Positions 1 through 64,000 of a DNA stretch of 64,000 bases are shown here, in pieces. Each line of letters begins with the position of its first letter. Positions within the stretch are counted from its first letter, which is position 1. The stretch lies in NCBI RefSeq assembly GCF_016793485.1, contig NZ_JAEULZ010000026.1, forward strand, positions 78,612-142,611, written 5' to 3'. Below the pieces are notes generated by a model that was not told the DNA's origin, ran no database searches, and worked only from the letters and a program-made list of their open reading frames with translations. The position numbers were made by a program, and so were the translations under genes. This DNA comes from Mesorhizobium sp. GTDB lineage: Bacteria; Pseudomonadota; Alphaproteobacteria; Rhizobiales; Rhizobiaceae.

Positions 1-647
1 ATGACATTGCCCTTCACCGTCGCCCGGACAACGGAAGCGAACTTCGCAAAAATCTGGTCGGTGTAGCGGTCCTTGAGGGGACTGGCCCTGCGTATCGCCA
101 GCGCCAGCGAATGGCCGTCGCGGAACAGGAAGAACAACAGGTACAGCATAACCCCGAGGCTGACGACGAACTGCAGCGTGCCCTGCCCTATGATGACAGC
201 GCGCGCCGCGAAGGCCTGCGCAAGTTGTCCCATGAAGGATGTCAGGCTGTTCTGAATTTCAGAAATATCGCCAAGCCCCAGAGACTGAAGACCATTGATC
301 ACAAATGTGGGGAGGGCATCATAAATTTGCTGCAGCATCGACGAGACATCGAACTCGCGCGTATCGATGCGTTGATAGAGGCTGGTTGCTTCCTGCGCCA
401 ATGAGGCGAGTACGATCGACCCCGGCAGGACCACAATGCAGATGCAGGCGAGCAGGCTGAGGCCGGCGGCGATGTTCGCGCCCCCGAACCTGTGGAACAG
501 CCGCCGGTATAAAGGCCGGAAAAGGATCGCGAGGATGGTCGCCCACAGAATCGCACCATAGTAAGGGAGCAGCAGCCAGACGAATGCTGCCGTCACGAGC
601 ACGACGGCCGTAACGAAGCTGACGCCTTCTATTGTCGTCTTGCGCAT
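1..647 (-). CDS. AI-2E family transporter, N-terminal part (runs off left edge)
   Basis: About 215 residues are visible from the ATG at 645-647; the gene continues beyond base 1. It begins with two hydrophobic segments (about residues 9-45, containing the YYGAILWA stretch) and a further pair around residues 55-85. A soluble, amphipathic region (about 90-150, with FVINGLQSLGLGD) follows, then more membrane helices ending in LYLLFFLFRDG. This alternation is typical of the AI-2E/YdiK/PerM permease family, inner-membrane exporters of mostly unknown substrate. Only the N-terminal half can be judged, so the substrate is unknown. It is transcribed away from the split tRNA gene. Confidence 0.8.
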   Translation of the reverse strand, partial: MRKTTIEGVSFVTAVVLVTAAFVWLLLPYYGAILWATILAILFRPLYRRLFHRFGGANIAAGLSLLACICIVVLPGSIVLASLAQEATSLYQRIDTREFDVSSMLQQIYDALPTFVINGLQSLGLGDISEIQNSLTSFMGQLAQAFAARAVIIGQGTLQFVVSLGVMLYLLFFLFRDGHSLALAIRRASPLKDRYTDQIFAKFASVVRATVKGNV

Positions 648-1109
648 AGAGGTGCTGTCCTTGTTCCGGCATGACCTCCCTGCCCGTCAGAGGTCGATGG
701 TGATCCTGTAGAAAAGTGTTTGGCCGGAACCTGAGCCTTCAGCGGCTTTACTCCCGGTTTCCCACCAGTTCGCATGCCTGTTGAGAAACTCAAAGGCGGT
801 CCTTACCCCGAAAATCCCTGATAACCATCGCCGTTCGGTCACGCGCTCAGACCTCGTCGCACGTAGACTAAAGCAATGTTTGGACGGAATGAACCGTTCT
901 GCCCGCAACAGACGATGCCGTATGTCGCGCATGTCCAGCTCGCCGGGAAAGAAGCCCCAGCTAATCCCGGCGAGCGACGCCCATGACGCGGACGATTACC
1001 GGCAGACAGCCGGCACGATTTTCGCAGCAAGATACATGCCGGAGAAAGTGCCTCGAAACGAGACACATCAACTCAATACACGAGATACGATCCCGAACAT
1101 GTCAGATAC
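648..1109. other. Intergenic region with nothing recognisable
   Basis: This 462-base stretch lies between the permease start and the 3' end of the disrupted tRNA-Leu. Short open frames exist on both strands, but none has a convincing ribosome-binding site, a recognisable motif, or a protein-like composition. It may hold the permease promoter and the 3' flank of the former tRNA gene. I see no repeat or strong hairpin in it. Confidence 0.5.
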
Positions 1110-1169
1110 TGGTGCGGATGAAGGGACTCGAACCCCCACGCCTTGCGGCACCGGAACCTAAATCCGGGG
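1110..1169 (-). pseudogene. 3' half of disrupted tRNA-Leu(UAG)
   Basis: Read on the minus strand, this contains the anticodon stem-loop core, the long variable arm, the T arm with loop TTCGAGT, the acceptor strand CATCCGC and an encoded ACCA end. The matching 5' part is 2.1 kb away at 3286-3326. The sequence on its 5' side (1170 onward) does not supply a replacement D arm or acceptor strand, so this copy cannot give a mature tRNA. Confidence 0.9.
1154..1169. repeat. Left attachment core (attL/attR), 16-bp direct repeat copy 1
   Basis: GAACCTAAATCCGGGG is identical to 3286-3301 and in the same orientation. On the minus strand it spans the 5' anticodon stem, the whole loop with anticodon UAG, and the start of the 3' stem. 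The anticodon loop is a common crossover site for tyrosine recombinases that use tRNA genes. Confidence 0.9.
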
Positions 1170-1215
1170 TGGAAATCCCGGAGGCTATATAATCCACGGG
1201 GTCGAGGAAAATTGT

Positions 1216-1266
1216 CGGGCACAGTTCAGGCACTCCTCGGGCACACCGGGCACAGTTTCGGGCACA
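1216..1266 (+). repeat. Four CGGGCACA repeats, putative integrase arm sites (left)
   Basis: CGGGCACA occurs at 1216, 1238, 1247 and 1259, all in the same orientation, 47-112 bp inside the left core. The same motif recurs at the other end of the element at 3104-3162. Short direct repeats flanking an attachment core on both sides are typical of arm-type binding sites of tyrosine recombinases. The function is inferred from layout only. Confidence 0.6.
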
Positions 1267-1269
1267 GTC

Positions 1270-1298
1270 TTGCCATAGCCGTTCGGGGCCGGTAGAGG
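1270..1298 (+). promoter_or_regulatory. Candidate promoter of the element-borne tRNA-Leu
   Basis: TTGCCA (1270-1275) and TAGAGG (1293-1298) are separated by 17 bp, with the -10-like box ending 10 bp before the tRNA 5' end at 1309. This is a tentative assignment based on spacing and position. Confidence 0.35.
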
Positions 1299-1308
1299 GG
1301 GCGGCGCT

Positions 1309-1393
1309 GCGGGCGTGGTGGAATTGGTAGACACAGCAGGTTTAGGTCCTGCCGCCGCAAGGTTTGGGGGTTCGAGTCCCTCCGCCCGCACCA
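1309..1393 (+). tRNA. tRNA-Leu (anticodon UAG), carried inside the element
   Basis: This is a complete class II tRNA. The acceptor stem GCGGGCG (1309-1315) pairs with CGCCCGC (1383-1389). The D arm contains GGTAGAC, the anticodon stem GCAGG/CCTGC encloses loop TTTAGGT with anticodon TAG at 1343-1345, and there is a long variable arm, T loop TTCGAGT and encoded CCA (1391-1393). It has the same anticodon as the tRNA gene disrupted by the element, but its anticodon stem differs, so it shares only about six bases (CCTAAA) with the attachment core. It therefore could supply leucine tRNA for CUA-type codons without being a target for the same recombinase. Confidence 0.95.
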
Positions 1394-1621
1394 TCACCAC
1401 CAGTGCTCCTGGTGTCCTCTAGAGTCATACCAGCGAGTGGATACGTTAACCGGGTCCTTGATTAGGCCCGAGCGTATCATGCCCTCGGCCTCCGCGACGG
1501 TGCGAAACGAACCGTGGCTGTCCCATAAGCGGAATGGCCACCGACCTGTCAGCGCCTTGAGGCGGAACCACACTTCGCCGTTCGGATGCCTCCACTCCTC
1601 GATCTTGTATTTGTCAGCCAT
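1394..1621 (-). CDS. Small hypothetical protein of the element (75 aa)
   Basis: The start chosen is the ATG at 1619-1621, preceded by GGAGAC about 10 nt upstream; its stop is immediately next to the 3' end of the element's tRNA. The product, beginning MADKYKIEEWRHPNGEVWF, is a soluble protein with many aromatic and charged residues, resembling a small single-domain phage protein that wraps a beta-rich core (WFRLKALTGRWPFRLWDSHG). A stop/start overlap (TGATG) with the 22-residue frame upstream suggests translational coupling. I do not recognise the family. It is the last gene of a cassette with 1621-1689 and 1686-2144. Confidence 0.6.
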   Translation of the reverse strand: MADKYKIEEWRHPNGEVWFRLKALTGRWPFRLWDSHGSFRTVAEAEGMIRSGLIKDPVNVSTRWYDSRGHQEHWW

Positions 1622-1689
1622 CAGTCGTTGTCTCCATAGAGGACTGGACGCACGCGGCGGCCGGTGTAGGCGAAGTCGTAGTCGTTCAT
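1621..1689 (-). CDS. Very small ORF of the element (22 aa)
   Basis: This frame encodes MNDYDFAYTGRRVRPVLYGD plus two residues. Support is contextual: GGAGGG lies just upstream of its ATG, its start overlaps the stop of the 152-residue gene (ATGA, 1686-1689), and its stop overlaps the next start (TGATG at 1619-1623). Such double overlaps are common in phage gene cassettes and suggest the three frames are translated together. No function can be assigned, and it could be a mere linker for translational coupling. Confidence 0.4.
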   Translation of the reverse strand: MNDYDFAYTGRRVRPVLYGDND

Positions 1690-2144
1690 GCCGAGACCCT
1701 CCGGCCAAACCCGAGGCTGTCCTTCCAGAACGAGAGCTTCAGGAATGGAGACCGGCGAGTGAACGTGTGGTCTGGTGTGAAGTGGTACCATTTGTACCCG
1801 AGCGCGGCGTAGTAGATCGAAATGATGTGCCGGCCGTTCTGCCCAAGGGCGTCGATAGCGGCCCAAGTCAGCGCCGTTCGCCGGCAATAGGACGCCTTAT
1901 GGTACGTCGCTAGGCGGTGGAAAGCCGTCGCAAGGTCGGTGTTGTGGTGCTTGGTCTTGTTCAGCAGATCGCGGGCTCGCTGGTACTCCAGCAACCGCGC
2001 TCCGGCGTCGAAGGAGAAGAACATCGTTGCCGCTACAGCGACGAATGATCCCGGAGCCGGGACTATAGAGGCAACAGAAGTGGACAGCAAAGCGAGGACG
2101 AGCGGCGGCCAGACAGCCGCGATGGAGTGGAGGATCGACTTCAT
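1686..2144 (-). CDS. Hypothetical membrane-anchored phage protein (152 aa)
   Basis: The N-terminus has one or two hydrophobic segments (about residues 8-48, rich in Leu, Val, Ala and Ser). A cytoplasmic or periplasmic soluble part of about 100 residues follows, with YHKASYCRRTALTWAAIDALG and a YKWYHFTPD motif near the C-terminus. This composition is seen in uncharacterised proteins of rhizobial phages, but I cannot name a family. GAAAGG lies upstream of the ATG at 2142-2144. A rho-independent terminator just upstream (2163-2192) separates it from the 53-residue gene, so it probably has its own promoter or relies on readthrough. Confidence 0.6.
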   Translation of the reverse strand: MKSILHSIAAVWPPLVLALLSTSVASIVPAPGSFVAVAATMFFSFDAGARLLEYQRARDLLNKTKHHNTDLATAFHRLATYHKASYCRRTALTWAAIDALGQNGRHIISIYYAALGYKWYHFTPDHTFTRRSPFLKLSFWKDSLGFGRRVSA

Positions 2145-2162
2145 GGCTTACCTTTCGAGGAC

Positions 2163-2192
2163 AAAGAAAAGCCCCCGGTGGAAGCCGAGGGC
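2163..2192 (-). terminator. Rho-independent terminator (minus strand)
   Basis: The stem GCCCCCGGT/GCCGAGGGC at 2171-2192 has one mismatch and a GGAA (plus strand) tetraloop. On the minus strand it is followed by TTTTCTTTG (2170-2162). It would end transcripts coming from the polymerase remnant and the 53-residue gene. Confidence 0.7.
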
Positions 2193-2221
2193 GCTGACGA
2201 AACAGAGAGGTTGATGGGAGG

Positions 2222-2383
2222 CTAAGACGCCTGACGCTTAGCCGAGGACATGCGGTAGTGAATGAAGCCGGCAGCGAGGCCGATGAGCGCACCGATCAGG
2301 TCCGCTCCTGGCACCCACATGGCGGTCAGGCCGAAGATGGACACGACGCCGACGACAATGCCTATGACAATGGAAACGAGCAT
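2222..2383 (-). CDS. Small membrane protein of the element (53 aa)
   Basis: The frame is opened by an ATG at 2381-2383 with GGAGA seven bases upstream. The product starts MLVSIVIGIVVGVVSIFGL and contains a second hydrophobic stretch (LIGALIGLAAGFIHY) before a basic tail (RMSSAKRQAS). Two short transmembrane helices with a basic C-terminus are compatible with a small holin-like or other phage membrane protein. The family is not identifiable from sequence alone. It lies 36 bp downstream of the truncated polymerase gene, so both may sit in one transcript that ends at the terminator at 2163-2192. Confidence 0.6.
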   Translation of the reverse strand: MLVSIVIGIVVGVVSIFGLTAMWVPGADLIGALIGLAAGFIHYRMSSAKRQAS

Positions 2384-2418
2384 GGAAGGTCTCCGATGAG
2401 GAAACCCTTCCTATAACC

Positions 2419-3089
2419 CTACGCGACTCGTTCGAGCAAGGCCACCACGTCGTCCAGCGCTGCGTCGGCTTCAGGAACTTGACGGTCTTCTTGCCGTGCT
2501 TCTCGGAGCCGAACTCCAGCAGGCCGGTGGCCGAGACCATCAGCTCAATCAGCTTCAGGCCGGTCAGGAGCTTGTCGCGGTCAGACCAAGGGTCCCAATC
2601 GTCGCCGTGCTCGCGGAGCATGTGCATGAGGACGCGACGGCGGTGTTCGAGGTGCCCGGTGTTGTCGTCAAGGAAGCCGAGGGTGCCCTTGAAGTTCTGG
2701 GCGTTGTCCACAGCGAACTTCGCCAGACGCTTCTCCAGCTCGACAGTGCTGCCGATCCGGACGGCGAGTCGGGTGAGGTTCTGGTCCTGCGCATAGCCGT
2801 CGAGGATGAACTTGGCCGTGATGAAGGCCAGGGCCTCGGCCTCCAGCCCGCTGAAGAACCGCACGGCGCTGTGTCGCCTCCCTGCCCGGCCAGAGCCGGC
2901 CTCGTCCCGGAACTTCAGGATCGCGGCTGCGGTCGGGTCGATCACAACATCGAGAACGGTCTGCATGGATTTCGAGCGAGTCGCCTCGCCGGCCTCACGG
3001 GCTTCGAGGGCGTTCCTGCGAAATCGGTCTACACCGAGCGAAGCCATACGGGCCTCCAGATCGGCTTGAATTTCCATCATGTCTTGCAC
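2419..3089 (-). pseudogene. T7-type single-subunit RNA polymerase, N-terminal domain remnant
   Basis: Translated from the GTG at 3087-3089 (AAGGAG five bases upstream), about 210 residues match the N-terminal domain of autographivirus RNA polymerases. The order seen is the QADLEARMASLGVDRFRR opening helix, a GRAGRRH segment, EAEALAFITAKFILDG (T7: KPEAVAYITIKTTLACL), then WDPWSDRDKLLTGLKLIELM followed by TGLLEF (T7: WHKEDSIHVGVRCIEMLI then TGMVSL). Near 2458 the frame breaks: reading on with a -1 shift restores the plausible tail DAALDDVVALLERVA and a stop at 2419-2421, as if one CGAC repeat had been lost. The palm, fingers and catalytic aspartates, roughly 550 residues, are absent, so no polymerase can be made. 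An unshifted frame runs on to 2238 without homology. Confidence 0.8.
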
Positions 3090-3103
3090 GGTTTCTCCTT
3101 GGT

Positions 3104-3162
3104 TGGGCACAAGTTCGGGCACACATGGCCTCTCGGTCACGTTTCGTTCTTTTTCGGGCACA
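3104..3162 (+). repeat. Three (C/T)GGGCACA repeats, putative integrase arm sites (right)
   Basis: The copies are at 3104-3111 (TGGGCACA), 3116-3123 and 3155-3162 (both CGGGCACA), in the same orientation as the four copies at the left end and 124-182 bp inside the right core. They sit directly upstream of the polymerase remnant. Confidence 0.6.
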
Positions 3163-3200
3163 CAATCCAGTCCCGGAACCGGGAACACTAATCCGAGCCG

Positions 3201-3222
3201 AAAAACGCCCCAGTTACGGGGC
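3201..3222 (-). terminator. Rho-independent terminator inside the right end of the element
   Basis: GCCCC (3207-3211) pairs with GGGGC (3218-3222) around a six-base loop. On the minus strand it is followed by GTTTTT (3206-3201). It would stop transcripts that enter from the tRNA-Leu promoter, about 100 bases after the truncated tRNA. Confidence 0.65.
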
Positions 3223-3257
3223 TCAAGTCCTTGTTGGGTAAGGGATAGCGCTGTCTA

Positions 3258-3273
3258 GTCCCGCATCCGGGAC
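3258..3273. repeat. Perfect inverted repeat next to the right core
   Basis: GTCCCG-CATC-CGGGAC lies 12 bp inside the right attachment core. It sits where a T arm would fall if the element supplied a new 3' half for the tRNA, but the loop is not a T loop and no matching acceptor strand follows. Confidence 0.5.
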
Positions 3274-3285
3274 AATTCCGTAGCA

Positions 3286-3301
3286 GAACCTAAATCCGGG
3301 G
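3286..3301. repeat. Right attachment core, 16-bp direct repeat copy 2
   Basis: GAACCTAAATCCGGGG is identical to 1154-1169. It joins the tRNA 5' half (3302-3326) to the interior of the element. Confidence 0.9.
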
Positions 3302-3326
3302 CGTCTACCAGTTCCGCCACATCCGC
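3286..3326 (-). pseudogene. 5' half of disrupted tRNA-Leu(UAG)
   Basis: On the minus strand it starts with acceptor strand GCGGATG (3326-3320), complementary to CATCCGC in the 3' half at 1114-1120. The D arm (GGTAGACGC) and the anticodon core follow. The sequence continuing into the element does not form a convincing variable arm, T loop or acceptor strand, so the gene is not restored at this end. Confidence 0.9.
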
Positions 3327-3679
3327 GCCCGCCCGCCAATCCCACGTTGGCCATCATTCTGTCAATCTCAAGGATGACAGCTTGTTCCCGTCTGTGTGAC
3401 GCGAAGAAGTGTTGAAAATCCGCGGCGCGTATGACAAAAGGCGTGTCAATTGTGACGGGAGTGAAAGATCCGCTGCTTGCTGGCTCGGTAAGATAGTTCA
3501 GAAACAACGACTTATCGACAGAAGCACGTGTCCAGCGCCAAGGAATCCGGGCCGTAAGCGGCCGGTTGACTGTGCGTTCTGCCCTCATGACGAACTAGCC
3601 ACTCCGGCACGAATACACCGGCAGGCTGAACGGCGCGGCCGTACAGAATGCGCGGATTCGAGAAACGAAGGTTTTGACG
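3327..3679. other. Intergenic region between tRNA-Leu remnant and tig
   Basis: This 353-base region should hold the leftward promoter of the former tRNA gene and the rightward promoter of tig. On the minus strand, TTGACA at 3365-3360 lies about 34 bp upstream of the tRNA 5' end and could be its -35 box, although a good -10 is not evident. On the plus strand, TTGACT near 3567 could serve tig. No gene is seen. Confidence 0.4.
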
Positions 3680-5152
3680 ATGCAGGTTACCGAGACGCTG
3701 AATTCCGGCCTCAAGCGCGAAATAAAGGTCACCGTTCCGGCCGGCGACATGGAAGCCCGGCTCGTGACGCGGCTTAACGAGATCAAGGACAAGGCCCGCA
3801 TCAACGGCTTCCGTCCGGGCAAAGTGCCGCTGCAGCACCTGCGCAAGGTCTACGGCAAGTCCTTCATGGCCGAGGTTGTGAACGACATCCTGTCGAACCA
3901 GACCCGCCGCATCATTGCCGACCGGGGTGAAAAGGCTGCCATGCAGCCCGAGGTCACGATGACAGAGGACGAGAAGGAAGCAGAGAAAATCCTGGCCGGC
4001 AACGCCGACTTCGAGTTCCAGCTTGCCTACGAGATCATCCCGGCCATCGAGATCAAGGCTGTATCGGACATCGCCGTCACCCGTTCTGTGTATGACGTGC
4101 CGGAGAGCGAGATAGACGACCAGGTAAAGCGCGTCGCCGAATCGACTCGCAGTTACGAAACGAAGGCCGGCAAGGCCGCGGAGGGCGACCGGGTCTCGAT
4201 CGACTATGTCGGCAAGATCGACGGCGTGGCCTTCGATGGCGGCGCGGGCACCGACCAGCCGCTCGTGCTCGGCTCCAAGGAGTTCATCCCCGGTTTCGAG
4301 GACCAGCTTGTCGGCACCAAGGCCGGCGACGAAAAGCAGATCACCGTGACTTTCCCGGAGAACTACCAGGCACCGCATCTGGCCGGCAAGGAAGCCACCT
4401 TCGACGTCACCGTCAAGGAAGTCTCGGCCCCCGGCCCGTTTGAGATCAACGACGAAACGGCCAAGGCGCTCGGCCTGGAATCGCTCGACCGCCTGCGCGA
4501 GATCGTGAAGGGCCAGCTCGAAAGCCAGTTCGGCTCGATCACGCGCCAGAAGGTCAAGCGCCAGTTGCTCGACCAGCTTGATAGCGCCTACCAGTTCGAG
4601 GCCCCCTCCAAGCTTGTGGAAGCCGAATTCACCAACATCTGGAACCAGGTGAACCGCGACCTGCAGGCGGCCGGCCGCACCTTCGCGGACGAGGAAACCA
4701 CAGAGGACGAGGCTCGCGAGGAGTATACCAAGCTCGCCGAGCGTCGTGTCCGCCTCGGCCTGGTGCTGGCGGAGATCGGCGAGAAGGCTGGCGTGACGGT
4801 CGCCGACGAGGAGGTCCAGCGAGCCCTATTCGAAACCATCCGCCGCTTCCCGGCCGACCAGCAGCAGCAGGCGTTCGAATTCTACCGCAATACGCCCGAC
4901 GCGATCACCTCGATCCGCGCACCGCTGTTCGAGGAAAAAGTGATCGACCACCTGCTTGGCCAGGTTTCGGTGACCGACAAGAAGGTCTCGAAGGAAGAAC
5001 TGACCGCCGAGGACGAGGCGGAAGAAACCGCCAAGCCGGCCAAGAAGGCCACAGCCAAGAAGGCGAAGAAGGCCGACGATGCGGCTTCGGAAGAAACTGC
5101 CGAAGCGCCGAAGAAGAAGGCGACCAAGAAGAAGGCCGCCGACGCCGAGTAA
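3680..5152 (+). CDS. tig: Trigger factor (ribosome-associated chaperone, peptidyl-prolyl isomerase)
   Basis: The protein has 490 residues in the usual three-domain order. The N-terminal ribosome-binding domain carries the signature region [16 protein letters not shown] (about residues 41-56). The FKBP-type domain lies around 155-240 ([20 protein letters not shown] and [15 protein letters not shown]), followed by the C-terminal helical chaperone arms. The last 40 residues are a Lys/Ala/Glu-rich tail ([13 protein letters not shown]), a frequent rhizobial extension. ATG 3680 is preferred over TTG 3674 because GAAGG lies seven bases before it. It is preceded by the tRNA-Leu locus and converges on radC. 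Confidence 0.95.
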
Positions 5153-5172
5153 TCGAAGCGTCTCGCTTGCAG

Positions 5173-5201
5173 AAACAGGGCCGCCTAGCGCGGCCCTGTT
5201 T
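5173..5201. terminator. Bidirectional terminator shared by tig and radC
   Basis: AAACAGGGCCGC (5173-5184) pairs perfectly with GCGGCCCTGTTT (5190-5201) around the loop CTAGC. T-rich sequence follows on the plus strand, and the hairpin lies between convergent genes. The radC stop codon (TAG, 5187-5185) is in the loop, so one arm of the hairpin is coding sequence. Confidence 0.8.
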
Positions 5202-6024
5202 CGTTTCGGATTATCCCTTTGCCGCTCATACTGTAATAGCCGTTCTTGCCGATGATTATGTGATCGTGGACGGCCACGCCGAGCCGTTTGCCGGCATCGA
5301 TGATTTCATTGGTCATCGCGATGTCGGCCCGCGACGGCGTCGGATCACCTGACGGATGATTGTGGACAAGGATGATTGCAGTCGACGACAGTTCGAGCGC
5401 TCGCCTGACAACCTCACGCGGATAGGCTGGCGTGTGATCGACCGTACCGACATGCTGCACCTCGTCGGCGATCAGCGCATTCTTCTTGTTGAGGAAGAGT
5501 ATCCGGAACTGTTCCCGCTCCTCGAAGGCCATTGCGGCACGACAATACTCCAGCACCCTGTCCATCAACGACATCACGTCACGGTTCATTATTTGGCCAC
5601 GGATCATGCGGCCGGCGGCTTCTGCGACGATCTTGAGTTCGGTCGCGGATGCAGCTCCCATCCCCTCGACCTCCACAAGCAAATGAGGTGGCGCCCCAAG
5701 AACCTCGGGAAATGACCCAAACCGCTCCAATAGTGCCTTGGCTGTTGGCTTTGTATCGCCCTGGGGGATTGCCCTGTAGAGCAGCAACTCCAGCACCTCA
5801 TAATCGTCCATCTTGTCGCCCGAGCGAGAGAAGCGCTTTCGTAGACGCTTCCGATGGCCGTGATAATGAGGTTTTGCTTTGACAGGCTTGGCTTTGCCAG
5901 ACGTCTGTTTGGTAGATTTCGCGGTCGGGAAAGCTTGTTCCGCAGTAATTTCAGGCTTCAATTGCGGTTGCGGAACAGGGCGCTCCGCAAAGAAACCGCG
6001 CTCGTCGCTGTCCTCTTCTCCCAT
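5185..6024 (-). CDS. radC: RadC family protein (JAB/MPN+ domain)
   Basis: The protein has 279 residues. After a variable, Lys/Gln-rich N-terminus (about 60 residues) comes a helix-hairpin-helix-like part ([19 protein letters not shown]). A JAB1/MPN+ metallo-domain follows, with the [14 protein letters not shown] motif (H-x-H-x7-D) and upstream glutamate in [15 protein letters not shown]. Despite the historic name, RadC proteins have no proven DNA-repair role. ATG 6024 is chosen because GGGGGA precedes it; an in-frame TTG at 6045 is the alternative. It follows map on the same strand with a short gap, as in other rhizobia, so the two are probably co-transcribed. Confidence 0.88.
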
Positions 6025-6067
6025 CCAACGTCCCCCGACAGGCAAATACGCCCGACCGGGGAGAATA

Positions 6068-6895
6068 TTACGAAGGCAGGCCGGGACGGTCGAGCCCTTT
6101 CGGCGACAGTGTGAAAATCTCGCAGCCGGTCGCCGTCACGCCGACGGCGTGTTCGTATTGGGCCGAAAGGGACCGGTCCCGCGTGACGGCAGTCCAGCCG
6201 TCCGAGAGCACCTTCACATGCGGACGGCCGAGATTGATCATCGGCTCGATGGTGAAGATCATCCCTTCGCGCATCTCCACGCCTTCGCCGACGCTGCCGT
6301 AGTGGAGAATGTTAGGCGCATCGTGGAAAAGCTGCCCGACTCCGTGGCCGCAAAAGTCGCGCACTACCGAGCAGCGCTCGGCTTCCGCGTAAGACTGGAT
6401 CGCCGCGCCAATCGCGCCGGTCCGCGCGCCGGGCTTTACGGCTGCGATGCCGCGCATCAGGCATTCGTGGGTGACTTCCAGCAGGCGTTCGGCCGCCCGC
6501 TTTATCTGGCCGACGGGGTACATGCGACTGGAATCGCCGTGCCATCCGTCCAGAATGTAGGTTACGTCGATGTTGACGATGTCCCCTTCCCGCAGCGGCT
6601 TGTCATCAGGAATGCCATGGCAGACGACGTGGTTGATCGAGGTGCAGGTGGACTTGGTGTAACCGCGATAGTTGAGCGTGGCCGGCATCGCGCCGTGATC
6701 CATGCCGAATTCGAAGACGAAGCGGTCGATGGCGTTCGTCGTCATGCCCGGCGCGACCATCGAAGCCAGTTCGTCGAGGCAGGCGGCGGTGATGGCGCTC
6801 GCCTTTCGCATGCCCTCGAAGCCCTCGCGCCCGTAGAGCCGTATCTGGCCGGTGTTGCGAAGCGGCGCCGTATCGGCATCAAGATATGTAACCAT
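6068..6895 (-). CDS. map: Methionine aminopeptidase, type I
   Basis: The 275-residue protein removes the initiator methionine from nascent proteins in the cytosol. All five metal ligands are visible in order: Asp in NIDVTYI, Asp in WHGDSSRM, His in FCGHGVGQ, Glu in FTIEPMI and Glu in QYEHAVGV. The substrate-side histidine in HVVCHGIPD is also present. The ATG at 6893-6895 is the natural start; the open frame extends upstream without homology. It lies upstream of radC on the same strand and diverges from nudK. Confidence 0.95.
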
Positions 6896-7082
6896 GGAAA
6901 ACTTGTCCGGCGCGACTGTCGAGTAAAGGTGCAGAAGCTTGATTTGGCACCGTATCGCCCGATGTTCAACCCCGCCTTGGCTCCCACGAAGGCATGACAA
7001 AGGATTTCCGGCACATCGAAGGCATTTCCGTTGCGATGGAAACCGATCGTCGCTACGCCAGCACGAGCCAAGGAGAAGACAA

Positions 7083-7670
7083 GTGCGCGACAGAATCCGT
7101 GTCAGATCGGTTGAACTGCTTTCCGACGACTGGGCAAAGCTGACCAAGACGACATTCGACTACCGCCGCAATGACGGCACTTGGGAAACGCAGATTCGGC
7201 AGACCTACGATCGCGGCGATGGCGCAGCCATCCTCCCTTTCGACCGCCAACGTTCAACCGTGCTGCTTGTCCGACAGTTTCGCTACCCAGCCTATGTGAC
7301 GGGTCATCCGGAGCCACTAATCGAAGCGTGCGCCGGGCTGCTTGACGAGAATGATCCCGAGACAGCGATTCGGAAGGAAGCCGAGGAGGAACTCGGCTAC
7401 CATGTGCACGGCGTACGGTCACTGTACGCACCATACATGAGCCCCGGGAGCGTAACTGAACGTCTTACGTTTTTCATCGCCGACTACACGCCAGCCGATC
7501 GTATATCGGACGGCGGCGGCGCTGCCGAGGAAGGCGAGGACATAGAAGTCCTGGAGATCAAACTGGACGAAGCACTGGCCATGGTCGGCGACGGCCGGAT
7601 CGTCGACGCCAAGACAATCATGCTAATCCAGCACCTCAAGCTGGAACTACTGGGCGCGTTCGGGTGGTAA
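7083..7670 (+). CDS. nudK: Nudix hydrolase, GDP-mannose pyrophosphatase NudK-like
   Basis: The protein has 195 residues from a GTG start with AAGGAG seven bases upstream. The Nudix box region reads GLLDENDPETAIRKEAEEEL, with the metal-binding REUxEE part present as KEAEEE. The flanking ACAGLLDE, LYAPYMSPGSVTERL and GEDIEVLEI stretches, together with the DAKTIMLIQHL tail, resemble E. coli NudK, which cleaves GDP-mannose and related nucleoside diphosphate sugars. Substrate preference is inferred from that resemblance. It is divergent from map; the C-terminus points at a small lipoprotein gene. Confidence 0.85.
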   Translation: MRDRIRVRSVELLSDDWAKLTKTTFDYRRNDGTWETQIRQTYDRGDGAAILPFDRQRSTVLLVRQFRYPAYVTGHPEPLIEACAGLLDENDPETAIRKEAEEELGYHVHGVRSLYAPYMSPGSVTERLTFFIADYTPADRISDGGGAAEEGEDIEVLEIKLDEALAMVGDGRIVDAKTIMLIQHLKLELLGAFGW

Positions 7671-7690
7671 ATTAGACGCTGCCGCTAGGG

Positions 7691-7867
7691 TCAGCGGATA
7701 TTGCTCAATTCTGGGAAGGAATAGATCGTACCCACGGTGCATTGCCCGGCGTCGGAGAGACGCTGCGTGCACGCACGTCCCTGATGGCTGACGTTCGGCG
7801 GCGCGCCCTGGCAGGCGGCGAGGATGAATATCATCGGCAACAAGCTCCAGGCAGGCACTCGTCGCAT
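7691..7867 (-). CDS. Small lipoprotein of unknown function (58 aa)
   Basis: The sequence begins MRRVPAWSLLPMIFILAACQ: a basic N-terminus, a hydrophobic core and a lipobox (LAAC). A mature part of about 38 residues follows, with two further cysteines (RACTQRLSDAGQC) that could form a disulphide. GGAGGG precedes the ATG at 7865-7867, which favours this start over the longer open frame. It should be an outer-membrane or inner-membrane-anchored periplasmic peptide. No family recognised. It lies downstream of the DUF2157 operon and may be transcribed with it. Confidence 0.65.
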   Translation of the reverse strand: MRRVPAWSLLPMIFILAACQGAPPNVSHQGRACTQRLSDAGQCTVGTIYSFPELSNIR

Positions 7868-7971
7868 GGCGCATCTCCCTCCGGTTTTTCGTGCATTACC
7901 ATATGGCGACAAGGCAATGGAGTCCCGTCGACCCTTCATTCAGTCCTTTTCGCGGCCGGCCCGCCACTGGT

Positions 7972-8547
7972 TCAATAAAGCGGTTCTTCGTAGAGCGGTG
8001 TCTGGCCGTCCAGAAGCGCCTTGATCTGGGCCGTGCCGTCCTGTGCGATCGCGGCAAGGACCCCAAACGGACGCTCGCGCATGTCAGTCTCGATCGCACG
8101 ACCCTCGCCCTCCGGAACGTAGAAGCGGTCGATGCCATAGCCCACATTGTAAGCGAGTTCCGACCCAAAAGGTCCGCTGGTAATGATACCCCGGATATCG
8201 ACCTCCCCGGCTGTCGGCTGACCGGCTGGCGCACGGAGCGACGCGGATCGGGCGCGCCAGTAGCCGTCGTCATCCTTCCCAAGCCTAACGAAGATGGGCG
8301 TATCCCGCGCCGCGTCGCCATCGGACGGCGCGTTCGAGACGATGGCAACCGGCACGTTCCGGATCTCGTAGTTCAAAACAACATAGTCGCCGCGCAGGAG
8401 GTCGCGCGGGTCGATCGGCTCGACCTTCAGCACGACTTCCTGCCCATTGCGCAGGACCGCGGCCCTACCCATGATGATCCACGAAAGGAAGCCGATCTGG
8501 ACGAGCGCCAGAACGACAGCGGCAAGAACCAGTCTCTGTCCGCTCAT
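7972..8547 (-). CDS. GDYXXLXY domain protein
   Basis: The product has 191 residues with one N-terminal membrane segment (about 5-27) and a soluble part containing the family hallmark LRGDYVVLNYEI near residues 55-66, plus a second conserved patch FYVPEGEGRAIE. The family is nearly always encoded next to a DUF2157 membrane protein, as here: its start overlaps the stop of that gene (ATGA at 8544-8547). The pair probably works together at the inner membrane; the role is unknown. The start is the ATG at 8545-8547; the longer frame has no support. Confidence 0.8.
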   Translation of the reverse strand: MSGQRLVLAAVVLALVQIGFLSWIIMGRAAVLRNGQEVVLKVEPIDPRDLLRGDYVVLNYEIRNVPVAIVSNAPSDGDAARDTPIFVRLGKDDDGYWRARSASLRAPAGQPTAGEVDIRGIITSGPFGSELAYNVGYGIDRFYVPEGEGRAIETDMRERPFGVLAAIAQDGTAQIKALLDGQTPLYEEPLY

Positions 8548-9659
8548 GACTGCACTCCCTCGGTAACGCCGGGCCTGCTCATGCGCTTCTCGATCCGGAT
8601 GATGGCTATGGCCAGGAGGCCCAGGATGATCCCGGCCGCGAGGAAGAAACCGGCCGTTCCGAGCATCCCCTGAATCATCACCACATAGATCATGCAAAGC
8701 TCCAGCGCGAAGCCGATATAGGCGATCCAGCGCAGCCCACGGCTCTCGCGCCCTGCCAGCACGATCGCGGCGACGATGCCGGCCAGTATGATCGCGGCAG
8801 TTATCGCGAACGCCGATCCGGAATCATCGCCGATCTGAATCTGGATCATCACCATGCCGGTCAGGAAGCCGATCAACCCATGCACCGGCAGCAATCCGTC
8901 GATCCGGGCGAACCGTTCGGCGGCCTGCGGCATCGCCACGGCAAATCCGAAGACTGCTGCAGACAGCGCAGCAAGAACCGGCGCTACCCGCAGAACACTG
9001 GTTTCTCCCGCCAGGAGCGCTCCATAGAAAATGAGCGACAGGAGCAGCAGGTGCCGCGAGCTAGGGCTTCTCGTCCAAAAGGAGACGAGCCACAGAACAG
9101 CCGCGATGCCGATGAAGACATGTGGAAAATCGGCGTGTCGCCAGAAGCTTACCCCGACGAGGAAGAGCCACGTCGATGCCAGCGCCACCGCGCCCATGGT
9201 GAGCGGACCGGAGCGCAACGCCGCGGCGGCGATGGTCGTGCCGACGCACCACGTCAGAATCGCCTGGGTTTCGTCGCCCGAGAGATGGTACATCTGGCCG
9301 ATCAGGGCGATGGCACCGCCAAAGGCGGCGGCGGCGATAAGCCAAAGCCCTTCGGCGATTGCATCGTGGTCCATGAGCTTGAGCACCGCGCCGCCGACAT
9401 AGCCGGCGAAGATCACCGCGAAAAGAGCGCCCACGCGCCCTAGTCGTGGAATGGCCTCCCAGTTGGCGGCAACGAAAATCAGGATGGCCGCGCCAAACAG
9501 GAGCGCCGCCATGATGGCCAGAATGGAGCCGAAGCTCAGCGAACGGCGGTCCCGCGCCTCCGCGTCAGCGGCAATGGCTGCGGCAGCCTTGCCGTCTATA
9601 TATCCGAGTTCGACCCATCTTGTGGCGTCAGCGCGCACCCGCGAGAAATAGCTCGCCAT
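8544..9659 (-). CDS. DUF2157 multi-spanning membrane protein
   Basis: The protein has 371 residues. A cytosolic N-terminus with the DUF2157 signature (RWVELGYIDGKAAAAIAADA, about 14-33) is followed by about ten hydrophobic helices, including ILAIMAALLFGAAILIFVAA and a tryptophan-rich NWEAIPRLGR turn. It is followed by a GDYXXLXY protein in an overlapping arrangement. The function is unknown; members are conserved integral membrane proteins of proteobacteria. It diverges from the DUF1127/small RNA locus, and the palindrome at 9709-9720 lies 50 bp upstream of its start. Confidence 0.85.
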   Translation of the reverse strand: MASYFSRVRADATRWVELGYIDGKAAAAIAADAEARDRRSLSFGSILAIMAALLFGAAILIFVAANWEAIPRLGRVGALFAVIFAGYVGGAVLKLMDHDAIAEGLWLIAAAAFGGAIALIGQMYHLSGDETQAILTWCVGTTIAAAALRSGPLTMGAVALASTWLFLVGVSFWRHADFPHVFIGIAAVLWLVSFWTRSPSSRHLLLLSLIFYGALLAGETSVLRVAPVLAALSAAVFGFAVAMPQAAERFARIDGLLPVHGLIGFLTGMVMIQIQIGDDSGSAFAITAAIILAGIVAAIVLAGRESRGLRWIAYIGFALELCMIYVVMIQGMLGTAGFFLAAGIILGLLAIAIIRIEKRMSRPGVTEGVQS

Positions 9660-9708
9660 TACGTAGCTCCCGACCCTGCGGCCTAAAACGGCCTATGCCC
9701 AAGCCTTT

Positions 9709-9720
9709 GACATTAATGTC
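9709..9720. promoter_or_regulatory. 12-bp perfect palindrome, candidate operator
   Basis: GACATTAATGTC lies between the divergent DUF2157 and DUF1127 genes. It overlaps TTGACA (9707-9712), so a bound regulator would cover a possible -35 box. No regulator can be named. Confidence 0.4.
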
Positions 9721-9734
9721 TTTTACAAAAATTC

Positions 9735-9812
9735 AGCGCTTTTGGGTTCACCGCGCTAATCGATTTTTGTTGCGTTGCACAAATTGCATTGCTGCCATGC
9801 ACCAAAAGCGCT
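9735..9812. promoter_or_regulatory. Inverted repeats upstream of the DUF1127/small RNA locus
   Basis: AGCGCTTTTGG (9735-9745) and its exact reverse complement CCAAAAGCGCT (9802-9812) flank 56 bp. Inside these lies a second inverted repeat TTTGT-N8-ACAAA (9766-9783), and the right arm extends into the palindrome AAAAGCGCTTTT (9804-9815). TTTGT/ACAAA has the T-N11-A-like symmetry of LysR-type sites. In Brucella the LysR regulator VtlR activates DUF1127 genes, so a LysR operator is a reasonable guess. Confidence 0.4.
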
Positions 9813-9889
9813 TTTAAAGCCTGCGGGGCAAACGTATCTCTTGTGCGTACCGAAGAGAACGAACGAACCGAAGACGAATCGAGACGACG

Positions 9890-10030
9890 ATGAACCTGAT
9901 CCGCAATTACCGCAACTGGCGCCTCTACCGGGAAACCGTGACGGAGTTGAACCGCCTGACCAACCGCGAACTGAACGACTTGGGCATTGCCCGCGCCAGC
10001 ATTCGCGAAGTCGCCCGCAAGGCGATCTGA
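9890..10030 (+). CDS. DUF1127 small arginine-rich protein (46 aa)
   Basis: The protein begins MNLIRNYRNWRLYRETVTEL and contains the DUF1127 core LNRLTNRELNDLGIARASI with a basic end. Short DUF1127 proteins of alphaproteobacteria bind RNA or influence small RNA maturation. In Rhodobacter sphaeroides the homologue CcaF1 is co-transcribed with the CcsR1-4 small RNAs. Here the same arrangement is seen: the stop codon is followed 16 bp later by the first of a series of hairpins with CCTCCTCCC loops, so the protein and RNAs probably come from one transcript. The upstream region contains several inverted repeats (9709-9815). Confidence 0.9.
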   Translation: MNLIRNYRNWRLYRETVTELNRLTNRELNDLGIARASIREVARKAI

Positions 10031-10046
10031 CGATTTTGAATTTCGC

Positions 10047-10157
10047 CAGGGTCGACCTCCTCCCCGACCCTGACGGATACGGCCAGCTTTCACCTCCTCC
10101 CGATTGCTGGCCACCGAAACGGCGCCCGCCGCAACTCCTCCCGCGGCGGGCGTTGTT
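10047..10157 (+). ncRNA. CcsR/cuckoo-type small RNA unit 1 (three anti-SD hairpins)
   Basis: Three consecutive hairpins expose the anti-Shine-Dalgarno motif. Hairpin 1 is CAGGGTCG/CGACCCTG (10047-10072) with loop ACCTCCTCCC. Hairpin 2 is GGCCAGC/GCTGGCC (10081-10112) with CCTCCTCCC at 10093-10101. Hairpin 3 is CGCCCGCCGC/GCGGCGGGCG (10123-10152) with loop AACTCCTCCC; further pairing extends it to 10118-10157, and it is followed by TTGTT. Such CCUCCUCCC RNAs downstream of a DUF1127 gene are stress-induced regulators in Rhodobacter and occur widely in Rhizobiales. Confidence 0.85.
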
Positions 10158-10167
10158 CCCAGGAAGG

Positions 10168-10313
10168 TGTCGCCCCTTCTGAAAAACGGCGACAGGAATT
10201 TCGTCAAAGCCGACCTCCTCCCCGGCGATGACGAATAGGCCGGTTTCCACCTCCTCCCGGGAACCGTCCACAAAAACGACACCCGCCGCACCTCCTCCCG
10301 CGGCGGGTGTTGT
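10168..10313 (+). ncRNA. CcsR/cuckoo-type small RNA unit 2 (three anti-SD hairpins plus a relic)
   Basis: This second unit repeats the plan of the first. A hairpin without the motif comes first (TGTCGCC/GGCGACA, 10168-10194, loop with CCTTCT). Then come CGTCA..GCCG/CGGC..TGACG (10202-10233), CGGTTTCC/GGGAACCG (10241-10266) and the strong ACACCCGCCGC/GCGGCGGGTGT (10279-10310). All three of the latter have the identical ten-base loop ACCTCCTCCC. The repeated design suggests a tandem duplication of a unit of roughly 155 bp with compensatory divergence in the stems and conservation of the loops. Confidence 0.85.
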
Positions 10314-10318
10314 GTTTT
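10272..10318. terminator. Final hairpin of the array, bidirectional terminator
   Basis: The 11-bp stem ACACCCGCCGC/GCGGCGGGTGT, extended by a few pairs, is followed by TTGTGTTTT on the plus strand and by TTTTTG on the minus strand (from AAAAA at 10272-10276). It can end both the small RNA transcript and the convergent gene that stops at 10336. Confidence 0.75.
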
Positions 10319-10335
10319 GGGAGGCTGTTCGTCGT

Positions 10336-10953
10336 TTAGTCCTGGCCAAATTGTCCCCGCAGCTTCCACTGCTCGAGCGGCATGATGTCAGGCGTACCGC
10401 CCATCGGCTTGTACCAGGAATCGACCACCCACTTTTTGCCGGATGTATCACTGACAAGCGCGGTAAAGTGAGGGTAGCGCTGATCCAGGAAGAAACCGCG
10501 CGACACATTGCGCTCGACCTTGTGGTGCCTGAGCAACCCACGCTCCTTGAGGTAGACGAGGAGGTTGCGTGTGTTTGTCGCCTCGTCGACACAGTCCATC
10601 TGTCCACGCTCGGGCTTGCCGATCTCCGTCTTCGGCCTGTCCTGATAGCCGGTCGCCTGACCGGTTCGCTTTTCGTAGTAGCTGACGGCGCGCGCCAGCG
10701 CCGCACGCTCCGCAGCGGCGGATTTTACGCCTGCGCTCATGATGGAACGGAAACGCGCGCCATCGGCGGACGTCAGCACAAGCCTCGACCGGAACGCGCA
10801 TCCGTAGCCGTGGCAGACCTGGATGGTCTTGGGGGTCGTCGCAGACGCCTGCGCCGCCGCGGGATTGGCATGGAGAAAGCAGGACAGGGTCAATCCGGCG
10901 AAACCAAAGGCGACGATGGATAAAATGTTCAGCCGGCGAAAGTCGTGATGCAT
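10336..10953 (-). CDS. Exported protein with Cys-His-Asp arrangement, possible transglutaminase-like fold
   Basis: The protein has 205 residues with a signal peptide (hydrophobic about 10-28, likely cleavage after NPAAAQA near residue 36). The mature part contains [16 protein letters not shown] (Cys121), PHFTALV (His162) and KKWVVDSWY (Asp178). The order Cys-His-Asp, with Cys at the start of a helix and His and Asp on successive strands, is that of transglutaminase-like and papain-like enzymes. This functional suggestion is inference, as no annotated family is recalled. It diverges from trmFO with 54 bp between starts and shares a terminator with the small RNA array. Confidence 0.75.
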
Positions 10954-11007
10954 GCCGGAGACGGTGTGCAATTGCGTCGAGCCGGTCAAGGTATTATTGC
11001 GAGCCGC

Positions 11008-12417
11008 ATGAACACAAAGCCCATTCATATCATAGGCGGCGGCCTTGCCGGCTCGGAAGCGGCGTGGCAAGCGGCAGAAGCTGGCGTGCCCGTCATCCTC
11101 CACGAGATGCGCCCCGTGCGCGGCACCGAGGCCCACAAGACGGAAGGCCTTGCAGAACTCGTCTGCTCGAACTCGTTCCGGTCCGACGACGCGCAGAACA
11201 ATGCTGTCGGCCTGCTGCACGCAGAGATGCGGCTTGCCGGATCGCTCATCATGGCGTCGGGCGACGCCAACCAGGTGCCGGCTGGCGGTGCGCTGGCTGT
11301 AGACCGCGACGGCTTTTCGGCGGCTGTTACCGCCAAGTTGGAGGCGCATACGCTCATCACCATCGTGCGCGAGGAAGTTTCCGGCCTGCCACCTGCGGAC
11401 TGGGACAAGGCAATCATCGCCACGGGTCCACTGACGGCGCCCTCCCTTGCCGAGGCAATCGCGGCCGAGACAGGCGCCGATGCGCTGGCCTTCTTCGATG
11501 CGATCGCCCCCATCATTCATTTCGACAGCATCGACATGGATGTCTGCTGGTTCCAGTCGCGCTACGACAAGGTCGGGCCGGGAGGAACCGGGAAGGATTA
11601 CATCAACTGTCCCATGGACAACGCGCAATATGATGCCTTCGTCGGCGCGCTCATCGATGGACAGAAGACCGAATTCAAGGAATGGGAAGGCACGCCCTAT
11701 TTCGATGGGTGCCTGCCGATCGAGGTGATGTCCGAGAGGGGACCGGAAACGCTGCGCCATGGCCCCATGAAGCCGATGGGCCTGACCAATGCGCACAACC
11801 CGACGGTAAAGGCCTACGCCGTCGTGCAATTGCGGCAGGACAACGCGCTCGGCACGCTCTACAACATGGTCGGCTTCCAGACCAAGCTGAAACACGCCGA
11901 GCAGGTACGCATCTTCCGCACCATACCGGGTCTGCAGAACGCCGAATTCGCCCGGCTCGGCGGCCTGCACCGCAACACCTACATCAACTCGCCGACACTG
12001 CTCGACGGCACGCTGCAACTGAGGTCGCGGCCCGGATTGCGGTTTGCCGGGCAGATCACCGGCTGCGAAGGTTATGTCGAATCGGCGGCAATCGGCCTGC
12101 TGGCGGGACGCTTCGCAGCCGCCGAACGGCTCGGCAAGCAAGTGGACCTGCCGCCCCCGACCACGGCGTTCGGCGCGTTGCTCGGCCATATTACCGGTGG
12201 CCACATCATCTCCGACGATGAACCCGGCAAGCGCTCGTTCCAGCCCATGAACATCAATTTCGGGCTCTTCCCGCCGGCCGAAGCGCCGAAGACGGAAGGC
12301 AAGCGCCTGCGTGGAAAGGAAAAGACCCACGCCAAACGACAGGCGATCACATCGCGGGCTTTGGCAGACTGTCGCGCGTGGCTTGGCCTGCCCGCGCTTG
12401 CGGTGGCGGCCGAATAG
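11008..12417 (+). CDS. trmFO: tRNA (uracil-5-)-methyltransferase, folate- and FAD-dependent
   Basis: The 469-residue cytosolic enzyme makes 5-methyluridine at position 54 of tRNA using methylenetetrahydrofolate. The N-terminal dinucleotide-binding motif [15 protein letters not shown] is at residues 6-20. The family-specific [22 protein letters not shown] and [14 protein letters not shown], with [10 protein letters not shown] further on, are all present, as is the late FAD motif [19 protein letters not shown]. The start is the ATG at 11008-11010. It runs tail-to-tail into the phytoene-synthase-like gene, the two stops being adjacent (12417/12418). Confidence 0.95.
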
Positions 12418-13305
12418 CTAAGCCCAACCCTTCGATGCGCGCCTGAACAGCAGCCATTGCTTGCGCCAGGCGCTGATATCCACGCTTGCCGCCAGCATGT
12501 CCTTCTCCCGCCCCTGCATCTTCGCGAGTTGCGCGCCGACAGGCGCGAGCGGCAGGAAAGCCGGACGAAGAGACTCCGGGAGTGCTTTCGCACCCTTTTC
12601 GAACGCCGCCAGATGCTCCCGTGCGAGTGCGATCATGGCCACGACCGCGCGCGGCGCGTTGGGTCCGCCGTCCCCGGCAATGAATTCCTCCGGCGACGTA
12701 CCGGCTGCGGCAAGCAAATCCTTCGGGATGTAGCATTGACCGCGCCTTCGGTGCAGCGGCAGCAGCCTGAGCAGGCCGCAGGTCGCCAGGGCGCAGCCAG
12801 CATGGCCAGCCGTTTCAGCGCTTTGCAATGCGGCCTGGCGGTCGAGCACGAGCGCCGAAAGCTGGATGACGGCGGCCGCCGTCTCGCCGCAATAGCCCTC
12901 TAGGTCGCCGCGTGTCGGCATGGGATCGTCGTAGAGATCGAAGATGCGCGCATCCAGATAGTTCTGGAATGCCTGGACAGGCAGGTTCCACCGATGGATC
13001 GCTTGCAGCAGTGCCTCGGCTACCGGATGGCCTGCAGCGGCCTGCGGATCGTTCGCGTCGAAAGCGTCGCGCCACCATTGCAGGCGGATTTCACCCGGAA
13101 GAGCCTGGCTGACACGGTCTCTTATGCCCGCAATCTCGGCGTTGAAGGCGTAAAGCGAGAGCAGGTCCTGCCGCTTGTCCTCCGGCGCATAGAGCGTTGC
13201 AAGGTACCGATCCCGGTCGGTGCCCCGGACAAGATCGAGCAGCGGCGCGAGCCGGCCCTCAGTCGACGGCGACAAGGGCGGCCGCCACGGCGCGGTCCTC
13301 GGCAA
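12418..13305 (-). CDS. Squalene/phytoene synthase-like protein without catalytic motifs (NDUFAF6-like)
   Basis: About 285-295 residues with the overall squalene/phytoene synthase fold pattern (DRDRYLATLYAPEDKR, LYAFNAEIAGIRDRV, LQWWRDAFD). The first aspartate-rich motif (DDxxD of active prenyl-condensing enzymes) is replaced by NAEIAGIRD, and the second motif region reads LHRRRGQCYIPKDLL. It is therefore unlikely to make phytoene or squalene. Mitochondrial NDUFAF6, a complex I assembly factor, belongs to this non-catalytic branch, and the adjacent upstream gene encodes an NDUFAF3-type domain. The start is uncertain: TTG 13305 overlaps the upstream gene by 47 bp, and TTG 13275 is possible. Confidence 0.75.
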   Translation of the reverse strand: MPRTAPWRPPLSPSTEGRLAPLLDLVRGTDRDRYLATLYAPEDKRQDLLSLYAFNAEIAGIRDRVSQALPGEIRLQWWRDAFDANDPQAAAGHPVAEALLQAIHRWNLPVQAFQNYLDARIFDLYDDPMPTRGDLEGYCGETAAAVIQLSALVLDRQAALQSAETAGHAGCALATCGLLRLLPLHRRRGQCYIPKDLLAAAGTSPEEFIAGDGGPNAPRAVVAMIALAREHLAAFEKGAKALPESLRPAFLPLAPVGAQLAKMQGREKDMLAASVDISAWRKQWLLFRRASKGWA

Positions 13306-13648
13306 GAAGTACGTTGTAGGTGCGGACCGCCGCCCCGGTGGACATCGGGTCGGCGGATATGCCGGCCTCCCGGAATGCCTGCCTGAGAGGCATGGGAAGA
13401 GGCTTCAGGTCACGACCGGTCCCGACGAGCAGGATTTCGATGCGTTCGGTCTGCTGAAACACCCGATCGAAATCAGTCGGTCGGAGGGCAGCGGTGTCCT
13501 CCGGCTCCCATCCATGGATGCCGGAGGGAAGGCAGAGGATCGATCCCCTGTGCGACATGTCGGCGAAGCGGAAGCCGCCATTGCCATAGGCGTCTATTGG
13601 CGCGCGGCCGGGGAAATGCGCGTTGCGGATGACAATTCCCTCGGCCAT
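13259..13648 (-). CDS. Mth938-like domain protein (DUF498, NDUFAF3 family)
   Basis: The small single-domain protein (129 residues) starts MAEGIVIRNAHFPGRAPIDA. Conserved features are GNGGFRFADMSHRGSILCLP, WEPEDTAALRPTDF and the central IEILLVGTGRDLKPLP motif, followed by ISADPMSTGAAVRTYNVLLAE; together these define the Mth938/NDUFAF3 family. The human homologue acts in assembly of respiratory complex I. Its place between secDF and the phytoene-synthase-like gene is a known conserved alphaproteobacterial neighbourhood. It starts four bases after the secDF stop, so translation is probably coupled. Confidence 0.85.
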   Translation of the reverse strand: MAEGIVIRNAHFPGRAPIDAYGNGGFRFADMSHRGSILCLPSGIHGWEPEDTAALRPTDFDRVFQQTERIEILLVGTGRDLKPLPMPLRQAFREAGISADPMSTGAAVRTYNVLLAEDRAVAAALVAVD

Positions 13649-13652
13649 TGCA

Positions 13653-16208
13653 TCACGTTTTCGACGGCTGCGCCGTCACCGCTCCGGCGATGGCATCGTC
13701 GTCCTTTTCTGACGCCGGCCGCAGGTTGAACAGGATCAGCATCGGACCGGCGATGAACAGCGACGAGTAGGTGCCGATGAACACGCCCAGGATAATCGCG
13801 AACACGAAGGAGGAAATGACTTCTCCACCATAGAAGTAGAGCGCGAACAGGGCCAGCAACACTGTGAGACCGGTCAGGATCGTGCGCGACAGGGTCTGGT
13901 TCAGCGATATGTTGATCACCTCGTCGATCGGCATCTTCTTGTATTTGCGCAACGTCTCGCGAATACGGTCGTAGATGACGACGGTGTCGTTGATCGAATA
14001 GCCGATGACGGTCAGGATCGCCGCGATGCTGGAAAGATTGAACTCGAGTCCGAGCAGCACATAGACTCCTACGATCATGATAACGTCGTGCGCGGTCGAG
14101 ACGACTGCACCAACGCCGAACTGCCATTCGAAGCGGAACCAGATGTAGATCAGAAGCGCCAGCAGCGACAAAAGAATGCCGATCGTGCCGGTCATCGCCA
14201 ACTCGCCCGAGACGGTAGGACCAACCACTTCTATACGTCGGAAATCGTACTCGTCGCCGAGTTCGGCCTGCACCATCTGCACGACGGACTGTTCTGCGTT
14301 GTCGCCTGTACCCTGCGACTGCACGCGGATCAGGAGCGACCCTTCTGTACCGAACTCCTGTACCTGGATTTCGCCGATGTTGAGGTCGCCGAGTCTTGTG
14401 CGGACGTCGCCTGGGTCGGCGCTGCCGTCCTTGGCCTGGACTTCGATCAGCGAACCGCCGAGGAAATCGATGCCATAGTTAAAATCCTTGGCGAAGAAGA
14501 GGCCTACAACGAGAAGGGACAGCAATCCGGAGAACGCGAAGCCCAAGTTGCGCCACTTCATGAAGGGAATGTTCGGTTTGAGCGGAAGGTAGTTGACCAG
14601 TCCCTTGGGGAACTCGGTCGGCTTTTCCCGGCGAACCCAAACCGCAACCAGCCAGCGAGTCAGCGTAAAGGCGGTAAAGACCGTCGTTATGATGCCGATG
14701 CCGAGTGTAACGGCGAAGCCTCGTATCGGTCCGGTCCCCATATAAAAGAGAATAACCGCGACGATAAACGTCGTCAGGTTGGCGTCGACGACAGTCGCCA
14801 GCGCACGCTGGAAACCCTGGTCGAAGGATTGGACTATAGAGCGCCCCTGCGATCGCTCCTCGCGGACGCGCTCGAAGATGATGACGTTCGAGTCCACCGC
14901 CATGCCCATGGTCAGCACGATGCCGGCGATACCGGGCAGCGTCAGCGTCGCGCCGAGCATAGTCAGGACCGCAACAATGAGCGCCACGTTCGCCGCGAGC
15001 GCGATGTTGGCGATGATGCCGAGCTTTCCGTAGACCAAGAGCATGCAGACGATCACGAGGATCGCGCCGACGAGCGACGCCATCTGGCCCGCCGCGATGG
15101 AATCCGCGCCGAGGCTCGGACCGACCGTACGTTCCTCAACGATGGTCAGATCGGCGGGAAGCGCGCCGGCGCGCAGCAGCACAGCAAGGTCGTTCGCGCC
15201 CTGCACGGTGAAGCTTCCCGAAATCTGACCCGTACCACCGAGGATAGGCTCGCGGATCTGCGGCGCGGAGATCACCTGGTTGTCCAGGATGATGGCGAAC
15301 AGCCTGTTGACGTTCTGCTGCGTCGCCTGCCCGAAGCGCTGCGCGCCCCGGGAATCGAAGCGGAAGCTGACGACGGGCTCGTTGGTGCGCTGGTCGAAGG
15401 ACGCCTGCGCGTCCACGAGATTTTCACCGGAGACGATGACCCGGTTCTCGATGAGATAGGGAACCGGCGGATCGTCGATCGAATACATGACGGTCGAGCC
15501 CGCCGGCGGACGGCCCTCGATGGCCTCCTGCACGGGCATGGTTTGGTCGACCATCTGGAACGTCAGTTTGGCGGTCTGGCCGAGGATGTCCTTCAGGCGC
15601 TGCGGGTCCTGCAGGCCTGGAACCTGCACGAGGATGCGGTCATTGCCTTGGCGCTGGATGATCGGTTCGGTCGTGCCCAACTCGTTGACACGACGACCGA
15701 CGACCTCGATGGACTGGTTGAGCGCCGTGCCCAGGCGATAGTTCAGGCCATCTTCCGTCAGCGTGTAGCGCAGGATGCCCGGTTCCGGTTCGCTCAGTGC
15801 GAGTTCTGTGACCGACCCCGACCCGAACAGGCTCGACGCCACAGGCTGGACCAACGACGCAAGCGCGGTTTTCGCGGCCTCAAGCTGGCCGGCATCCCGG
15901 ATGCGCACCTGCACCGTGTTGCCGGTGCCGGTTAGCCCGGTATAGCCGATGCGGGCGTCGCGCAGAGTCGTGCGGATTTCGTCGCGCGTGCTTTCCAGTC
16001 GCTCGTTGGCAAGATCGTCCCGGTCGATCTGCAGCAGGATGTGAGACCCGCCCTGCAGGTCGAGACCCAGCGTCATGGTGCGCTTCGGCATCCACTCCGG
16101 CATCGCGTTGAGCCATGACTGTGGATAGATATTCGGAAGCGCGACGAGTACGCCAAGCGCGACAACGCCCCAGATCAGGATCGTTTTCCAGCGAGAAAAA
16201 TAAAGCAT
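13653..16208 (-). CDS. secDF: Fused protein translocase subunit SecDF
   Basis: The 851-residue inner-membrane protein joins SecD (residues 1 to about 525) and SecF (about 550-850) in one chain. SecD part: N-terminal helix, GLDLQGGSHILLQID, periplasmic P1 domain, and the GMAVDSNVIIFERVREE motif. SecF part: starts at FMKWRNLGFAFSG, with NYGIDFLGGSLIEV and GYSINDTVVIYDRIRE. SecDF uses the proton gradient to help pull exported proteins through SecYEG. It is preceded on the same strand by yajC (85 bp gap) and followed at four bases by the Mth938-domain gene, forming one leftward operon. Confidence 0.96.
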   Translation of the reverse strand: MLYFSRWKTILIWGVVALGVLVALPNIYPQSWLNAMPEWMPKRTMTLGLDLQGGSHILLQIDRDDLANERLESTRDEIRTTLRDARIGYTGLTGTGNTVQVRIRDAGQLEAAKTALASLVQPVASSLFGSGSVTELALSEPEPGILRYTLTEDGLNYRLGTALNQSIEVVGRRVNELGTTEPIIQRQGNDRILVQVPGLQDPQRLKDILGQTAKLTFQMVDQTMPVQEAIEGRPPAGSTVMYSIDDPPVPYLIENRVIVSGENLVDAQASFDQRTNEPVVSFRFDSRGAQRFGQATQQNVNRLFAIILDNQVISAPQIREPILGGTGQISGSFTVQGANDLAVLLRAGALPADLTIVEERTVGPSLGADSIAAGQMASLVGAILVIVCMLLVYGKLGIIANIALAANVALIVAVLTMLGATLTLPGIAGIVLTMGMAVDSNVIIFERVREERSQGRSIVQSFDQGFQRALATVVDANLTTFIVAVILFYMGTGPIRGFAVTLGIGIITTVFTAFTLTRWLVAVWVRREKPTEFPKGLVNYLPLKPNIPFMKWRNLGFAFSGLLSLLVVGLFFAKDFNYGIDFLGGSLIEVQAKDGSADPGDVRTRLGDLNIGEIQVQEFGTEGSLLIRVQSQGTGDNAEQSVVQMVQAELGDEYDFRRIEVVGPTVSGELAMTGTIGILLSLLALLIYIWFRFEWQFGVGAVVSTAHDVIMIVGVYVLLGLEFNLSSIAAILTVIGYSINDTVVIYDRIRETLRKYKKMPIDEVINISLNQTLSRTILTGLTVLLALFALYFYGGEVISSFVFAIILGVFIGTYSSLFIAGPMLILFNLRPASEKDDDAIAGAVTAQPSKT

Positions 16209-16293
16209 GGTCGGTCTTCCATGTCAGGCGCAACAGGCGACCGGCAACTCCCCGTCTCGCCCCAGCAACGTTCGATTTCCGCTGCGATAGCGG

Positions 16294-16632
16294 TTATTTC
16301 TTGGCGTTCTCGTTGGCGACCGGCTCGCCCTTGACCCGAACATCCATAATCGTGGAACGCAACGCCGTCACCTTGGTACCGCCGCCGAGATCGACTTCCA
16401 ACTCGGTGTCCGACGCCTTGGTCACCTTGCCGACCAGTCCGCCCCCGGTCACCACCGTGTCGCCGCGCCGAACCGCAGCCAGCATCTCGCCGCGCTTCTT
16501 GATCTGCGTCCGCTGCGGCCTGATGATCAGAAAATACATGATCACGAAAATCAGGACAAACGGCAAAATGCTGATCAGCATGTCGGGGCCTGCTGCCCCG
16601 GTACCCTGCGCGTATGCGGGCGTGACGAACAT
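16294..16632 (-). CDS. yajC: Preprotein translocase accessory subunit YajC
   Basis: The 112-residue protein has a single membrane helix (ILPFVLIFVIMYFLIIRPQ, about 22-40) followed by the family hallmark RPQRTQIKKRGEMLAAVRRG and a small beta-rich cytosolic domain (GDTVVTGGGLVGKVTK). CAGGAG lies upstream of the ATG at 16630-16632, which rules out the longer open frame. It partners with SecDF, encoded immediately downstream. The VTPAYAQG sequence before the helix is typical of rhizobial YajC. Confidence 0.93.
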   Translation of the reverse strand: MFVTPAYAQGTGAAGPDMLISILPFVLIFVIMYFLIIRPQRTQIKKRGEMLAAVRRGDTVVTGGGLVGKVTKASDTELEVDLGGGTKVTALRSTIMDVRVKGEPVANENAKK

Positions 16633-16782
16633 GTAAAAACTCCTGATTGGGCCTTCCGGGCCGAAAAGTTGCCGGAATATAGAGCCTGAAGCCGCGTTTG
16701 CAACCGCATATCCGGCGCTTTCCCGCCTCACTTCCGCGTGTTACAGGCCCAACACCCCGCTGGTGGATGGAATGCCTGGGAA

Positions 16783-17661
16783 ATGAACGACAAGACGCTG
16801 GAAACACTGACGGAAAAGCTCGACCTGCTGATTGAGGCTGTCGGCCGCCTAGCTCCAACCCGGCCGGAACCGACCGACCTGACAGTAGCAGACTGCTTCG
16901 TCTGGTCCGCCGAGCAGGGTATCCTTGAACCGATCCATCGTGTGAACCGCGTCGATATCGGCCTCATCAGGGGCGTCGACCGGGTGCGCGACATCCTTTT
17001 CGACAACACCGAGCGTTTCGCGATGGGACTGCCGGCAAACAACGTGCTGCTGTGGGGCGCGCGAGGCATGGGCAAGTCGTCGCTGGTCAAGGCGGTACAT
17101 GCATCCATCAATGCTGGTCGGAAAGCTGGCGATGCCCCGCTCAAGCTCGTCGAAATCCATCGCGAGGACATCGACTCGCTGCCGAGGCTGATGACGCAGC
17201 TCAAGGCAGCTCCCTTCCGCTTTATCCTGTTCTGCGACGACTTGTCGTTCGATAATGACGATACTTCCTACAAGTCGCTCAAGGCGGCACTGGAAGGCGG
17301 CGTGGAGGGACGCCCGGCGAACGTCATCTTCTACGCGACGTCAAATCGCCGCCATCTGCTTCCGCGCGACATGATCGACAACGAGCGCTCGACCGCCATC
17401 AACCCGGGCGAGGCCGTCGAGGAAAAGGTGTCGCTGTCGGATCGGTTCGGCCTGTGGCTCGGCTTCCACAAATGCTCGCAGGACGATTACCTCGATATGA
17501 TCGACGCCTACGCGGCCTATCACGGGCTGGATATCGCGCCCGAGCAATTGCGTGCCGAAGCGCTCGAATGGGCGACGACGCGCGGCGGACGTTCCGGCCG
17601 CGTCGCCTGGCAGTTCACGCAGGATCTGGCCGGCCGGCTTGGCAAGCCGCTCAAGGACTGA
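16783..17661 (+). CDS. DUF815 family P-loop ATPase
   Basis: The protein has 292 residues. A short N-terminal coiled segment (LETLTEKLDLLIEAVGRL) is followed by an AAA-type core with Walker A GARGMGKSSLVKAVH (about residue 93), Walker B RFILFCDDLSFD and a sensor-like YATSNRRHLLPRDM. This matches the DUF815 family of conserved ATPases of unknown role, commonly encoded next to yajC in alphaproteobacteria. It is divergent from yajC and ends one base before the HAD phosphatase stop. Start codon assignment (ATG 16783) is moderately sure. Confidence 0.85.
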   Translation: MNDKTLETLTEKLDLLIEAVGRLAPTRPEPTDLTVADCFVWSAEQGILEPIHRVNRVDIGLIRGVDRVRDILFDNTERFAMGLPANNVLLWGARGMGKSSLVKAVHASINAGRKAGDAPLKLVEIHREDIDSLPRLMTQLKAAPFRFILFCDDLSFDNDDTSYKSLKAALEGGVEGRPANVIFYATSNRRHLLPRDMIDNERSTAINPGEAVEEKVSLSDRFGLWLGFHKCSQDDYLDMIDAYAAYHGLDIAPEQLRAEALEWATTRGGRSGRVAWQFTQDLAGRLGKPLKD

Positions 17662-17662
17662 A

Positions 17663-18321
17663 TTACCCCACGAGTTCGGCGATCATGGCCTTCAACTCGG
17701 CAGGCTGACTCGCAACACGCGCGGCGCCCGCCTCCTCAAGTTCTGTCCGGTCGCCAAAACCCCAGAGCACGCCAATCGCTGGCACGCCGTTCTTCGCGGC
17801 GCCGACGACGTCGTGCAGCCGATCACCGATCATGACCGTGCGCGCGGGGTCGAGACCTTCCGTCTGCAAGATGTAAGCGATCAGTTCGCCCTTGTCGGCT
17901 CTCGTCCCGTCCGCTTCCGAGCCATGCACATGCCGGAAGAAGGGCGTCAGGCCGAAATGGTCGATGATGTCGATCGCATGCGACTTCAGTTTCGATGTCG
18001 CGACGAACATGGTCTGCCCCTGCCCCGCAGCCGTCTCAAGCGCCTCGACAATACCCGGGATCAGCTCGTTCTCGAACTTGCCGACTTCTCCATAGCGCTG
18101 CCTGTAGTGGCCGAGAGCCTTCGTCGCCAGCACCTCGTCGCCGAACATGGCGAGGAATGTCTTGTGGATCGGCGGCCCGATATAGCGGCGCAGATCGTCG
18201 GCTGGTGGCGGTTCGTGCCCCATTTCGCGGATCGCATGCTGCAAGGTACCGGTGATGCCGACAAAAGGATCGGTCAGCGTGCCGTCGAGGTCGAACAGGA
18301 CGGCGTGTGTAGGTTCAGGCA

Positions 18322-18322
<1 letters not shown>
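17663..18322 (-). CDS. HAD-family phosphatase, phosphoglycolate phosphatase-like
   Basis: The 219-residue soluble enzyme carries HAD motif I LFDLDGTLTD (residues 9-18), motif II threonine/serine in VATSKLKSH, motif III lysine region RADKGELIAYIL, and motif IV MIGDRLHDVVGA. The helical cap lies between motifs I and II, as in Gph/PpaX. The exact phosphate ester is not evident. Its ATG overlaps the stop of the upstream carboxylase gene (TGATG at 18320-18324), so it is translated together with pccA; a metabolite-repair role for a by-product is one possible reason. Confidence 0.85.
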
Positions 18323-20331
<2,009 letters not shown>

Positions 20332-20519
20332 GCGATCCCTCGACGATGGCAGGAACACGCTTATGCGCATAACCGGCCGCGCTCAAGCACCTAGAAAGTC
20401 GCGTGTTTGCGACGCCGGCGAGGCGTTCACGCCGCTCGATGGGCTTGATCCCGTGCAAAAATCCTGAAACTTTCGCCGCAAATCAAAGACTGTCCAAAGA
20501 CCATAGAGGAAACAGCCCC

Positions 20520-21647
<1,128 letters not shown>

Positions 21648-21713
21648 GCGAGCGGCACCGCCCCGCCGACCTCTAGGCCGACGATGGACGGTCCAACCAA
21701 GGGAGGACTGCGC

Positions 21714-22283
21714 ATGCCAGAGAAACTGCACCCGAAAATCGACCACGGCCTGCCAAAGGAAAGCGCGAGCTTTGCCGGCGGCACGCTGGTCTGCCTTTGC
21801 ACGAGCAAGCCCGTCAAGGTGAAGATCAAAGGCCAGATCGCCCACAACCACGCCTGCGGCTGCACCAAATGCTGGAAGCCTGACGGCGCGATCTTTTCGG
21901 TCGTGGCCGTGGCGCCGACGGACAACGTCACGGTAGCGGAAAATGGCGACAAGCTGAAAGTCGTCGACCCCTCCGCTCTCATCCAGCGCCATGCCTGCAC
22001 CGGCTGCGGCGTGCACATGTATGGCCCGGTCGAGCGCGACCATGCCTTCAAGGGACTTTCCTTCGTTCATCCCGAGCGTTTCCAGGAGGACGGCTGGTCG
22101 CCCCCCGGCTTTGCGGCTTTCGTGTCGTCGATCATAGAGTCCGGCGTCAACCCGGACCGCATGTCGGGCATTCGGGCGCAACTCAAGTCAGCAGGGCTGG
22201 AGCCCTACGACTGCCTTAACCCACCCCTGATGGACTATCTCGCCACTTTCGCGGCGAAGAAGTCGGGCGCGCTTGCGGCCTGA
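21714..22283 (+). CDS. gfa: S-(hydroxymethyl)glutathione synthase (Gfa family)
   Basis: The 189-residue protein of the Mss4-like/Gfa fold has zinc-binding cysteines in [20 protein letters not shown] and [12 protein letters not shown], the usual CxC, CxxC and CxxC sets. It is thought to speed the condensation of formaldehyde with glutathione, or to act as a glutathione carrier, feeding FrmA encoded 66 bp upstream. GGGAGG at 21701-21706 fixes the ATG at 21714. Probably co-transcribed with frmA. Confidence 0.92.
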
Positions 22284-22345
22284 CACGGATTGCCGGGTCG
22301 TATCGTAGAAGCCATGCGACCCGGCTAACCAACCGCAGCCTGCAT

Positions 22346-22813
22346 ATGACAACCATGCCATCCATCTATGTCGACGCCGACGCCTGCCCTGTAAAGGAGG
22401 AGGCGATACGCGTCGCCGAGCGCCACGGCCTCGTCATCACCTTCGTCTCCAACGGCGGGTTGAGGCCGTCGCGCGATCCGATGATCCGCAATGTCGTCGT
22501 CTCGAAGGGTGCGGACGCAGCCGACGACTGGATCGTCGAGAACGCGAAAGCCAACGACATCGTCGTGACGGCGGACATTCCTCTCGCCGCGCGAACCGTC
22601 GCGCTTGGCGCGCATGTGATCGGGCCGACAGGGAGGCCGTTCACGCAGGAGACGATCGGCATGGCGGTCGCCATGCGCGACCTCAAGCAGCATCTGCGCG
22701 AGACAGGCGAAAGCAAAGGCTACAACGCCAGCTTCACGTCGCGCGACCGCTCCGCTTTCCTCGGCGCGCTGGATGTCGCGGTGCGGCGGGCGCTGCGCGC
22801 CGCCTCGGCCTGA
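22346..22813 (+). CDS. YaiI/YqxD family protein (DUF188, PIN-like)
   Basis: The 155-residue soluble protein opens with the family signature IYVDADACPVKEEAIRVAER and contains FVSNGGLRPSRDP, DDWIVENAKANDIVVTADIP and the C-terminal KGYNASFTSRDRSAFLGALD. The aspartate cluster resembles PIN-domain nucleases, but no activity is established for the family. It stands alone between gfa and a DUF1345 membrane protein; spacing of about 60 bp on both sides allows, but does not prove, co-transcription. Confidence 0.88.
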   Translation: MTTMPSIYVDADACPVKEEAIRVAERHGLVITFVSNGGLRPSRDPMIRNVVVSKGADAADDWIVENAKANDIVVTADIPLAARTVALGAHVIGPTGRPFTQETIGMAVAMRDLKQHLRETGESKGYNASFTSRDRSAFLGALDVAVRRALRAASA

Positions 22814-22875
22814 CACTTGCGAGCGACAGATACTCCGTTATCTGATGTTGGCGCTTGCACTGGAAAGACGAGCCG

Positions 22876-23532
22876 ATGAAATCCCTTCGCCGTTACGCCC
22901 CCTTCTATGCTGCGCTTGTCTGCGGCCTCGGCGGACTGGGGCTGGCGCTTTGGTTGATACCGGAACTCGCCGTGCAGGTCGCCGCGAACGCTTTCTTCAT
23001 CGTCTACCTGACCTTGGAATTCTTGAAATTCCGCCGGCTGACTCCGGACTTCCTGAGGAAACATGCCGCCAGCACCGACGAACCGGCCTGGGTGATCGTG
23101 CTCGTTACTTTCGGGGCGGTGGTGGCGGCAGTCGGGTCGCTCTTCCTTTTGCTGAACAGGGGCGGCCAGCCCAACGCACTGGACCTGTTCCTGTCGCTGA
23201 CATCGGTCGCGCTTGGCTGGGCCAGCATACACACGATGATCGCTGTGCATTACGCCCACATCTACTGGCGGCCCGATGGCCACGAATTGGACGCTTCGGG
23301 TGCTCGCCAACTCCACAAGGGCCTCGACTTCCCCGGCGACGACGAGCCCGGCATCTACGACTTCCTGTACTATTCGTTTGTTGTCGGCATGACGGCGCAA
23401 ACAGCCGATGTGAACATCACCAAAACCCGCATGCGCAAGCTGACCATGCTGCACGGGGTCGTGTCGTTCTTCTTCAACACCGTGCTTGTGGCCGCCGCCG
23501 TTAATGTCGTCGTTTCGCTCGCTGCCGGCTGA
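22876..23532 (+). CDS. DUF1345 membrane protein
   Basis: The 218-residue protein has about five hydrophobic helices (for example YAPFYAALVCGLGGLGLALW and the region around 75-100) and the DUF1345 hallmarks VALGWASIHTMIAVHYAHIYW and YDFLYYSFVVGMTAQTADVNI. It is an inner-membrane protein of unknown function widespread in proteobacteria. ATG 22876 is chosen as start, as it lies directly before the basic, then hydrophobic N-terminus. It converges on the hypothetical gene at 23538, leaving a gap of five bases. Confidence 0.88.
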   Translation: MKSLRRYAPFYAALVCGLGGLGLALWLIPELAVQVAANAFFIVYLTLEFLKFRRLTPDFLRKHAASTDEPAWVIVLVTFGAVVAAVGSLFLLLNRGGQPNALDLFLSLTSVALGWASIHTMIAVHYAHIYWRPDGHELDASGARQLHKGLDFPGDDEPGIYDFLYYSFVVGMTAQTADVNITKTRMRKLTMLHGVVSFFFNTVLVAAAVNVVVSLAAG

Positions 23533-23537
23533 CCCGG

Positions 23538-24539
23538 TCAGGCCACCTTTTCCAGCAGTGCCCCCAAGGCGGGATGCACCGAGGGAGAGGTTTCCCTGAT
23601 GAACCTGACCAGCGCCAGCTCGTTGTCCTGGATGCGGCCGTCCTTGCCGATCCGGTCGGCCAGCCATCTGGCCTCGTCGCTCTCGCAGCGCTCGGCACGG
23701 CGTCGGCAACTGTCGTGCCACTGGTTGCGCGCTTCCCAGTCGGCGTCGATATCGACAGCCTCCCGATAAGCCGAAAGCAGTTCGCGGCCACCGGACTTCG
23801 CCATGCGGGCGAGGAACGCGCCGATGTCGGCATCCGCCCGGTCGAGGAAGTTTTCCTGCCGCAAGGCCACCTCGCGGGTCGGCGCTTGATAGCCCGACGC
23901 GCACATAACGAAATTGGCGACGGCCTTCACGAAAAGATCGTCCCAGGACACGTCATTGCGCGCGCCGGCGACCGCGTCGTTGATCTGAAAGAGCACCTCC
24001 GCCTCGGCTCGGGTGATGGCAATGTTTCCGTCGCCGCCGAACGCGTAAAGGACACGACGCAGCAGATCGACCTCGTCCCTGTCGACGACGCCGCGCGCGT
24101 GATCGCCCTGCTCCATCACAGGGCCGACGCCCTCGGCGACCGCGAACCTGACCTGATCGAGCGCAAACGCCACGAGCCGGTCGGTAGAGAACTTCGCCTG
24201 TTCGAGCACACGGACGAGCAATTCGAGTTCCGTTGCGCTGCCGACCCGGCCGTCGTGCGAAATCGCACCGATCAGCCAGTCCGCCTTCTTTGCCGAGACG
24301 TAGCCGGACGGCTTCTCCTGATGGACGATATAGTCGGTCAGCGCTTCGACGAAGAACGCGCACCACTCCGGGCATTGGTCGGTGCAGGCATCGTTGAGCG
24401 AGAATAACGCCTTGGCTTCGTCGCAGGATACCAGGCCGTCGCGGAAGATCAGGCTCCTCAGTTCAAGGACGTCCAGCGGCGTGATGCGTCCGTTCGATAC
24501 GATGTCCGCAACGCGCGCGGACGCTTCCTGCTTATCCAT
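23538..24539 (-). CDS. Conserved hypothetical protein with internal repeats (333 aa)
   Basis: This soluble, largely helical, acidic protein has no signal peptide. An internal duplication is visible. The segment with EAKALFSLNDACTDQC, then FFVEALTDYIVHQEKPSGYV (about residues 40-80), corresponds to EAEVLFQINDAVAGA, then LFVKAVANFVMCASGYQAPT (about 180-225). Short DGR/DGN turns (DGRVGSATE, DGNIAITRAE, DGRIQDNELALV) punctuate the repeats, reminiscent of TerB-like helical bundles. Similar proteins occur in Rhizobiales; no function is known to me. It lies between two convergent/divergent units and appears monocistronic. Confidence 0.7.
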   Translation of the reverse strand: MDKQEASARVADIVSNGRITPLDVLELRSLIFRDGLVSCDEAKALFSLNDACTDQCPEWCAFFVEALTDYIVHQEKPSGYVSAKKADWLIGAISHDGRVGSATELELLVRVLEQAKFSTDRLVAFALDQVRFAVAEGVGPVMEQGDHARGVVDRDEVDLLRRVLYAFGGDGNIAITRAEAEVLFQINDAVAGARNDVSWDDLFVKAVANFVMCASGYQAPTREVALRQENFLDRADADIGAFLARMAKSGGRELLSAYREAVDIDADWEARNQWHDSCRRRAERCESDEARWLADRIGKDGRIQDNELALVRFIRETSPSVHPALGALLEKVA

Positions 24540-24745
24540 GCCCTGCCCCCGATTGCGTCCGCCTGCTTCGCGCAGCGACTTTCGACGACACGTATATTAG
24601 CAGGACGTTTTTTAGGAACTGCAAAGGGGATTGGTTAGCAAAGCCCTTCCGGCTGGGATCCGGATGAATGGCGCCGGCAGGTGACAAAGCGTCCCGCATG
24701 GGCTATGCGTGTCGGTGTCCGGGGCTTGGTTTGGCCCATCTGTTT

Positions 24746-24935
24746 GCGGGAGAGAGCAGCCCGAAAAGCTGCCGCCGAAGGGGAAATCGCCCGAAATCTC
24801 TCAGGCAAAAGAACCGTAAACAGAAAGGACACTCTGGAAAGTCGGGGGCAACCCCGCGCCGAAGGTGTAAGCGTCGCCGACAGGGTTCCGGCTGCGCGAG
24901 TCTCTCAGGCTTCAGACAGAGGGGCACGGGAACAG
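24746..24935 (+). ncRNA. Tandem glycine riboswitch controlling gcvTHP
   Basis: Two consecutive glycine aptamers are recognisable. The first runs from GGGAGAGAGC (24748) through GCCGAAGGGG (24773-24782) and ATCTCTCAGGC to the linker with GGACACTCTGGAAAG. The second contains GCGCCGAAGGTGTAAGC (24856-24872) and GAGTCTCTCAGGC followed by CAGACAGAGGGG. The layout matches the classic cooperative pair that turns on glycine cleavage genes when glycine is abundant. It ends about 45 bp before the gcvT ATG. The rest of the 437-base gap (24540-24745) shows no gene. Confidence 0.95.
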
Positions 24936-24976
24936 GCCGCATGTCGCGGCCCGTCGCGTGCGTTTCTGGAGAAGTC

Positions 24977-26077
24977 ATGACGGGCGAAGAACTGAAATCC
25001 TTAGCACTCGAAGATTTGCACAAGGCGGCTGGCGCTCGTTTCGGCGGCTTTGCCGGCTGGTTGATGCCGCTCACCTACCCGCCCGGCGTGATGAAGGAAC
25101 ACCTTCACACGCGCGAACATGCGGGGCTTTTCGATATCTCGCATATGAAGCTGTTCGAGGTTTCTGGACCGGAAACATCCAAGCTTCTCAACCGCGCCTG
25201 CCCGCTCGACGCCGCAGCGCTGGAAACCTCCCAGTCCAAATACACCTTCCTTCTCACAGAATCGGCCGGCATAATCGACGACCTGATCGTGACCCGGCTC
25301 GGACCGGAGCGCTTCATGGTCGTCGCCAACGCCGGCAACGCCGCAACCGACGAAGCCCATCTGAAATCCATTGCGAAAGATTTCGACGCGACTGTGAGAC
25401 CCCTCGATCGCGTTTTTCTTGCGTTGCAGGGGCCGGAAGCCACCGACGTCTTGAAGCAGGCCGGCATCCGGACCGACACGCTGACCTTCATGCATGGCGT
25501 TGAACCCGGCCCCGGCTGGTTCCTAAGCCGCTCCGGCTACACCGGCGAGGACGGTTTCGAGATCGGCCTGCCGGAGACCGACGCCCGCCAATTGGCGACA
25601 ACGCTTCTGGCAGACTCCCGCGTGCAATGGATCGGCCTTGCCGCGCGCGACAGCCTGCGGCTGGAAGCCGGGCTTTGCCTGCACGGTCAGGACATCACAC
25701 CCGAAGACAACCCCGCCTCTGCGGGATTGATGTGGGCAATTCCCAAGTACGTGCGTGCCAGCGGCGATTTCATCGGTGCGGAGGCATTGCGAAAGATCCT
25801 AGCCGACGGCCCATCCGAAAAGCGCGTTGGCCTGAAAGCCGAAGGCCGCCAGCCGGTGCGCGCCGGAACGGCGCTTTTCGATGCCGACGGCAACCCCGCT
25901 GGCCGCGTCACCTCGGGCGGGTTCGGGCCTTCAATCGGAGCGCCGGTGGCCATGGGCTATGTCGCTGCTGGTCTGGCGAAGCCCGGCACAAAACTCTTCG
26001 CCGACGTGCGCGGCACCAAAATACCTGTCGACGTTTCCCCGCTTCCATTCACGCCTCATCGCTACCGAAAGGGATAA
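24977..26077 (+). CDS. gcvT: Aminomethyltransferase (glycine cleavage T protein)
   Basis: The protein has 366 residues from the ATG at 24977 (GGAGAA upstream). Conserved stretches are FAGWLMPLTYPPGVMKEH, AGLFDISHMKLFEVSG, the folate-binding region with YTGEDGFEI, and AARDSLRLEAGLCLHG. It transfers the aminomethyl group bound on the H protein to tetrahydrofolate, releasing ammonia. It is the first gene of gcvTHP, six bases upstream of gcvH, and is controlled by the riboswitch in its leader. Confidence 0.95.
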   Translation: MTGEELKSLALEDLHKAAGARFGGFAGWLMPLTYPPGVMKEHLHTREHAGLFDISHMKLFEVSGPETSKLLNRACPLDAAALETSQSKYTFLLTESAGIIDDLIVTRLGPERFMVVANAGNAATDEAHLKSIAKDFDATVRPLDRVFLALQGPEATDVLKQAGIRTDTLTFMHGVEPGPGWFLSRSGYTGEDGFEIGLPETDARQLATTLLADSRVQWIGLAARDSLRLEAGLCLHGQDITPEDNPASAGLMWAIPKYVRASGDFIGAEALRKILADGPSEKRVGLKAEGRQPVRAGTALFDADGNPAGRVTSGGFGPSIGAPVAMGYVAAGLAKPGTKLFADVRGTKIPVDVSPLPFTPHRYRKG

Positions 26078-26083
26078 TCTCCT

Positions 26084-26452
26084 ATGGCAACGACCTATTT
26101 CACCGAAGACCATGAGTGGATTCGTGTCGCGGACGGCATCGCCACTGTCGGCATCACCGACTACGCGCAGGAACAGCTCGGCGACCTCGTCTTCGTCGAA
26201 CTGCCCGAAGTCGGCAAGGCGCTGAAGAAGGGCGACACGGCCGTCGTGGTCGAATCCGTCAAGGCAGCTTCGGACGTCTACGCGCCCGTGGATGGCGACG
26301 TCACCGAGGCCAACGGCGCGCTCTCCGGCGACCCCGCACTCGTCAATTCGGCGGCGACCGGCGACGGCTGGCTCTGGAAGATGAAGCTCGCCGACGAAAG
26401 CCAGTTGTCCGGTCTGCTCGACGAGGCCGGCTACAAAGCCCACATCGGCTGA
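26084..26452 (+). CDS. gcvH: Glycine cleavage system H protein
   Basis: The 122-residue lipoyl carrier matches the family length. The signature DHEWIRV is near the start, and the lipoylated lysine is Lys60 in [18 protein letters not shown]. It shuttles the aminomethyl intermediate between P, T and L proteins. It sits between gcvT and gcvP with gaps of 6 and 12 bp, clearly one operon. The lipoamide dehydrogenase (L protein) is not encoded here and is usually shared with other complexes. Confidence 0.96.
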
Positions 26453-26464
26453 TCGGAGGCCATC

Positions 26465-29272
26465 ATGACCGTATCGACCTACAGCTTTGCCCGCCGGCAC
26501 ATCGGCCCCAACCAGGGCGACGTGCGCGCCATGCTTGCGACGATCGGCGTGCCGTCCGTCGAGACCCTGATCGCCCAGGCGGTGCCGCAGTCGATCCGGC
26601 TGGATCGTCCGCTCGCCCTGCCCGCATCGGCGACTGAGGCGGAGGCGCTGGCCGAACTTGCGGCCAAGCTCGGCGCAAACACAGTCATGAAAAGCTTCAT
26701 CGGCTCCGGCTACCACGGCACGATCGTGCCGCCGGTGATCCAGCGCAACATGTTCGAGAACCCTGCATGGTACACCGCCTACACGCCCTACCAGGCCGAG
26801 ATCAGCCAGGGCCGGCTGGAGATGCTGTTCAACTTCCAGACGTTGGTCACCGAACTGACCGGCCTGCCGGTGGCATCTGCCTCGCTGCTGGACGAGGCGA
26901 CCGCCGTCGCGGAAGCCATGGGCATCGCCTTCCGCCATCATCGCGAAAAGCGCACGAAGGTGGCGCTGGCCGGACCGCTGCACCCGCAGGTGCTCGACGT
27001 GATGCGCACGCGCGCCGAACCGCTCGGCATCGAGATCGACGGCTCTGAAATCGACGAGAACACCGCCGCGCTCATGGTGCCGTGGCCGAACACGCATGGA
27101 GTCTACGGCGACCATGGCGAGGCGATCGAAAAGGCCAAGGCCACCGGCGCAATCGTCGTGTTCGTCGCAGACCCGCTTGCGCTGACGCTCACCGAACCGG
27201 TCGCGGCGCTCGGCGCGGACATCGCCGTCGGCTCCATGCAGCGCTTCGGCGTGCCGCTCGGCTTCGGCGGTCCGCACGCCGCCTATTGCGCGGTTTCCGA
27301 CAAGCTGACCCGGCTGATGCCGGGCCGCCTGGTCGGCCAGTCGGTCGACGCTCACGGCCGTCCCGGCTACCGCCTCGCGCTGCAGACGCGCGAGCAGCAC
27401 ATCCGCCGCGACAAGGCGACTTCCAACATCTGCACCGCGCAAGCGCTGCTGGCCAACATGGCCGCCGCCTATGCCATCTGGCATGGCCCGGAAGGCCTGC
27501 AGGAAATCGCCGGGCGCGTTCACGGCTTGGCGACGCGCCTCGCCGATGCTCTGAAGGCTGCTGGGCTGTCTGTATCAGGCGAGCGCCGCTTCGACACGGT
27601 GACGGTTGAAGCGAAGGGCAAGGCTGCGGAACTCGCGGCCGCTGCAGAAGCGTCCGGCCGACTGCTGCGCGTGATCGACGCTGATCATGTCAGCGTCGCC
27701 TTCGATGAAACCTCGACCGAGGCCGATCTTGAAGCCATCGCTGCCCTGTTCGGCGCGAGCGCCAAGGGTGATGCTCCGGCTGCCCTGCCCGGCAAGCCGC
27801 GCGGCAAGGCCTTCCTGAGCCAGCCGGTCTTCCACGAGAACCGCTCCGAAACCGAGATGATGCGGCTGCTCCGCCGTCTCTCCGACAAGGATCTGGCGCT
27901 AGACCGCACCATGATCCCGCTCGGCTCCTGCACCATGAAGCTCAACGCTGCAGCCGAGATGATGCCGGTAAGCTGGGCAGCCGTCGGCAATCTGCATCCC
28001 TTCGCGCCGCATACTCACTCGGCTGGCTATCGCGCTATGTTTGCCGACCTCGAGGCGTGGCTTGCGGAGATTACCGGCTTCGACGCCGTCTCCCTGCAAC
28101 CCAATGCGGGCAGTCAGGGCGAGTATGCGGGCTTGCTGGCGATCCGCCGCTATCACCTGTCGCGCGGCGACGCGAACCGCACCGTCTGCCTCATCCCCTC
28201 CTCGGCTCACGGTACTAACCCGGCGAGCGCCGCGATGGCTGGTATGCAGGTCGTCGTCGTGCGCTGCCTTGATCACGGCGATATCGACGTCGCCGACCTC
28301 AGGGCCAAGGCCGAGCAGCATGCGGCCAATCTCGCCGCGCTGATGATCACCTACCCGTCGACCCACGGCGTCTTCGAGGAAGGCGTGAAGGAGATCGTCG
28401 CGGCCATCCACGAGCATGGCGGACAGGTCTATCTCGACGGTGCAAACCTGAACGCCATGGTCGGGCTGGCGCGGCCGGGCGACATTGGCGCGGATGTCTG
28501 CCACATGAACCTCCACAAGACCTTCTGCATCCCGCACGGTGGCGGCGGACCCGGCGTCGGGCCGATCGGCGTCAAGGCGCATCTCGCACCATTCCTGCCT
28601 GGCCACGTCTCCGAAGGCAGCGCGCATGCCGTGGCGGCGGCCGCCTTCGGCAGCGCGTCCATCCTGCCGATCACGTGGATGTACATCCGAATGATGGGTC
28701 CGGCGGGACTGAAGCAGGCGACCGAAATGGCGATCCTCAACGCCAACTATATCGCGACCCGCCTCACGCAGCACTATCCCGTTCTCTTCAAGGGTAGGAA
28801 CGATCGCGTCGCACATGAATGCATCCTCGACACGCGTGTGCTCAAGGACAGCGCAAACGTCAGCGTCGAGGACATCGCCAAGCGCCTCATCGACTACGGC
28901 TTCCACGCGCCCACCATGTCATGGCCGGTCGCAGGCACGTTGATGGTCGAGCCGACGGAGAGCGAGCCGAAAGCAGAGCTCGACCGCTTTTGCGACGCGA
29001 TGATTTCGATTGCCGGTGAAGCATCGAAAATCGAAAAGGGCGAATGGCCGCGCGAAGACAATCCACTCGGCAACGCGCCGCATACCGCTGCCGAGGTACT
29101 CGCCGTTGACTGGAAACACGCCTATTCGCGACTGGAGGCGGCCTACCCGACCGGCGACGTCAATGCCGCGAAATACTGGCCGCCTGTCTCGCGCATCGAC
29201 AATGTGGCGGGCGACCGAAACCTGGTCTGCTCCTGCCCGCCGCCCAGCGAGTATGTGGACGCCGCCGAGTAG
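26465..29272 (+). CDS. gcvP: Glycine dehydrogenase (decarboxylating), P protein
   Basis: The 935-residue single-chain form has both the N-terminal (P1-like) and C-terminal (P2-like) halves fused. The PLP-binding lysine lies in [20 protein letters not shown] (about residue 690). Other anchors are [19 protein letters not shown] near the start, [15 protein letters not shown] and [17 protein letters not shown]. It decarboxylates glycine and loads the remaining aminomethyl group on GcvH. It is the last gene of the riboswitch-controlled operon; a strong hairpin follows at 29293-29328. Confidence 0.96.
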
Positions 29273-29292
29273 AGGTCTGGGGTTTTAGATAT

Positions 29293-29328
29293 CTGATGTT
29301 CCTCGGCCGCAACGACGAGGAACATCAG
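29293..29328. terminator. Perfect 13-bp hairpin between convergent gcvP and diguanylate cyclase
   Basis: CTGATGTTCCTCG (29293-29305) pairs with CGAGGAACATCAG (29316-29328). There is no good U-tract on either side, so if it terminates transcription it may do so with Rho or act as a 3' stabiliser for the gcv mRNA. Position between two convergent stop codons supports a 3'-end role. Confidence 0.5.
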
Positions 29329-29333
29329 CAGGC

Positions 29334-30485
29334 CTATCCGACGAGGCGCAGTTCGCCGCTTTCGATGCGATTGCGTCCCGCGCGTTTGGCCGAATAGAGC
29401 GCGCTGTCGGCGCGCGCCATGACGTGTTCGATGGGAACGCCCGAGCTCTGGCCGAACGCTATGCCCGCGCTGACGGTGCAACTGAACTGTTCTCCCTTGG
29501 AGGAAACCATCTGGACCGCCGCAAAGGCGACAAGAATGCGTTCGGCGATCCCCCTCGCCTCCTGCATTGAAACCCCCCGCATGACCATGGCGAATTCCTC
29601 CCCGCCGAGACGGGCCATGGGATCGCTCGACCGGCCGTGTTCCCGCAGCGTATCGGCAAAGCTTTGAATTACGCCGTCACCGACGGCATGACCATGGAGA
29701 TCGTTGATCCGCTTGAAATGGTCGAGATCGAACATAACCACGGCCTCGTTCTCGGACAGAGTATCGGAGACCGCTGCGGCCAGGCCACGCCGGTTCAACA
29801 GCCCGCTCAGCGGATCGCTCATGGCGGAAAGCTGATTGCGCCTCGCCAGTCGCATCTGGTCGAGCGACAGCGTCATCGCGCCAGCGCCGGTCAGCGCCAA
29901 GATCGAAATCGCCGTGTTCAGTTCTTCCGCCCAGTTTTGAGGCGGATAACCGATGGTCCACTGCCCGTTCGTGGCAATCACAAGGCCGCACAAGGCGAAG
30001 CTCACTCCCGTGACCGTATAGAGTAAGGCGAGAGTTCCGATGGCAAATGGCGATTCCCTCCATCGCTCGACGTAAATCACCCCTCCCAAAATCAGAAGGG
30101 TTGCCGTCAACATGTTCTGGATCACGAGCGCCACGCCGTCGTAACCGGCGGCAAAGATTGGAGGTGCGATTAGAAGGTACGGCAACGATACCCACAACAC
30201 CGTCCTGAGCAGGCTGAACTTCGCATCGAAATACTGGCGGACCGATGCATAGAGATAGGCTGCGCCGATCGGCTGAAGCGCACAGGCCACAGTGCCTGCC
30301 ACGACTGATCCGTCACGGGCATAAATCCAATAGGCGAAGACATGCAGGATGAGGAAGCCTACCCCGACAGCCCACCCTGCCTTGTAGTAGGATTTGCGGT
30401 CCGTCAGCCACATGGACAGCATGGTTATGCTGATGCCAATGCCTGCCACGGCGGCGCCAAGCAGCATTGAGGTCATGTCAAACAT
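29334..30485 (-). CDS. Membrane-bound diguanylate cyclase (GGDEF)
   Basis: The protein has 383 residues. About six to seven hydrophobic helices occupy residues 1-225, followed by a GGDEF domain (SDPLSGLLNRRGLAAAV, MFDLDHFKRINDLHGHAVGD, ARLGGEEFAMVMRG). The active-site motif is GGEEF, consistent with c-di-GMP synthesis. An RxxD inhibitory site (RSSD) lies exactly five residues before it, so product feedback inhibition is likely. The sensing signal of the membrane part is unknown. ATG 30485 has AGGTAG upstream; an in-frame start at 30515 is possible. It stands between gcvP and the Tad pilus genes; c-di-GMP could affect pilus-mediated attachment, but no link is shown. Confidence 0.88.
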   Translation of the reverse strand: MFDMTSMLLGAAVAGIGISITMLSMWLTDRKSYYKAGWAVGVGFLILHVFAYWIYARDGSVVAGTVACALQPIGAAYLYASVRQYFDAKFSLLRTVLWVSLPYLLIAPPIFAAGYDGVALVIQNMLTATLLILGGVIYVERWRESPFAIGTLALLYTVTGVSFALCGLVIATNGQWTIGYPPQNWAEELNTAISILALTGAGAMTLSLDQMRLARRNQLSAMSDPLSGLLNRRGLAAAVSDTLSENEAVVMFDLDHFKRINDLHGHAVGDGVIQSFADTLREHGRSSDPMARLGGEEFAMVMRGVSMQEARGIAERILVAFAAVQMVSSKGEQFSCTVSAGIAFGQSSGVPIEHVMARADSALYSAKRAGRNRIESGELRLVG

Positions 30486-30709
30486 CGAAACTACCTGCAA
30501 TCCAAGCCATCTCACGGCCTGATCTTCGTTCCCTCCACACCAACCAGACGCGACCGCCTATTTAGCTTACCGGCCCCCCATCTTCCACATCGAATACGGC
30601 GCGCCTTCTCGAACGTGGTTTCCAAATCGTCAATTTTGGCCGGCTTTAGGTCGCCGGTCCGTCGTGGAATTCGTAGGCAATGGGTCTCGGGCGCCTTCGA
30701 CGTCCTCAC

Positions 30710-31180
30710 CTATTCTTTCGCCAGAAGCGCCAGGTTGGCGTCGACAACGGCCGGGTCTGCCATCTCCTTCTTGGCTTCATTGAGCAACTGCCGCGCCTTC
30801 TTGCGGTTGCCGCGCAGAAGCTGCGAGTAGCCCATGTTGTTCAACACCTCGGGCCTGCGACCTGCGACCTTCAACAGTTGGTCATAGGCGCGGTCGGCGA
30901 AGTCGAAGCGGCCGAGTTGGTCGTAGGACGCCGCGAGGCCCATCCATGCTTCCGAATTGTCTGCCCGCAATTCGACTGCCTTGCGGAAATGCCGTTCTGC
31001 AAGGCCGTAGTTCGCCTCGCGGAACTGCGTCTTGCCGGCCGAAAGATCGGCTGCGCTGACATCCGCAGGCATTGGCGTAATCGCCGTCGTGGCCGTCTTG
31101 TCGACACCCTGCGTGGTGCAGCCGCCGACCATCAATGCCGCAAGTATAGCGGCTATCCCCGTCAAGGTTAGCTTGCCCAT
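30710..31180 (-). CDS. tadD: TPR lipoprotein, TadD-like pilus assembly protein
   Basis: The 156-residue protein has a lipoprotein signal (ILAALMVGGC, Cys21) and about three tetratricopeptide repeats (for example NYGLAERHFRKAVELRADNSEAWMG and RFDFADRAYDQLL). TadD lipoproteins act as pilotins or scaffolds for the secretin of the Tad/Flp pilus. It is the last gene of the leftward Tad cluster, 130 bp after tadC, which supports the assignment. Short length relative to some TadD proteins (about 250 residues) means it carries few TPR units. Confidence 0.8.
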   Translation of the reverse strand: MGKLTLTGIAAILAALMVGGCTTQGVDKTATTAITPMPADVSAADLSAGKTQFREANYGLAERHFRKAVELRADNSEAWMGLAASYDQLGRFDFADRAYDQLLKVAGRRPEVLNNMGYSQLLRGNRKKARQLLNEAKKEMADPAVVDANLALLAKE

Positions 31181-31310
31181 TGTCCCTGTCCCGCCCGCCC
31201 GGTTTCCCCGGGTCGTTAACAGGGCAAGATTAGCTCAAAGGCTTTTAAACTTGGTGCCCAAGCGCGCTTAAGATTGGCTTACCACGTCACGCTTCGTTTA
31301 CCGCGGAGAT

Positions 31311-32273
31311 TTAGTCCGCGGTCATCTTTACCAGGATCGGGATGATCGCCACCATAAGGACGACGGGAAGGATGCAGACCGTCACAGGCACCGACATCTT
31401 GGCCGGCAGCGCGTGCGCCTTCTCCTCGGCGAGCGACATGCGCTTGTGGCGCATTTCATCGGAGAAAACACGCAGCGCCCCCGAAAGACTCGTTCCCAGT
31501 TCCTTTGACTGCTGCAAGAGCGTTGCGAAGGACCGCACTTCGTCGAGGCTGAGGCGATCGGCGAGCGACTTGAGCGCATCGTCCAGGCTGCGTCCCGCGC
31601 GCAGTTCCAGCGAAACAAGCACGAGGTTCTGGCTGAGCGACGGATAGGTGTTCGCCAGTTCCTTCGAAACGCGCTCGATGCCGGCCTCCATCGCCATGCC
31701 CGCGTCCGAGCAGACGATCATCAGGTCCATGAAATCGGGGAAGCCATTGCGGTATTCACGCATCTTCGCCGAGATGAGCCGCGCCAGCACGAAGTTCGGC
31801 ACGAAATAGCCAACCGCGCCCGCGATAAGCACGAGTGACCAGCGGCTGAACGTGGTCGACTCCGCGCTCGCCATCCAGTTGTTGATCAAGACGGCAAGCA
31901 CGGCGCCCGCAAACAGGCAGCCGAAGCGGATCAGGAAGAAGGTGCCTATTGCGCCCGGGTCCATGTAGCCGGCCTGGATGAGCTTTAGGCGCAGCCGTGC
32001 AACGTTTTCCGGATCGCTCTTGGCGTAAAAGTCCTGCGCCGTCTTCGCTGCCTTCTGGCGAACCGCACCCGCGTTTTTCTTCTTCTCAGGCTCCGCGGCC
32101 GTCACGGCGGTCAAGGCCTCGACCTTCAGTCGGCGCTTCACGTCGTTCTGTTCGCCACGCTGGGTCAGCGTCGACCATGCGACTGCCAGCCCGCCGCAGG
32201 CAAGCAGCAGGATCGCCATCGGCATCAGCGATGTCGGGCGAAGCGAGGCGAGGAAGACGATAAAATCCTGCAT
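31311..32273 (-). CDS. tadC: Type II secretion F-domain protein TadC
   Basis: The 320-residue inner-membrane protein has three to four helices and a central T2SF domain (NGFPDFMDLMIVCSDAGMAM, RVSKELANTYPSLSQNL and RAGRSLDDALKSLADRL). With TadB it forms the platform on which the CpaF ATPase acts to polymerise Flp pilin. It starts one base after the tadB stop, showing tight coupling. C-terminal hydrophobic segment: PVTVCILPVVLMVAIIPILV. Confidence 0.92.
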   Translation of the reverse strand: MQDFIVFLASLRPTSLMPMAILLLACGGLAVAWSTLTQRGEQNDVKRRLKVEALTAVTAAEPEKKKNAGAVRQKAAKTAQDFYAKSDPENVARLRLKLIQAGYMDPGAIGTFFLIRFGCLFAGAVLAVLINNWMASAESTTFSRWSLVLIAGAVGYFVPNFVLARLISAKMREYRNGFPDFMDLMIVCSDAGMAMEAGIERVSKELANTYPSLSQNLVLVSLELRAGRSLDDALKSLADRLSLDEVRSFATLLQQSKELGTSLSGALRVFSDEMRHKRMSLAEEKAHALPAKMSVPVTVCILPVVLMVAIIPILVKMTAD

Positions 32274-32274
32274 G

Positions 32275-33228
32275 TCAGAACTTGAAGGTCGCCATCTTGA
32301 ACATCATTGCGTTTCCCAGCAACAGCCACACGACGGAGCCGCCAAGCAGATACCATGTCATCGGCTCGTCCCAGACGCTGGTGTAGAAATGCGGCATCAA
32401 CACCATGATGGCCGCGCCGAGAAGGCAAGGCACCGCCGTCAGGATATAGGCGGACATGCGGCCCTCGGTGGAGATCGCACGCACCTTGCGCTTCAGCTTG
32501 CCGCGCTCGCGGATCGTTGCAGAAAGCCCGTCCAGGATTTCGCGCAGATTGCCGCCCGACGCGTTCTGGATCGACACGGCGGTGACGAAAAGCGGCAGGT
32601 CCTCGTGTCCCACGCGCTCATGGAGGTTGTGCAGCGCCGAGACGAGATCGGAGCCGTAGGTGACTTCGTCCGCAATGACGCCGAACTCGGTGCCGATTGG
32701 GTCCGGCATCTCGCGCGACACCATGCCGATCGCCACCGGAACGGGATGCCCCGCCTTCAGGCTTCGCGTGATGAGTTCCAGGGCTTCGGGCAACTGGATG
32801 CCAAAAGCCTTGTGTCGCTTGTTACGCCGAAATTTCAGCACCTTCAGGGGAATAACCGCGCAAAGGAAGAGGAACAGGACAATCGCAAAGAGGATCGGCA
32901 GGCCATAGACAATGGCAGTTGCGACGACGGCTAGCGCCACGGCACTCGTGATGCAGAGGAATTTCGTCATCGGCATAGTGATGCCGGACTGCACGCGCAG
33001 CTTCTTTATCCAGTCCATCGACAGGAACGACCTGCCTTCCAGCCCACGCTCCTTGCGGAGCTGGATCAGCACCTGTTCCTGGCTGATCTTCTTTTCCTGC
33101 AGCTTTACGCGACGGTTGATGGCCGCGCGCCGGTCCTGCCTGCCGGAGTAGAGCAGATAAAGCCCCTCGGCGATCATGATGCCGAAAAGCGCAGCGCCGA
33201 TATAGACGATGTAGAGCGCGCCGCTCAT
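32275..33228 (-). CDS. tadB: Type II secretion F-domain protein TadB
   Basis: The protein has 317 residues from the ATG at 33226-33228, which has GGAG upstream just inside the cpaF end. N-terminal helix ([20 protein letters not shown]), a basic cytosolic loop, two more helices near 100-140, then the T2SF domain ([57 protein letters not shown]) and two C-terminal helices. It is the partner of TadC in the Tad pilus platform. A much longer upstream open frame is the shadow of cpaF. Confidence 0.93.
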
Positions 33229-33230
33229 AA

Positions 33231-34649
33231 TCACTCCAGCGGCCGGCCCGGCTCGAAATACTTGCCGGGGAATTCGATGCCCATGGCCCGCATGTCCTCG
33301 AGGAAGCGCGGCCGGATGCCGGTCGCCTCGAAGTGCCCGAGAATCTTGCCATCCGCTTCCATACCGGTGCGCACGAAACGGAAGATCTCCTGCATCTGGA
33401 TAACGTCGCCTTCCATGCCCGTCACCTCGGCCACGCTCGTCACCTTGCGCTTGCCGTCGGAAAGACGCGTCAGCTGCACGATGATGTCTATGGCGCTTGA
33501 AATCTGGCTCCGGATCGACTGCACGGTCATCGGCATGCCGGTCATGCCGAGCATCTGTTCGAGACGGCTGATCGCGTCGCGCGGTGTGTTGGCGTGGATC
33601 GTCGCCATCGAGCCTTCGTGGCCGGTGTTCATCGCCTGCAGCATATCGAACGCTTCCTCGCCACGGCACTCGCCGAGGATCACGCGATCGGGACGCATGC
33701 GCAGCGCGTTCTTGACGAGGTCGCGCTGTTTCAGTTCTCCGTGACCCTCGATGTTGGCGGGGCGCGTTTCCATGCGCGCCACATGCGGCTGCTGGAGCTG
33801 CAGTTCGGCCGCGTCCTCGATGGTGATGAGGCGTTCATCCTCGGGGATGAAAGCCGACAGCGCGTTCAGCATCGTCGTCTTGCCGGTGCCGGTGCCGCCC
33901 GAGATGATCGTGGTCTTGCGCGCATGCACCGCCGCCGCGAGAACCTCGGCGACATTTTGCGGGATCGCGCCGAACTCGACCAGCTTGTGGAGGCCGAGCT
34001 TGTTCTTGGAGAATTTGCGGATCGACACCAGCGGCCCGTCGACGCCGACCGGCCGGATCGCAGCGTTGAAGCGCGAGCCGTCCAGCATGCGGGCGTCCAC
34101 CATCGGCTGGCTCTCGTCGACGCGGCGGCCGACGGCGGACACGATCTTGTTGATGATGCGCAGCAGATGCGCCTCGTCTTTGAACGGAATGTGGACCTGC
34201 TGGAGCTTTCCCTTCCGCTCGACGAAGCAGTTCTGGTGCCCGTTGATCAGGATGTCGTTGATCTCGGGGTCCTTGAGCAAGGGTTCGAGCGGCCCGAGGC
34301 CAACCATCTCGTCGACGACGTCATCGACCAGCGCTTCGAGCTCGGCAACGTTGATCGCCATCCGCTCCTGACGCGTCTTCTCGGAAACGAAATCGTGAAT
34401 CTGCCGGCGCATCTCGTCGCGCGGCAAGCGCTCCAGCGCGACGAGGTTGATCTCCTCGATCAGCGTCCGATGCAAGCGCGCCCGGGCGTCTATGACACGG
34501 TTCGTCGCCTTGGGCGCGAGGTCGGCCTTTGGCTGCATCTTCCGCGTGGTGGGAATGACAACGGCTTTATGAGACGCCAGCGCCGGTTCGGGCGCCGCGG
34601 CCGGCCGAGCATCGCGGCTCTGTAGGGCGGAGAAGCGGCTTGCGCTCAC
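33231..34649 (-). CDS. cpaF: Tad pilus assembly ATPase CpaF/TadA
   Basis: The 472-residue cytosolic secretion ATPase has an N-terminal three-helix domain, an [20 protein letters not shown] segment, Walker [20 protein letters not shown], the Asp box [11 protein letters not shown], Walker [18 protein letters not shown] and the His box [12 protein letters not shown]. It powers Flp pilus assembly through TadB and TadC. The start is the GTG at 34647-34649 with GGAGGAA upstream, overlapping the cpaE stop (GTGA). The N-terminal 45 residues are Ala/Pro-rich and probably disordered. Confidence 0.94.
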
Positions 34650-35854
34650 GCCGATTTCCTCCACAGTCCACGTCCCACGTCGAGGATCGAACGCTTCTTG
34701 GGAGCGGCTACGGCCTCCTCGGGCAGGATGATGCGCTTCAGGTCGTTGATGACGTTGGCGTTTGCATCGACCTCGTGCAGAGGCACGCCACGGTCGACCG
34801 CCTCGCGCACCAGCCGGTAGTTGTTGGCGATCCCGCCGACGAAATGGTCGCCGAGGATTTCCTCGACATCGGCCTGCTTCACGCCATTCTCGAACATGCG
34901 CTGTTCGAAGCGGTTGACGATGACGTTGGGCTTCACTTCCTTGCCCGCGGTCTCGTAGATCGCCTGGATCAGCCGCTGCGTGTGACGCAGGCAGGGCACC
35001 GTCATCTCGGTGACGACATAGAGCTTGTTCGAGCCAAGCAGCACCGTCTCCGTCCAGGGAAACCATGTGCGCGGCATGTCGATGACGACATTGTCGAAAT
35101 AGGCCGAGACGAGATCGAGCATGCGCACCACGACGTCGGCGTTGAACGATCGCATCTCCGATGGTCGCGTCGGCGCGGCGAGCACGCAGAGCCCGCTCGA
35201 ATGCTTGGACAGCATCACGTCGAGCAATTGCCGATCGAGGCGCTCCGGCTGGTTCTCGATTTCGGTAATGTCGAAGCGCGGTTCGAGGTCGAGATATTCC
35301 GCGCAGGCGCCCTGCTGGAAATTCAGGTCGACCACGCAGGTCGATGCACCGCGCGTAACCGAATGGTGCAACTGGAACGCGGTCTGCAAGGTCAGCGTCG
35401 TGCAGCCGACACCACCGGCCGCCGGCATGAAAGTGTAGATCTGGGACTCGGTGTTCTGCTCACGACCCGGCCCCTGAAGGACGCGAATGCAGGAGCGCAC
35501 GAGGTCGGCGGTCGTCAGCGGCTTCACCAGAAAATCGGCGACATGCAACTGAACGAGGATGCGCACGGCAGCCGCGCTGAACTCTTGCGTGACGACCAGG
35601 ATCGGCGCCCTGCCCTCAAGCCTGCGCGTGATGCGCTGCAGCGCCTCGATCTCTTCGAGCCTGGCCGCGTCCATATCGATGATGACAGCGTCGCAATCGG
35701 CTTCCTGGATCTCGCCGCGCAGTTCGACCACGCTCTTTTCGACAGTTGAGAGCTGGATGAGGTCGGAAGCGGCGAACGCCGCCCTGCTGTCCTGCACAAA
35801 CGCCTTGTCGGTCGAGACGAGGACGATGCGCTTGCTGTTGGTAGGGTTTGCCAT
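34646..35854 (-). CDS. cpaE: Tad pilus localisation protein CpaE (receiver-like plus ParA-like ATPase)
   Basis: The 402-residue protein has an N-terminal receiver-like domain (KRIVLVSTDKAFVQDSRAAF, about 8-130) and a C-terminal MinD/ParA-like domain. Its P-loop is degenerate: MPAAGGVGCTTLTLQTAF has no Walker lysine between Gly and Thr, as in other CpaE proteins. CpaE positions the pilus machine at the cell pole in Caulobacter. The start is ATG 35854. Overlap of its stop with the cpaF GTG shows translational coupling. It follows the small lipoprotein gene by 16 bp. Confidence 0.92.
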   Translation of the reverse strand: MANPTNSKRIVLVSTDKAFVQDSRAAFAASDLIQLSTVEKSVVELRGEIQEADCDAVIIDMDAARLEEIEALQRITRRLEGRAPILVVTQEFSAAAVRILVQLHVADFLVKPLTTADLVRSCIRVLQGPGREQNTESQIYTFMPAAGGVGCTTLTLQTAFQLHHSVTRGASTCVVDLNFQQGACAEYLDLEPRFDITEIENQPERLDRQLLDVMLSKHSSGLCVLAAPTRPSEMRSFNADVVVRMLDLVSAYFDNVVIDMPRTWFPWTETVLLGSNKLYVVTEMTVPCLRHTQRLIQAIYETAGKEVKPNVIVNRFEQRMFENGVKQADVEEILGDHFVGGIANNYRLVREAVDRGVPLHEVDANANVINDLKRIILPEEAVAAPKKRSILDVGRGLWRKSA

Positions 35855-35870
35855 GGCTATTGTCCGTTGG

Positions 35871-36161
35871 TCACTCGCTGCCGCTGCTGCCCATCGTCTG
35901 CGACGACTTGGCCTTGGCTGCCGTGTCGGCGGCGCCTGGAGCGGCGGCCCGGTTGGCAGGGACGAGAAGGTCGGTGTCCTGCACGCCGTACTGCCAGGGA
36001 TCGACCATCTGCATGACCGTATTTGATGCAATCGCGTCGCCCGCGCCGTCCGTCAGGCCGTCGGCTCGGCGTTTCGATTCGGTCATGCAACCCGACGCGA
36101 GTGCGGCAAGGCTGGTTATGGCCGCGAGTTTGATGCCGGCACGCATTCCCATGCTCCTCAT
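35871..36161 (-). CDS. Small lipoprotein of the Tad locus (in the CpaD position)
   Basis: The 96-residue protein has a lipoprotein signal peptide (ITSLAALASGC, Cys25). The mature region is low-complexity and Ala/Ser-rich, with one conserved-looking motif, SNTVMQMVDPWQYGVQDTDL. In the operon it takes the place between the secretin CpaC and CpaE where larger CpaD proteins (about 200 residues) are found in other alphaproteobacteria. Similar short lipoproteins occur in rhizobial ctp clusters. Its first ATG overlaps the cpaC stop (ATGA at 36158-36161); ATGs at 36152 and 36146 are also possible. The role is probably in the outer-membrane part of the pilus machine, by inference. Confidence 0.75.
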   Translation of the reverse strand: MRSMGMRAGIKLAAITSLAALASGCMTESKRRADGLTDGAGDAIASNTVMQMVDPWQYGVQDTDLLVPANRAAAPGAADTAAKAKSSQTMGSSGSE

Positions 36162-37582
36162 GGCAGGTCCAGTATGTGGCCGGAGCCGACCTGTGCGGCC
36201 ACCCCGCTTCTCGTGCCCACGACAGTTCCAGCATCCGAAACCCGCAACTCTTCCTTGTTGCCGAGGAAGTAGTCGACGGCGCTTGCAGGCGCAGTGCCGT
36301 CGGTCGGCTCGCGAACCTTCTTCGACGGGTCGATCGGCTTCACCAAATATGGCGTGATGATGATGACGAGGTCTGTTTCCCGGCGCTGGTAAGCCTTGGA
36401 CGAGAACAGCGGTCCGAGCACAGGCAGCTTGCCGAGGCCGGGCACGCGCTGCTGGATCATATCGTTTTCTGTCTGCAGCAGACCGGCCATCATGAAGCTC
36501 TGGCCGCTCTTCAGGTCGACGGATGTCTGCGCACGCCGTACTACGAATCCCGGCAGCGAGATGTTGCCGACCTGATAGGACTGCGACCTGTCTACCGAAG
36601 AGACCTCCGGTGCGATGTCGAGCGAGATGAGGCCGTCGGAAAGGACCGTCGGCGTGAAGTCGAGGCCGACACCGAACTTCTTGTATTCGACAGTGATGGT
36701 GCCCTCGTCCTCAGCGACAGGAATCGGCACCTCGCCGCCGGCAAGGAAGCTCGCCTTCTGGCCCGACCGCGCGATCAGGTTTGGTTCGGCAAGCCGCCGC
36801 GCCAGGCCGCGATCCTCCAGCGCCTTGATCGCGACGTCGATCGTCCACCCGTTGGTCAGCAGCGCACCGATGATCTGGCCGGCTGGCGCACTGCTCGTGG
36901 ATTTCGGATTAGAGTTGAATGAAATGCCGCCATTGGTCCCGAGATAGGTCGCGCTGATCTTAGTGCCGAGTTCCTGCCCGACCTCGCGATTGATCTCTAC
37001 GAAGCGCACGTTCAGCTGCACCTGCTGGGAGGACGAGATGTTGACCGAATTGATCACCGTCTCCTCGCCGGAGAAGTTCGACGCGATCTTGGACGCCTTG
37101 TCGGCCGCGACCTGATCGTTGGCTGAACCCGACAAAACGACGCGGCCGTTGGCCGAGCTCACCTGAATTTCCTCACCGCCCGGCACGCTGTTGCGGATGG
37201 TCGACGCTAGGCGATCGGTGTCCAGTGTGACTTCGATATCGACGGAGCCGACAAGCTGCTTGTTTTCGTCGAACAGCGCGATGCCGGTGGTTCCGAGAGT
37301 GTTGCCGAGGACATAGAAGGAGTCGTCGGTCAGGGGATTGACGTTCGCCACCTCGGGGTCACCCAGCACGATCTCGTAGAACGGCACGCTGGTCTTGATC
37401 GTCTTCGGCTTGCCCTTGGCGATCTTGATCGAGGTCGTTTTGTTGGCAGAGATGCGGATGACATCGTTGTCCGCCGTGGCGGACGCGGGCGCAGATAGAC
37501 CGGCCAGGCCAAGCGTCGCCGCCAGCAGCGATGCCACAAACGCCCTGACCACGCCTCGTACAGTCCCCGTTCCCTCAAACAT
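36158..37582 (-). CDS. cpaC: Tad pilus outer-membrane secretin CpaC/RcpA
   Basis: The 474-residue protein has a signal peptide (about residues 1-36, ending LSAPASATA). A pilus-specific N-terminal domain follows (DVIRISANKTTSIKIAKGKP, with PFYEIVLGDPEVANVNPLTD), a BON-like segment (VSSANGRVVLSGSANDQVAA), then the secretin core (VRFVEINREVGQELG, GQKASFLAGGEVPIPV, VPGLGKLPVLGPLFSS and DLVIIITPYLVKP). It forms the channel for the Flp pilus. It is preceded by cpaB (34 bp) and overlapped by the lipoprotein gene. Confidence 0.94.
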   Translation of the reverse strand: MFEGTGTVRGVVRAFVASLLAATLGLAGLSAPASATADNDVIRISANKTTSIKIAKGKPKTIKTSVPFYEIVLGDPEVANVNPLTDDSFYVLGNTLGTTGIALFDENKQLVGSVDIEVTLDTDRLASTIRNSVPGGEEIQVSSANGRVVLSGSANDQVAADKASKIASNFSGEETVINSVNISSSQQVQLNVRFVEINREVGQELGTKISATYLGTNGGISFNSNPKSTSSAPAGQIIGALLTNGWTIDVAIKALEDRGLARRLAEPNLIARSGQKASFLAGGEVPIPVAEDEGTITVEYKKFGVGLDFTPTVLSDGLISLDIAPEVSSVDRSQSYQVGNISLPGFVVRRAQTSVDLKSGQSFMMAGLLQTENDMIQQRVPGLGKLPVLGPLFSSKAYQRRETDLVIIITPYLVKPIDPSKKVREPTDGTAPASAVDYFLGNKEELRVSDAGTVVGTRSGVAAQVGSGHILDLP

Positions 37583-37616
37583 GACCCTATCCCCTATCCC
37601 GGTGTCCCGCCGGGTT

Positions 37617-38582
37617 TCAGTTGAATTCCTGCGCGCCCTTGATTGTCTCTGGAGGCACGTATCTTTCGGGTGTCACCACCTGATAGCTTTGCGGCTGCAG
37701 GCCGCGCGTCACGATCACCGTCTTGAACTTCGGCCCTTCCGGCTCCGCCGTGGCCGCGCCGAAGATCGAGCTCACGACGTCGGCCGCGTTGCCGGCGACC
37801 GAGCCACCGAACGACGAGATCGTGGTCAGTCCGTCGCCCGCCTCGCCAACATCGGCGGCCGAGCGCAGCGAAAGCGAAAGCGAGCCGACATTGCGCGCCA
37901 GCGCGATCTTCTTGGCGCCGTCTACGCTGACCTCGATGGTAACCGAGCCGACGACCTGCGGGCTTGTCTGGCGTTCGTCCGCCCCCTGGCCGACCGTCAG
38001 CACTTTCGCATTTTCGACAACGACTTCCGTCGCAATCGTCGAGCCCGATGCTCCCGAGGCATTGCCCGACACTTCCTCGATCGCGCCAGCGTCACGCGTC
38101 AGCACGATGTCGACGCGGTCGCCGGGCGTGATGAAGCCGCCGACACCGGCGATCTCGTCTGTCCGTATGGTGACGGCGCGCATGCCGGGTGCGAGCAGGT
38201 TCGACAGTGTCGCGCGGCCGTTTGCGCCCGAAAGCTTCGCAAGCAACACTGGCTCGCTTGTCTCTATCGGTGACAGCACGACACGCGAACCATCGGCGAA
38301 AAGCTCGTCTATCGAGCCAAACGCGCCTTCCGGCAGGTTGTCCTGCGGCCACGGGATTTCGTTGAGCTGGGCGCGGTCGAGTTGCATGCCGAACCGCAGC
38401 GGCGCGGACGCAACCACGATCTTGCCGAATTCCACGCGCGGAACATCGGGCATCGGCACGCTGACCTCAATCGGGTCTATGCGCGCGTTTTCCGTGCTTT
38501 TGACCCACAGGTCAGCAGCGAATATCGATATCGCGCCGAACACGGCGGCGATGCCGATCATCGTGACAGCCTTACCCCGCAC
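37617..38582 (-). CDS. cpaB: Tad pilus assembly protein CpaB/RcpC
   Basis: The 321-residue protein has one N-terminal membrane segment (MIGIAAVFGAISIFAADLWV) and a periplasmic SAF/beta-clip domain pair (SANGRATLSNLLAPGMRAVT is close to the family signature; GGFITPGDRVDIVLT). CpaB stabilises the CpaC secretin. A GTG at 38580-38582 is chosen: AGGGG lies eight bases upstream, and this start gives a basic residue pair before the helix. TTG 38588 and ATG 38561 are alternatives. It is the first gene of the leftward Tad operon; cpaA (prepilin peptidase) and a flp pilin, often upstream, are absent. Confidence 0.9.
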   Translation of the reverse strand: MRGKAVTMIGIAAVFGAISIFAADLWVKSTENARIDPIEVSVPMPDVPRVEFGKIVVASAPLRFGMQLDRAQLNEIPWPQDNLPEGAFGSIDELFADGSRVVLSPIETSEPVLLAKLSGANGRATLSNLLAPGMRAVTIRTDEIAGVGGFITPGDRVDIVLTRDAGAIEEVSGNASGASGSTIATEVVVENAKVLTVGQGADERQTSPQVVGSVTIEVSVDGAKKIALARNVGSLSLSLRSAADVGEAGDGLTTISSFGGSVAGNAADVVSSIFGAATAEPEGPKFKTVIVTRGLQPQSYQVVTPERYVPPETIKGAQEFN

Positions 38583-38747
38583 CCTCAAAACCCCTGTATG
38601 CCTGTTTTTGTTATTGGCGTCAGGCTAGGGACCTTTGTTAAAGATTCAGGAATCGTCGGGCTTGCAGCCGTTCCATTTCGGCTTCGTTGGTTATCGAATG
38701 GTTTGGATTAAACTGTTGTTTTCCATGCTGATCGGCTTGAGACGGAC

Positions 38748-39359
38748 ATGATCGCGCGGGTCGCCATCGCGATTGCGCTGTCGTTCATGGCCGGTTTCGT
38801 CGACGCACTCGGCTTCATGCATCTTGGCGGCTACTTCGTTTCCTTCATGAGCGGCAACTCGACCCAGATGGCGGCCGCTCTGCCCGATGGCGTGGCCGGC
38901 GCACTGCTGCCGGCGGGCATCATCGGCCTGTTCGTCCTCGGTGTCATGCTGGGCACTGTGCTGGAACAGCGGTTTTCAAGCGCGCTGGGCATGCTCATCC
39001 TGGCTGGACTGCTCGGCATCGCGTCAGCGCTGTCAGCCATGAAACTGGACGACGCGGCCATTCTGGTGACGCCGCTCGTCATGGGCGCCATGAACATGGT
39101 CCTGCGCAGCGGCCAGGGCGGGATGGCCGTGACCTACATGACCGGCAATCTCGTCAAGCTCGGCCAGATGATCGTCGCCGCGTTCCAGGGCGGCGGAAGC
39201 TGGGCCTGGCTGCCGTACCTGCTTCTCTGGCTCGGCATGGTGGCCGGCGTCTTCTGCGGCGTTATCGCCTATGGGGAAATCGGCCTCGTCGCCTTGTGGC
39301 TGCCAACGATCGGCCTTATTGGCTTGGCGCTCTTGAGAACGATCCCGAGCCTGCGCTAA
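38748..39359 (+). CDS. DUF1275 (YoaK family) membrane protein
   Basis: The 203-residue protein has about six hydrophobic helices. The family pattern is clear: AGFVDALGFMHLGGYFVSFM followed by SGNSTQMAAAL at the N-terminus, LVMGAMNMVLRSGQGG and VTYMTGNLVKLGQMIV in the middle. Function unknown; members are small integral membrane proteins. It diverges from the Tad operon and is 90 bp upstream of parE on the same strand; no clear reason to link it with either. Confidence 0.88.
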   Translation: MIARVAIAIALSFMAGFVDALGFMHLGGYFVSFMSGNSTQMAAALPDGVAGALLPAGIIGLFVLGVMLGTVLEQRFSSALGMLILAGLLGIASALSAMKLDDAAILVTPLVMGAMNMVLRSGQGGMAVTYMTGNLVKLGQMIVAAFQGGGSWAWLPYLLLWLGMVAGVFCGVIAYGEIGLVALWLPTIGLIGLALLRTIPSLR

Positions 39360-39450
39360 AGACGGTGCCTCGCCCGAACGTAACGTGAACCCTGTTCCTC
39401 GACGCCACCGTCGTGGCAGTATCCAGACTGATTCGCTGAACCGGTACCCA

Positions 39451-41508
39451 ATGGACGACAGAGACGACCTATTTTCCCAACCGGAAAAGCCAGCGCCGCG
39501 TTCGGTGTCGCGGCCGCTGGACCCTATTTTGCAGGCAGCGACCAAGCGCAACGCCCAGCCGAAAGACGGCAGCGAAGGCTATTCGGCCGCCGACATCGAG
39601 GTTCTGGAGGGTCTGGAGCCCGTCCGGCGGCGTCCCGGCATGTATATCGGTGGCACCGACGAGAAGGCGCTGCATCACCTGTTCGCCGAAGTCATCGACA
39701 ATTCGATGGACGAGGCGGTTGCAGGCCATGCCACCTTTATCGAGGTAGACCTGTCTGCCGACGGCTTCCTGACCGTCACCGACAATGGCCGCGGCATTCC
39801 GGTCGACCCGCACCCGAAATTCCCGAAGAAGTCCGCGCTCGAAGTCATCCTCTGCACGCTGCACGCCGGCGGCAAGTTCGACTCCAAGGTCTACGAGACC
39901 TCCGGCGGTCTGCACGGCGTCGGCGTCTCCGTGGTCAATGCGCTGTCGGACAGCCTCGAGGTCGAGGTGGCGCGGGCGCGCCAGCTCTACCGGATGCGCT
40001 TCTCGCGCGGTATCCCGCAGGGCGGGCTCGAACAGCTCGGCGAGGTACACAACCGGCGCGGCACGCGCGTGCGCTTCCATCCAGACCCGGACATCTTCGG
40101 AAAGAACGCCCATTTCGAGCCGGCGCGGCTCTACCGCATGGCGCGGTCGAAAGCTTACCTGTTTGGCGGCGTTGAAATCCGCTGGAATTGCGCGCCTGAA
40201 CTGCTCAAGGAAAAGGACGAGACCCCGGCAAAGGCCGTCTTCCATTTCCCCGGCGGCCTGAAGGACTATCTCTCCGCGCAGCTCGGCTCCGAATTCCAGG
40301 TCACGCGCGAGATTTTTGCCGGCAAGAGCGAAAAGCAGAGCGGCCACGGCTCCGTCGAATGGGCGGTCACCTGGTACGGTGGCGACGGTTTCGTCAGTTC
40401 TTATTGCAATACCATTCCGACCCATGAAGGCGGGACGCACGAAGCTGGACTGCGCAACGTGCTTTTGCGTGGCTTGCGCGCCTATGCCGACCTTGTCGGC
40501 AACAAGCGCGCCTCCATCGTCACCAGCGACGACGTGATGATCTCGGCGGCGGGCATGCTGTCGGTGTTCATTCGCGAACCAGAATTCGTCGGCCAGACCA
40601 AGGACAGGCTGGCAACGATGGAAGCGATCCGCATCGTCGACGCCGCAATCCGCGATCCGTTCGACCACTGGCTCGCAGACAACCCACAGGAAGCCTCCAA
40701 GCTGCTGGAATGGGTAATCGCGCGCGCCGACGAGCGCGTGCGCCGTCGCCAGGAGAAGGAAGTCAGCCGCAAGTCGGCCGTGCGCAAACTGCGCCTCCCC
40801 GGCAAGCTCGCCGACTGCACGCAAACCGCAGCGCAGGGCGCCGAGCTTTTCATCGTCGAGGGCGACTCCGCAGGCGGCTCGGCCAAGCAGGCGCGCGACC
40901 GCGCCAGCCAGGCTGTGCTGCCGTTGCGCGGCAAAATCCTCAACGTCGCCAGCGCAGGCAACGACAAGTTGGCTGCCAACCAGCAGATATCGGACCTCAC
41001 CCAGGCGCTCGGCTGCGGCACACGGACAAAATACCGTGACGAGGATTTGCGCTACGACCGCGTCGTCATCATGACCGACGCCGACGTCGACGGCGCTCAC
41101 ATCGCCTCGCTGCTGATCACCTTCTTCTATCAGGAGATGCCGAATCTCATCCGAGGCGGCCATCTCTACATGGCCGTGCCGCCGCTCTACCGCATCAGCC
41201 AGGGCGGCAAGGTGCTCTATGCGCGTGACGACGCGCACAAGGACGAGTTGCTGAAGACCGAGTTCACCGGCCGCGGCAAGGTCGAGATCGGCCGCTTCAA
41301 GGGACTGGGCGAGATGATGGCGGCCCAGCTCAAGGAAACCACCATGGACCCCGGGAAGCGCACGCTCCTGCGCGTCGAGGTCGATGAAACCGACCCCGAA
41401 GGCACCAAGGCGTCCGTCGACGCGCTGATGGGCACCAAGCCCGAACTGCGTTTCCGCTTCATCCAGGAGCGCGCAGAATTCGCCGACGCTGAGGCGTTGG
41501 ATATCTGA
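39451..41508 (+). CDS. parE: DNA topoisomerase IV subunit B
   Basis: The 685-residue protein has a 55-residue variable N-terminus, then the GHKL ATPase domain (EGLEPVRRRPGMYIGGTD, EVIDNSMDEA, VTDNGRGIPVDPHP, ETSGGLHGVGVSVVNALS). The transducer follows, and then the TOPRIM domain (LFIVEGDSAGGSAKQARD, IMTDADVDGAHIASLL). The C-terminal KGLGEMMAAQLKETTMDP is the conserved tail. With ParC (not in the window) it unlinks replicated chromosomes. The absence of the long GyrB insertion and the RRRPGMYIGGTDE form favour ParE over GyrB. Start ATG 39451. Confidence 0.95.
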   Translation: MDDRDDLFSQPEKPAPRSVSRPLDPILQAATKRNAQPKDGSEGYSAADIEVLEGLEPVRRRPGMYIGGTDEKALHHLFAEVIDNSMDEAVAGHATFIEVDLSADGFLTVTDNGRGIPVDPHPKFPKKSALEVILCTLHAGGKFDSKVYETSGGLHGVGVSVVNALSDSLEVEVARARQLYRMRFSRGIPQGGLEQLGEVHNRRGTRVRFHPDPDIFGKNAHFEPARLYRMARSKAYLFGGVEIRWNCAPELLKEKDETPAKAVFHFPGGLKDYLSAQLGSEFQVTREIFAGKSEKQSGHGSVEWAVTWYGGDGFVSSYCNTIPTHEGGTHEAGLRNVLLRGLRAYADLVGNKRASIVTSDDVMISAAGMLSVFIREPEFVGQTKDRLATMEAIRIVDAAIRDPFDHWLADNPQEASKLLEWVIARADERVRRRQEKEVSRKSAVRKLRLPGKLADCTQTAAQGAELFIVEGDSAGGSAKQARDRASQAVLPLRGKILNVASAGNDKLAANQQISDLTQALGCGTRTKYRDEDLRYDRVVIMTDADVDGAHIASLLITFFYQEMPNLIRGGHLYMAVPPLYRISQGGKVLYARDDAHKDELLKTEFTGRGKVEIGRFKGLGEMMAAQLKETTMDPGKRTLLRVEVDETDPEGTKASVDALMGTKPELRFRFIQERAEFADAEALDI

Positions 41509-41534
41509 GCTCGAGGGACCGGGTTCCCGGCGCC

Positions 41535-42512
41535 TCACACGGCGGCGGGCATAGGTTCCACTTCGATCGTCACGTGTGACAGGTCGTGTATGTGTGCGAG
41601 CTTCTGCCGGTAGAATGCCGGCGCGCGCGGAGTCAGGGACCAGATCGATACGATCGCGGCGTGGTGCCCCGGTCCGAGCTGCCAGACATGCAGGTCCGTG
41701 ATCTGCTCGCCGTCCCGCTCGATCGCCTCGCGGATTTCCTCCGGCAGATCTTCGCCCGACGGCAAGTGGTCGATAAGCACGCCACCCGCGTCGCGGACTA
41801 GCCCCCACGACCAGCGCAGAATAACAACGCCACCGACGATGCCCATGGCCGGGTCCATCCAGTTCCAGCCATAGAGGCTGCCCAGTACGAGGGCGCTAAT
41901 CGCCAGGATCGCGACCAGCGCGTCAGCGAGAACGTGAAAATAGGCAGCCCGCAGATTGTTGTCGTGTGCGCCCTTGGCGGCATGATGCCCATGTCCGTCG
42001 TGCCCATGTGCGTGATGCCCATGTGCGTGATGCCCGTGCCCGTGATGGCCATGATCTTCGCGCAGCAGCCAGGCGCTGAGGAGATTGACCGCTAGTCCCA
42101 GGGCGGCGACCGAGATCGCTTGCGGAAAGTCGATCGCGACCGGGTTGTAGAGGCGCAGTACGCTTTCCCAGATGATCATCATCGCGACGAGCGCCAGCAC
42201 GATGGCGCTGGCGAACGCCGCGAGGTCGCCTAGCTTGCCGGTGCCGAAGGTGAAGCGCGGGGTGCGCGCGTGCTTCCTGGCGAACATGTAGGCAAGCGCG
42301 GTGATCAGCATGGCGGCCGCGTGGGTGGACATGTGCCACCCGTCGGCCACCAGCGCCATGGAGCCATAAATCGTTCCGGCGACGATCTCCACGACCATCA
42401 TGGTCGCTGTGATGGCAATCACGATCCATGTTCGCCGTTCGTTGCGTTCATGGTCGTCGCCCAGGAACACATGATCGTGCGGCGTTGAAAAGCGGCCGGA
42501 CAAATCGTTCAT
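41535..42512 (-). CDS. dmeF: Cation diffusion facilitator, DmeF-like metal exporter
   Basis: The 325-residue inner-membrane transporter has six helices and a histidine-rich cytosolic loop (about residues 152-190) made of repeated HGHH/HAHG units, typical of Zn/Co/Ni-exporting CDF proteins. Helix II has MALVADGWHMSTHAAAMLI and helix V FHVLADALVAILAI, each with the metal-site His/Asp pairs. The preceding gene encodes a DmeR-type repressor with an ATGA overlap (42509-42512), as in the Rhizobium leguminosarum dmeRF operon, which responds to nickel and cobalt. Metal range here is inferred. Confidence 0.9.
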   Translation of the reverse strand: MNDLSGRFSTPHDHVFLGDDHERNERRTWIVIAITATMMVVEIVAGTIYGSMALVADGWHMSTHAAAMLITALAYMFARKHARTPRFTFGTGKLGDLAAFASAIVLALVAMMIIWESVLRLYNPVAIDFPQAISVAALGLAVNLLSAWLLREDHGHHGHGHHAHGHHAHGHDGHGHHAAKGAHDNNLRAAYFHVLADALVAILAISALVLGSLYGWNWMDPAMGIVGGVVILRWSWGLVRDAGGVLIDHLPSGEDLPEEIREAIERDGEQITDLHVWQLGPGHHAAIVSIWSLTPRAPAFYRQKLAHIHDLSHVTIEVEPMPAAV

Positions 42513-42787
42513 TTCAGGTAGGTCCTTATAGCATCTATCAATTCGCCGGCGCCCTGCGCTCTGGCTGAGTCTTCATCATTGTCAGGGTTCACGACGTGCT
42601 CGCGGATATGATCCTCGAGCAGTTCGACTGTCAGCCCATTCATCGCGCCGCGCACCGAAGCAGCGAGGTTGAGTACCTCTCCGCACGGAGCGTCGGCCTC
42701 CAACGCACGTTCGATCGCTTCCATTTGTCCGCGCAGCCGCCGAACACGCGCGAGAAGCTTCTGCTTGTTCTTCACTGTATGGCTCAT
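42509..42787 (-). CDS. dmeR: Metal-responsive repressor of the CsoR/RcnR/FrmR family (DmeR-like)
   Basis: The 92-residue all-helical protein has no classical helix-turn-helix. The family features RVRRLRGQMEAIERALE and ADAPCGEVLNLAASVRGAMN (with Cys36), and MNGLTVELLEDHIREHV, are clear; the N-terminal His3, Cys and His residues can form a metal site. It overlaps dmeF and faces an inverted repeat four bases upstream of its start, pointing to autoregulation. FrmR-type formaldehyde sensing is the alternative, but the neighbour is a metal exporter. Confidence 0.9.
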   Translation of the reverse strand: MSHTVKNKQKLLARVRRLRGQMEAIERALEADAPCGEVLNLAASVRGAMNGLTVELLEDHIREHVVNPDNDEDSARAQGAGELIDAIRTYLK

Positions 42788-42790
42788 ACC

Positions 42791-42807
42791 ATAGGGGGCT
42801 ACCCTAT
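42791..42807. promoter_or_regulatory. Candidate DmeR operator
   Basis: ATAGGG-GGCTA-CCCTAT is an inverted repeat with a G/C-tract centre, similar in style to RcnR/CsoR family operators. It ends only four bases before the dmeR start codon, so no normal Shine-Dalgarno sequence fits between; dmeR may be translated from a very short leader. Confidence 0.55.
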
Positions 42808-42894
42808 ATTTGCAGCTTTTGCAATGCTTATGCTGCGAGCGCTTGCGGTTGGCCGGCCATCACTGCACGATGGACGGATGTCGGAGGCAGACAC

Positions 42895-43092
42895 ATGGCA
42901 GACGCAAACGATATCCCGGCTCACCCGCAAGAAATGAAGGCGACCTACAAGGTCCGTGTAGGCAATATGATCTCGGTCGAAAGCACTGCCCGCATCACGC
43001 CGGCTGGCGTTGTCGCGGTCGGCGTCACCACTTTGCTGGTCGCGCTGGCCTTCACCGCGCTCGCAAGGCCGCGCCGCAGGTATTGGCGCTAG
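42895..43092 (+). CDS. Small single-helix membrane protein (65 aa)
   Basis: The protein has a soluble N-terminal half (MADANDIPAHPQEMKATYKV), one transmembrane helix (VVAVGVTTLLVALAFTALA, about 38-57) and a basic end (RPRRRYWR), suggesting an N-out or hairpin-free topology with the basic tail in the cytosol. GGAGG nine bases before the ATG supports expression. It lies between dmeR, which it diverges from, and a convergent DUF333 gene. No family recognised. Confidence 0.65.
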   Translation: MADANDIPAHPQEMKATYKVRVGNMISVESTARITPAGVVAVGVTTLLVALAFTALARPRRRYWR

Positions 43093-43099
43093 CTAAGCC

Positions 43100-43315
43100 T
43101 CACGGCACCTTGCCGTCATACATCCGGAAAAGCGTCCATTCTTCGATGATCCGCTCGTCGGGCAGGTAGCAGAGGCCGATCTCGCCTCCGCTCTTGTCCT
43201 TCACGCTGTCCAGCCGCCCGCCCATCTTCATGCAGAATTCCGAAGCCGGATTGGCGATGGCGAATGCGGGCCCGGCCGCGAGCAGCAAGGCAACGACGAA
43301 CAACCAGCGTGTCAT
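43100..43315 (-). CDS. DUF333 family periplasmic protein
   Basis: The 71-residue protein has a signal peptide (WLFVVALLLAAGPAFA, cleavage near residue 19). The mature domain matches DUF333: ANPASEFCMKMGGRLDSVKD followed by GGEIGLCYLPDERIIEEWTL. The two cysteines may form a disulphide. Related domains occur in putative hemolysins such as YoaF, but function is unproven. CGGAGG precedes the ATG at 43313-43315; the longer frame is not needed. It converges on the small membrane protein, with seven bases between stops. Confidence 0.85.
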   Translation of the reverse strand: MTRWLFVVALLLAAGPAFAIANPASEFCMKMGGRLDSVKDKSGGEIGLCYLPDERIIEEWTLFRMYDGKVP

Positions 43316-43423
43316 TTCATTCGCCTCCGATGAGTCCGCCGCCTGGCCAACGTCAAGGCTTGGCCCAAGCCACTCCCCGTCCTGACATTGGGCCATGTTG
43401 CAGCCTATCTATAGGATGCCGGC

Positions 43424-44317
43424 ATGTCCGGCGAAACTACGATTCCACATCCCCTTTCCAACGAGCGTACTCTCGGCGCGGCGCTTGTCGTCGCATCGTC
43501 CGCCTTCTTCGCCATGGCCGGCATCTTCACCAAGTCCATCTCGACCGATCCGTGGACGATCGCCTGCTGGCGCGGCCTCGTCGGAGGCCTGCTCATCACT
43601 GGCTATGTAATCTGGCGATCAGGGCCGAACGGCCTGCGGCTCGACTTCGGCTGGCGCGGCTGGCTGATGGTCGCGGTCGGCGTCGCGGCCTCGCTGGGCT
43701 TTATCGCTTCCTTCAGGCTCACCTATGTCGCCAATGTCGCAGTCATCTACGCAGCGACGCCGCTGATCGCGGCGTTTCTGGAATGGATATTCCTTCGCGT
43801 CCGGCCACGCCCCTTCACGCTTGCCATGGCGGTCGTGTGTCTGCTCGGCGTGGGCATCATCGTCTCTGGCGGTATCGGCAGCGGGAACACCTTTGGCGAT
43901 CTGGTCGCCCTCTGCATGACGGTTTCAAGCGCGATCTACCTCGTCATGATACGCGCCTTTCGCCACCTACCCGTCGTCTGGATCGGCGCGGTATCAGCCT
44001 TTATTCTTTTCGCGATGGGCTGGCTGACCACCGACCCGCTGGCGGTCTCGGCGCCAGACGCGTGGCGTATGGTGGGCTTCGGCGTTACCTTCGCCTTCGC
44101 GGTGGTGTTGTGGACGGAAGGAGCGCGTCTCATCCCTGCGTCGGAATCCGGTGTACTTGGCGCAGCCGAAGTCCCCTTCGCCATCCTGTTCGCCTGGATA
44201 TTTCTCGCGGAGCTGCCGCCTGTCCTCAGCGTCGTCGGCGGTGCGGTGGTGCTGACAGCGGTCGTCCTGCATGCACTGCGCGCACGCCGCGCACCGCCGG
44301 TCCTGCCTGTCGGTTAG
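43424..44317 (+). CDS. EamA-family (DMT superfamily) transporter
   Basis: The 297-residue protein has ten predicted helices in two EamA repeats (first from about residue 17, second from about 155). Conserved bits are VVASSAFFAMAGIFTKSIST, WRGLVGGLLITGYVIW, YAATPLIAAFLEWIFL and, in the second repeat, GVLGAAEVPFAILFAWIFL. Drug/metabolite transporters usually export metabolites; the substrate is not predictable. It ends one base before the convergent DUF2336 gene stop. Confidence 0.88.
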   Translation: MSGETTIPHPLSNERTLGAALVVASSAFFAMAGIFTKSISTDPWTIACWRGLVGGLLITGYVIWRSGPNGLRLDFGWRGWLMVAVGVAASLGFIASFRLTYVANVAVIYAATPLIAAFLEWIFLRVRPRPFTLAMAVVCLLGVGIIVSGGIGSGNTFGDLVALCMTVSSAIYLVMIRAFRHLPVVWIGAVSAFILFAMGWLTTDPLAVSAPDAWRMVGFGVTFAFAVVLWTEGARLIPASESGVLGAAEVPFAILFAWIFLAELPPVLSVVGGAVVLTAVVLHALRARRAPPVLPVG

Positions 44318-45439
44318 CTACGCTGCCGCGATCGCCAGCGCATGCTCACGCGCATTCTCGCGCAACGCATCGAGATGGATGGACTTGAGCAGCGCTGCCA
44401 GGTCGCCCTGCGCCTCGTGGCCGCCGACTTCCTTCAGCATCAGCCACGACACTTCCTGCGCGCCGGCGACGCGCTTGCCGTTAGCGACTTCCCGCCAAAC
44501 CTTGAGCGCCCTGATCAGCACGGCATGCACAACGTCCGAAAGTCCCGCCTTGCGGAACGCCGCGGTCAGCGCGACATCGCTTCCCGCTGCCAAAAGCGAG
44601 CGGATGCGCTGTTCCGACTGGCCGGACAACGCAACCAGCGCCGCGCCGAAGAAATCGACCTTTCCGTACGCGACGGCGCGGATGACGAAGCTCGCCGTCA
44701 TGTCGCCGCGTACGCGCAAATGCGTGACGAGCGCCGGATATTCTTCCACGCGCGTACTGTCGATCAGCGTCAGCGACGCCTTCACACAGGCATCCTTCAT
44801 GATCCGCTCGGCGCGCGTCGCGCCCATCAGCGCAACGACGAGCGGCGAGCCCTGCAGGGCTTCGCCGAGCTTCACCAGCAGCATGTGCCGGCAATCCGCA
44901 GGCAGCCGGGGATCGGCGATCAATGCCTCGCGCATCGCGCCTAAATGGCCGAAACGCTCGGCCATGCGGCGGAAGGAAAGCGGCGCGATCTCCGCGCCGG
45001 CATTGGCGATCAGCACCTTGCAGGCATCCGCCTCGCCGATTTCAGCGATGACCGCCGAAAGCTCCATCGACAAGGACGCCCTGTCGGCCACCAGCGATTG
45101 GGTTGCCTTTGGACCGCTCGCGACTCGCTCGATCAGGTCGGCGTCGGTCAGCAAAGGGGAGCGCGCCAGCACGACGGAGGCGACTTCCGGTTGATCCGCT
45201 GCCAGCACTGCAATGACCTGTGGCGGTGCGTGACGCGAGAGCGCCAGCGCCTCGGCCATGGCCTTGCGCACCTTTGCCGAAGGATCGTCGAGCAAGAGAG
45301 TCAGCGCGGCTTCCGCGGCGCAACGATCCTCGAAGGGCAGTTCGTGTTGCGCGTAGGCTCTCGACAGCGCGCCGGCTGCTGCCGCCCGTTCGGTTACCTT
45401 CGCAGTATTCGCCCATTTCAGAAAATGAGAAACGACCAT
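44318..45439 (-). CDS. DUF2336 domain protein
   Basis: The product has 373 residues (an extra in-frame ATG at 45442 is possible). It is a soluble, helix-rich alpha-solenoid-like protein with alanine- and leucine-rich repeats such as DDPSAKVRKAMAEALALSRH, RSPLLTDADLIERVASGPKA and DPRLPADCRHMLLVKLGEAL, as expected for DUF2336. Members occur in Rhizobiales and have no established biochemical role. It is monocistronic, convergent with the EamA gene. Confidence 0.85.
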   Translation of the reverse strand: MVVSHFLKWANTAKVTERAAAAGALSRAYAQHELPFEDRCAAEAALTLLLDDPSAKVRKAMAEALALSRHAPPQVIAVLAADQPEVASVVLARSPLLTDADLIERVASGPKATQSLVADRASLSMELSAVIAEIGEADACKVLIANAGAEIAPLSFRRMAERFGHLGAMREALIADPRLPADCRHMLLVKLGEALQGSPLVVALMGATRAERIMKDACVKASLTLIDSTRVEEYPALVTHLRVRGDMTASFVIRAVAYGKVDFFGAALVALSGQSEQRIRSLLAAGSDVALTAAFRKAGLSDVVHAVLIRALKVWREVANGKRVAGAQEVSWLMLKEVGGHEAQGDLAALLKSIHLDALRENAREHALAIAAA

Positions 45440-45596
45440 CAAAGCCGTAATGCCCCTCGCCCAACCCTGTGGCTCAGCTTCGAACCCTAGCCGGGAAATG
45501 GCTTACGATTGGTTAACCATGTTGCTGACGCCTTGCCGCCCGGCCCGGTGACGCATATTCCTTCGGTACCCAGATTCAGAACCTCGGGAGGATCGG

Positions 45597-46049
45597 ATGG
45601 CCGGGTTGCATCTCGAGGAGTTCCGGGTCGGCTCCGTCATCAGGCACGGGCTGACCAAGACCGTCACCGAAAGCGACAACATGCTTTTCTCGGTGATGAC
45701 GCTGAATCCACAGCCGCTGCACATCGATTTCGACTTCGCCTCCAAGAGCGAATGGGGCAAGCCGCTGGTCAACTCGCTGTTCACGCTGGGGCTGATGATC
45801 GGCATCTCGGTGCACGACACCACGCTCGGCACCACGCTCGCCAACCTTGGAATGACCGAGACGACGTTTCCCGCTCCAGTCTTCCATGGCGACACGATCA
45901 GGGTCGAGACGGAAGTCCTCTCCGTCCGCGAGTCAAAATCGAAGCCGGACCGCGGCATCGTCGAGATGGAGCATCGCGCCTACAATCAGAATGGCGTGCT
46001 GGTTGCGCGTTGCATCCGCCAGGCGATGATCCAGAAGAAGGCTGCCTGA
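45597..46049 (+). CDS. MaoC-like hot-dog fold hydratase
   Basis: The 150-residue single hot-dog domain carries the hydratase motif TLNPQPLHIDFDFASKSEWG (Asp/His pair replacing the usual D-x4-H), preceded by LTKTVTESDNMLFSVM, and KPLVNSLFTLGLMIGISVHD in the hot-dog helix region. It is related to enoyl-CoA and mesaconyl-CoA hydratases. The stop overlaps the ATG of a citrate-lyase-like gene (TGATG at 46047-46051), so the two probably act on successive CoA thioesters. The long upstream frame is not coding. A TTAACCAT motif (45512-45519) lies upstream. Confidence 0.88.
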   Translation: MAGLHLEEFRVGSVIRHGLTKTVTESDNMLFSVMTLNPQPLHIDFDFASKSEWGKPLVNSLFTLGLMIGISVHDTTLGTTLANLGMTETTFPAPVFHGDTIRVETEVLSVRESKSKPDRGIVEMEHRAYNQNGVLVARCIRQAMIQKKAA

Positions 46050-46924
46050 TGCGCTCGCTCCTGTTCGTGCCCGGAGATTCGGAGAAAAAGCTCGAAAAGG
46101 GATTCTCGGCCGGCGCGGACGTGATCATCATCGACCTCGAGGATTCTGTCGCCGCCTTAACCAAGCCAAAAGCGCGAAGCCTCGCCGCCGAAGCGATCCG
46201 CGCGCGTCCCAGCGGAGCCAAGGTTTATGTCCGCGTCAACGACCTCACCACCGGGCTGACCGACGACGACTTCGCGGCAGTCGTGCCCGCTAGGCCTGAC
46301 GGCATTGTCCTACCGAAATCGCAGGGCGGTACGGACGTGCAGCACCTGTCGGTCAAGCTGCGTGTCGCCGAGATCGAGGCAGGCTTGCCTGATGGCGGCA
46401 TTGCCATCATTCCGATCATCACGGAAACCGGGTTGGCCACGCTTTCGACCGCCACCTATCCCGGCTGCAGCCCGCGCCTTGCGGGCCTGACATGGGGCGC
46501 GGAAGACCTTGCAGCCGAGATCGGCGCACGCACCAACCGTAACGCAGAGGGCCGCTATACCGACGTGTTCCGCCTCGCGCGCAGCGTCACTTTGCTCGCC
46601 GCATCGGCTTCGGCGGTCGCGGCCATCGACACCGTCCATGTCGACTTTCGAGACCTCGGCGCGCTTCGTGCCGAATGCCTGGAAGCCGAGCGCGATGGCT
46701 TCACCGGAAAGCTCGCCATTCATCCCGCGCAGGTTCCGATCATCAACGAGGTCTTCACCCCGTCGCGCGAAGCCGTGGATCAGGCGAATGCGCTCGTCGC
46801 GGCCTTTGCCGATGCCGGCAACCCAGGCGTCGTCGCGCTGGAAGGGCGGATGTACGACATCCCACACCTGAAACGGGCCCAACGCCTGCTGGCCCGCGCT
46901 CGCGACGCGGGCGTCCTGGCCTAG
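46049..46924 (+). CDS. HpcH/HpaI aldolase family, CoA-ester lyase (CitE-like)
   Basis: The 291-residue TIM-barrel enzyme has the family sequence LLFVPGDSEKKLEKGFSAGA near the start, metal/substrate residues in IIIDLEDSVA, VYVRVND and LPKSQGG, and PIITETGLATL plus LTWGAEDLAAEIG with the metal-binding Glu and Asp. Family members cleave malyl-CoA, methylmalyl-CoA or citramalyl-CoA. Coupling to a MaoC-type hydratase suggests mesaconyl-/methylmalyl-CoA chemistry or citramalyl-CoA turnover, an inference. Confidence 0.87.
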   Translation: MRSLLFVPGDSEKKLEKGFSAGADVIIIDLEDSVAALTKPKARSLAAEAIRARPSGAKVYVRVNDLTTGLTDDDFAAVVPARPDGIVLPKSQGGTDVQHLSVKLRVAEIEAGLPDGGIAIIPIITETGLATLSTATYPGCSPRLAGLTWGAEDLAAEIGARTNRNAEGRYTDVFRLARSVTLLAASASAVAAIDTVHVDFRDLGALRAECLEAERDGFTGKLAIHPAQVPIINEVFTPSREAVDQANALVAAFADAGNPGVVALEGRMYDIPHLKRAQRLLARARDAGVLA

Positions 46925-47117
46925 GCAAGCACGATCGCCACATCCTTGACAGCACCGGCGTTATTTCCCATGTCTGGCGTTATGAGCCACGCGGAACGCC
47001 TTACCAGGTTTCTGAACAGGGTCTGCCCCATCGCGGGCAGTTGACCCCCGGCCCGGTCGTGTCGCGCCCGGCCGTGGGGCGTGACAGCCAAACCGCCTGA
47101 AACTGGCGGACGCTGGC

Positions 47118-47165
47118 AAAGGGTAGTCCGCATAGTGCGGCTCTCAGGCGACATCCACCCTTTTT
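47118..47165 (+). other. Long-stem hairpin region upstream of the first Rnk-like gene
   Basis: AAAGGGT (47118-47124) can pair with ACCCTTT (47157-47163), enclosing the small hairpin CCGCATAGTGCGG, and is followed by TTTTTAG. It could terminate the upstream transcript or attenuate the Rnk-like gene starting at 47214. Apart from this hairpin, the 289-base gap 46925-47213 shows no gene. Confidence 0.4.
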
Positions 47166-47213
47166 AGATTTAGCTCCGTCCGCCCTGCGGTACGGACCAC
47201 GATGAGGTCTGAC

Positions 47214-47639
47214 ATGACTTCCGATATCAGGACGCGGCGCAAGCCGCCCATCACATTTGGCCAGTCCGACTACGAACAACTGATGCGTCTCGCGGACTCC
47301 GGCGCCGGCAAACCCATCTTCGACGAGTTGCTGGCCGAACTCGAACGCGGGCGCGTCACACCGGACGCAAGGCTTGCCGACACTATCGTGCGGATGGGCA
47401 CGACGCTGCGCTACTCGACCGACGCAGGGGAGGACCGCACCGTCACGCTCGTCTTTCCGCACGATGCCGATATTTCGGTAGGAAAGATCTCCATCCTGAC
47501 GCCGATCGGCGTTGCCCTGATCGGCCTGTCGGCGGGTCAGTCGATCGACTGGGAAGCGCGCGACGGCCGCGTCCGCCGCCTGACGGTGGAGAGCGTGGAC
47601 GCCAGCAAGGCCGACACCACGCTCTTGCGCGCATCGTGA
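47214..47639 (+). CDS. GreA/GreB C-terminal domain protein, Rnk-like
   Basis: The 141-residue protein has a short N-terminal helical segment (PPITFGQSDYEQLMRLADSG) and a C-terminal FKBP-like GreA_GreB domain (ISILTPIGVALIGLSAGQSI). It lacks the long coiled coil of GreA, as in Rnk (regulator of nucleoside diphosphate kinase), which binds RNA polymerase. ATG 47214 is favoured because GAGG lies seven bases before it; an in-frame ATG lies at 47202. A second, diverged family member follows at 47773. Confidence 0.87.
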   Translation: MTSDIRTRRKPPITFGQSDYEQLMRLADSGAGKPIFDELLAELERGRVTPDARLADTIVRMGTTLRYSTDAGEDRTVTLVFPHDADISVGKISILTPIGVALIGLSAGQSIDWEARDGRVRRLTVESVDASKADTTLLRAS

Positions 47640-47720
47640 CATCGCGCTGTCGCATGGCGCTGTACGGAGGCTGCCTGATCGCATGCATCTAGCCCCTGCG
47701 CCGTCCCGCACGGCCAGGGG

Positions 47721-47769
47721 ACTTCTCCCGGATTTGTCAGCAACTCCGCCCACCGGCGGAAGGAGAAGT
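47721..47769 (+). promoter_or_regulatory. Predicted hairpin sequestering the ribosome-binding site of the second Rnk-like gene
   Basis: ACTTCTCC (47721-47728) is exactly complementary to GGAGAAGT (47762-47769), which contains the Shine-Dalgarno sequence of the gene starting at 47773. Between them is a tight hairpin TCCGCC-CACC-GGCGGA (47745-47760) stacked one base from the Shine-Dalgarno stem. A further hairpin (CCCCTG with CAGGGG, inner GCCGT/ACGGC) lies upstream at about 47695-47720. Confidence 0.5.
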
Positions 47770-47772
47770 GCG

Positions 47773-48252
47773 ATGCACAAGGACGCCTGCGTTCTCACCA
47801 CCAAGGATTTCACCATTCTCGAAGTCATGCTCGACCGTTGCGCGGATGCGGGCAATGCCATCGGGTCTCTTCTTCGCCGCAAGATCGAGGCCGCGACCGT
47901 CGTCTTTCGGGAGGACGTTCCAGCCGCTGTCGCGACACTGAACAGCCGCGTGACCTATCGGATCAACGACGGCGAGCCTGACAGCCGCATCCTGAGTCAC
48001 GACCGGATGAACGCGTCCACTGGGCTGTTCCTGCCGATAACGTCGCCGATAGGACTCGCATTGCTGGGCATGGCGGAAGGACAGCGCTTCGAAATCGGCC
48101 AGGACGGGCGCACCAAACACATCACCCTCGACGCCATCCTCTACCAGCCGGAGGCTGCCCATCGCGAACGCGAGGCAATCGCCAGGATGGCGACCCCCAC
48201 CATGAGGCGCGCTGCGCTGCGCCTCATTCCGGGTTCAGGCGGCGAAGGTTAG
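47773..48252 (+). CDS. Second GreA/GreB-domain protein, Rnk-like (diverged)
   Basis: The 159-residue protein has an N-terminal region (VLTTKDFTILEVMLDRCADA) and a GreA_GreB-like C-terminal domain (FLPITSPIGLALLGMAEGQR) parallel to the 141-residue protein just upstream, with about 35 extra C-terminal residues rich in Arg and Ala. It is probably a paralogue from local duplication that has diverged strongly. AGGAGAAG precedes the ATG, but that sequence is predicted to be paired with 47721-47728. It converges on the nitroreductase gene. Confidence 0.82.
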   Translation: MHKDACVLTTKDFTILEVMLDRCADAGNAIGSLLRRKIEAATVVFREDVPAAVATLNSRVTYRINDGEPDSRILSHDRMNASTGLFLPITSPIGLALLGMAEGQRFEIGQDGRTKHITLDAILYQPEAAHREREAIARMATPTMRRAALRLIPGSGGEG

Positions 48253-48256
48253 TGCG

Positions 48257-48841
48257 TCATCCCTTCCATGGGCCGTCATAGTCGGCGTAGAGGGCGGAAA
48301 CCTCAGGACGCGGACGATCGACGGGCTGGCCGCCATAGGTGCCGATATGCACGAATCCGACGACACGCTCGTTCGGCGAGAGCCCGAGGATCGCCCTGCC
48401 CTCGGGAACGTCGGAATACCAGTTGGTGATCCAGTTGGCGCCGTAGCCGAGCGCGTTGGCGGCGTGGATCAGGTTCATCGCCGCCGCGCCGCCCGACAGG
48501 AACATCTCCCATTGCGGGATCTTCGCATTGTCCTTCGGGGTCGAGATCACGCCGATGACCAGCGGTGCCCGGGAAAACCGCGTCAGTTCCTGTTGCCGCC
48601 TGCCCTCGGATAGCGGCCCTTCGCGCTTTTCCGCAAGCTCGACCAGCTTCTCGCCGACTGCAACGCGCGCGTCTCCCCGATAGAGAATGAATCGCCAGGG
48701 CGCCAGCCGGCCATGATCCGGAACGCGGCTGGCGGCCGTCAGCATTGTTTCGATCTGCGAATCAGTCGGCGCAGGCTCCTTCAACTCGGGTATCGGGGCA
48801 GAACTGCGAGTCAGTAGGTGGTCTATGACGGACATGGCCAT
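48257..48841 (-). CDS. Nitroreductase family flavoprotein
   Basis: The 194-residue FMN-dependent oxidoreductase of the NfsB/YdjA type is a dimer in the cytosol. Hallmarks are HLLTRSSAPIPELKEP, MLTAASRVPDHGRLAPWRFI near the start, the FMN region GAAAMNLIHAANALGYGANW and the ending VGFVHIGTYGGQPVDRPRP. YdjA-like members are short like this one. ATG 48841 or the in-frame ATG at 48835 could be the start; neither has a strong ribosome-binding site. Substrate unknown. Confidence 0.88.
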   Translation of the reverse strand: MAMSVIDHLLTRSSAPIPELKEPAPTDSQIETMLTAASRVPDHGRLAPWRFILYRGDARVAVGEKLVELAEKREGPLSEGRRQQELTRFSRAPLVIGVISTPKDNAKIPQWEMFLSGGAAAMNLIHAANALGYGANWITNWYSDVPEGRAILGLSPNERVVGFVHIGTYGGQPVDRPRPEVSALYADYDGPWKG

Positions 48842-49000
48842 TCGCTTTTTCTCCGGTCTGTTGGCTGAAGCGCGGCGGCCTGCTGCGTCTTGGCTTGGTT
48901 GGGTTTACGACGCCAGCGTCTGGCTGTCTTGACGCCGAGCGAGAAACACGGCTGGCGGTTTGGCCTTGAAATTGCCACCGGGTTAGGGTTCAACGCAAGC

Positions 49001-49981
49001 ATGACCGGAGGGGTAATCCGTCTTTTTGTCGTGTTCGTCGCGACAATCTTTTTCACTGCCCTGCCCGCGCTTGTAAGCGCGCAGGAGGGCGGCGACCCTG
49101 CGGCGCAGCTTCAACTCCCCTCCATTTCCAGTTTCGCGCCTGCGAATGACCCGTCTGCTCCGCTTGCGCTTGGCGGCGGTGGTGAAGTGACACTTTCGGC
49201 CAAACTCACCGAAGATGGAGAGGATATTTCGCGTGGGCTGGTGTGGAGAGTCTTCGGCCAAGAGGCTGGTCCCGATGGCAAGCTACCGCTGATTGCCTCG
49301 GCGCAGGGCGGCACCAGTTCCTTTCGTCTCGCCCCTGGCGGCTACCTTGTGCATGCGTCCTATGGCCGCGCCGGGGCCACGAAGCGCATAACGGTCGGCC
49401 GCGATGACAGGAGCGAGAGCCTCGTCCTCGATGCAGGCGGTCTCAAGCTCGACGCGACGCTCGCAGGCGGCATCCGCATTCCGGCATCCAAGCTCAAGTT
49501 CTCGATCTACGACGAATCCCCCGACGCCAGCGGCGAACGGGCGCTGATCATCCCCGATGTCAGCCCCAACGCGGTGGTGCGGTTGAATTCGGGAACATAC
49601 CACGTCGTCTCCACCTACGGGTCGGTCAACGCCGTCATACGCTCGGACATCCGCGTCGATGCCGGCAAGCTAACCGAGGCAACCGTCGAGCACAAAGCCG
49701 CTGAAATTACCTTCAAGCTGGTGCGTGAGGCTGGCGGCGAAGCCATGGCGGACACGTCGTGGTCGGTGCTGTCAGGGTCGGGTGATCCGGTCCGCGAGGT
49801 CGTCGGCGCGTTCGCGACGCTCGTTCTCACCGAGGGCGACTACACGATCGTCGCCAAGAACAAGGAGCGCATCTACCAGCGCGACTTCACGGTGCAGGCA
49901 GGGCGCAACCAGGACGTAGAGGTCCTTGCCACAGAGGCAAACGCTGTCAACAATATGGAAAACATGGAAGCCGCGGATTGA
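49001..49981 (+). CDS. Secreted protein with repeated beta-rich domains (326 aa)
   Basis: The signal peptide is clear (VIRLFVVFVATIFFTALPAL, cleavage after VSAQ near residue 28). The mature protein is beta-rich and contains three similar segments: around LRLAPGGYLVHASYGRAGA-type turns (FRLAPGGYLVHASYG), VRLNSGTYHVVSTYGSVNA and LVLTEGDYTIVAKNKERI. Each ends in a Gly-x-Tyr strand, like carboxypeptidase-regulatory/Cna-B-type folds. It is probably periplasmic. Function unknown. The open frame extends upstream of ATG 49001 without support. Confidence 0.75.
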   Translation: MTGGVIRLFVVFVATIFFTALPALVSAQEGGDPAAQLQLPSISSFAPANDPSAPLALGGGGEVTLSAKLTEDGEDISRGLVWRVFGQEAGPDGKLPLIASAQGGTSSFRLAPGGYLVHASYGRAGATKRITVGRDDRSESLVLDAGGLKLDATLAGGIRIPASKLKFSIYDESPDASGERALIIPDVSPNAVVRLNSGTYHVVSTYGSVNAVIRSDIRVDAGKLTEATVEHKAAEITFKLVREAGGEAMADTSWSVLSGSGDPVREVVGAFATLVLTEGDYTIVAKNKERIYQRDFTVQAGRNQDVEVLATEANAVNNMENMEAAD

Positions 49982-49996
49982 GCACAGGCTCGCCGA

Positions 49997-51397
49997 TCAG
50001 CACTCCACGACGTTGACCGCCAGGCCGCCGAGGCTCGTTTCCTTATATTTCTCGTTCATGTCGATGCCCGTCTGGCGCATCGTTTCTATGGCGGCATCGA
50101 GCGGCACGAAATGCACACCGTCGCCTTTGATCGCGAGCGACGCAGCAGTCACTGCCTTCACCGCGCCGAGCGCATTGCGCTCGATGCACGGAACCTGCAC
50201 CAGCCCGCCGACCGGATCGCAGGTCATGCCGAGGTGATGCTCCAGCGCGATCTCCGCCGCGTTCTCGACCTGCTCTGGCGTGCCGCCCATGACGGCGCAG
50301 AGGCCTGCAGCGGCCATCGCGGACGCGGAGCCTACCTCCCCCTGACAACCAACCTCCGCGCCGGAAATCGAAGCATTGGTCTTGATGATGCCGCCGACTG
50401 CTGCGGCTGTCAGCAGGAAGTCGCGGATGCTTTCCTGATCGGCCTCCGGGTGGAAATGCAGCCAATAGCGCAACACGGCGGGCAAGGTGCCGGCCGCTCC
50501 GTTGGTCGGCGCGGTGACAACGCGCCCCCCGGCGGCGTTTTCCTCGTTGACCGCCATCGCGTAGACCGCGAGCCAGTCGTTGGCGAGCAGCGGGTTCGGG
50601 CGGTTTGTGCGCCAGTCCTCGTTAAGCTTGTCGTGAAGCGCGCGAGCCCGCCTGCGCACCTTCAGTCCGCCCGGCATGATGCCTTCCTGCGAAAGACCTC
50701 GCTGGATACAGCCAGCCATCGCCTCCCAGATCGCATCCAGCCCTTCGTCAAGCCGTTCGCGGTCAAGGTGCACCTCCTCGTTCACGCGCTTCATCTCCGC
50801 GATCGACAAGCCGGCCTTCTTGGCCATGGACAGCATCTCGACCGCATTTTTGAAGGGATACGGAACGCGCTTCGAAGGCTTTTCCGGCCCTTTTGCCTTG
50901 AGCTTCTGCAATTCCTCTTCCGACACGACAAAGCCGCCGCCGATGGAATAATAAACGCGCCTCAGAAGAAGCCTGTCATCGGCGTCCAACGCCTGGAAAG
51001 CCATGCCGTTGGCATGCCCCGCCAGCGGCGTCTTGCGATCAAGCACGAGATCCACGGCGGGATCGAAACGATAGGAGGGGTGACCGGGCGGCGAAATGCG
51101 CCGCGCAGCCGAGATGGCAGCCACAGTCGCATCGCTCTTGTCGGGATCGACCGTCTGCGGCGTCTCGCCGGCCAGACCGAGGATCACGGCGCGGTCCGTG
51201 CCATGGCCGACGCCCGTATAGGCAAGCGAGCCGTGAAGGCTGACCGTAATGCGATCAACCTGCGCGCCGGCCGGACGCGGCCAGTCGCCGGACCGTATCT
51301 CTTCCAGAAAGCGTGACGCAGCGGTCATCGGGCCCATCGTGTGCGAACTGGACGGCCCGATGCCGATCTTGAAGAGGTCGAATACCGACAGGAACAA
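49997..51397 (-). CDS. sdaA: L-serine ammonia-lyase (single-chain, iron-sulphur type)
   Basis: The 466-residue enzyme converts L-serine to pyruvate and ammonia with a 4Fe-4S cluster. N-terminal beta domain: [20 protein letters not shown] (residues 4-23). Cluster cysteines lie in [20 protein letters not shown] and [19 protein letters not shown], and CAVMGG is nearby. Both alpha and beta domains are on one chain, as in E. coli SdaA/SdaB. It links with glycine cleavage in C1/serine metabolism elsewhere in the window but is not co-located. Confidence 0.94.
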
Positions 51398-51549
51398 TTT
51401 CAGGCTCCGATCACGTTGCGGTTCGAACCGCGTTGGGGATGTTTCCGTTGTTTCGGCGCTTACGGCTTCGCATTCGCCGACTTCGGATGATCACGGCGCG
51501 ACATTGCGTATATAGTGGCTGCAAACTGGTGCAGGAAACGGGCCCTTTG

Positions 51550-52248
51550 ATGCTTTTGTCCACCGCCGATCTCGCAGCGCTTCTGTTTTTCCTTGCCATG
51601 TGGACGCTCCACGCCCTCGCCGTAGCGGGAAAGCTTGGCACCCGCGTCTCGCTCTCCACCGCAATGAACCGCCAACGGGAAATGTGGATGCGCACCATGG
51701 CGCGGCGGGACCTGCGCATGATCGACACCTCGATCATGCTCGGCCTTCAGCAGGGTACGGCATTTTTCGGGTCGAGCGCGCTGATCGCCATCGGCGGATG
51801 CTTCGCTCTGATCGGCTCCAGCGACCGGGTCATGAACGTGCTCGGCGACCTCCCGCTTTCCGCAGCCGCATCGCGTCCCGTCTTCGAGATCAAGGTGATC
51901 GGACTGCTGCTGATCTTCGCCTATTCGTTCTTCAAGTTTGGCTGGTCGTACCGCCTTTTCAACTACTGCTCGATCCTGATTGGAGCCGTCCCGGTGCAGA
52001 AGGACGAACCCGCTTACCTCGAGGAGACGGAAATCGCAGTCCAGCGGGCGGCACGTATGAACATCCTTGCCGGCACGCACTTCAATGCAGGCCTTCGTGG
52101 CATATTCTTTTCGATCGGCTATCTGGGTTGGTTCGTCGGCCCGATCGTCTTCGCGCTGACCACGCTCTGCATCTTCGCCGTTCTCGTCAGACGACAGTTC
52201 TTTTCAGAGGCCCGCGAGGCCGTGATCAGCGACAGACCCCTGCTTTAG
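51550..52248 (+). CDS. DUF599 membrane protein
   Basis: The 232-residue protein has four to five membrane helices (DLAALLFFLAMWTLHALAVA, SALIAIGGCFALIGS, VIGLLLIFAYSFFKFGWSYR) and the DUF599 region NRQREMWMRTMARRDLRMID. The function is unknown. Start ATG 51550. Its end overlaps the convergent YdcF gene by four bases (52245-52248). Confidence 0.87.
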   Translation: MLLSTADLAALLFFLAMWTLHALAVAGKLGTRVSLSTAMNRQREMWMRTMARRDLRMIDTSIMLGLQQGTAFFGSSALIAIGGCFALIGSSDRVMNVLGDLPLSAAASRPVFEIKVIGLLLIFAYSFFKFGWSYRLFNYCSILIGAVPVQKDEPAYLEETEIAVQRAARMNILAGTHFNAGLRGIFFSIGYLGWFVGPIVFALTTLCIFAVLVRRQFFSEAREAVISDRPLL

Positions 52249-53057
52249 GCCCGCGGCCCCGGGAAGACAGAGTCGATGCGGCCTGTAAACTTGTAGGCGA
52301 TCAGGCCGATCCACTCGCGAATGGCCATCGTTGTGGCTGCAAGCGAATCGGCGGGATTGTCGCGAAACACGCCGATCCCCTCCTGCCCCGACGTCCGATA
52401 ATCCACCGGCCACGGCGTAACAGGGAAGCCGGCCTTGCGAAAGAGACCGATCGATCGCGGCATGTGGAAGGCCGAAGTCACCAGCAGCCACGTCTCGTCC
52501 GGCCCTGGCGTCACCAGCTTGCGGATGTTCTCGACATTCTCGAACGTATTGCGCGACTCCCCTTCGAGAACCAGGCGGTCCTGCGGAATACCGAGCGCCG
52601 TGAATAGCCTGACGGCTGTATCGGCATCACCCTCGCCTTCCAGCATCACGGTGCCTGTTCCTCCGGAAATCACGATCCGCGAGTCCGGGTAGCGGCGCGC
52701 CAGCACGGCGGCTTCCAGATAGCGGTCGCCGCCGCTGTTGATGTCGTAGCCGCCCCGCGCCAGGTTGATGGCCCCTTCCAGCCCGCCGCCGAGCACGATG
52801 ATGCCGGCTACCTTGTCAGGCGTTGGCGGGCGCGGGAAGCGCTCTTCCAGCGGGTTCAGCATGAGCGCGCCAAGCGACGTCCAGGACGCGAGCGCCAGGA
52901 TAAGGAAAGACAACAACAGCGTGGCGCCGCGCAGCTTTCGCCAGCCGAACCAGCCGACAACGAACCACACCGCCAGCAAGAAAAGCACGAGATTGAGGGG
53001 CTGGATGAGAAACCAGAAGACCTTGGAGGCGTAGAAGAGAGGAGAGAAGTCGTCCAT
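52245..53057 (-). CDS. YdcF/SanA-type (DUF218) membrane protein
   Basis: The 270-residue protein has two N-terminal helices (FLIQPLNLVLFLLAVWFVVG and ATLLLSFLILALASWTSLGA) and a periplasmic Rossmann-like DUF218 domain (GIIVLGGGLEGAINLARGG, DSRIVISGGTGTVM, LEGESRNTFENVENI, LLVTSAFHMPRSIGLFRKAG). Homologues include SanA and ElyC, linked to envelope integrity in E. coli; the precise reaction is not known. The C-terminal part includes a possible third helix. Confidence 0.88.
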   Translation of the reverse strand: MDDFSPLFYASKVFWFLIQPLNLVLFLLAVWFVVGWFGWRKLRGATLLLSFLILALASWTSLGALMLNPLEERFPRPPTPDKVAGIIVLGGGLEGAINLARGGYDINSGGDRYLEAAVLARRYPDSRIVISGGTGTVMLEGEGDADTAVRLFTALGIPQDRLVLEGESRNTFENVENIRKLVTPGPDETWLLVTSAFHMPRSIGLFRKAGFPVTPWPVDYRTSGQEGIGVFRDNPADSLAATTMAIREWIGLIAYKFTGRIDSVFPGPRA

Positions 53058-53139
53058 TCCTGTCCCTTAAGCTTTCAGGCGCTGGCTGCTGCCGTGGATC
53101 AAGATTCGACTCCCGAATCCAGCTCCGGTCGGTTCTTAT

Positions 53140-54705
53140 CTACCACCATTTCTCCGGCTGGAACCGCCCGGCGGCCTGCTCGATGACGTTGCCCGCCTGG
53201 AACAGCGTCTCTTCCTCGAACGGTTTGCCGATCAACTGGAGGCCAAGCGGCAACCCATGGGCGTCAAGACCGGCCGGAACCGCAATGCCGGGAAGGCCCG
53301 CCATGTTCACCGTCACCGTGAAGATGTCGTTGAGGTACATCTTCACCGGATCGGCCGCCATGTCTTGGTCGGCGACGCCGAAGGCGGCGGAAGGCGTCGC
53401 TGGCGTCAGGATCACGTCCACGCCGGCGTCGAAGACCTGCTCGAAGTCGCGCTTGATCAGCGTGCGCACCTTCTGCGCCTGCAGGTAGTAGGCATCGTAA
53501 TAGCCGGCCGACAGCACATAGGTGCCGATCATGATGCGCCGCTTCACCTCGCGGCCGAAACCGGCGGCGCGGCTGTTCTCGTACATCTCGACGATGTCCT
53601 TGCCCGGCACGCGCAGCCCGTAGCGGACGCCATCGTAGCGCGCGAGGTTGGAGGACGCCTCCGCCGGCGCAACGATGTAGTAGGCCGGCAGCGCATATTT
53701 GGTGTGCGGCAGGGAGATGTCGACGATCTCCGCGCCTGCGTCCTTCAGCCAGGCGATGCCCTTCTGCCAGAGCGCCTCGATCTCGGCAGGCATGCCATCG
53801 ACCCGGTATTCCCGGGGAATGCCGACCTTCATCCCCTTCACGGAACGGCCCAGCGCCGCTTCGTAGTCCGGCACCGGCCTGTCGACCGACGTCGTGTCCT
53901 TGGCGTCGACCGAAGCCATCGATTTCAGCATGATCGCCGCATCGCGCACGTCGCGCGCAATCGGACCGGCCTGGTCGAGCGACGACGCGAAGGCAACGAT
54001 GCCCCAGCGCGAGCAGCGCCCGTAGGTGGGCTTTATGCCGACTGTGCCTGTGAACGCCGCCGGCTGGCGGATCGAGCCGCCGGTATCAGTCGCAGTCGCG
54101 CCTGCGCACAGGAAGGCCGATACGGCAGCAGCCGAGCCGCCGGATGAGCCACCGGGCACCAACTGCATGTTGTCGTAGCTTTTCGTCTGCTTGGTCCCGC
54201 CAGCGGAAACGAACCCGCCATCACCCTCATGGGTGGCCGGAACGACCGAGGTCTCGACGCGCGAACGCCGCCACGGATTGACGACCGGGCCGTAATGGGA
54301 GGTCTCGTTGGACGAGCCCATGGCGAACTCGTCCATGTTGAGCTTGCCCAGCATCACCGCGCCATCGGCCCAGAGGTTCGCCGTGACGGTCGACTCGTAG
54401 CGCGGCTTGAAGCCGTCAAGCACGTGGCTGCAGGCCTGCGTGTGCACGCCCTCGGTCGCAAAAAGATCCTTGATGCCCAGCGGAATGCCTTCCAGCGCCC
54501 CGCCCTTGCCTTTTGCCAGCTTGCTATCTGATGCTTTGGCCATGTCGCGCGCCTTGTCGGGCGTGACGGCGACATAGGCATTAAGCGACGGATTGGCGCT
54601 TTGGATTGCCGCGACATAGGCGTCGGTGAGTTCCGTCGCCTTGATTTCCTTGGCGCGAAGTTTCGTCCGCGCCTCTGCAATCGTCAGTCTGGTAAGGTCG
54701 GTCAT
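53140..54705 (-). CDS. gatA: Aspartyl/glutamyl-tRNA amidotransferase subunit A, with an in-frame insertion
   Basis: The 521-residue amidase-signature enzyme is longer than the usual 485-495. Catalytic Lys79 is in [10 protein letters not shown], the cis-serine region is [14 protein letters not shown] (about residues 185-198) and the nucleophile serine lies in [15 protein letters not shown]. Between NPWRR and LVPGGSSGG there are about 33 residues (roughly 148-180, DNA 54169-54264) where most GatA proteins have only a few; the added part includes [18 protein letters not shown]. GatA hydrolyses glutamine and passes ammonia to GatB (not in the window) to make Gln-tRNA or Asn-tRNA. Its start overlaps the GNAT gene (ATGA). 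Confidence 0.93.
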
Positions 54706-55184
54706 GACAAAATCTTCTTTTCGTAAAAACGCGACCAGCCGGAATCCGGATAGTCGAGCACCGCGCCGCAGGTCGTGAACCCGCCACGCTCATAGACACG
54801 ATAGGCTGCCTCGAAGCCCGGCGCCTCGCCGGTTTCGAGCACGAGCCGAGAAACGCCCTTTTCGCGAGCCAGTTGCTCGATGCGCGTCAGAAGCAACGAA
54901 CCGACGCGCTGGCCCCTCACCTCGGGCAGCGTGAACATGCGCTTGACCTCGCCCAGCCCGCCGCCATGGTCCTTCAGCGATCCCATGCCGACCGCGCGGC
55001 CAGCGTCGTCGCGCGCGACGAATACGGTCACCGACGGTTCTGCCATCTGCTCGGCCGTCAGCTGGAACTGGAATTCGCGCGGCGTCAGCGGGATCATGGT
55101 CGCGTTCAGGTCGGCGACCATTGCGCGCACATCGTCCTGCAAGGGCGTCTCGACCGCGATCGTCACCGGTTCAGGCGCGGGCAC
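54702..55184 (-). CDS. GNAT family N-acetyltransferase
   Basis: The 160-residue single-domain acetyltransferase has the acetyl-CoA loop motif in [20 protein letters not shown] (V-x-P-x-x-R-x-x-G-x-G/A pattern as [11 protein letters not shown]) followed by [12 protein letters not shown] and [11 protein letters not shown]. It sits between gatC and gatA and overlaps gatA by four bases, an arrangement seen in other Rhizobiales. The substrate is unknown; a link with tRNA amidation is not shown. The start is a GTG at 55182-55184 with GGAG upstream, three bases after the gatC stop. Confidence 0.87.
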
Positions 55185-55187
55185 GGC

Positions 55188-55475
55188 CTACTCCACCACC
55201 TTCGGCACCAGGAAAAAGTTCTCGTCGGTCGCAGGCGCATTGGCGACGATGTCGGCGGCCTTGTTGCCGTCGGTGACGCCATCCTGTCGCTTCTTCATCT
55301 CCATCGGAATGACCGACGTCATCGGCTCGACGCCAGCCACGTCGACCTCGTTGAGCTGTTCGACGAAGCCGAGGATCGTGTTCAACTCGCCGGCCATGCG
55401 GGACGCGTCGTCTTCCGTCACCGCGATGCGGGCGAGGCGCGCGACGCGCTTGACGGTTGCGATATCGACAGACAT
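55188..55475 (-). CDS. gatC: Aspartyl/glutamyl-tRNA amidotransferase subunit C
   Basis: The 95-residue protein has the standard GatC length. [20 protein letters not shown] is near the start, [20 protein letters not shown] in the middle, and [20 protein letters not shown] with the C-terminal FFLVPKVVE close the family pattern. It wraps around GatA and stabilises the GatCAB complex. It is the first gene of gatC-GNAT-gatA on the minus strand; gatB is elsewhere. Confidence 0.95.
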
Positions 55476-55562
55476 GCGAAAACTCCGGCAGACCGGCTGA
55501 AATCAGGATGTCCGGGCTATAGCGGCGGGAAGCCCGGGGCGCAACTGCCGCCAGGCGCGCCA

Positions 55563-55946
55563 CTACCCGTAGGTTACGAACGAAATCGCATTTCCGTCAG
55601 GGTCGCGGACATGAAAATCGGTCCCGCCCCATTCCTGTTTGGTTGGAATTTGCGCGAACTCGACGCCATTCTCTTTGAACTCATCGAACAATCCGTAGAC
55701 GTTCGACACTTCTATCGTTGCGAGGATGACGGAGATTTCGCGCGACGCGAGTTCCGCGAAATTCGGCTTTTGCACGCAGCGCAGATGCAGGCACGCCCCA
55801 CCACGCGAAACCGAGCCGTAAAACGGTCGTTCTCCGTGGAGAAAATCCACCTTGAACCCGAGTTTGTCCACAAAGAAGGCTGCGCTTGCCGGAACATCCC
55901 TGACAAACAGGATTGGTATGGCCGGTTTCAATCCCAACTCGCTCAC
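55563..55946 (-). CDS. VOC family protein (glyoxalase/bleomycin-resistance fold)
   Basis: The 127-residue protein has two beta-alpha-beta-beta-beta modules. Features are ILFVRDVPASAAFFVDKLGF in the first and EWGGTDFHVRDPDGNAISFV in the second (the C-terminal DPDGNxIxF motif). Such proteins may bind bleomycin-type drugs, act as glyoxalases or dioxygenases; no metal-site assignment is safe here. It lies alone between the gat genes and a metal-dependent hydrolase gene, all on the minus strand. Confidence 0.85.
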   Translation of the reverse strand: MSELGLKPAIPILFVRDVPASAAFFVDKLGFKVDFLHGERPFYGSVSRGGACLHLRCVQKPNFAELASREISVILATIEVSNVYGLFDEFKENGVEFAQIPTKQEWGGTDFHVRDPDGNAISFVTYG

Positions 55947-55972
55947 CGAACGCCCTCCGACAGTCTACTCCC

Positions 55973-56677
55973 TTATACCTCAACCGCCTCGCCGACCTGC
56001 GGCACCAGCACCTTCGTCCCCGAGCCCTCCACGCCCTCCACGAACTTGTCGGGCGTCTGGTCGAGCAGGCCGAACGTCTTGTAGTGGCACGGCACAACCG
56101 TCTCGAACTTGAAAAAGCGCCGGCACGCCAGCGCCGCCACGGCGCCGCCCATGGTGAAGCGGTCGCCGACCGGCACGAGGCCGATCTCCGGCTGATGCAA
56201 CTCGTTGATCAGCGCCATGTCGGAGAAAATGTCGGTGTCGCCCATGTGATAGAGCGTCTTGTCGTCGGGGAAATGCAGCACGAGCCCGTTGGGGTTGCCG
56301 AGATAAACGGGCGAACCGTCCTCCTGCGTCAGCGCCGAGGAATGCACCGCGTTGACGAAAGTCGTCGTGAATCCGCCACAGTCGACCGTGCCGCCGTGGT
56401 TGCCGGGATTGACGTTCTTGATGCCCTTGCCGGCGACGTAGTCGGAAATCTCGGCATTGGCGACCAGCATCGCGCCGGTCTTCTTGAGGATGGGGATCGT
56501 ATCGCCAAAATGGTCGTTGTGGCCATGAGTGACCAGAACATGGGTGACGCCTTCGGCAGGTTCTTCCCAACCCTTGCCCCACAAGGGATTGCCCGCCAGA
56601 AACGGGTCAATCAGGATGGCCGCGCCTCCGACCTCGATTCGAAATGCCGACTGGCCATACCAGGTCAGTTTCATCAC
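55973..56677 (-). CDS. Metal-dependent hydrolase, UPF0173 (metallo-beta-lactamase fold)
   Basis: The 234-residue protein starts MKLTWYGQSAFRIEVGGAAI and has the zinc motif LVTHGHNDHFGDTIPIL (HxHxDH) near residue 52. Further ligands lie in NPGNHGGTVDCGG, MGDTDIFSDM and VPCHYKTFGLL. It belongs to the UPF0173 branch; the natural substrate is unknown. It diverges from ruvX, leaving an 80-bp gap. Confidence 0.9.
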   Translation of the reverse strand: MMKLTWYGQSAFRIEVGGAAILIDPFLAGNPLWGKGWEEPAEGVTHVLVTHGHNDHFGDTIPILKKTGAMLVANAEISDYVAGKGIKNVNPGNHGGTVDCGGFTTTFVNAVHSSALTQEDGSPVYLGNPNGLVLHFPDDKTLYHMGDTDIFSDMALINELHQPEIGLVPVGDRFTMGGAVAALACRRFFKFETVVPCHYKTFGLLDQTPDKFVEGVEGSGTKVLVPQVGEAVEV

Positions 56678-56757
56678 AATCTCCTTGATTTCATGCGTGC
56701 TGGAGCGACGTCTTCAGAAAATGTAGAAAAGATGGGCAGGGTGTAAAGGGACAACAA

Positions 56758-57243
56758 TTGGCCGTCATATCCGTCGCAGACCTAGCCGCCACCCTTATCG
56801 GCGGCAAGACGCTCGCGGGGCTCGATCTCGGCGAGAAGACGATCGGGGTAGCGGTTTCGGATCGCGGCCTGTCCTTCGCTCACCCCCGGCCTGTCATCGT
56901 GCGCAAGAAGTTCACCGCCGACGCAATGGCCCTCATCGACCTCTTGTCCAAAGAGAATGTCGGCGCAGTTGCGATGGGGCTGCCCGTGAACATGGATGGT
57001 TCGGAAGGCCCGCGTGCTCAGGCCTCACGCGCCTTCGTCCGCAACATCGCGCGGCTGACCGAACTGCCCTTTGTCTTCTGGGACGAGAGGCTATCGACGG
57101 TCGCGGCCGAACGGACTCTTATCGAGATGGACTTTTCCCGCAAGAAGCGCGCGGGCAAGATCGACTCGGCTGCCGCTGCGTTCATCCTGCAGGGCATTCT
57201 GGATCGCCTTCACGCGTTCGGCGAAGGCTCTACGCCGGAATAG
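56758..57243 (+). CDS. ruvX: Holliday junction resolvase-like protein RuvX (YqgF)
   Basis: The 161-residue RNase H-like fold protein has [20 protein letters not shown] with the first catalytic Asp, the middle region [20 protein letters not shown], and [16 protein letters not shown] plus [16 protein letters not shown] with the last acidic residues. YqgF is linked to pre-16S rRNA 5'-end processing. The start is TTG at 56758 with AAAGGGA about seven bases upstream. Its 3' end overlaps the convergent DUF6105 gene by 34 bp. Confidence 0.92.
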
Positions 57244-57521
57244 CGTTCGCGCCGCGAGCGAACCCAGGCCGAAATCTCCTTGCGCCTGCGAAATGCCCAG
57301 ATGCAGAGGATGAGGAAAGTGTCCAGGATGCTCGCGCGCGCGACCAGCCCCGGGATCGTTTTGGGATCCATCCCCAGCATGTTGCCATAGAGCTGGAACA
57401 CGATGTCATGCGCGTCCCGCGTCAGCATGACATAGCCGAAATGGATATTGTTGAGCGACAGGAAGTACCAGCCCCAGAACAGCCCCATTGGCAAGGCCCA
57501 TGCCGCGAACACCCACCGCAT
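57210..57521 (-). CDS. DUF6105 family small membrane protein
   Basis: The 103-residue protein has one N-terminal helix ([20 protein letters not shown]), a conserved middle region ([31 protein letters not shown]) and a second helix ([19 protein letters not shown]) followed by a basic tail. This is a rhizobial-type protein with no known function. GGGGGAG precedes the ATG at 57519-57521. It overlaps the 3' end of ruvX tail-to-tail. Confidence 0.8.
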
Positions 57522-57747
57522 CAGAACTCCCCCGCGCATGCGTGGGGTAACGAATGCGCCCGGCATTGGTTCGCGTTCCGTCCTGAAAAAGCGTCCATGC
57601 GAATCCCTTTGGCCACAAGAGAGAGTGGGTCCTGAAAAACTCCGGCGCAACGTAAACCATTTGTTAAGGTTAACGGAACGTTTCGGTGGACCGCTTACAT
57701 GGCAGGGATTGACGCAGGGCGAACTCCCGGTCGCGGCGAAAAGTCGC

Positions 57748-59376
57748 TCAGTTCGTCTGAGGGTAGAGCGTGTCCAGGACCAGCCGCGCGTCGTGGCGGG
57801 CGTCGAGCATGCCGTAGGTCGTGCGCCACTGGCCGGCCAGCCGCGTTTCGATGAAGGCATCAGCAATACGCCCCGCCCCCATGCGCTTGAGTTCGGCAGC
57901 CGCCGCCGAGAGGGCTAATTGCTCCGTCAGGATGCGCGCCGACCCCTCGTCCGAACCTGCCACCTGCATCGCGGCCTTGAGCACCGCAACCGTGCCCGGC
58001 CCACCTGCACCCAGATCCTTCTCAATGCCTGCCAGAACCTCTTCGAACAGGGCCGGCGCGCGCGCCATGACGCGCAGCACGTCGAGCGCCATGACATTGC
58101 CCGATCCTTCCCAGATCGCGTTGACCGGCGCCTCGCGATAGTGGCGCGCCAGCGGCATCTCCTCGACATATCCGTTGCCGCCGATGCACTCCATCGCCTC
58201 GTAGAGCAGCGAAGGCGCGATCTTGCAGACCCAGTATTTGACCACCGGCGTCATGGCGCGGGCGAAGGAAGCCTCTCGGGGGCTGCTCGCCGCATCGTCG
58301 AAGGATCGGGCCAGCCTGAACGACAGCGCCGACGCTGCCGCCACATCGAGCGCCATGTCGGCCAGCACGCGCTGCATCAGCGGCTGGTCGACCAGCTTCT
58401 GGCCAAAGGCCATGCGATGGCGCGTATGGTGGATCGCTTCCAAAAGCCCGGCGCGCATGAGGCCGGAGGACGCAAGAGCGCAGTCCAGCCGCGTCAGCGT
58501 CACCATGTCCATGATGGTTTTGACGCCGCCGCCGGGCTCACCGACCATCTGCCCGATGGCGCCGGCGAACTCGACTTCCGACGAGGCGTTGGAGCGATTG
58601 CCGAGCTTGTCCTTCAGCCGCTGGAAACGGAAGCCGTTGCCGGTTCCATCGCCGAGGATGCGCGGTACGAGAAAGCACGATAGCCCCTCACCCGCCTGCG
58701 CCAGCACGAGGAAGGCGTCCGACATCGGCGCGGACATGAACCATTTGTGGCCGGTGATGCGGTAGAAGCCGCTGCCCGCCCGTTCGGCGCGCGTCGTGTT
58801 GGCGCGCACGTCGGTGCCGCCCTGCTTCTCGGTCATGCCCATGCCGAGCGTCAGGCCTGTCTTCTCCACCGGCGGCTTGCTCGCCTGGTCATATTTGCGC
58901 GTGGTGATGCGCGGCGCCCATTCGCGGAAAAGCTGTGGCGTCGCCATCAGCGCCGCAAGCGACGCGCTGGTCATCGTGATCGGGCAGAGATGCCCTGTTT
59001 CGAGCTGTGACGTCAGATAGAAGCGCGCCGCCCTCACCTGATGACGGCGGCCTGTCTCGGCCGCGCCGTTCTCCCAGATCGAGGAATGCAGCCCGCTCGC
59101 CACCGACCGCCGCATCAGCGCGTGGTATGCCGGATGATACTCCACCTGGTCGATGCGCCTGCCCTGCCGGTCATGTGTCCGCAGCACGGGCGTCTCGGTG
59201 TTGGCCAGGCGCGCGGTATCCTGCGCCTCGGGCGACAGCACGAAGCGTCCGATATTGTCGAGATCCTTGCGGACGGGCGCGGAAAAATCCTCAGCGATCT
59301 GGATCAGCAGCGGATCGCCGCGCCAGGCGTTGCCGCCTGCGATGGGAGGCGGCTGATTTGTTACCTCGTCCGTCAC
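57748..59376 (-). CDS. AidB-like acyl-CoA dehydrogenase family flavoprotein
   Basis: The 542-residue protein matches the AidB branch of acyl-CoA dehydrogenases in length and sequence. The N-terminal extension carries NQPPPIAGGNAWRGDPLL, then LMRRSVASGLHSSIW, MGMTEKQGGTDVRANTTRAE (FAD/substrate region), TGHKWFMSAPMSDAFLVLAQ and the C-terminal AMECIGGNGYVEEMPLARHY. E. coli AidB is induced by alkylating agents and binds DNA; its substrate is unclear. The start is the GTG at 59374-59376 with AAGGA upstream. It diverges from pyrB. Confidence 0.9.
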   Translation of the reverse strand: MTDEVTNQPPPIAGGNAWRGDPLLIQIAEDFSAPVRKDLDNIGRFVLSPEAQDTARLANTETPVLRTHDRQGRRIDQVEYHPAYHALMRRSVASGLHSSIWENGAAETGRRHQVRAARFYLTSQLETGHLCPITMTSASLAALMATPQLFREWAPRITTRKYDQASKPPVEKTGLTLGMGMTEKQGGTDVRANTTRAERAGSGFYRITGHKWFMSAPMSDAFLVLAQAGEGLSCFLVPRILGDGTGNGFRFQRLKDKLGNRSNASSEVEFAGAIGQMVGEPGGGVKTIMDMVTLTRLDCALASSGLMRAGLLEAIHHTRHRMAFGQKLVDQPLMQRVLADMALDVAAASALSFRLARSFDDAASSPREASFARAMTPVVKYWVCKIAPSLLYEAMECIGGNGYVEEMPLARHYREAPVNAIWEGSGNVMALDVLRVMARAPALFEEVLAGIEKDLGAGGPGTVAVLKAAMQVAGSDEGSARILTEQLALSAAAAELKRMGAGRIADAFIETRLAGQWRTTYGMLDARHDARLVLDTLYPQTN

Positions 59377-59567
59377 GCGCTGTCCTTGGGCTGAAGTCGA
59401 CCGGTTGAATCCCGGCAGACCCTTTGGGCTAATATAGACCAAGGTGTGGTTAACGCGACGAAAATGCGGAAGCGGAGAAAATACCGGGGAGAAGGCTATC
59501 AATCCCAAAATGCCCGGCCGACAGGCCTTGCGGGACGCAAACCTGCACCCTATAGCAGCGCCTTGAC

Positions 59568-60527
59568 ATGACCGAAGCGCCCTCTCCGCCGCTCTTTCGC
59601 CACCGCCATCTGCTCGGCATCGGCGACCTTTCTCCCCCCGATATCGAATTGCTTCTCGATCGCGCCGACGCTGCCGTCTCCATCTCGCGCCAGTCGGAGA
59701 AAAAGACCTCGACGCTGCGCGGGCGCACGCAAATCAACCTCTTCTACGAAGCGTCCACCCGCACGCAGTCGTCCTTCGAACTGGCCGGCAAGCGGCTCGG
59801 CGCGGACGTGATGAACATGTCGGTCGCAAGTTCGTCGGTGAAGAAGGGCGAGACCCTGATCGACACCGCGATCACGCTGAACGCCATGCGGCCGGATATC
59901 CTGATCATCCGCCATCAATCGGCGGGCGCGGCGGCGCTGCTCGCCCAAAAGGTCGGCTGCTCGGTGGTCAACGCCGGCGACGGCGCGCACGAGCACCCCA
60001 CGCAGGCGCTGCTCGATGCGCTCACCATCCGCCGCGCCAAAGGGCCGCTGTCGAAGCTGATCGTCACCATATGCGGCGACATCCTGCATTCGCGCGTCGC
60101 GCGCTCCAACATCCTGCTGCTGAACGCGATGGGCGCGCAGGTCCGCGTCGTCGCGCCATCTACACTGCTTCCATCCGGCATCGAGAGGATGGGCGTCATC
60201 GTCCACCGCAGCATGGCCGAAGGTTTGAAGGACGCCGACGTGGTCATGATGCTTCGTCTGCAGCGCGAGCGCATGGCCGGCGCCTTCGTGCCATCGGTGC
60301 GGGAATACTTCCGCTATTTCGGCCTCGATGCCGAGAAGCTGAAAGCCGCCAAGGACGACGCACTTGTCATGCATCCCGGCCCCATGAACCGTGGCGTCGA
60401 GATATCGAGCGCCATCGCCGACGGCCCGCAGAGCGTTATCCAGGAACAGGTCGAGATGGGCGTCGCCGTCCGCATGGCTGTGATGGAAGCGCTCCTTGAT
60501 CCGCGACGCGATGGAGGCGCGAAATGA
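59568..60527 (+). CDS. pyrB: Aspartate carbamoyltransferase catalytic subunit
   Basis: The 319-residue enzyme performs the second step of pyrimidine synthesis. The carbamoyl-phosphate site [20 protein letters not shown] is near residues 61-80, [11 protein letters not shown] follows, then MLRLQRERM and the aspartate-loop end [13 protein letters not shown]. Its stop overlaps the start of the dihydroorotase-like gene (ATGA at 60524-60527), and the two products very likely form one complex. No pyrI regulatory subunit is seen. Confidence 0.95.
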
Positions 60528-61810
60528 GCGTCACCGTCTTCACCGACGCCCGCATTGTCGATCCCTCGCGCGGCATAGACGAGATCGGCACCGTCATCGT
60601 TGATGGCGACAAGATCGCCGCCGCCGGCGCGTCCGCGCGCAACCAGGGAACACCCGGCGGCGCAACCGTCATCGATTGCGCGGGCAAGACCATCCTTCCG
60701 GGACTGGTCGATTCGCGCGTCTTCATCGGCGAACCCGGCGCAGAATATCGCGAGACCATCGCCTCGGCGAGCGAGGCCGCGGCTGCGGGCGGCGTCACCT
60801 CCATAGTCACCATGCCCGACACCGCTCCCGTCATCGACGACATTGCGCTGGTCGAGCATGTGCTGCGCGCGGCGCGCGATACGGCCTCTGTCCACGTCTA
60901 CCCGGCCGCGGCACTCAGCAAGGGCCTCGAAGGTCAGGAGATGACCGAATTCGGACTTCTGCGCGAAGCCGGCGCGGTCACCTTCACCGATGGTCGCCAC
61001 ACGATCGCCAGTTCGCTCCTCATGCGCCGGGCGCTGACCTACGCACGCGACTTCGGCGCTGTCATCGCGCATGAGACGCAGGACGCCGAGCTTTCCTCCA
61101 ACGGTGTCATGAACGAGGGGCTCTATGCGAGCTGGCTCGGGTTATCAGGCATTCCCCGTGAGGCAGAAGCCATTCCGCTCGAACGCGACCTGATGCTGGC
61201 GCACCTGACCGGCGGAGCCTATCACGCGGCCAAAATCTCCACGTCCATGTCGGCTGCCGCTATCGCGCGGGCGAAGTCCGACGGGGCGAACGTGACCGCC
61301 GCCGTCTCCATCAACAACCTCTCCCTCAATGAAAACGACGTCGGCGAATACCGCACTTTCTTCCGGCTCTCGCCGCCGCTCAGGGCTGAGGACGACCGTC
61401 TCGCCATGATCGAAGCGGTTCGGGACGGCACGGTGGATGTCATCGTCTCCTCGCATGATCCGCAGGATGTCGACACCAAGCGCCTGCCTTTCGCCGACGC
61501 AGCCGGCGGCGCCATCGGGCTGGAAACGCTGCTCGGAGCGGCGTTGCGCCTCTATCACAATGGCGACGTGCCGCTGCTCCGGCTTGCGGAAGTGCTTTCG
61601 ACTGCGCCCGCAAAGCTGTTCGGCCTCCCCGGCGGCGGGCTTTCGCCCGGCGCGCCGGCCGACCTGATTCTCGTCGATCTCGACGCGCCATGGATCGTGA
61701 GCGAAGCCGACATCCGCTCGCGCTCCAAGAACACCTGCTTCGAGGGCGCCAGAATGCAGGGACGGGTCTTGCAAACGCTGGTTTCAGGCCGCACAGTTTT
61801 CCAGTCGTAA
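60524..61810 (+). CDS. pyrC': Dihydroorotase-like protein, probably non-catalytic (PyrC')
   Basis: The protein has 428 residues of the amidohydrolase barrel. Where active dihydroorotases have D-x-H-x-H and R-E-P-G, this protein reads [20 protein letters not shown]: both metal-ligand histidines of HxH are replaced (by Arg and Phe). The late ATDHAPH motif, which carries the catalytic Asp, reads [12 protein letters not shown]. The [20 protein letters not shown] segment and [17 protein letters not shown] confirm the family. Pseudomonas has a similar inactive PyrC' needed to assemble PyrB. A true dihydroorotase should be encoded elsewhere. It is translationally coupled to pyrB. Confidence 0.88.
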
Positions 61811-61843
61811 GGGCGGCAGCGCACTGTCCGCCCGGGAGGTCCG

Positions 61844-62431
61844 ATGTCTTACCTGCCGCTTTTAGCGTTGGCCTTCGGCTATCTGCTGGGATCGATCCCG
61901 TTCGGCCTGCTGCTGACCCGCGCGGCCGGCCTCGGTGACGTCCGCAATATAGGCTCGGGCAACATCGGCGCGACAAACGTCCTGCGCACCGGCAACAAGG
62001 GCCTCGCCGCCGCAACGCTGCTTCTCGACGCCCTGAAGGGCACCGCCGCCGTCCTGATCGCGGGCATTTATGGCCCTGAATTCGCGATCGCCGCCGGCCT
62101 AGGCGCATTCCTTGGACACATCTTCCCCGTCTGGCTCAGCTTCAAGGGCGGCAAGGGCGTAGCGACCTATATCGGCGTTTTGTTCGGCCTCATGTGGCAG
62201 GCTGGCCTGCTGTTTCTTGCCATCTGGATTCTGGTCGCGCTGGCGCTTCGCTATTCGTCGCTGTCAGCGCTGATCGCCTGCATCGTCACGCCCTTAGCCC
62301 TTTGGTTCATGGGGCGCAGCGATCTCGCGATCCTTTTCGCGGTGCTCAGCGTCATCGTCTTCATCAAGCATCGCGCCAACATTTCGCGTCTTCTCGCCGG
62401 CACCGAGACGCGCATCGGGGCCAAGGGTTGA
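61844..62431 (+). CDS. plsY: Acyl-phosphate:glycerol-3-phosphate acyltransferase PlsY
   Basis: The 195-residue inner-membrane enzyme has five to seven helices. The three conserved loops are present: [29 protein letters not shown] (loop 1), [20 protein letters not shown] (loop 2), and [18 protein letters not shown] (loop 3). It makes lysophosphatidic acid from acyl phosphate, the first step of phospholipid synthesis. It lies 33 bp after pyrC' and overlaps the dprA start (TTGA), so pyrB-pyrC'-plsY-dprA look like one operon. Confidence 0.95.
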
Positions 62432-63579
62432 GTACAGCCAAGAGCGCCCCTCGCCTCAGCGACCGGCAACGGTTCTCCTGGCTTCGCCTTATCCGCACGC
62501 CCAATGTCGGACCTGCCAGCTTTCGCGATCTGGTCAACAAGTTCGGCTCAGCCGAAGCCGCGCTGGAAATTCTGCCCGAACTCGCGATAGCGGGCGGAGC
62601 GGGCCGCAATATCCGCATACCCTCAACCGGCGAGATCGAGGCCGAACTCGAAGCGGCGCGGAAGCACGGCGCGCGATTCGTCGGTATCGGCGAAGCGGAT
62701 TATCCGCCCCTGCTCAAGCGCATGGAGCACCCGCCGCCGCTGTTGGCCGTCAAGGGTGAAGCGGCCGTGTTCTCCCTGCCGCCGATCGCGATCGTCGGCG
62801 CGCGCAACGCCTCGCTTGCCGGTGTCAGGATGGCGCGCATGCTCGCCGCCGAGCTTGGCGAAAGGGGCTACGGTGTCGTCTCTGGCCTCGCGCGCGGCAT
62901 CGACACTGCTGCACATGATGGCAGTCTCGCGACTGGAACGGTCGCGGCCCTGGCCGGCGGTCTCGACCTGCCCTATCCGCCCGAAAACGGCGAACTCGTA
63001 GACCGGATTGTCTCAGGATCCGGTGCTGTGGTTTCCGAGATGCCCTTCGGGTGGGAACCGCGCGCCAAGGATTTTCCGCGCCGCAACCGCATCATCGCAG
63101 GCATGTCTCTCGGCCTGATCGTTGTCGAGGCGGCGAAGCGCTCTGGCTCGCTGATCAGCGCCCGGCTGGCCGGCGAGATGGGCCGCCTCGTTTTTGCTGT
63201 GCCTGGCTCACCGCTCGACCCGCGCGCAGCGGGCTCGAACAGCCTGTTGAAGGACGGTGCAATTCTCGTCACCGAGGCGTCGGATGTGATCGAGGCAATT
63301 GCGCCGCTCACTGGATCGACGATCCAGATTCCCCCGAAGATGCACGACCCTGCCGACATCGACATCTCGGATTTCAGCTCAGCCGAACCGCCGGTCCAGA
63401 ACGACAGGGAACGCGTCGTGGAGGCGCTCGGTCCCTCGCCTGTCGGCATCGACGAACTGATCCGTCACACCAGGCTTCAGCCGGCGCAGGTTTCGGCAAT
63501 ATTGCTGGAGCTCGACCTAGCAGGCCGACTCGAACGTCATTCAGGAGGACGTGTCGCGCTTCTGCCTGGAGACCTCTGA
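62428..63579 (+). CDS. dprA: DNA-processing protein DprA
   Basis: The 383-residue cytosolic protein has a small N-terminal SAM-like region ([20 protein letters not shown]), the Rossmann core ([75 protein letters not shown]) and a C-terminal winged-helix-like part ([16 protein letters not shown]). It loads RecA on incoming single-stranded DNA in transformable bacteria and is widely conserved. A TTG at 62428-62430 overlaps the plsY stop and is taken as start; the longer frame is not coding. Its 3' end overlaps the small convergent gene. Confidence 0.93.
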
Positions 63580-63747
63580 TGAGACACTGCTCCGCAAGGC
63601 GTCGCTCGCCTCAAGATGCGCCATCTCGATAAGGTAGGCCAGCATGTCAAAACGCTCCCCCGCTGCCATGGACCGCAGTTGCCCAAGCATAGACTGAATA
63701 TATTCCAGCGTTTCAGCTTGTCTCTTCCCCGGCTGCGTATGCGCCAT
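63541..63747 (-). CDS. Small conserved hypothetical protein (68 aa)
   Basis: The protein is soluble, predicted helical, containing RQAETLEYIQSMLGQLRSMA and FDMLAYLIEMAHLEASDALR, followed by a polar tail ([12 protein letters not shown]). Similar short proteins with LAYLIEMA occur in Rhizobiales; function unknown. GGAG lies ten bases before the ATG at 63745-63747. It overlaps the dprA 3' end by 39 bp, tail-to-tail. The remaining 250 bases to the window end hold no recognisable gene. Confidence 0.7.
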   Translation of the reverse strand: MAHTQPGKRQAETLEYIQSMLGQLRSMAAGERFDMLAYLIEMAHLEASDALRSSVSSEVSRQKRDTSS

Positions 63748-64000
63748 GCATGACTCCAATGCCGCCCGCTGCGATTTGCCTGCGCAGAGCGGTCGTTCCA
63801 ATCTCCAGTCATCTACGGTTGTTAGGATCGCACCCCCAACAGCTAGCAACTGTAGCACAAATACTTAAAGTAGCAAGGAATTTTAACCTATCGCGTAAGT
63901 TGCATAAGCGGGAAAATGCCTGCCCGGACTTGACCGAATGCCAAAGCACGGCCATGTGACGAGCGATTCCACAATTTCAGGCCCGACAATTCTCCGTCGA

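Follow-up and report, generated by a model that had tools for sequence, protein, structure and literature searches.

tRNA-dependent lysogeny, in which a phage integrates into a host tRNA gene that it does not rebuild and supplies a tRNA of its own, was defined for actinobacteriophages by Guerrero-Bustamante and Hatfull (PMC10865867). In their account, phages of this type have attachment cores of 8-17 bp (their Table 2), mycobacteriophages provide genetic proof, and the extent of the strategy outside actinobacteriophages is called open, with Lj965 cited. For a few alphaproteobacteria the cited accounts offer annotation only (PMC11476347, PMC6811365). In S. meliloti AK21 and RU11/001, Lo5R7ANS-like prophages are annotated as inactivating tRNA-Leu(UAG), with the prophages' own tRNA replacing it (PMC11476347), a case that the authors of PMC12429752 regard as tRNA-dependent lysogeny. 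Similarly, the Fonsibacter phage uv-Fonsiphage-EPL and the pelagiphages HTVC011P and HTVC025P are described as able to integrate in tRNA-Leu (TAG); in SAR11 the phage's own tRNA-Leu replaces the lost function and trigger factor flanks the prophage (PMC6811365). A pelagiphage relative with a 46-bp tRNA-Leu match is reported as being of the canonical type (PMC3861242), so not all related phages take the replacement route.

By these accounts the mechanism and even the target gene are already published, and the strategy that a first-pass annotation of the DNA studied here had proposed is not new (PMC10865867, PMC11476347, PMC6811365). We found no report in the open-licence literature of a decayed remnant that keeps only the replacement tRNA, an absence that is weak evidence. 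What is new here is apparently the end state, with the integrase and most of the phage gone and the host apparently still using the phage tRNA.

In the window, by which we mean the whole 64-kb stretch of Mesorhizobium DNA analysed, a repeat search identified a 16-bp direct repeat, GAACCTAAATCCGGGG, at positions 1154-1169 (core recomputed) and 3286-3301. The two copies lie 2132 bp apart and bound an insert of 2.13 kb. Sequence reading places the insert within the anticodon stem-loop of a host tRNA-Leu(UAG) gene on the reverse strand: the 3' half with one core copy occupies 1110-1169 (attL side), and the 5' half with the other, which also matches a Leu(UAG) pattern, occupies 3286-3326 (attR side). 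Rejoining the host flanks around one repeat copy yields an intact 85-nt tRNA-Leu(tag), and the site is therefore a real split gene. ARAGORN called neither junction as a tRNA in the window, and the host gene is rebuilt at neither. The locus thus shows two marks of tRNA-dependent lysogeny, namely an attB inside a host tRNA gene with a short common core and attL and attR junctions that restore no tRNA. The site is flanked on the host side by a forward-strand ORF at 3680-5152 (the program's start is 3674), which we take from its sequence to be the trigger factor gene, tig; its homologues found by tblastn lie beside the tRNA in relatives.

Octamer clustering further identified repeats of CGGGCACA on the forward strand near both cores. 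Four copies lie at 1216-1266, and on the attR side copies at 3116 and 3155 share the interval 3105-3162 with a GGGCAC at 3105. Six of the seven copies in the window sit 47-163 bp from the two cores. The total alone is not extreme (seven against 3.2 expected, reached in 3 of 100 shuffles), and it is this clustering, rather than the count, that argues for arm-like sites. The same octamer, as TGTGCCCG, flanks the core on both sides in the phage contigs L081 (from IMG/VR) and L198. We infer that these octamers are putative arm-type sites of an integrase.

Within the insert, ARAGORN called the only tRNA of the window, a forward-strand tRNA-Leu at 1309-1393 with anticodon TAG (named as the same gene in L039). 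It is intact and scores 53 bits against the Rfam tRNA model, where the cut-off is 29. The claim that it shares its UAG anticodon with the gene the insertion destroys is borne out, and the anticodon stems quoted earlier, GCAGG/CCTGC for the internal tRNA and CCGGA/TCCGG for the target, are correct. The figure of about six common bases around the anticodon needs revision: seven consecutive bases (TTTAGGT) are common to both, and in register 11 of the 16 core positions agree and five differ. The 12-bp core GGATTTAGGTTC is present exactly in one of five related phage tRNAs compared (that of contig L201) and absent from four; a mismatch between phage tRNA and core is therefore not a general rule, and the immunity of the replacement tRNA to the same integrase, which the first-pass annotation proposed, is conjectural here and would not hold for all such phages.

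The comparison with phage and host tRNAs that the first-pass annotation had proposed points to a phage origin. The internal tRNA is 92.9% identical to the tRNA of L198, with the same figure for a Mesorhizobium prophage tRNA, 81.4% identical to the tRNA-Leu(UAG) of phage Lo5R7ANS, and only 78.8% identical to the window's own broken host gene (67 of 85 positions of the rejoined tRNA). Six positions differ between the L198 and internal tRNAs, and four of these are two paired changes in the acceptor stem, as would be expected if the internal tRNA stayed functional. Its single-strand fold is not unusually stable (z -1.0), a measure that says little for any tRNA.

The remainder of the insert is made of phage pieces. 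A reverse-strand ORF at 2238-3188 matches phrog_414, a phage RNA polymerase family, over profile positions 2-220 of 816 (E 1.4e-32), and we assign its stretch 2457-3086 to the N-terminal part (~210 codons) of a T7-like RNA polymerase. Among phages it matches Rhizobium phage Pasto best (50%), and the RNA polymerase of L081 is 73% identical. When the whole 829-aa Pasto RNA polymerase was compared with the strain's own genome, residues 4-217 alone matched, at this locus only; the C-terminal three quarters gave no detectable match anywhere in the assembly. The PF00940 profile also gave no match over this genome, though controls gave none either. The single-subunit RNA polymerase characteristic of T7-like phages (Autographiviridae) is thus represented by its N-terminal part only.

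Alignment with L198 shows that the polymerase fragment is fused, at an approximate deletion junction at 2450-2460, to the end of a tyrosine integrase gene on the same strand. Its last 12 sense codons plus stop remain at 2419-2457 and match the C-terminus of the L198 integrase (LDDVVALLERVA-stop, 12 residues); the catalytic Tyr presumably lay before this retained end. Past the junction the insert continues with a stretch from downstream of the integrase, a 152-aa ORF, the tRNA (corresponding to L198 9611-9695) and the core. The first of these holds a 53-aa reverse-strand ORF at 2222-2383 with weak family matches only, in a region that matches L198 7669-7803, just downstream of the L198 integrase, by tblastx. 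The 152-aa ORF at 1686-2144, also on the reverse strand, has no family match of weight in profile searches; it has a homologue in L081 (50% identity over 153 aligned columns, E 2e-50), and L198 encodes a 154-aa homologue. With 2.13 kb and a truncated RNA polymerase, the insert is no complete T7-like phage genome. Since its integrase is cut to the last 12 sense codons plus stop, we class it as the remnant of a tRNA-dependent lysogen rather than a working one; the element no longer works.

The same arrangement recurs in intact phages. L198 carries, in order, an integrase (Pfam PF00589, E 1.8e-20), a tRNA-Leu(UAG), an attP core and an RNA polymerase. We ran ARAGORN on 133 loci, comprising Pasto, Lo5R7ANS and loci derived from searches (one of which, L211, is Lo5R7ANS again). 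A tRNA-Leu(UAG) lies just upstream of the polymerase and on the opposite strand in L081, L198 and L201, as in the window, and L085 and Pasto carry a tRNA-Leu(UAA) in the same position. Lo5R7ANS (KM199771, first 14 kb) is likewise T7-like with integrase, tRNA-Leu(UAG) and polymerase; close to its tRNA a putative RtcB (RNA ligase) is annotated (L117 9397-10050), and a link to tRNA repair would be a guess.

By regular expression, a broken tRNA-Leu 5' half stands shortly before the polymerase in nine of the 133 loci: L118 (Mesorhizobium), L123 (Litchfieldella), L160 (a MAG of Opitutia) and six from Pelagibacteraceae. In the Mesorhizobium genome G410, tig (82% identity to that of the window over 122 aa) adjoins a broken host 5' half, which runs into an RNA polymerase sharing 81% identity with that of L081; a second contig holds the host 3' half plus a phage tRNA, and no further Leu(UAG) was found in G410 by pattern. 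This genome carries the same phage type at the same site. In two Pelagibacteraceae genomes (G413 and G417) a single contig carries both ends, separated by about 37 kb, together with a phage tRNA, the host 3' half and tig; the published pelagiphage arrangement is thus present there. In the other four, an intact tRNA-Leu(UAG) is on another contig in G419, G420 and G414, and G418 has none. The cores measure 16 bp in the window, 12 in Mesorhizobium, 13 in Litchfieldella, and 9 in each of G413 and G417.

Several further cases were seen in passing. In Litchfieldella, a gammaproteobacterium (L123, L248), a T7-like prophage splits a tRNA-Leu(UAG) at a 13-bp core and has its own tRNA-Leu(UAG); the far end shows an intact tRNA-Leu(UAG) plus the host 3' half, and no tig lies within the two stretches examined. 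The Opitutia locus L160 has two tandem broken tRNA-Leu 5' halves, at 1471 and 2563, before a T7-like RNA polymerase, with anticodon CAA by reading. A 14-mer attP scan of viral contigs matched at least 120 stretches, most of them presumably by chance; among the 80 loci listed, one (L329) holds a tRNA-Leu. This distant T7-like contig repeats the order at 1888-6094, with an integrase-like ORF, a tRNA-Leu(UAG), an attP-like core and an RNA-polymerase-like ORF; both ORFs were named by reading alone. A scan of viral contigs with the Pasto integrase confirmed nothing.

We next consider relatives with an uninterrupted gene. Five were fetched from 40 searched, three of the same genus (G001-G003) and two of the same family (G011, G018). 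In all five, an uninterrupted tRNA-Leu(UAG) adjoins trigger factor, located by tblastn, and is divergent from it. Identity of these tRNAs to the rejoined host gene is 95.3-98.8%, against 76.5-79.1% to the internal tRNA. Moreover, the rejoined window flanks align from the tRNA end into tig in all five (as separate pieces in G018), and the far side of the tRNA aligns in two: without a break in G003, in G002 as a separate piece. The identities and the linkage to tig together indicate that the broken gene is ancestral and the internal tRNA foreign. The concern raised with the original claim, that the internal tRNA might be ancestral sequence shared with insert-free relatives, finds no support in these five genomes, which have the host-type gene only.

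More widely, linkage of the tRNA to tig is common in the family and not universal, several of 30 hand-picked genomes having the two far apart. A pattern for the junction, which fits this attP type only, was run over 394 genomes of the family, sampled evenly from a larger group, and matched one, the strain's own; in that sample, then, the site is rarely occupied by this phage type. One genome, G194, has a displaced tRNA-Leu(UAG) 3' half beside tig (L298 1360-1415, L285) and its sole intact pattern match about 28 kb away, with an unusual variable arm, as if an island had rebuilt the tRNA-Leu in chimeric form.

We also considered a second domestication in genus g97 and rejected it, reading g97 as a possible donor lineage. 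A chromosomal tRNA-Leu(UAG) has the phage-type anticodon stem in six of the seven g97 genomes examined (G099 has another stem), and in all seven the tRNA is separated from tig by 92 kb or more, or is on a different contig. At the tig loci of these seven genomes no broken host half was found (G099 gave one chance-like 13-nt match). When the surroundings of the tRNA in the six genomes were compared by tblastx with the insert and the first 14 kb of L198, the tRNA itself matched, and two of the six added four short weak stretches of 16-38 aa (23-33 bits). Beyond g97, 23 more genomes were surveyed, with broken halves checked only in the nine that have no tRNA adjoining the tig locus.

We then asked how many copies of tRNA-Leu(UAG) the strain has. 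Its genome gave 44 Rfam tRNA matches, all named by ARAGORN, among which the tRNA-Leu set comprises UAA, CAA, CAG, GAG and the internal UAG. A Leu(UAG) D-arm/anticodon pattern run over the assembly found two places, the internal tRNA and the broken 5' half (a reversed control also gave two chance matches), and a 26-mer from the broken gene, allowing up to three mismatches, found one place, the split site. The 44 tRNAs found in this assembly lack tRNA-Trp, Ser(GCU), Ala(UGC) and Ile(GAU). A search with a tRNA-Trp pattern, uncalibrated on another genome, found nothing either. The assembly has 52 contigs and a stated completeness of 100, despite no tRNA-Trp being found, and it probably has gaps. 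As tRNA-Trp and the others were not found in the 52 contigs, a second tRNA-Leu(UAG) could lie in a gap. The assertion that the element carries the only UAG-Leu tRNA thus stands in part: no other copy, and no other intact host gene of this kind, turned up in this probably gapped assembly, where a second could still be hidden.

Evidence from other genomes bears on the same point. A strict pattern for intact Leu(UAG) matches 173 of the 394 family genomes, with no row examined showing more than one match; the other 221 presumably miss it through differing sequence. CUA codons are in use, with 36 among the 14,777 codons of 32 long ORFs in the window, one of them in tig (ORFs picked greedily by length, gene status unchecked). 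CUA is presumably read here by a UAG anticodon only. Overall, it is probable that the strain has no tRNA-Leu(UAG) other than the phage one.

The split gene, the same-anticodon tRNA inside it, the phage origin and the fused polymerase and integrase pieces can be read from the DNA itself. From these we reconstruct the following history. A temperate T7-like phage of the Autographiviridae type would have used its tyrosine integrase to enter tRNA-Leu(UAG), beside tig, at a short core within the gene's anticodon stem-loop. The host gene was destroyed, with neither junction restoring it, and the tRNA-Leu(UAG) brought by the phage would have kept the lysogens alive. A later deletion would have fused codon ~210 of the RNA polymerase gene to the end of the integrase gene, taking nearly all of the phage, integrase included, while the tRNA and the two attachment junctions were left in place; how many deletions there were, and in what order, is presumptive. 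Excision by the prophage's own integrase is no longer possible. The internal tRNA would be expressed, charged and essential, and its loss, if it is the sole copy, would be expected to be lethal. We give a probability of about 0.88 to this reading, in which the insert is a T7-like prophage remnant that arose by tRNA-dependent lysogeny and was later deleted, with the phage tRNA probably serving as the sole tRNA-Leu(UAG). A stronger version, in which the phage tRNA has become the permanent and sole tRNA-Leu(UAG), an essential-gene replacement made irreversible by integrase loss and held in place by essentiality, we favour with clearly less assurance.

Other readings account for parts of this evidence. 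If a second intact host tRNA-Leu(UAG) lay in an assembly gap, the insertion would be neutral and the internal tRNA a bystander. The missing tRNA-Trp in a 52-contig assembly lends this some credit; against it stand the stated completeness of 100, the single strict match per genome in every row examined among the 173 matching family genomes, and the orthology of the broken gene, linked to tig, with that of five relatives, and we judge it unlikely. Somewhat less probable again is a small satellite that a related phage would mobilise in trans with its integrase: such relatives exist, and the insert has kept both cores, the arm-like repeats and the tRNA, but it is built like the product of a deletion that fused RNA polymerase to an integrase tail, and the junction pattern occurs in no other of the 394 family genomes.

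A false join in a draft of 52 contigs could also disguise a full prophage as a 2.1-kb insert. Positions 1-4000 of the window contain no N, however, and for the C-terminal three quarters of the RNA polymerase of Pasto the assembly gave no detectable match; we consider such an error slightly less credible than the satellite. Finally, tRNA-Leu genes resemble one another, so that the internal tRNA might be duplicated ancestral host sequence among coincidental phage pieces; its 92.9% identity to the L198 tRNA, against 78.8% to the strain's own gene, and its place and orientation, which are those found in the phage, leave this reading scarcely tenable. We therefore retain the deleted tRNA-dependent prophage as the preferred explanation.

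The locus is of interest because a phage gene has apparently taken the place of an essential host tRNA gene permanently. It shows what may remain of a dead tRNA-dependent prophage, from which nearly everything can go except the tRNA, and suggests a way for phages to replace host tRNA genes. If this is true, it would give bacteria one route by which a tRNA gene can be exchanged for a foreign one, and would explain why some prophage scraps cannot be purged. One testable expectation is that prophage remnants at broken tRNA genes should retain the cognate tRNA. The layout of integrase, tRNA-Leu and RNA polymerase recurs in the T7-like phages Pasto, Lo5R7ANS, L198 and L329, the last two also having an attP-like core that separates tRNA and polymerase, so such remnants can be searched for.

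Among known systems, canonical tRNA-targeting prophages and islands share with the window's inferred ancestor a tyrosine integrase and an attB in a tRNA gene. They carry the missing part of the tRNA and rebuild the gene, as described for S. meliloti phiLM21-like elements (PMC12429752), whereas the window has a core of just 16 bp and no tRNA is called at either junction. The actinobacteriophages Fionnbharth, LeBron and Gaia resemble the window in their short core, unrebuilt host tRNA and same-isotype phage tRNA; they are described as intact phages of Actinobacteria, some of them genetically tested (PMC10865867), whereas the window holds a T7-like prophage remnant without integrase, in a genome with alphaproteobacterial sequenced relatives and matches. 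The uv-Fonsiphage-EPL and pelagiphage type shares the T7-like character, the target and the tig flank with the window (PMC6811365), and differs in comprising full prophages of a distant lineage, with a 9-bp core in G413 and G417. Rhizobium phage Pasto (MT708545) is T7-like with the order tyrosine integrase, tRNA-Leu, RNA polymerase, as in L198, but its tRNA is tRNA-Leu(UAA). Mesorhizobium phage vB_MloP_Lo5R7ANS is, like L198, a T7-like phage with an integrase and a tRNA-Leu(UAG). Prophages of its type belong to another phage lineage and are described as keeping their integrase (PMC11476347), whereas the insert in the window has lost it.
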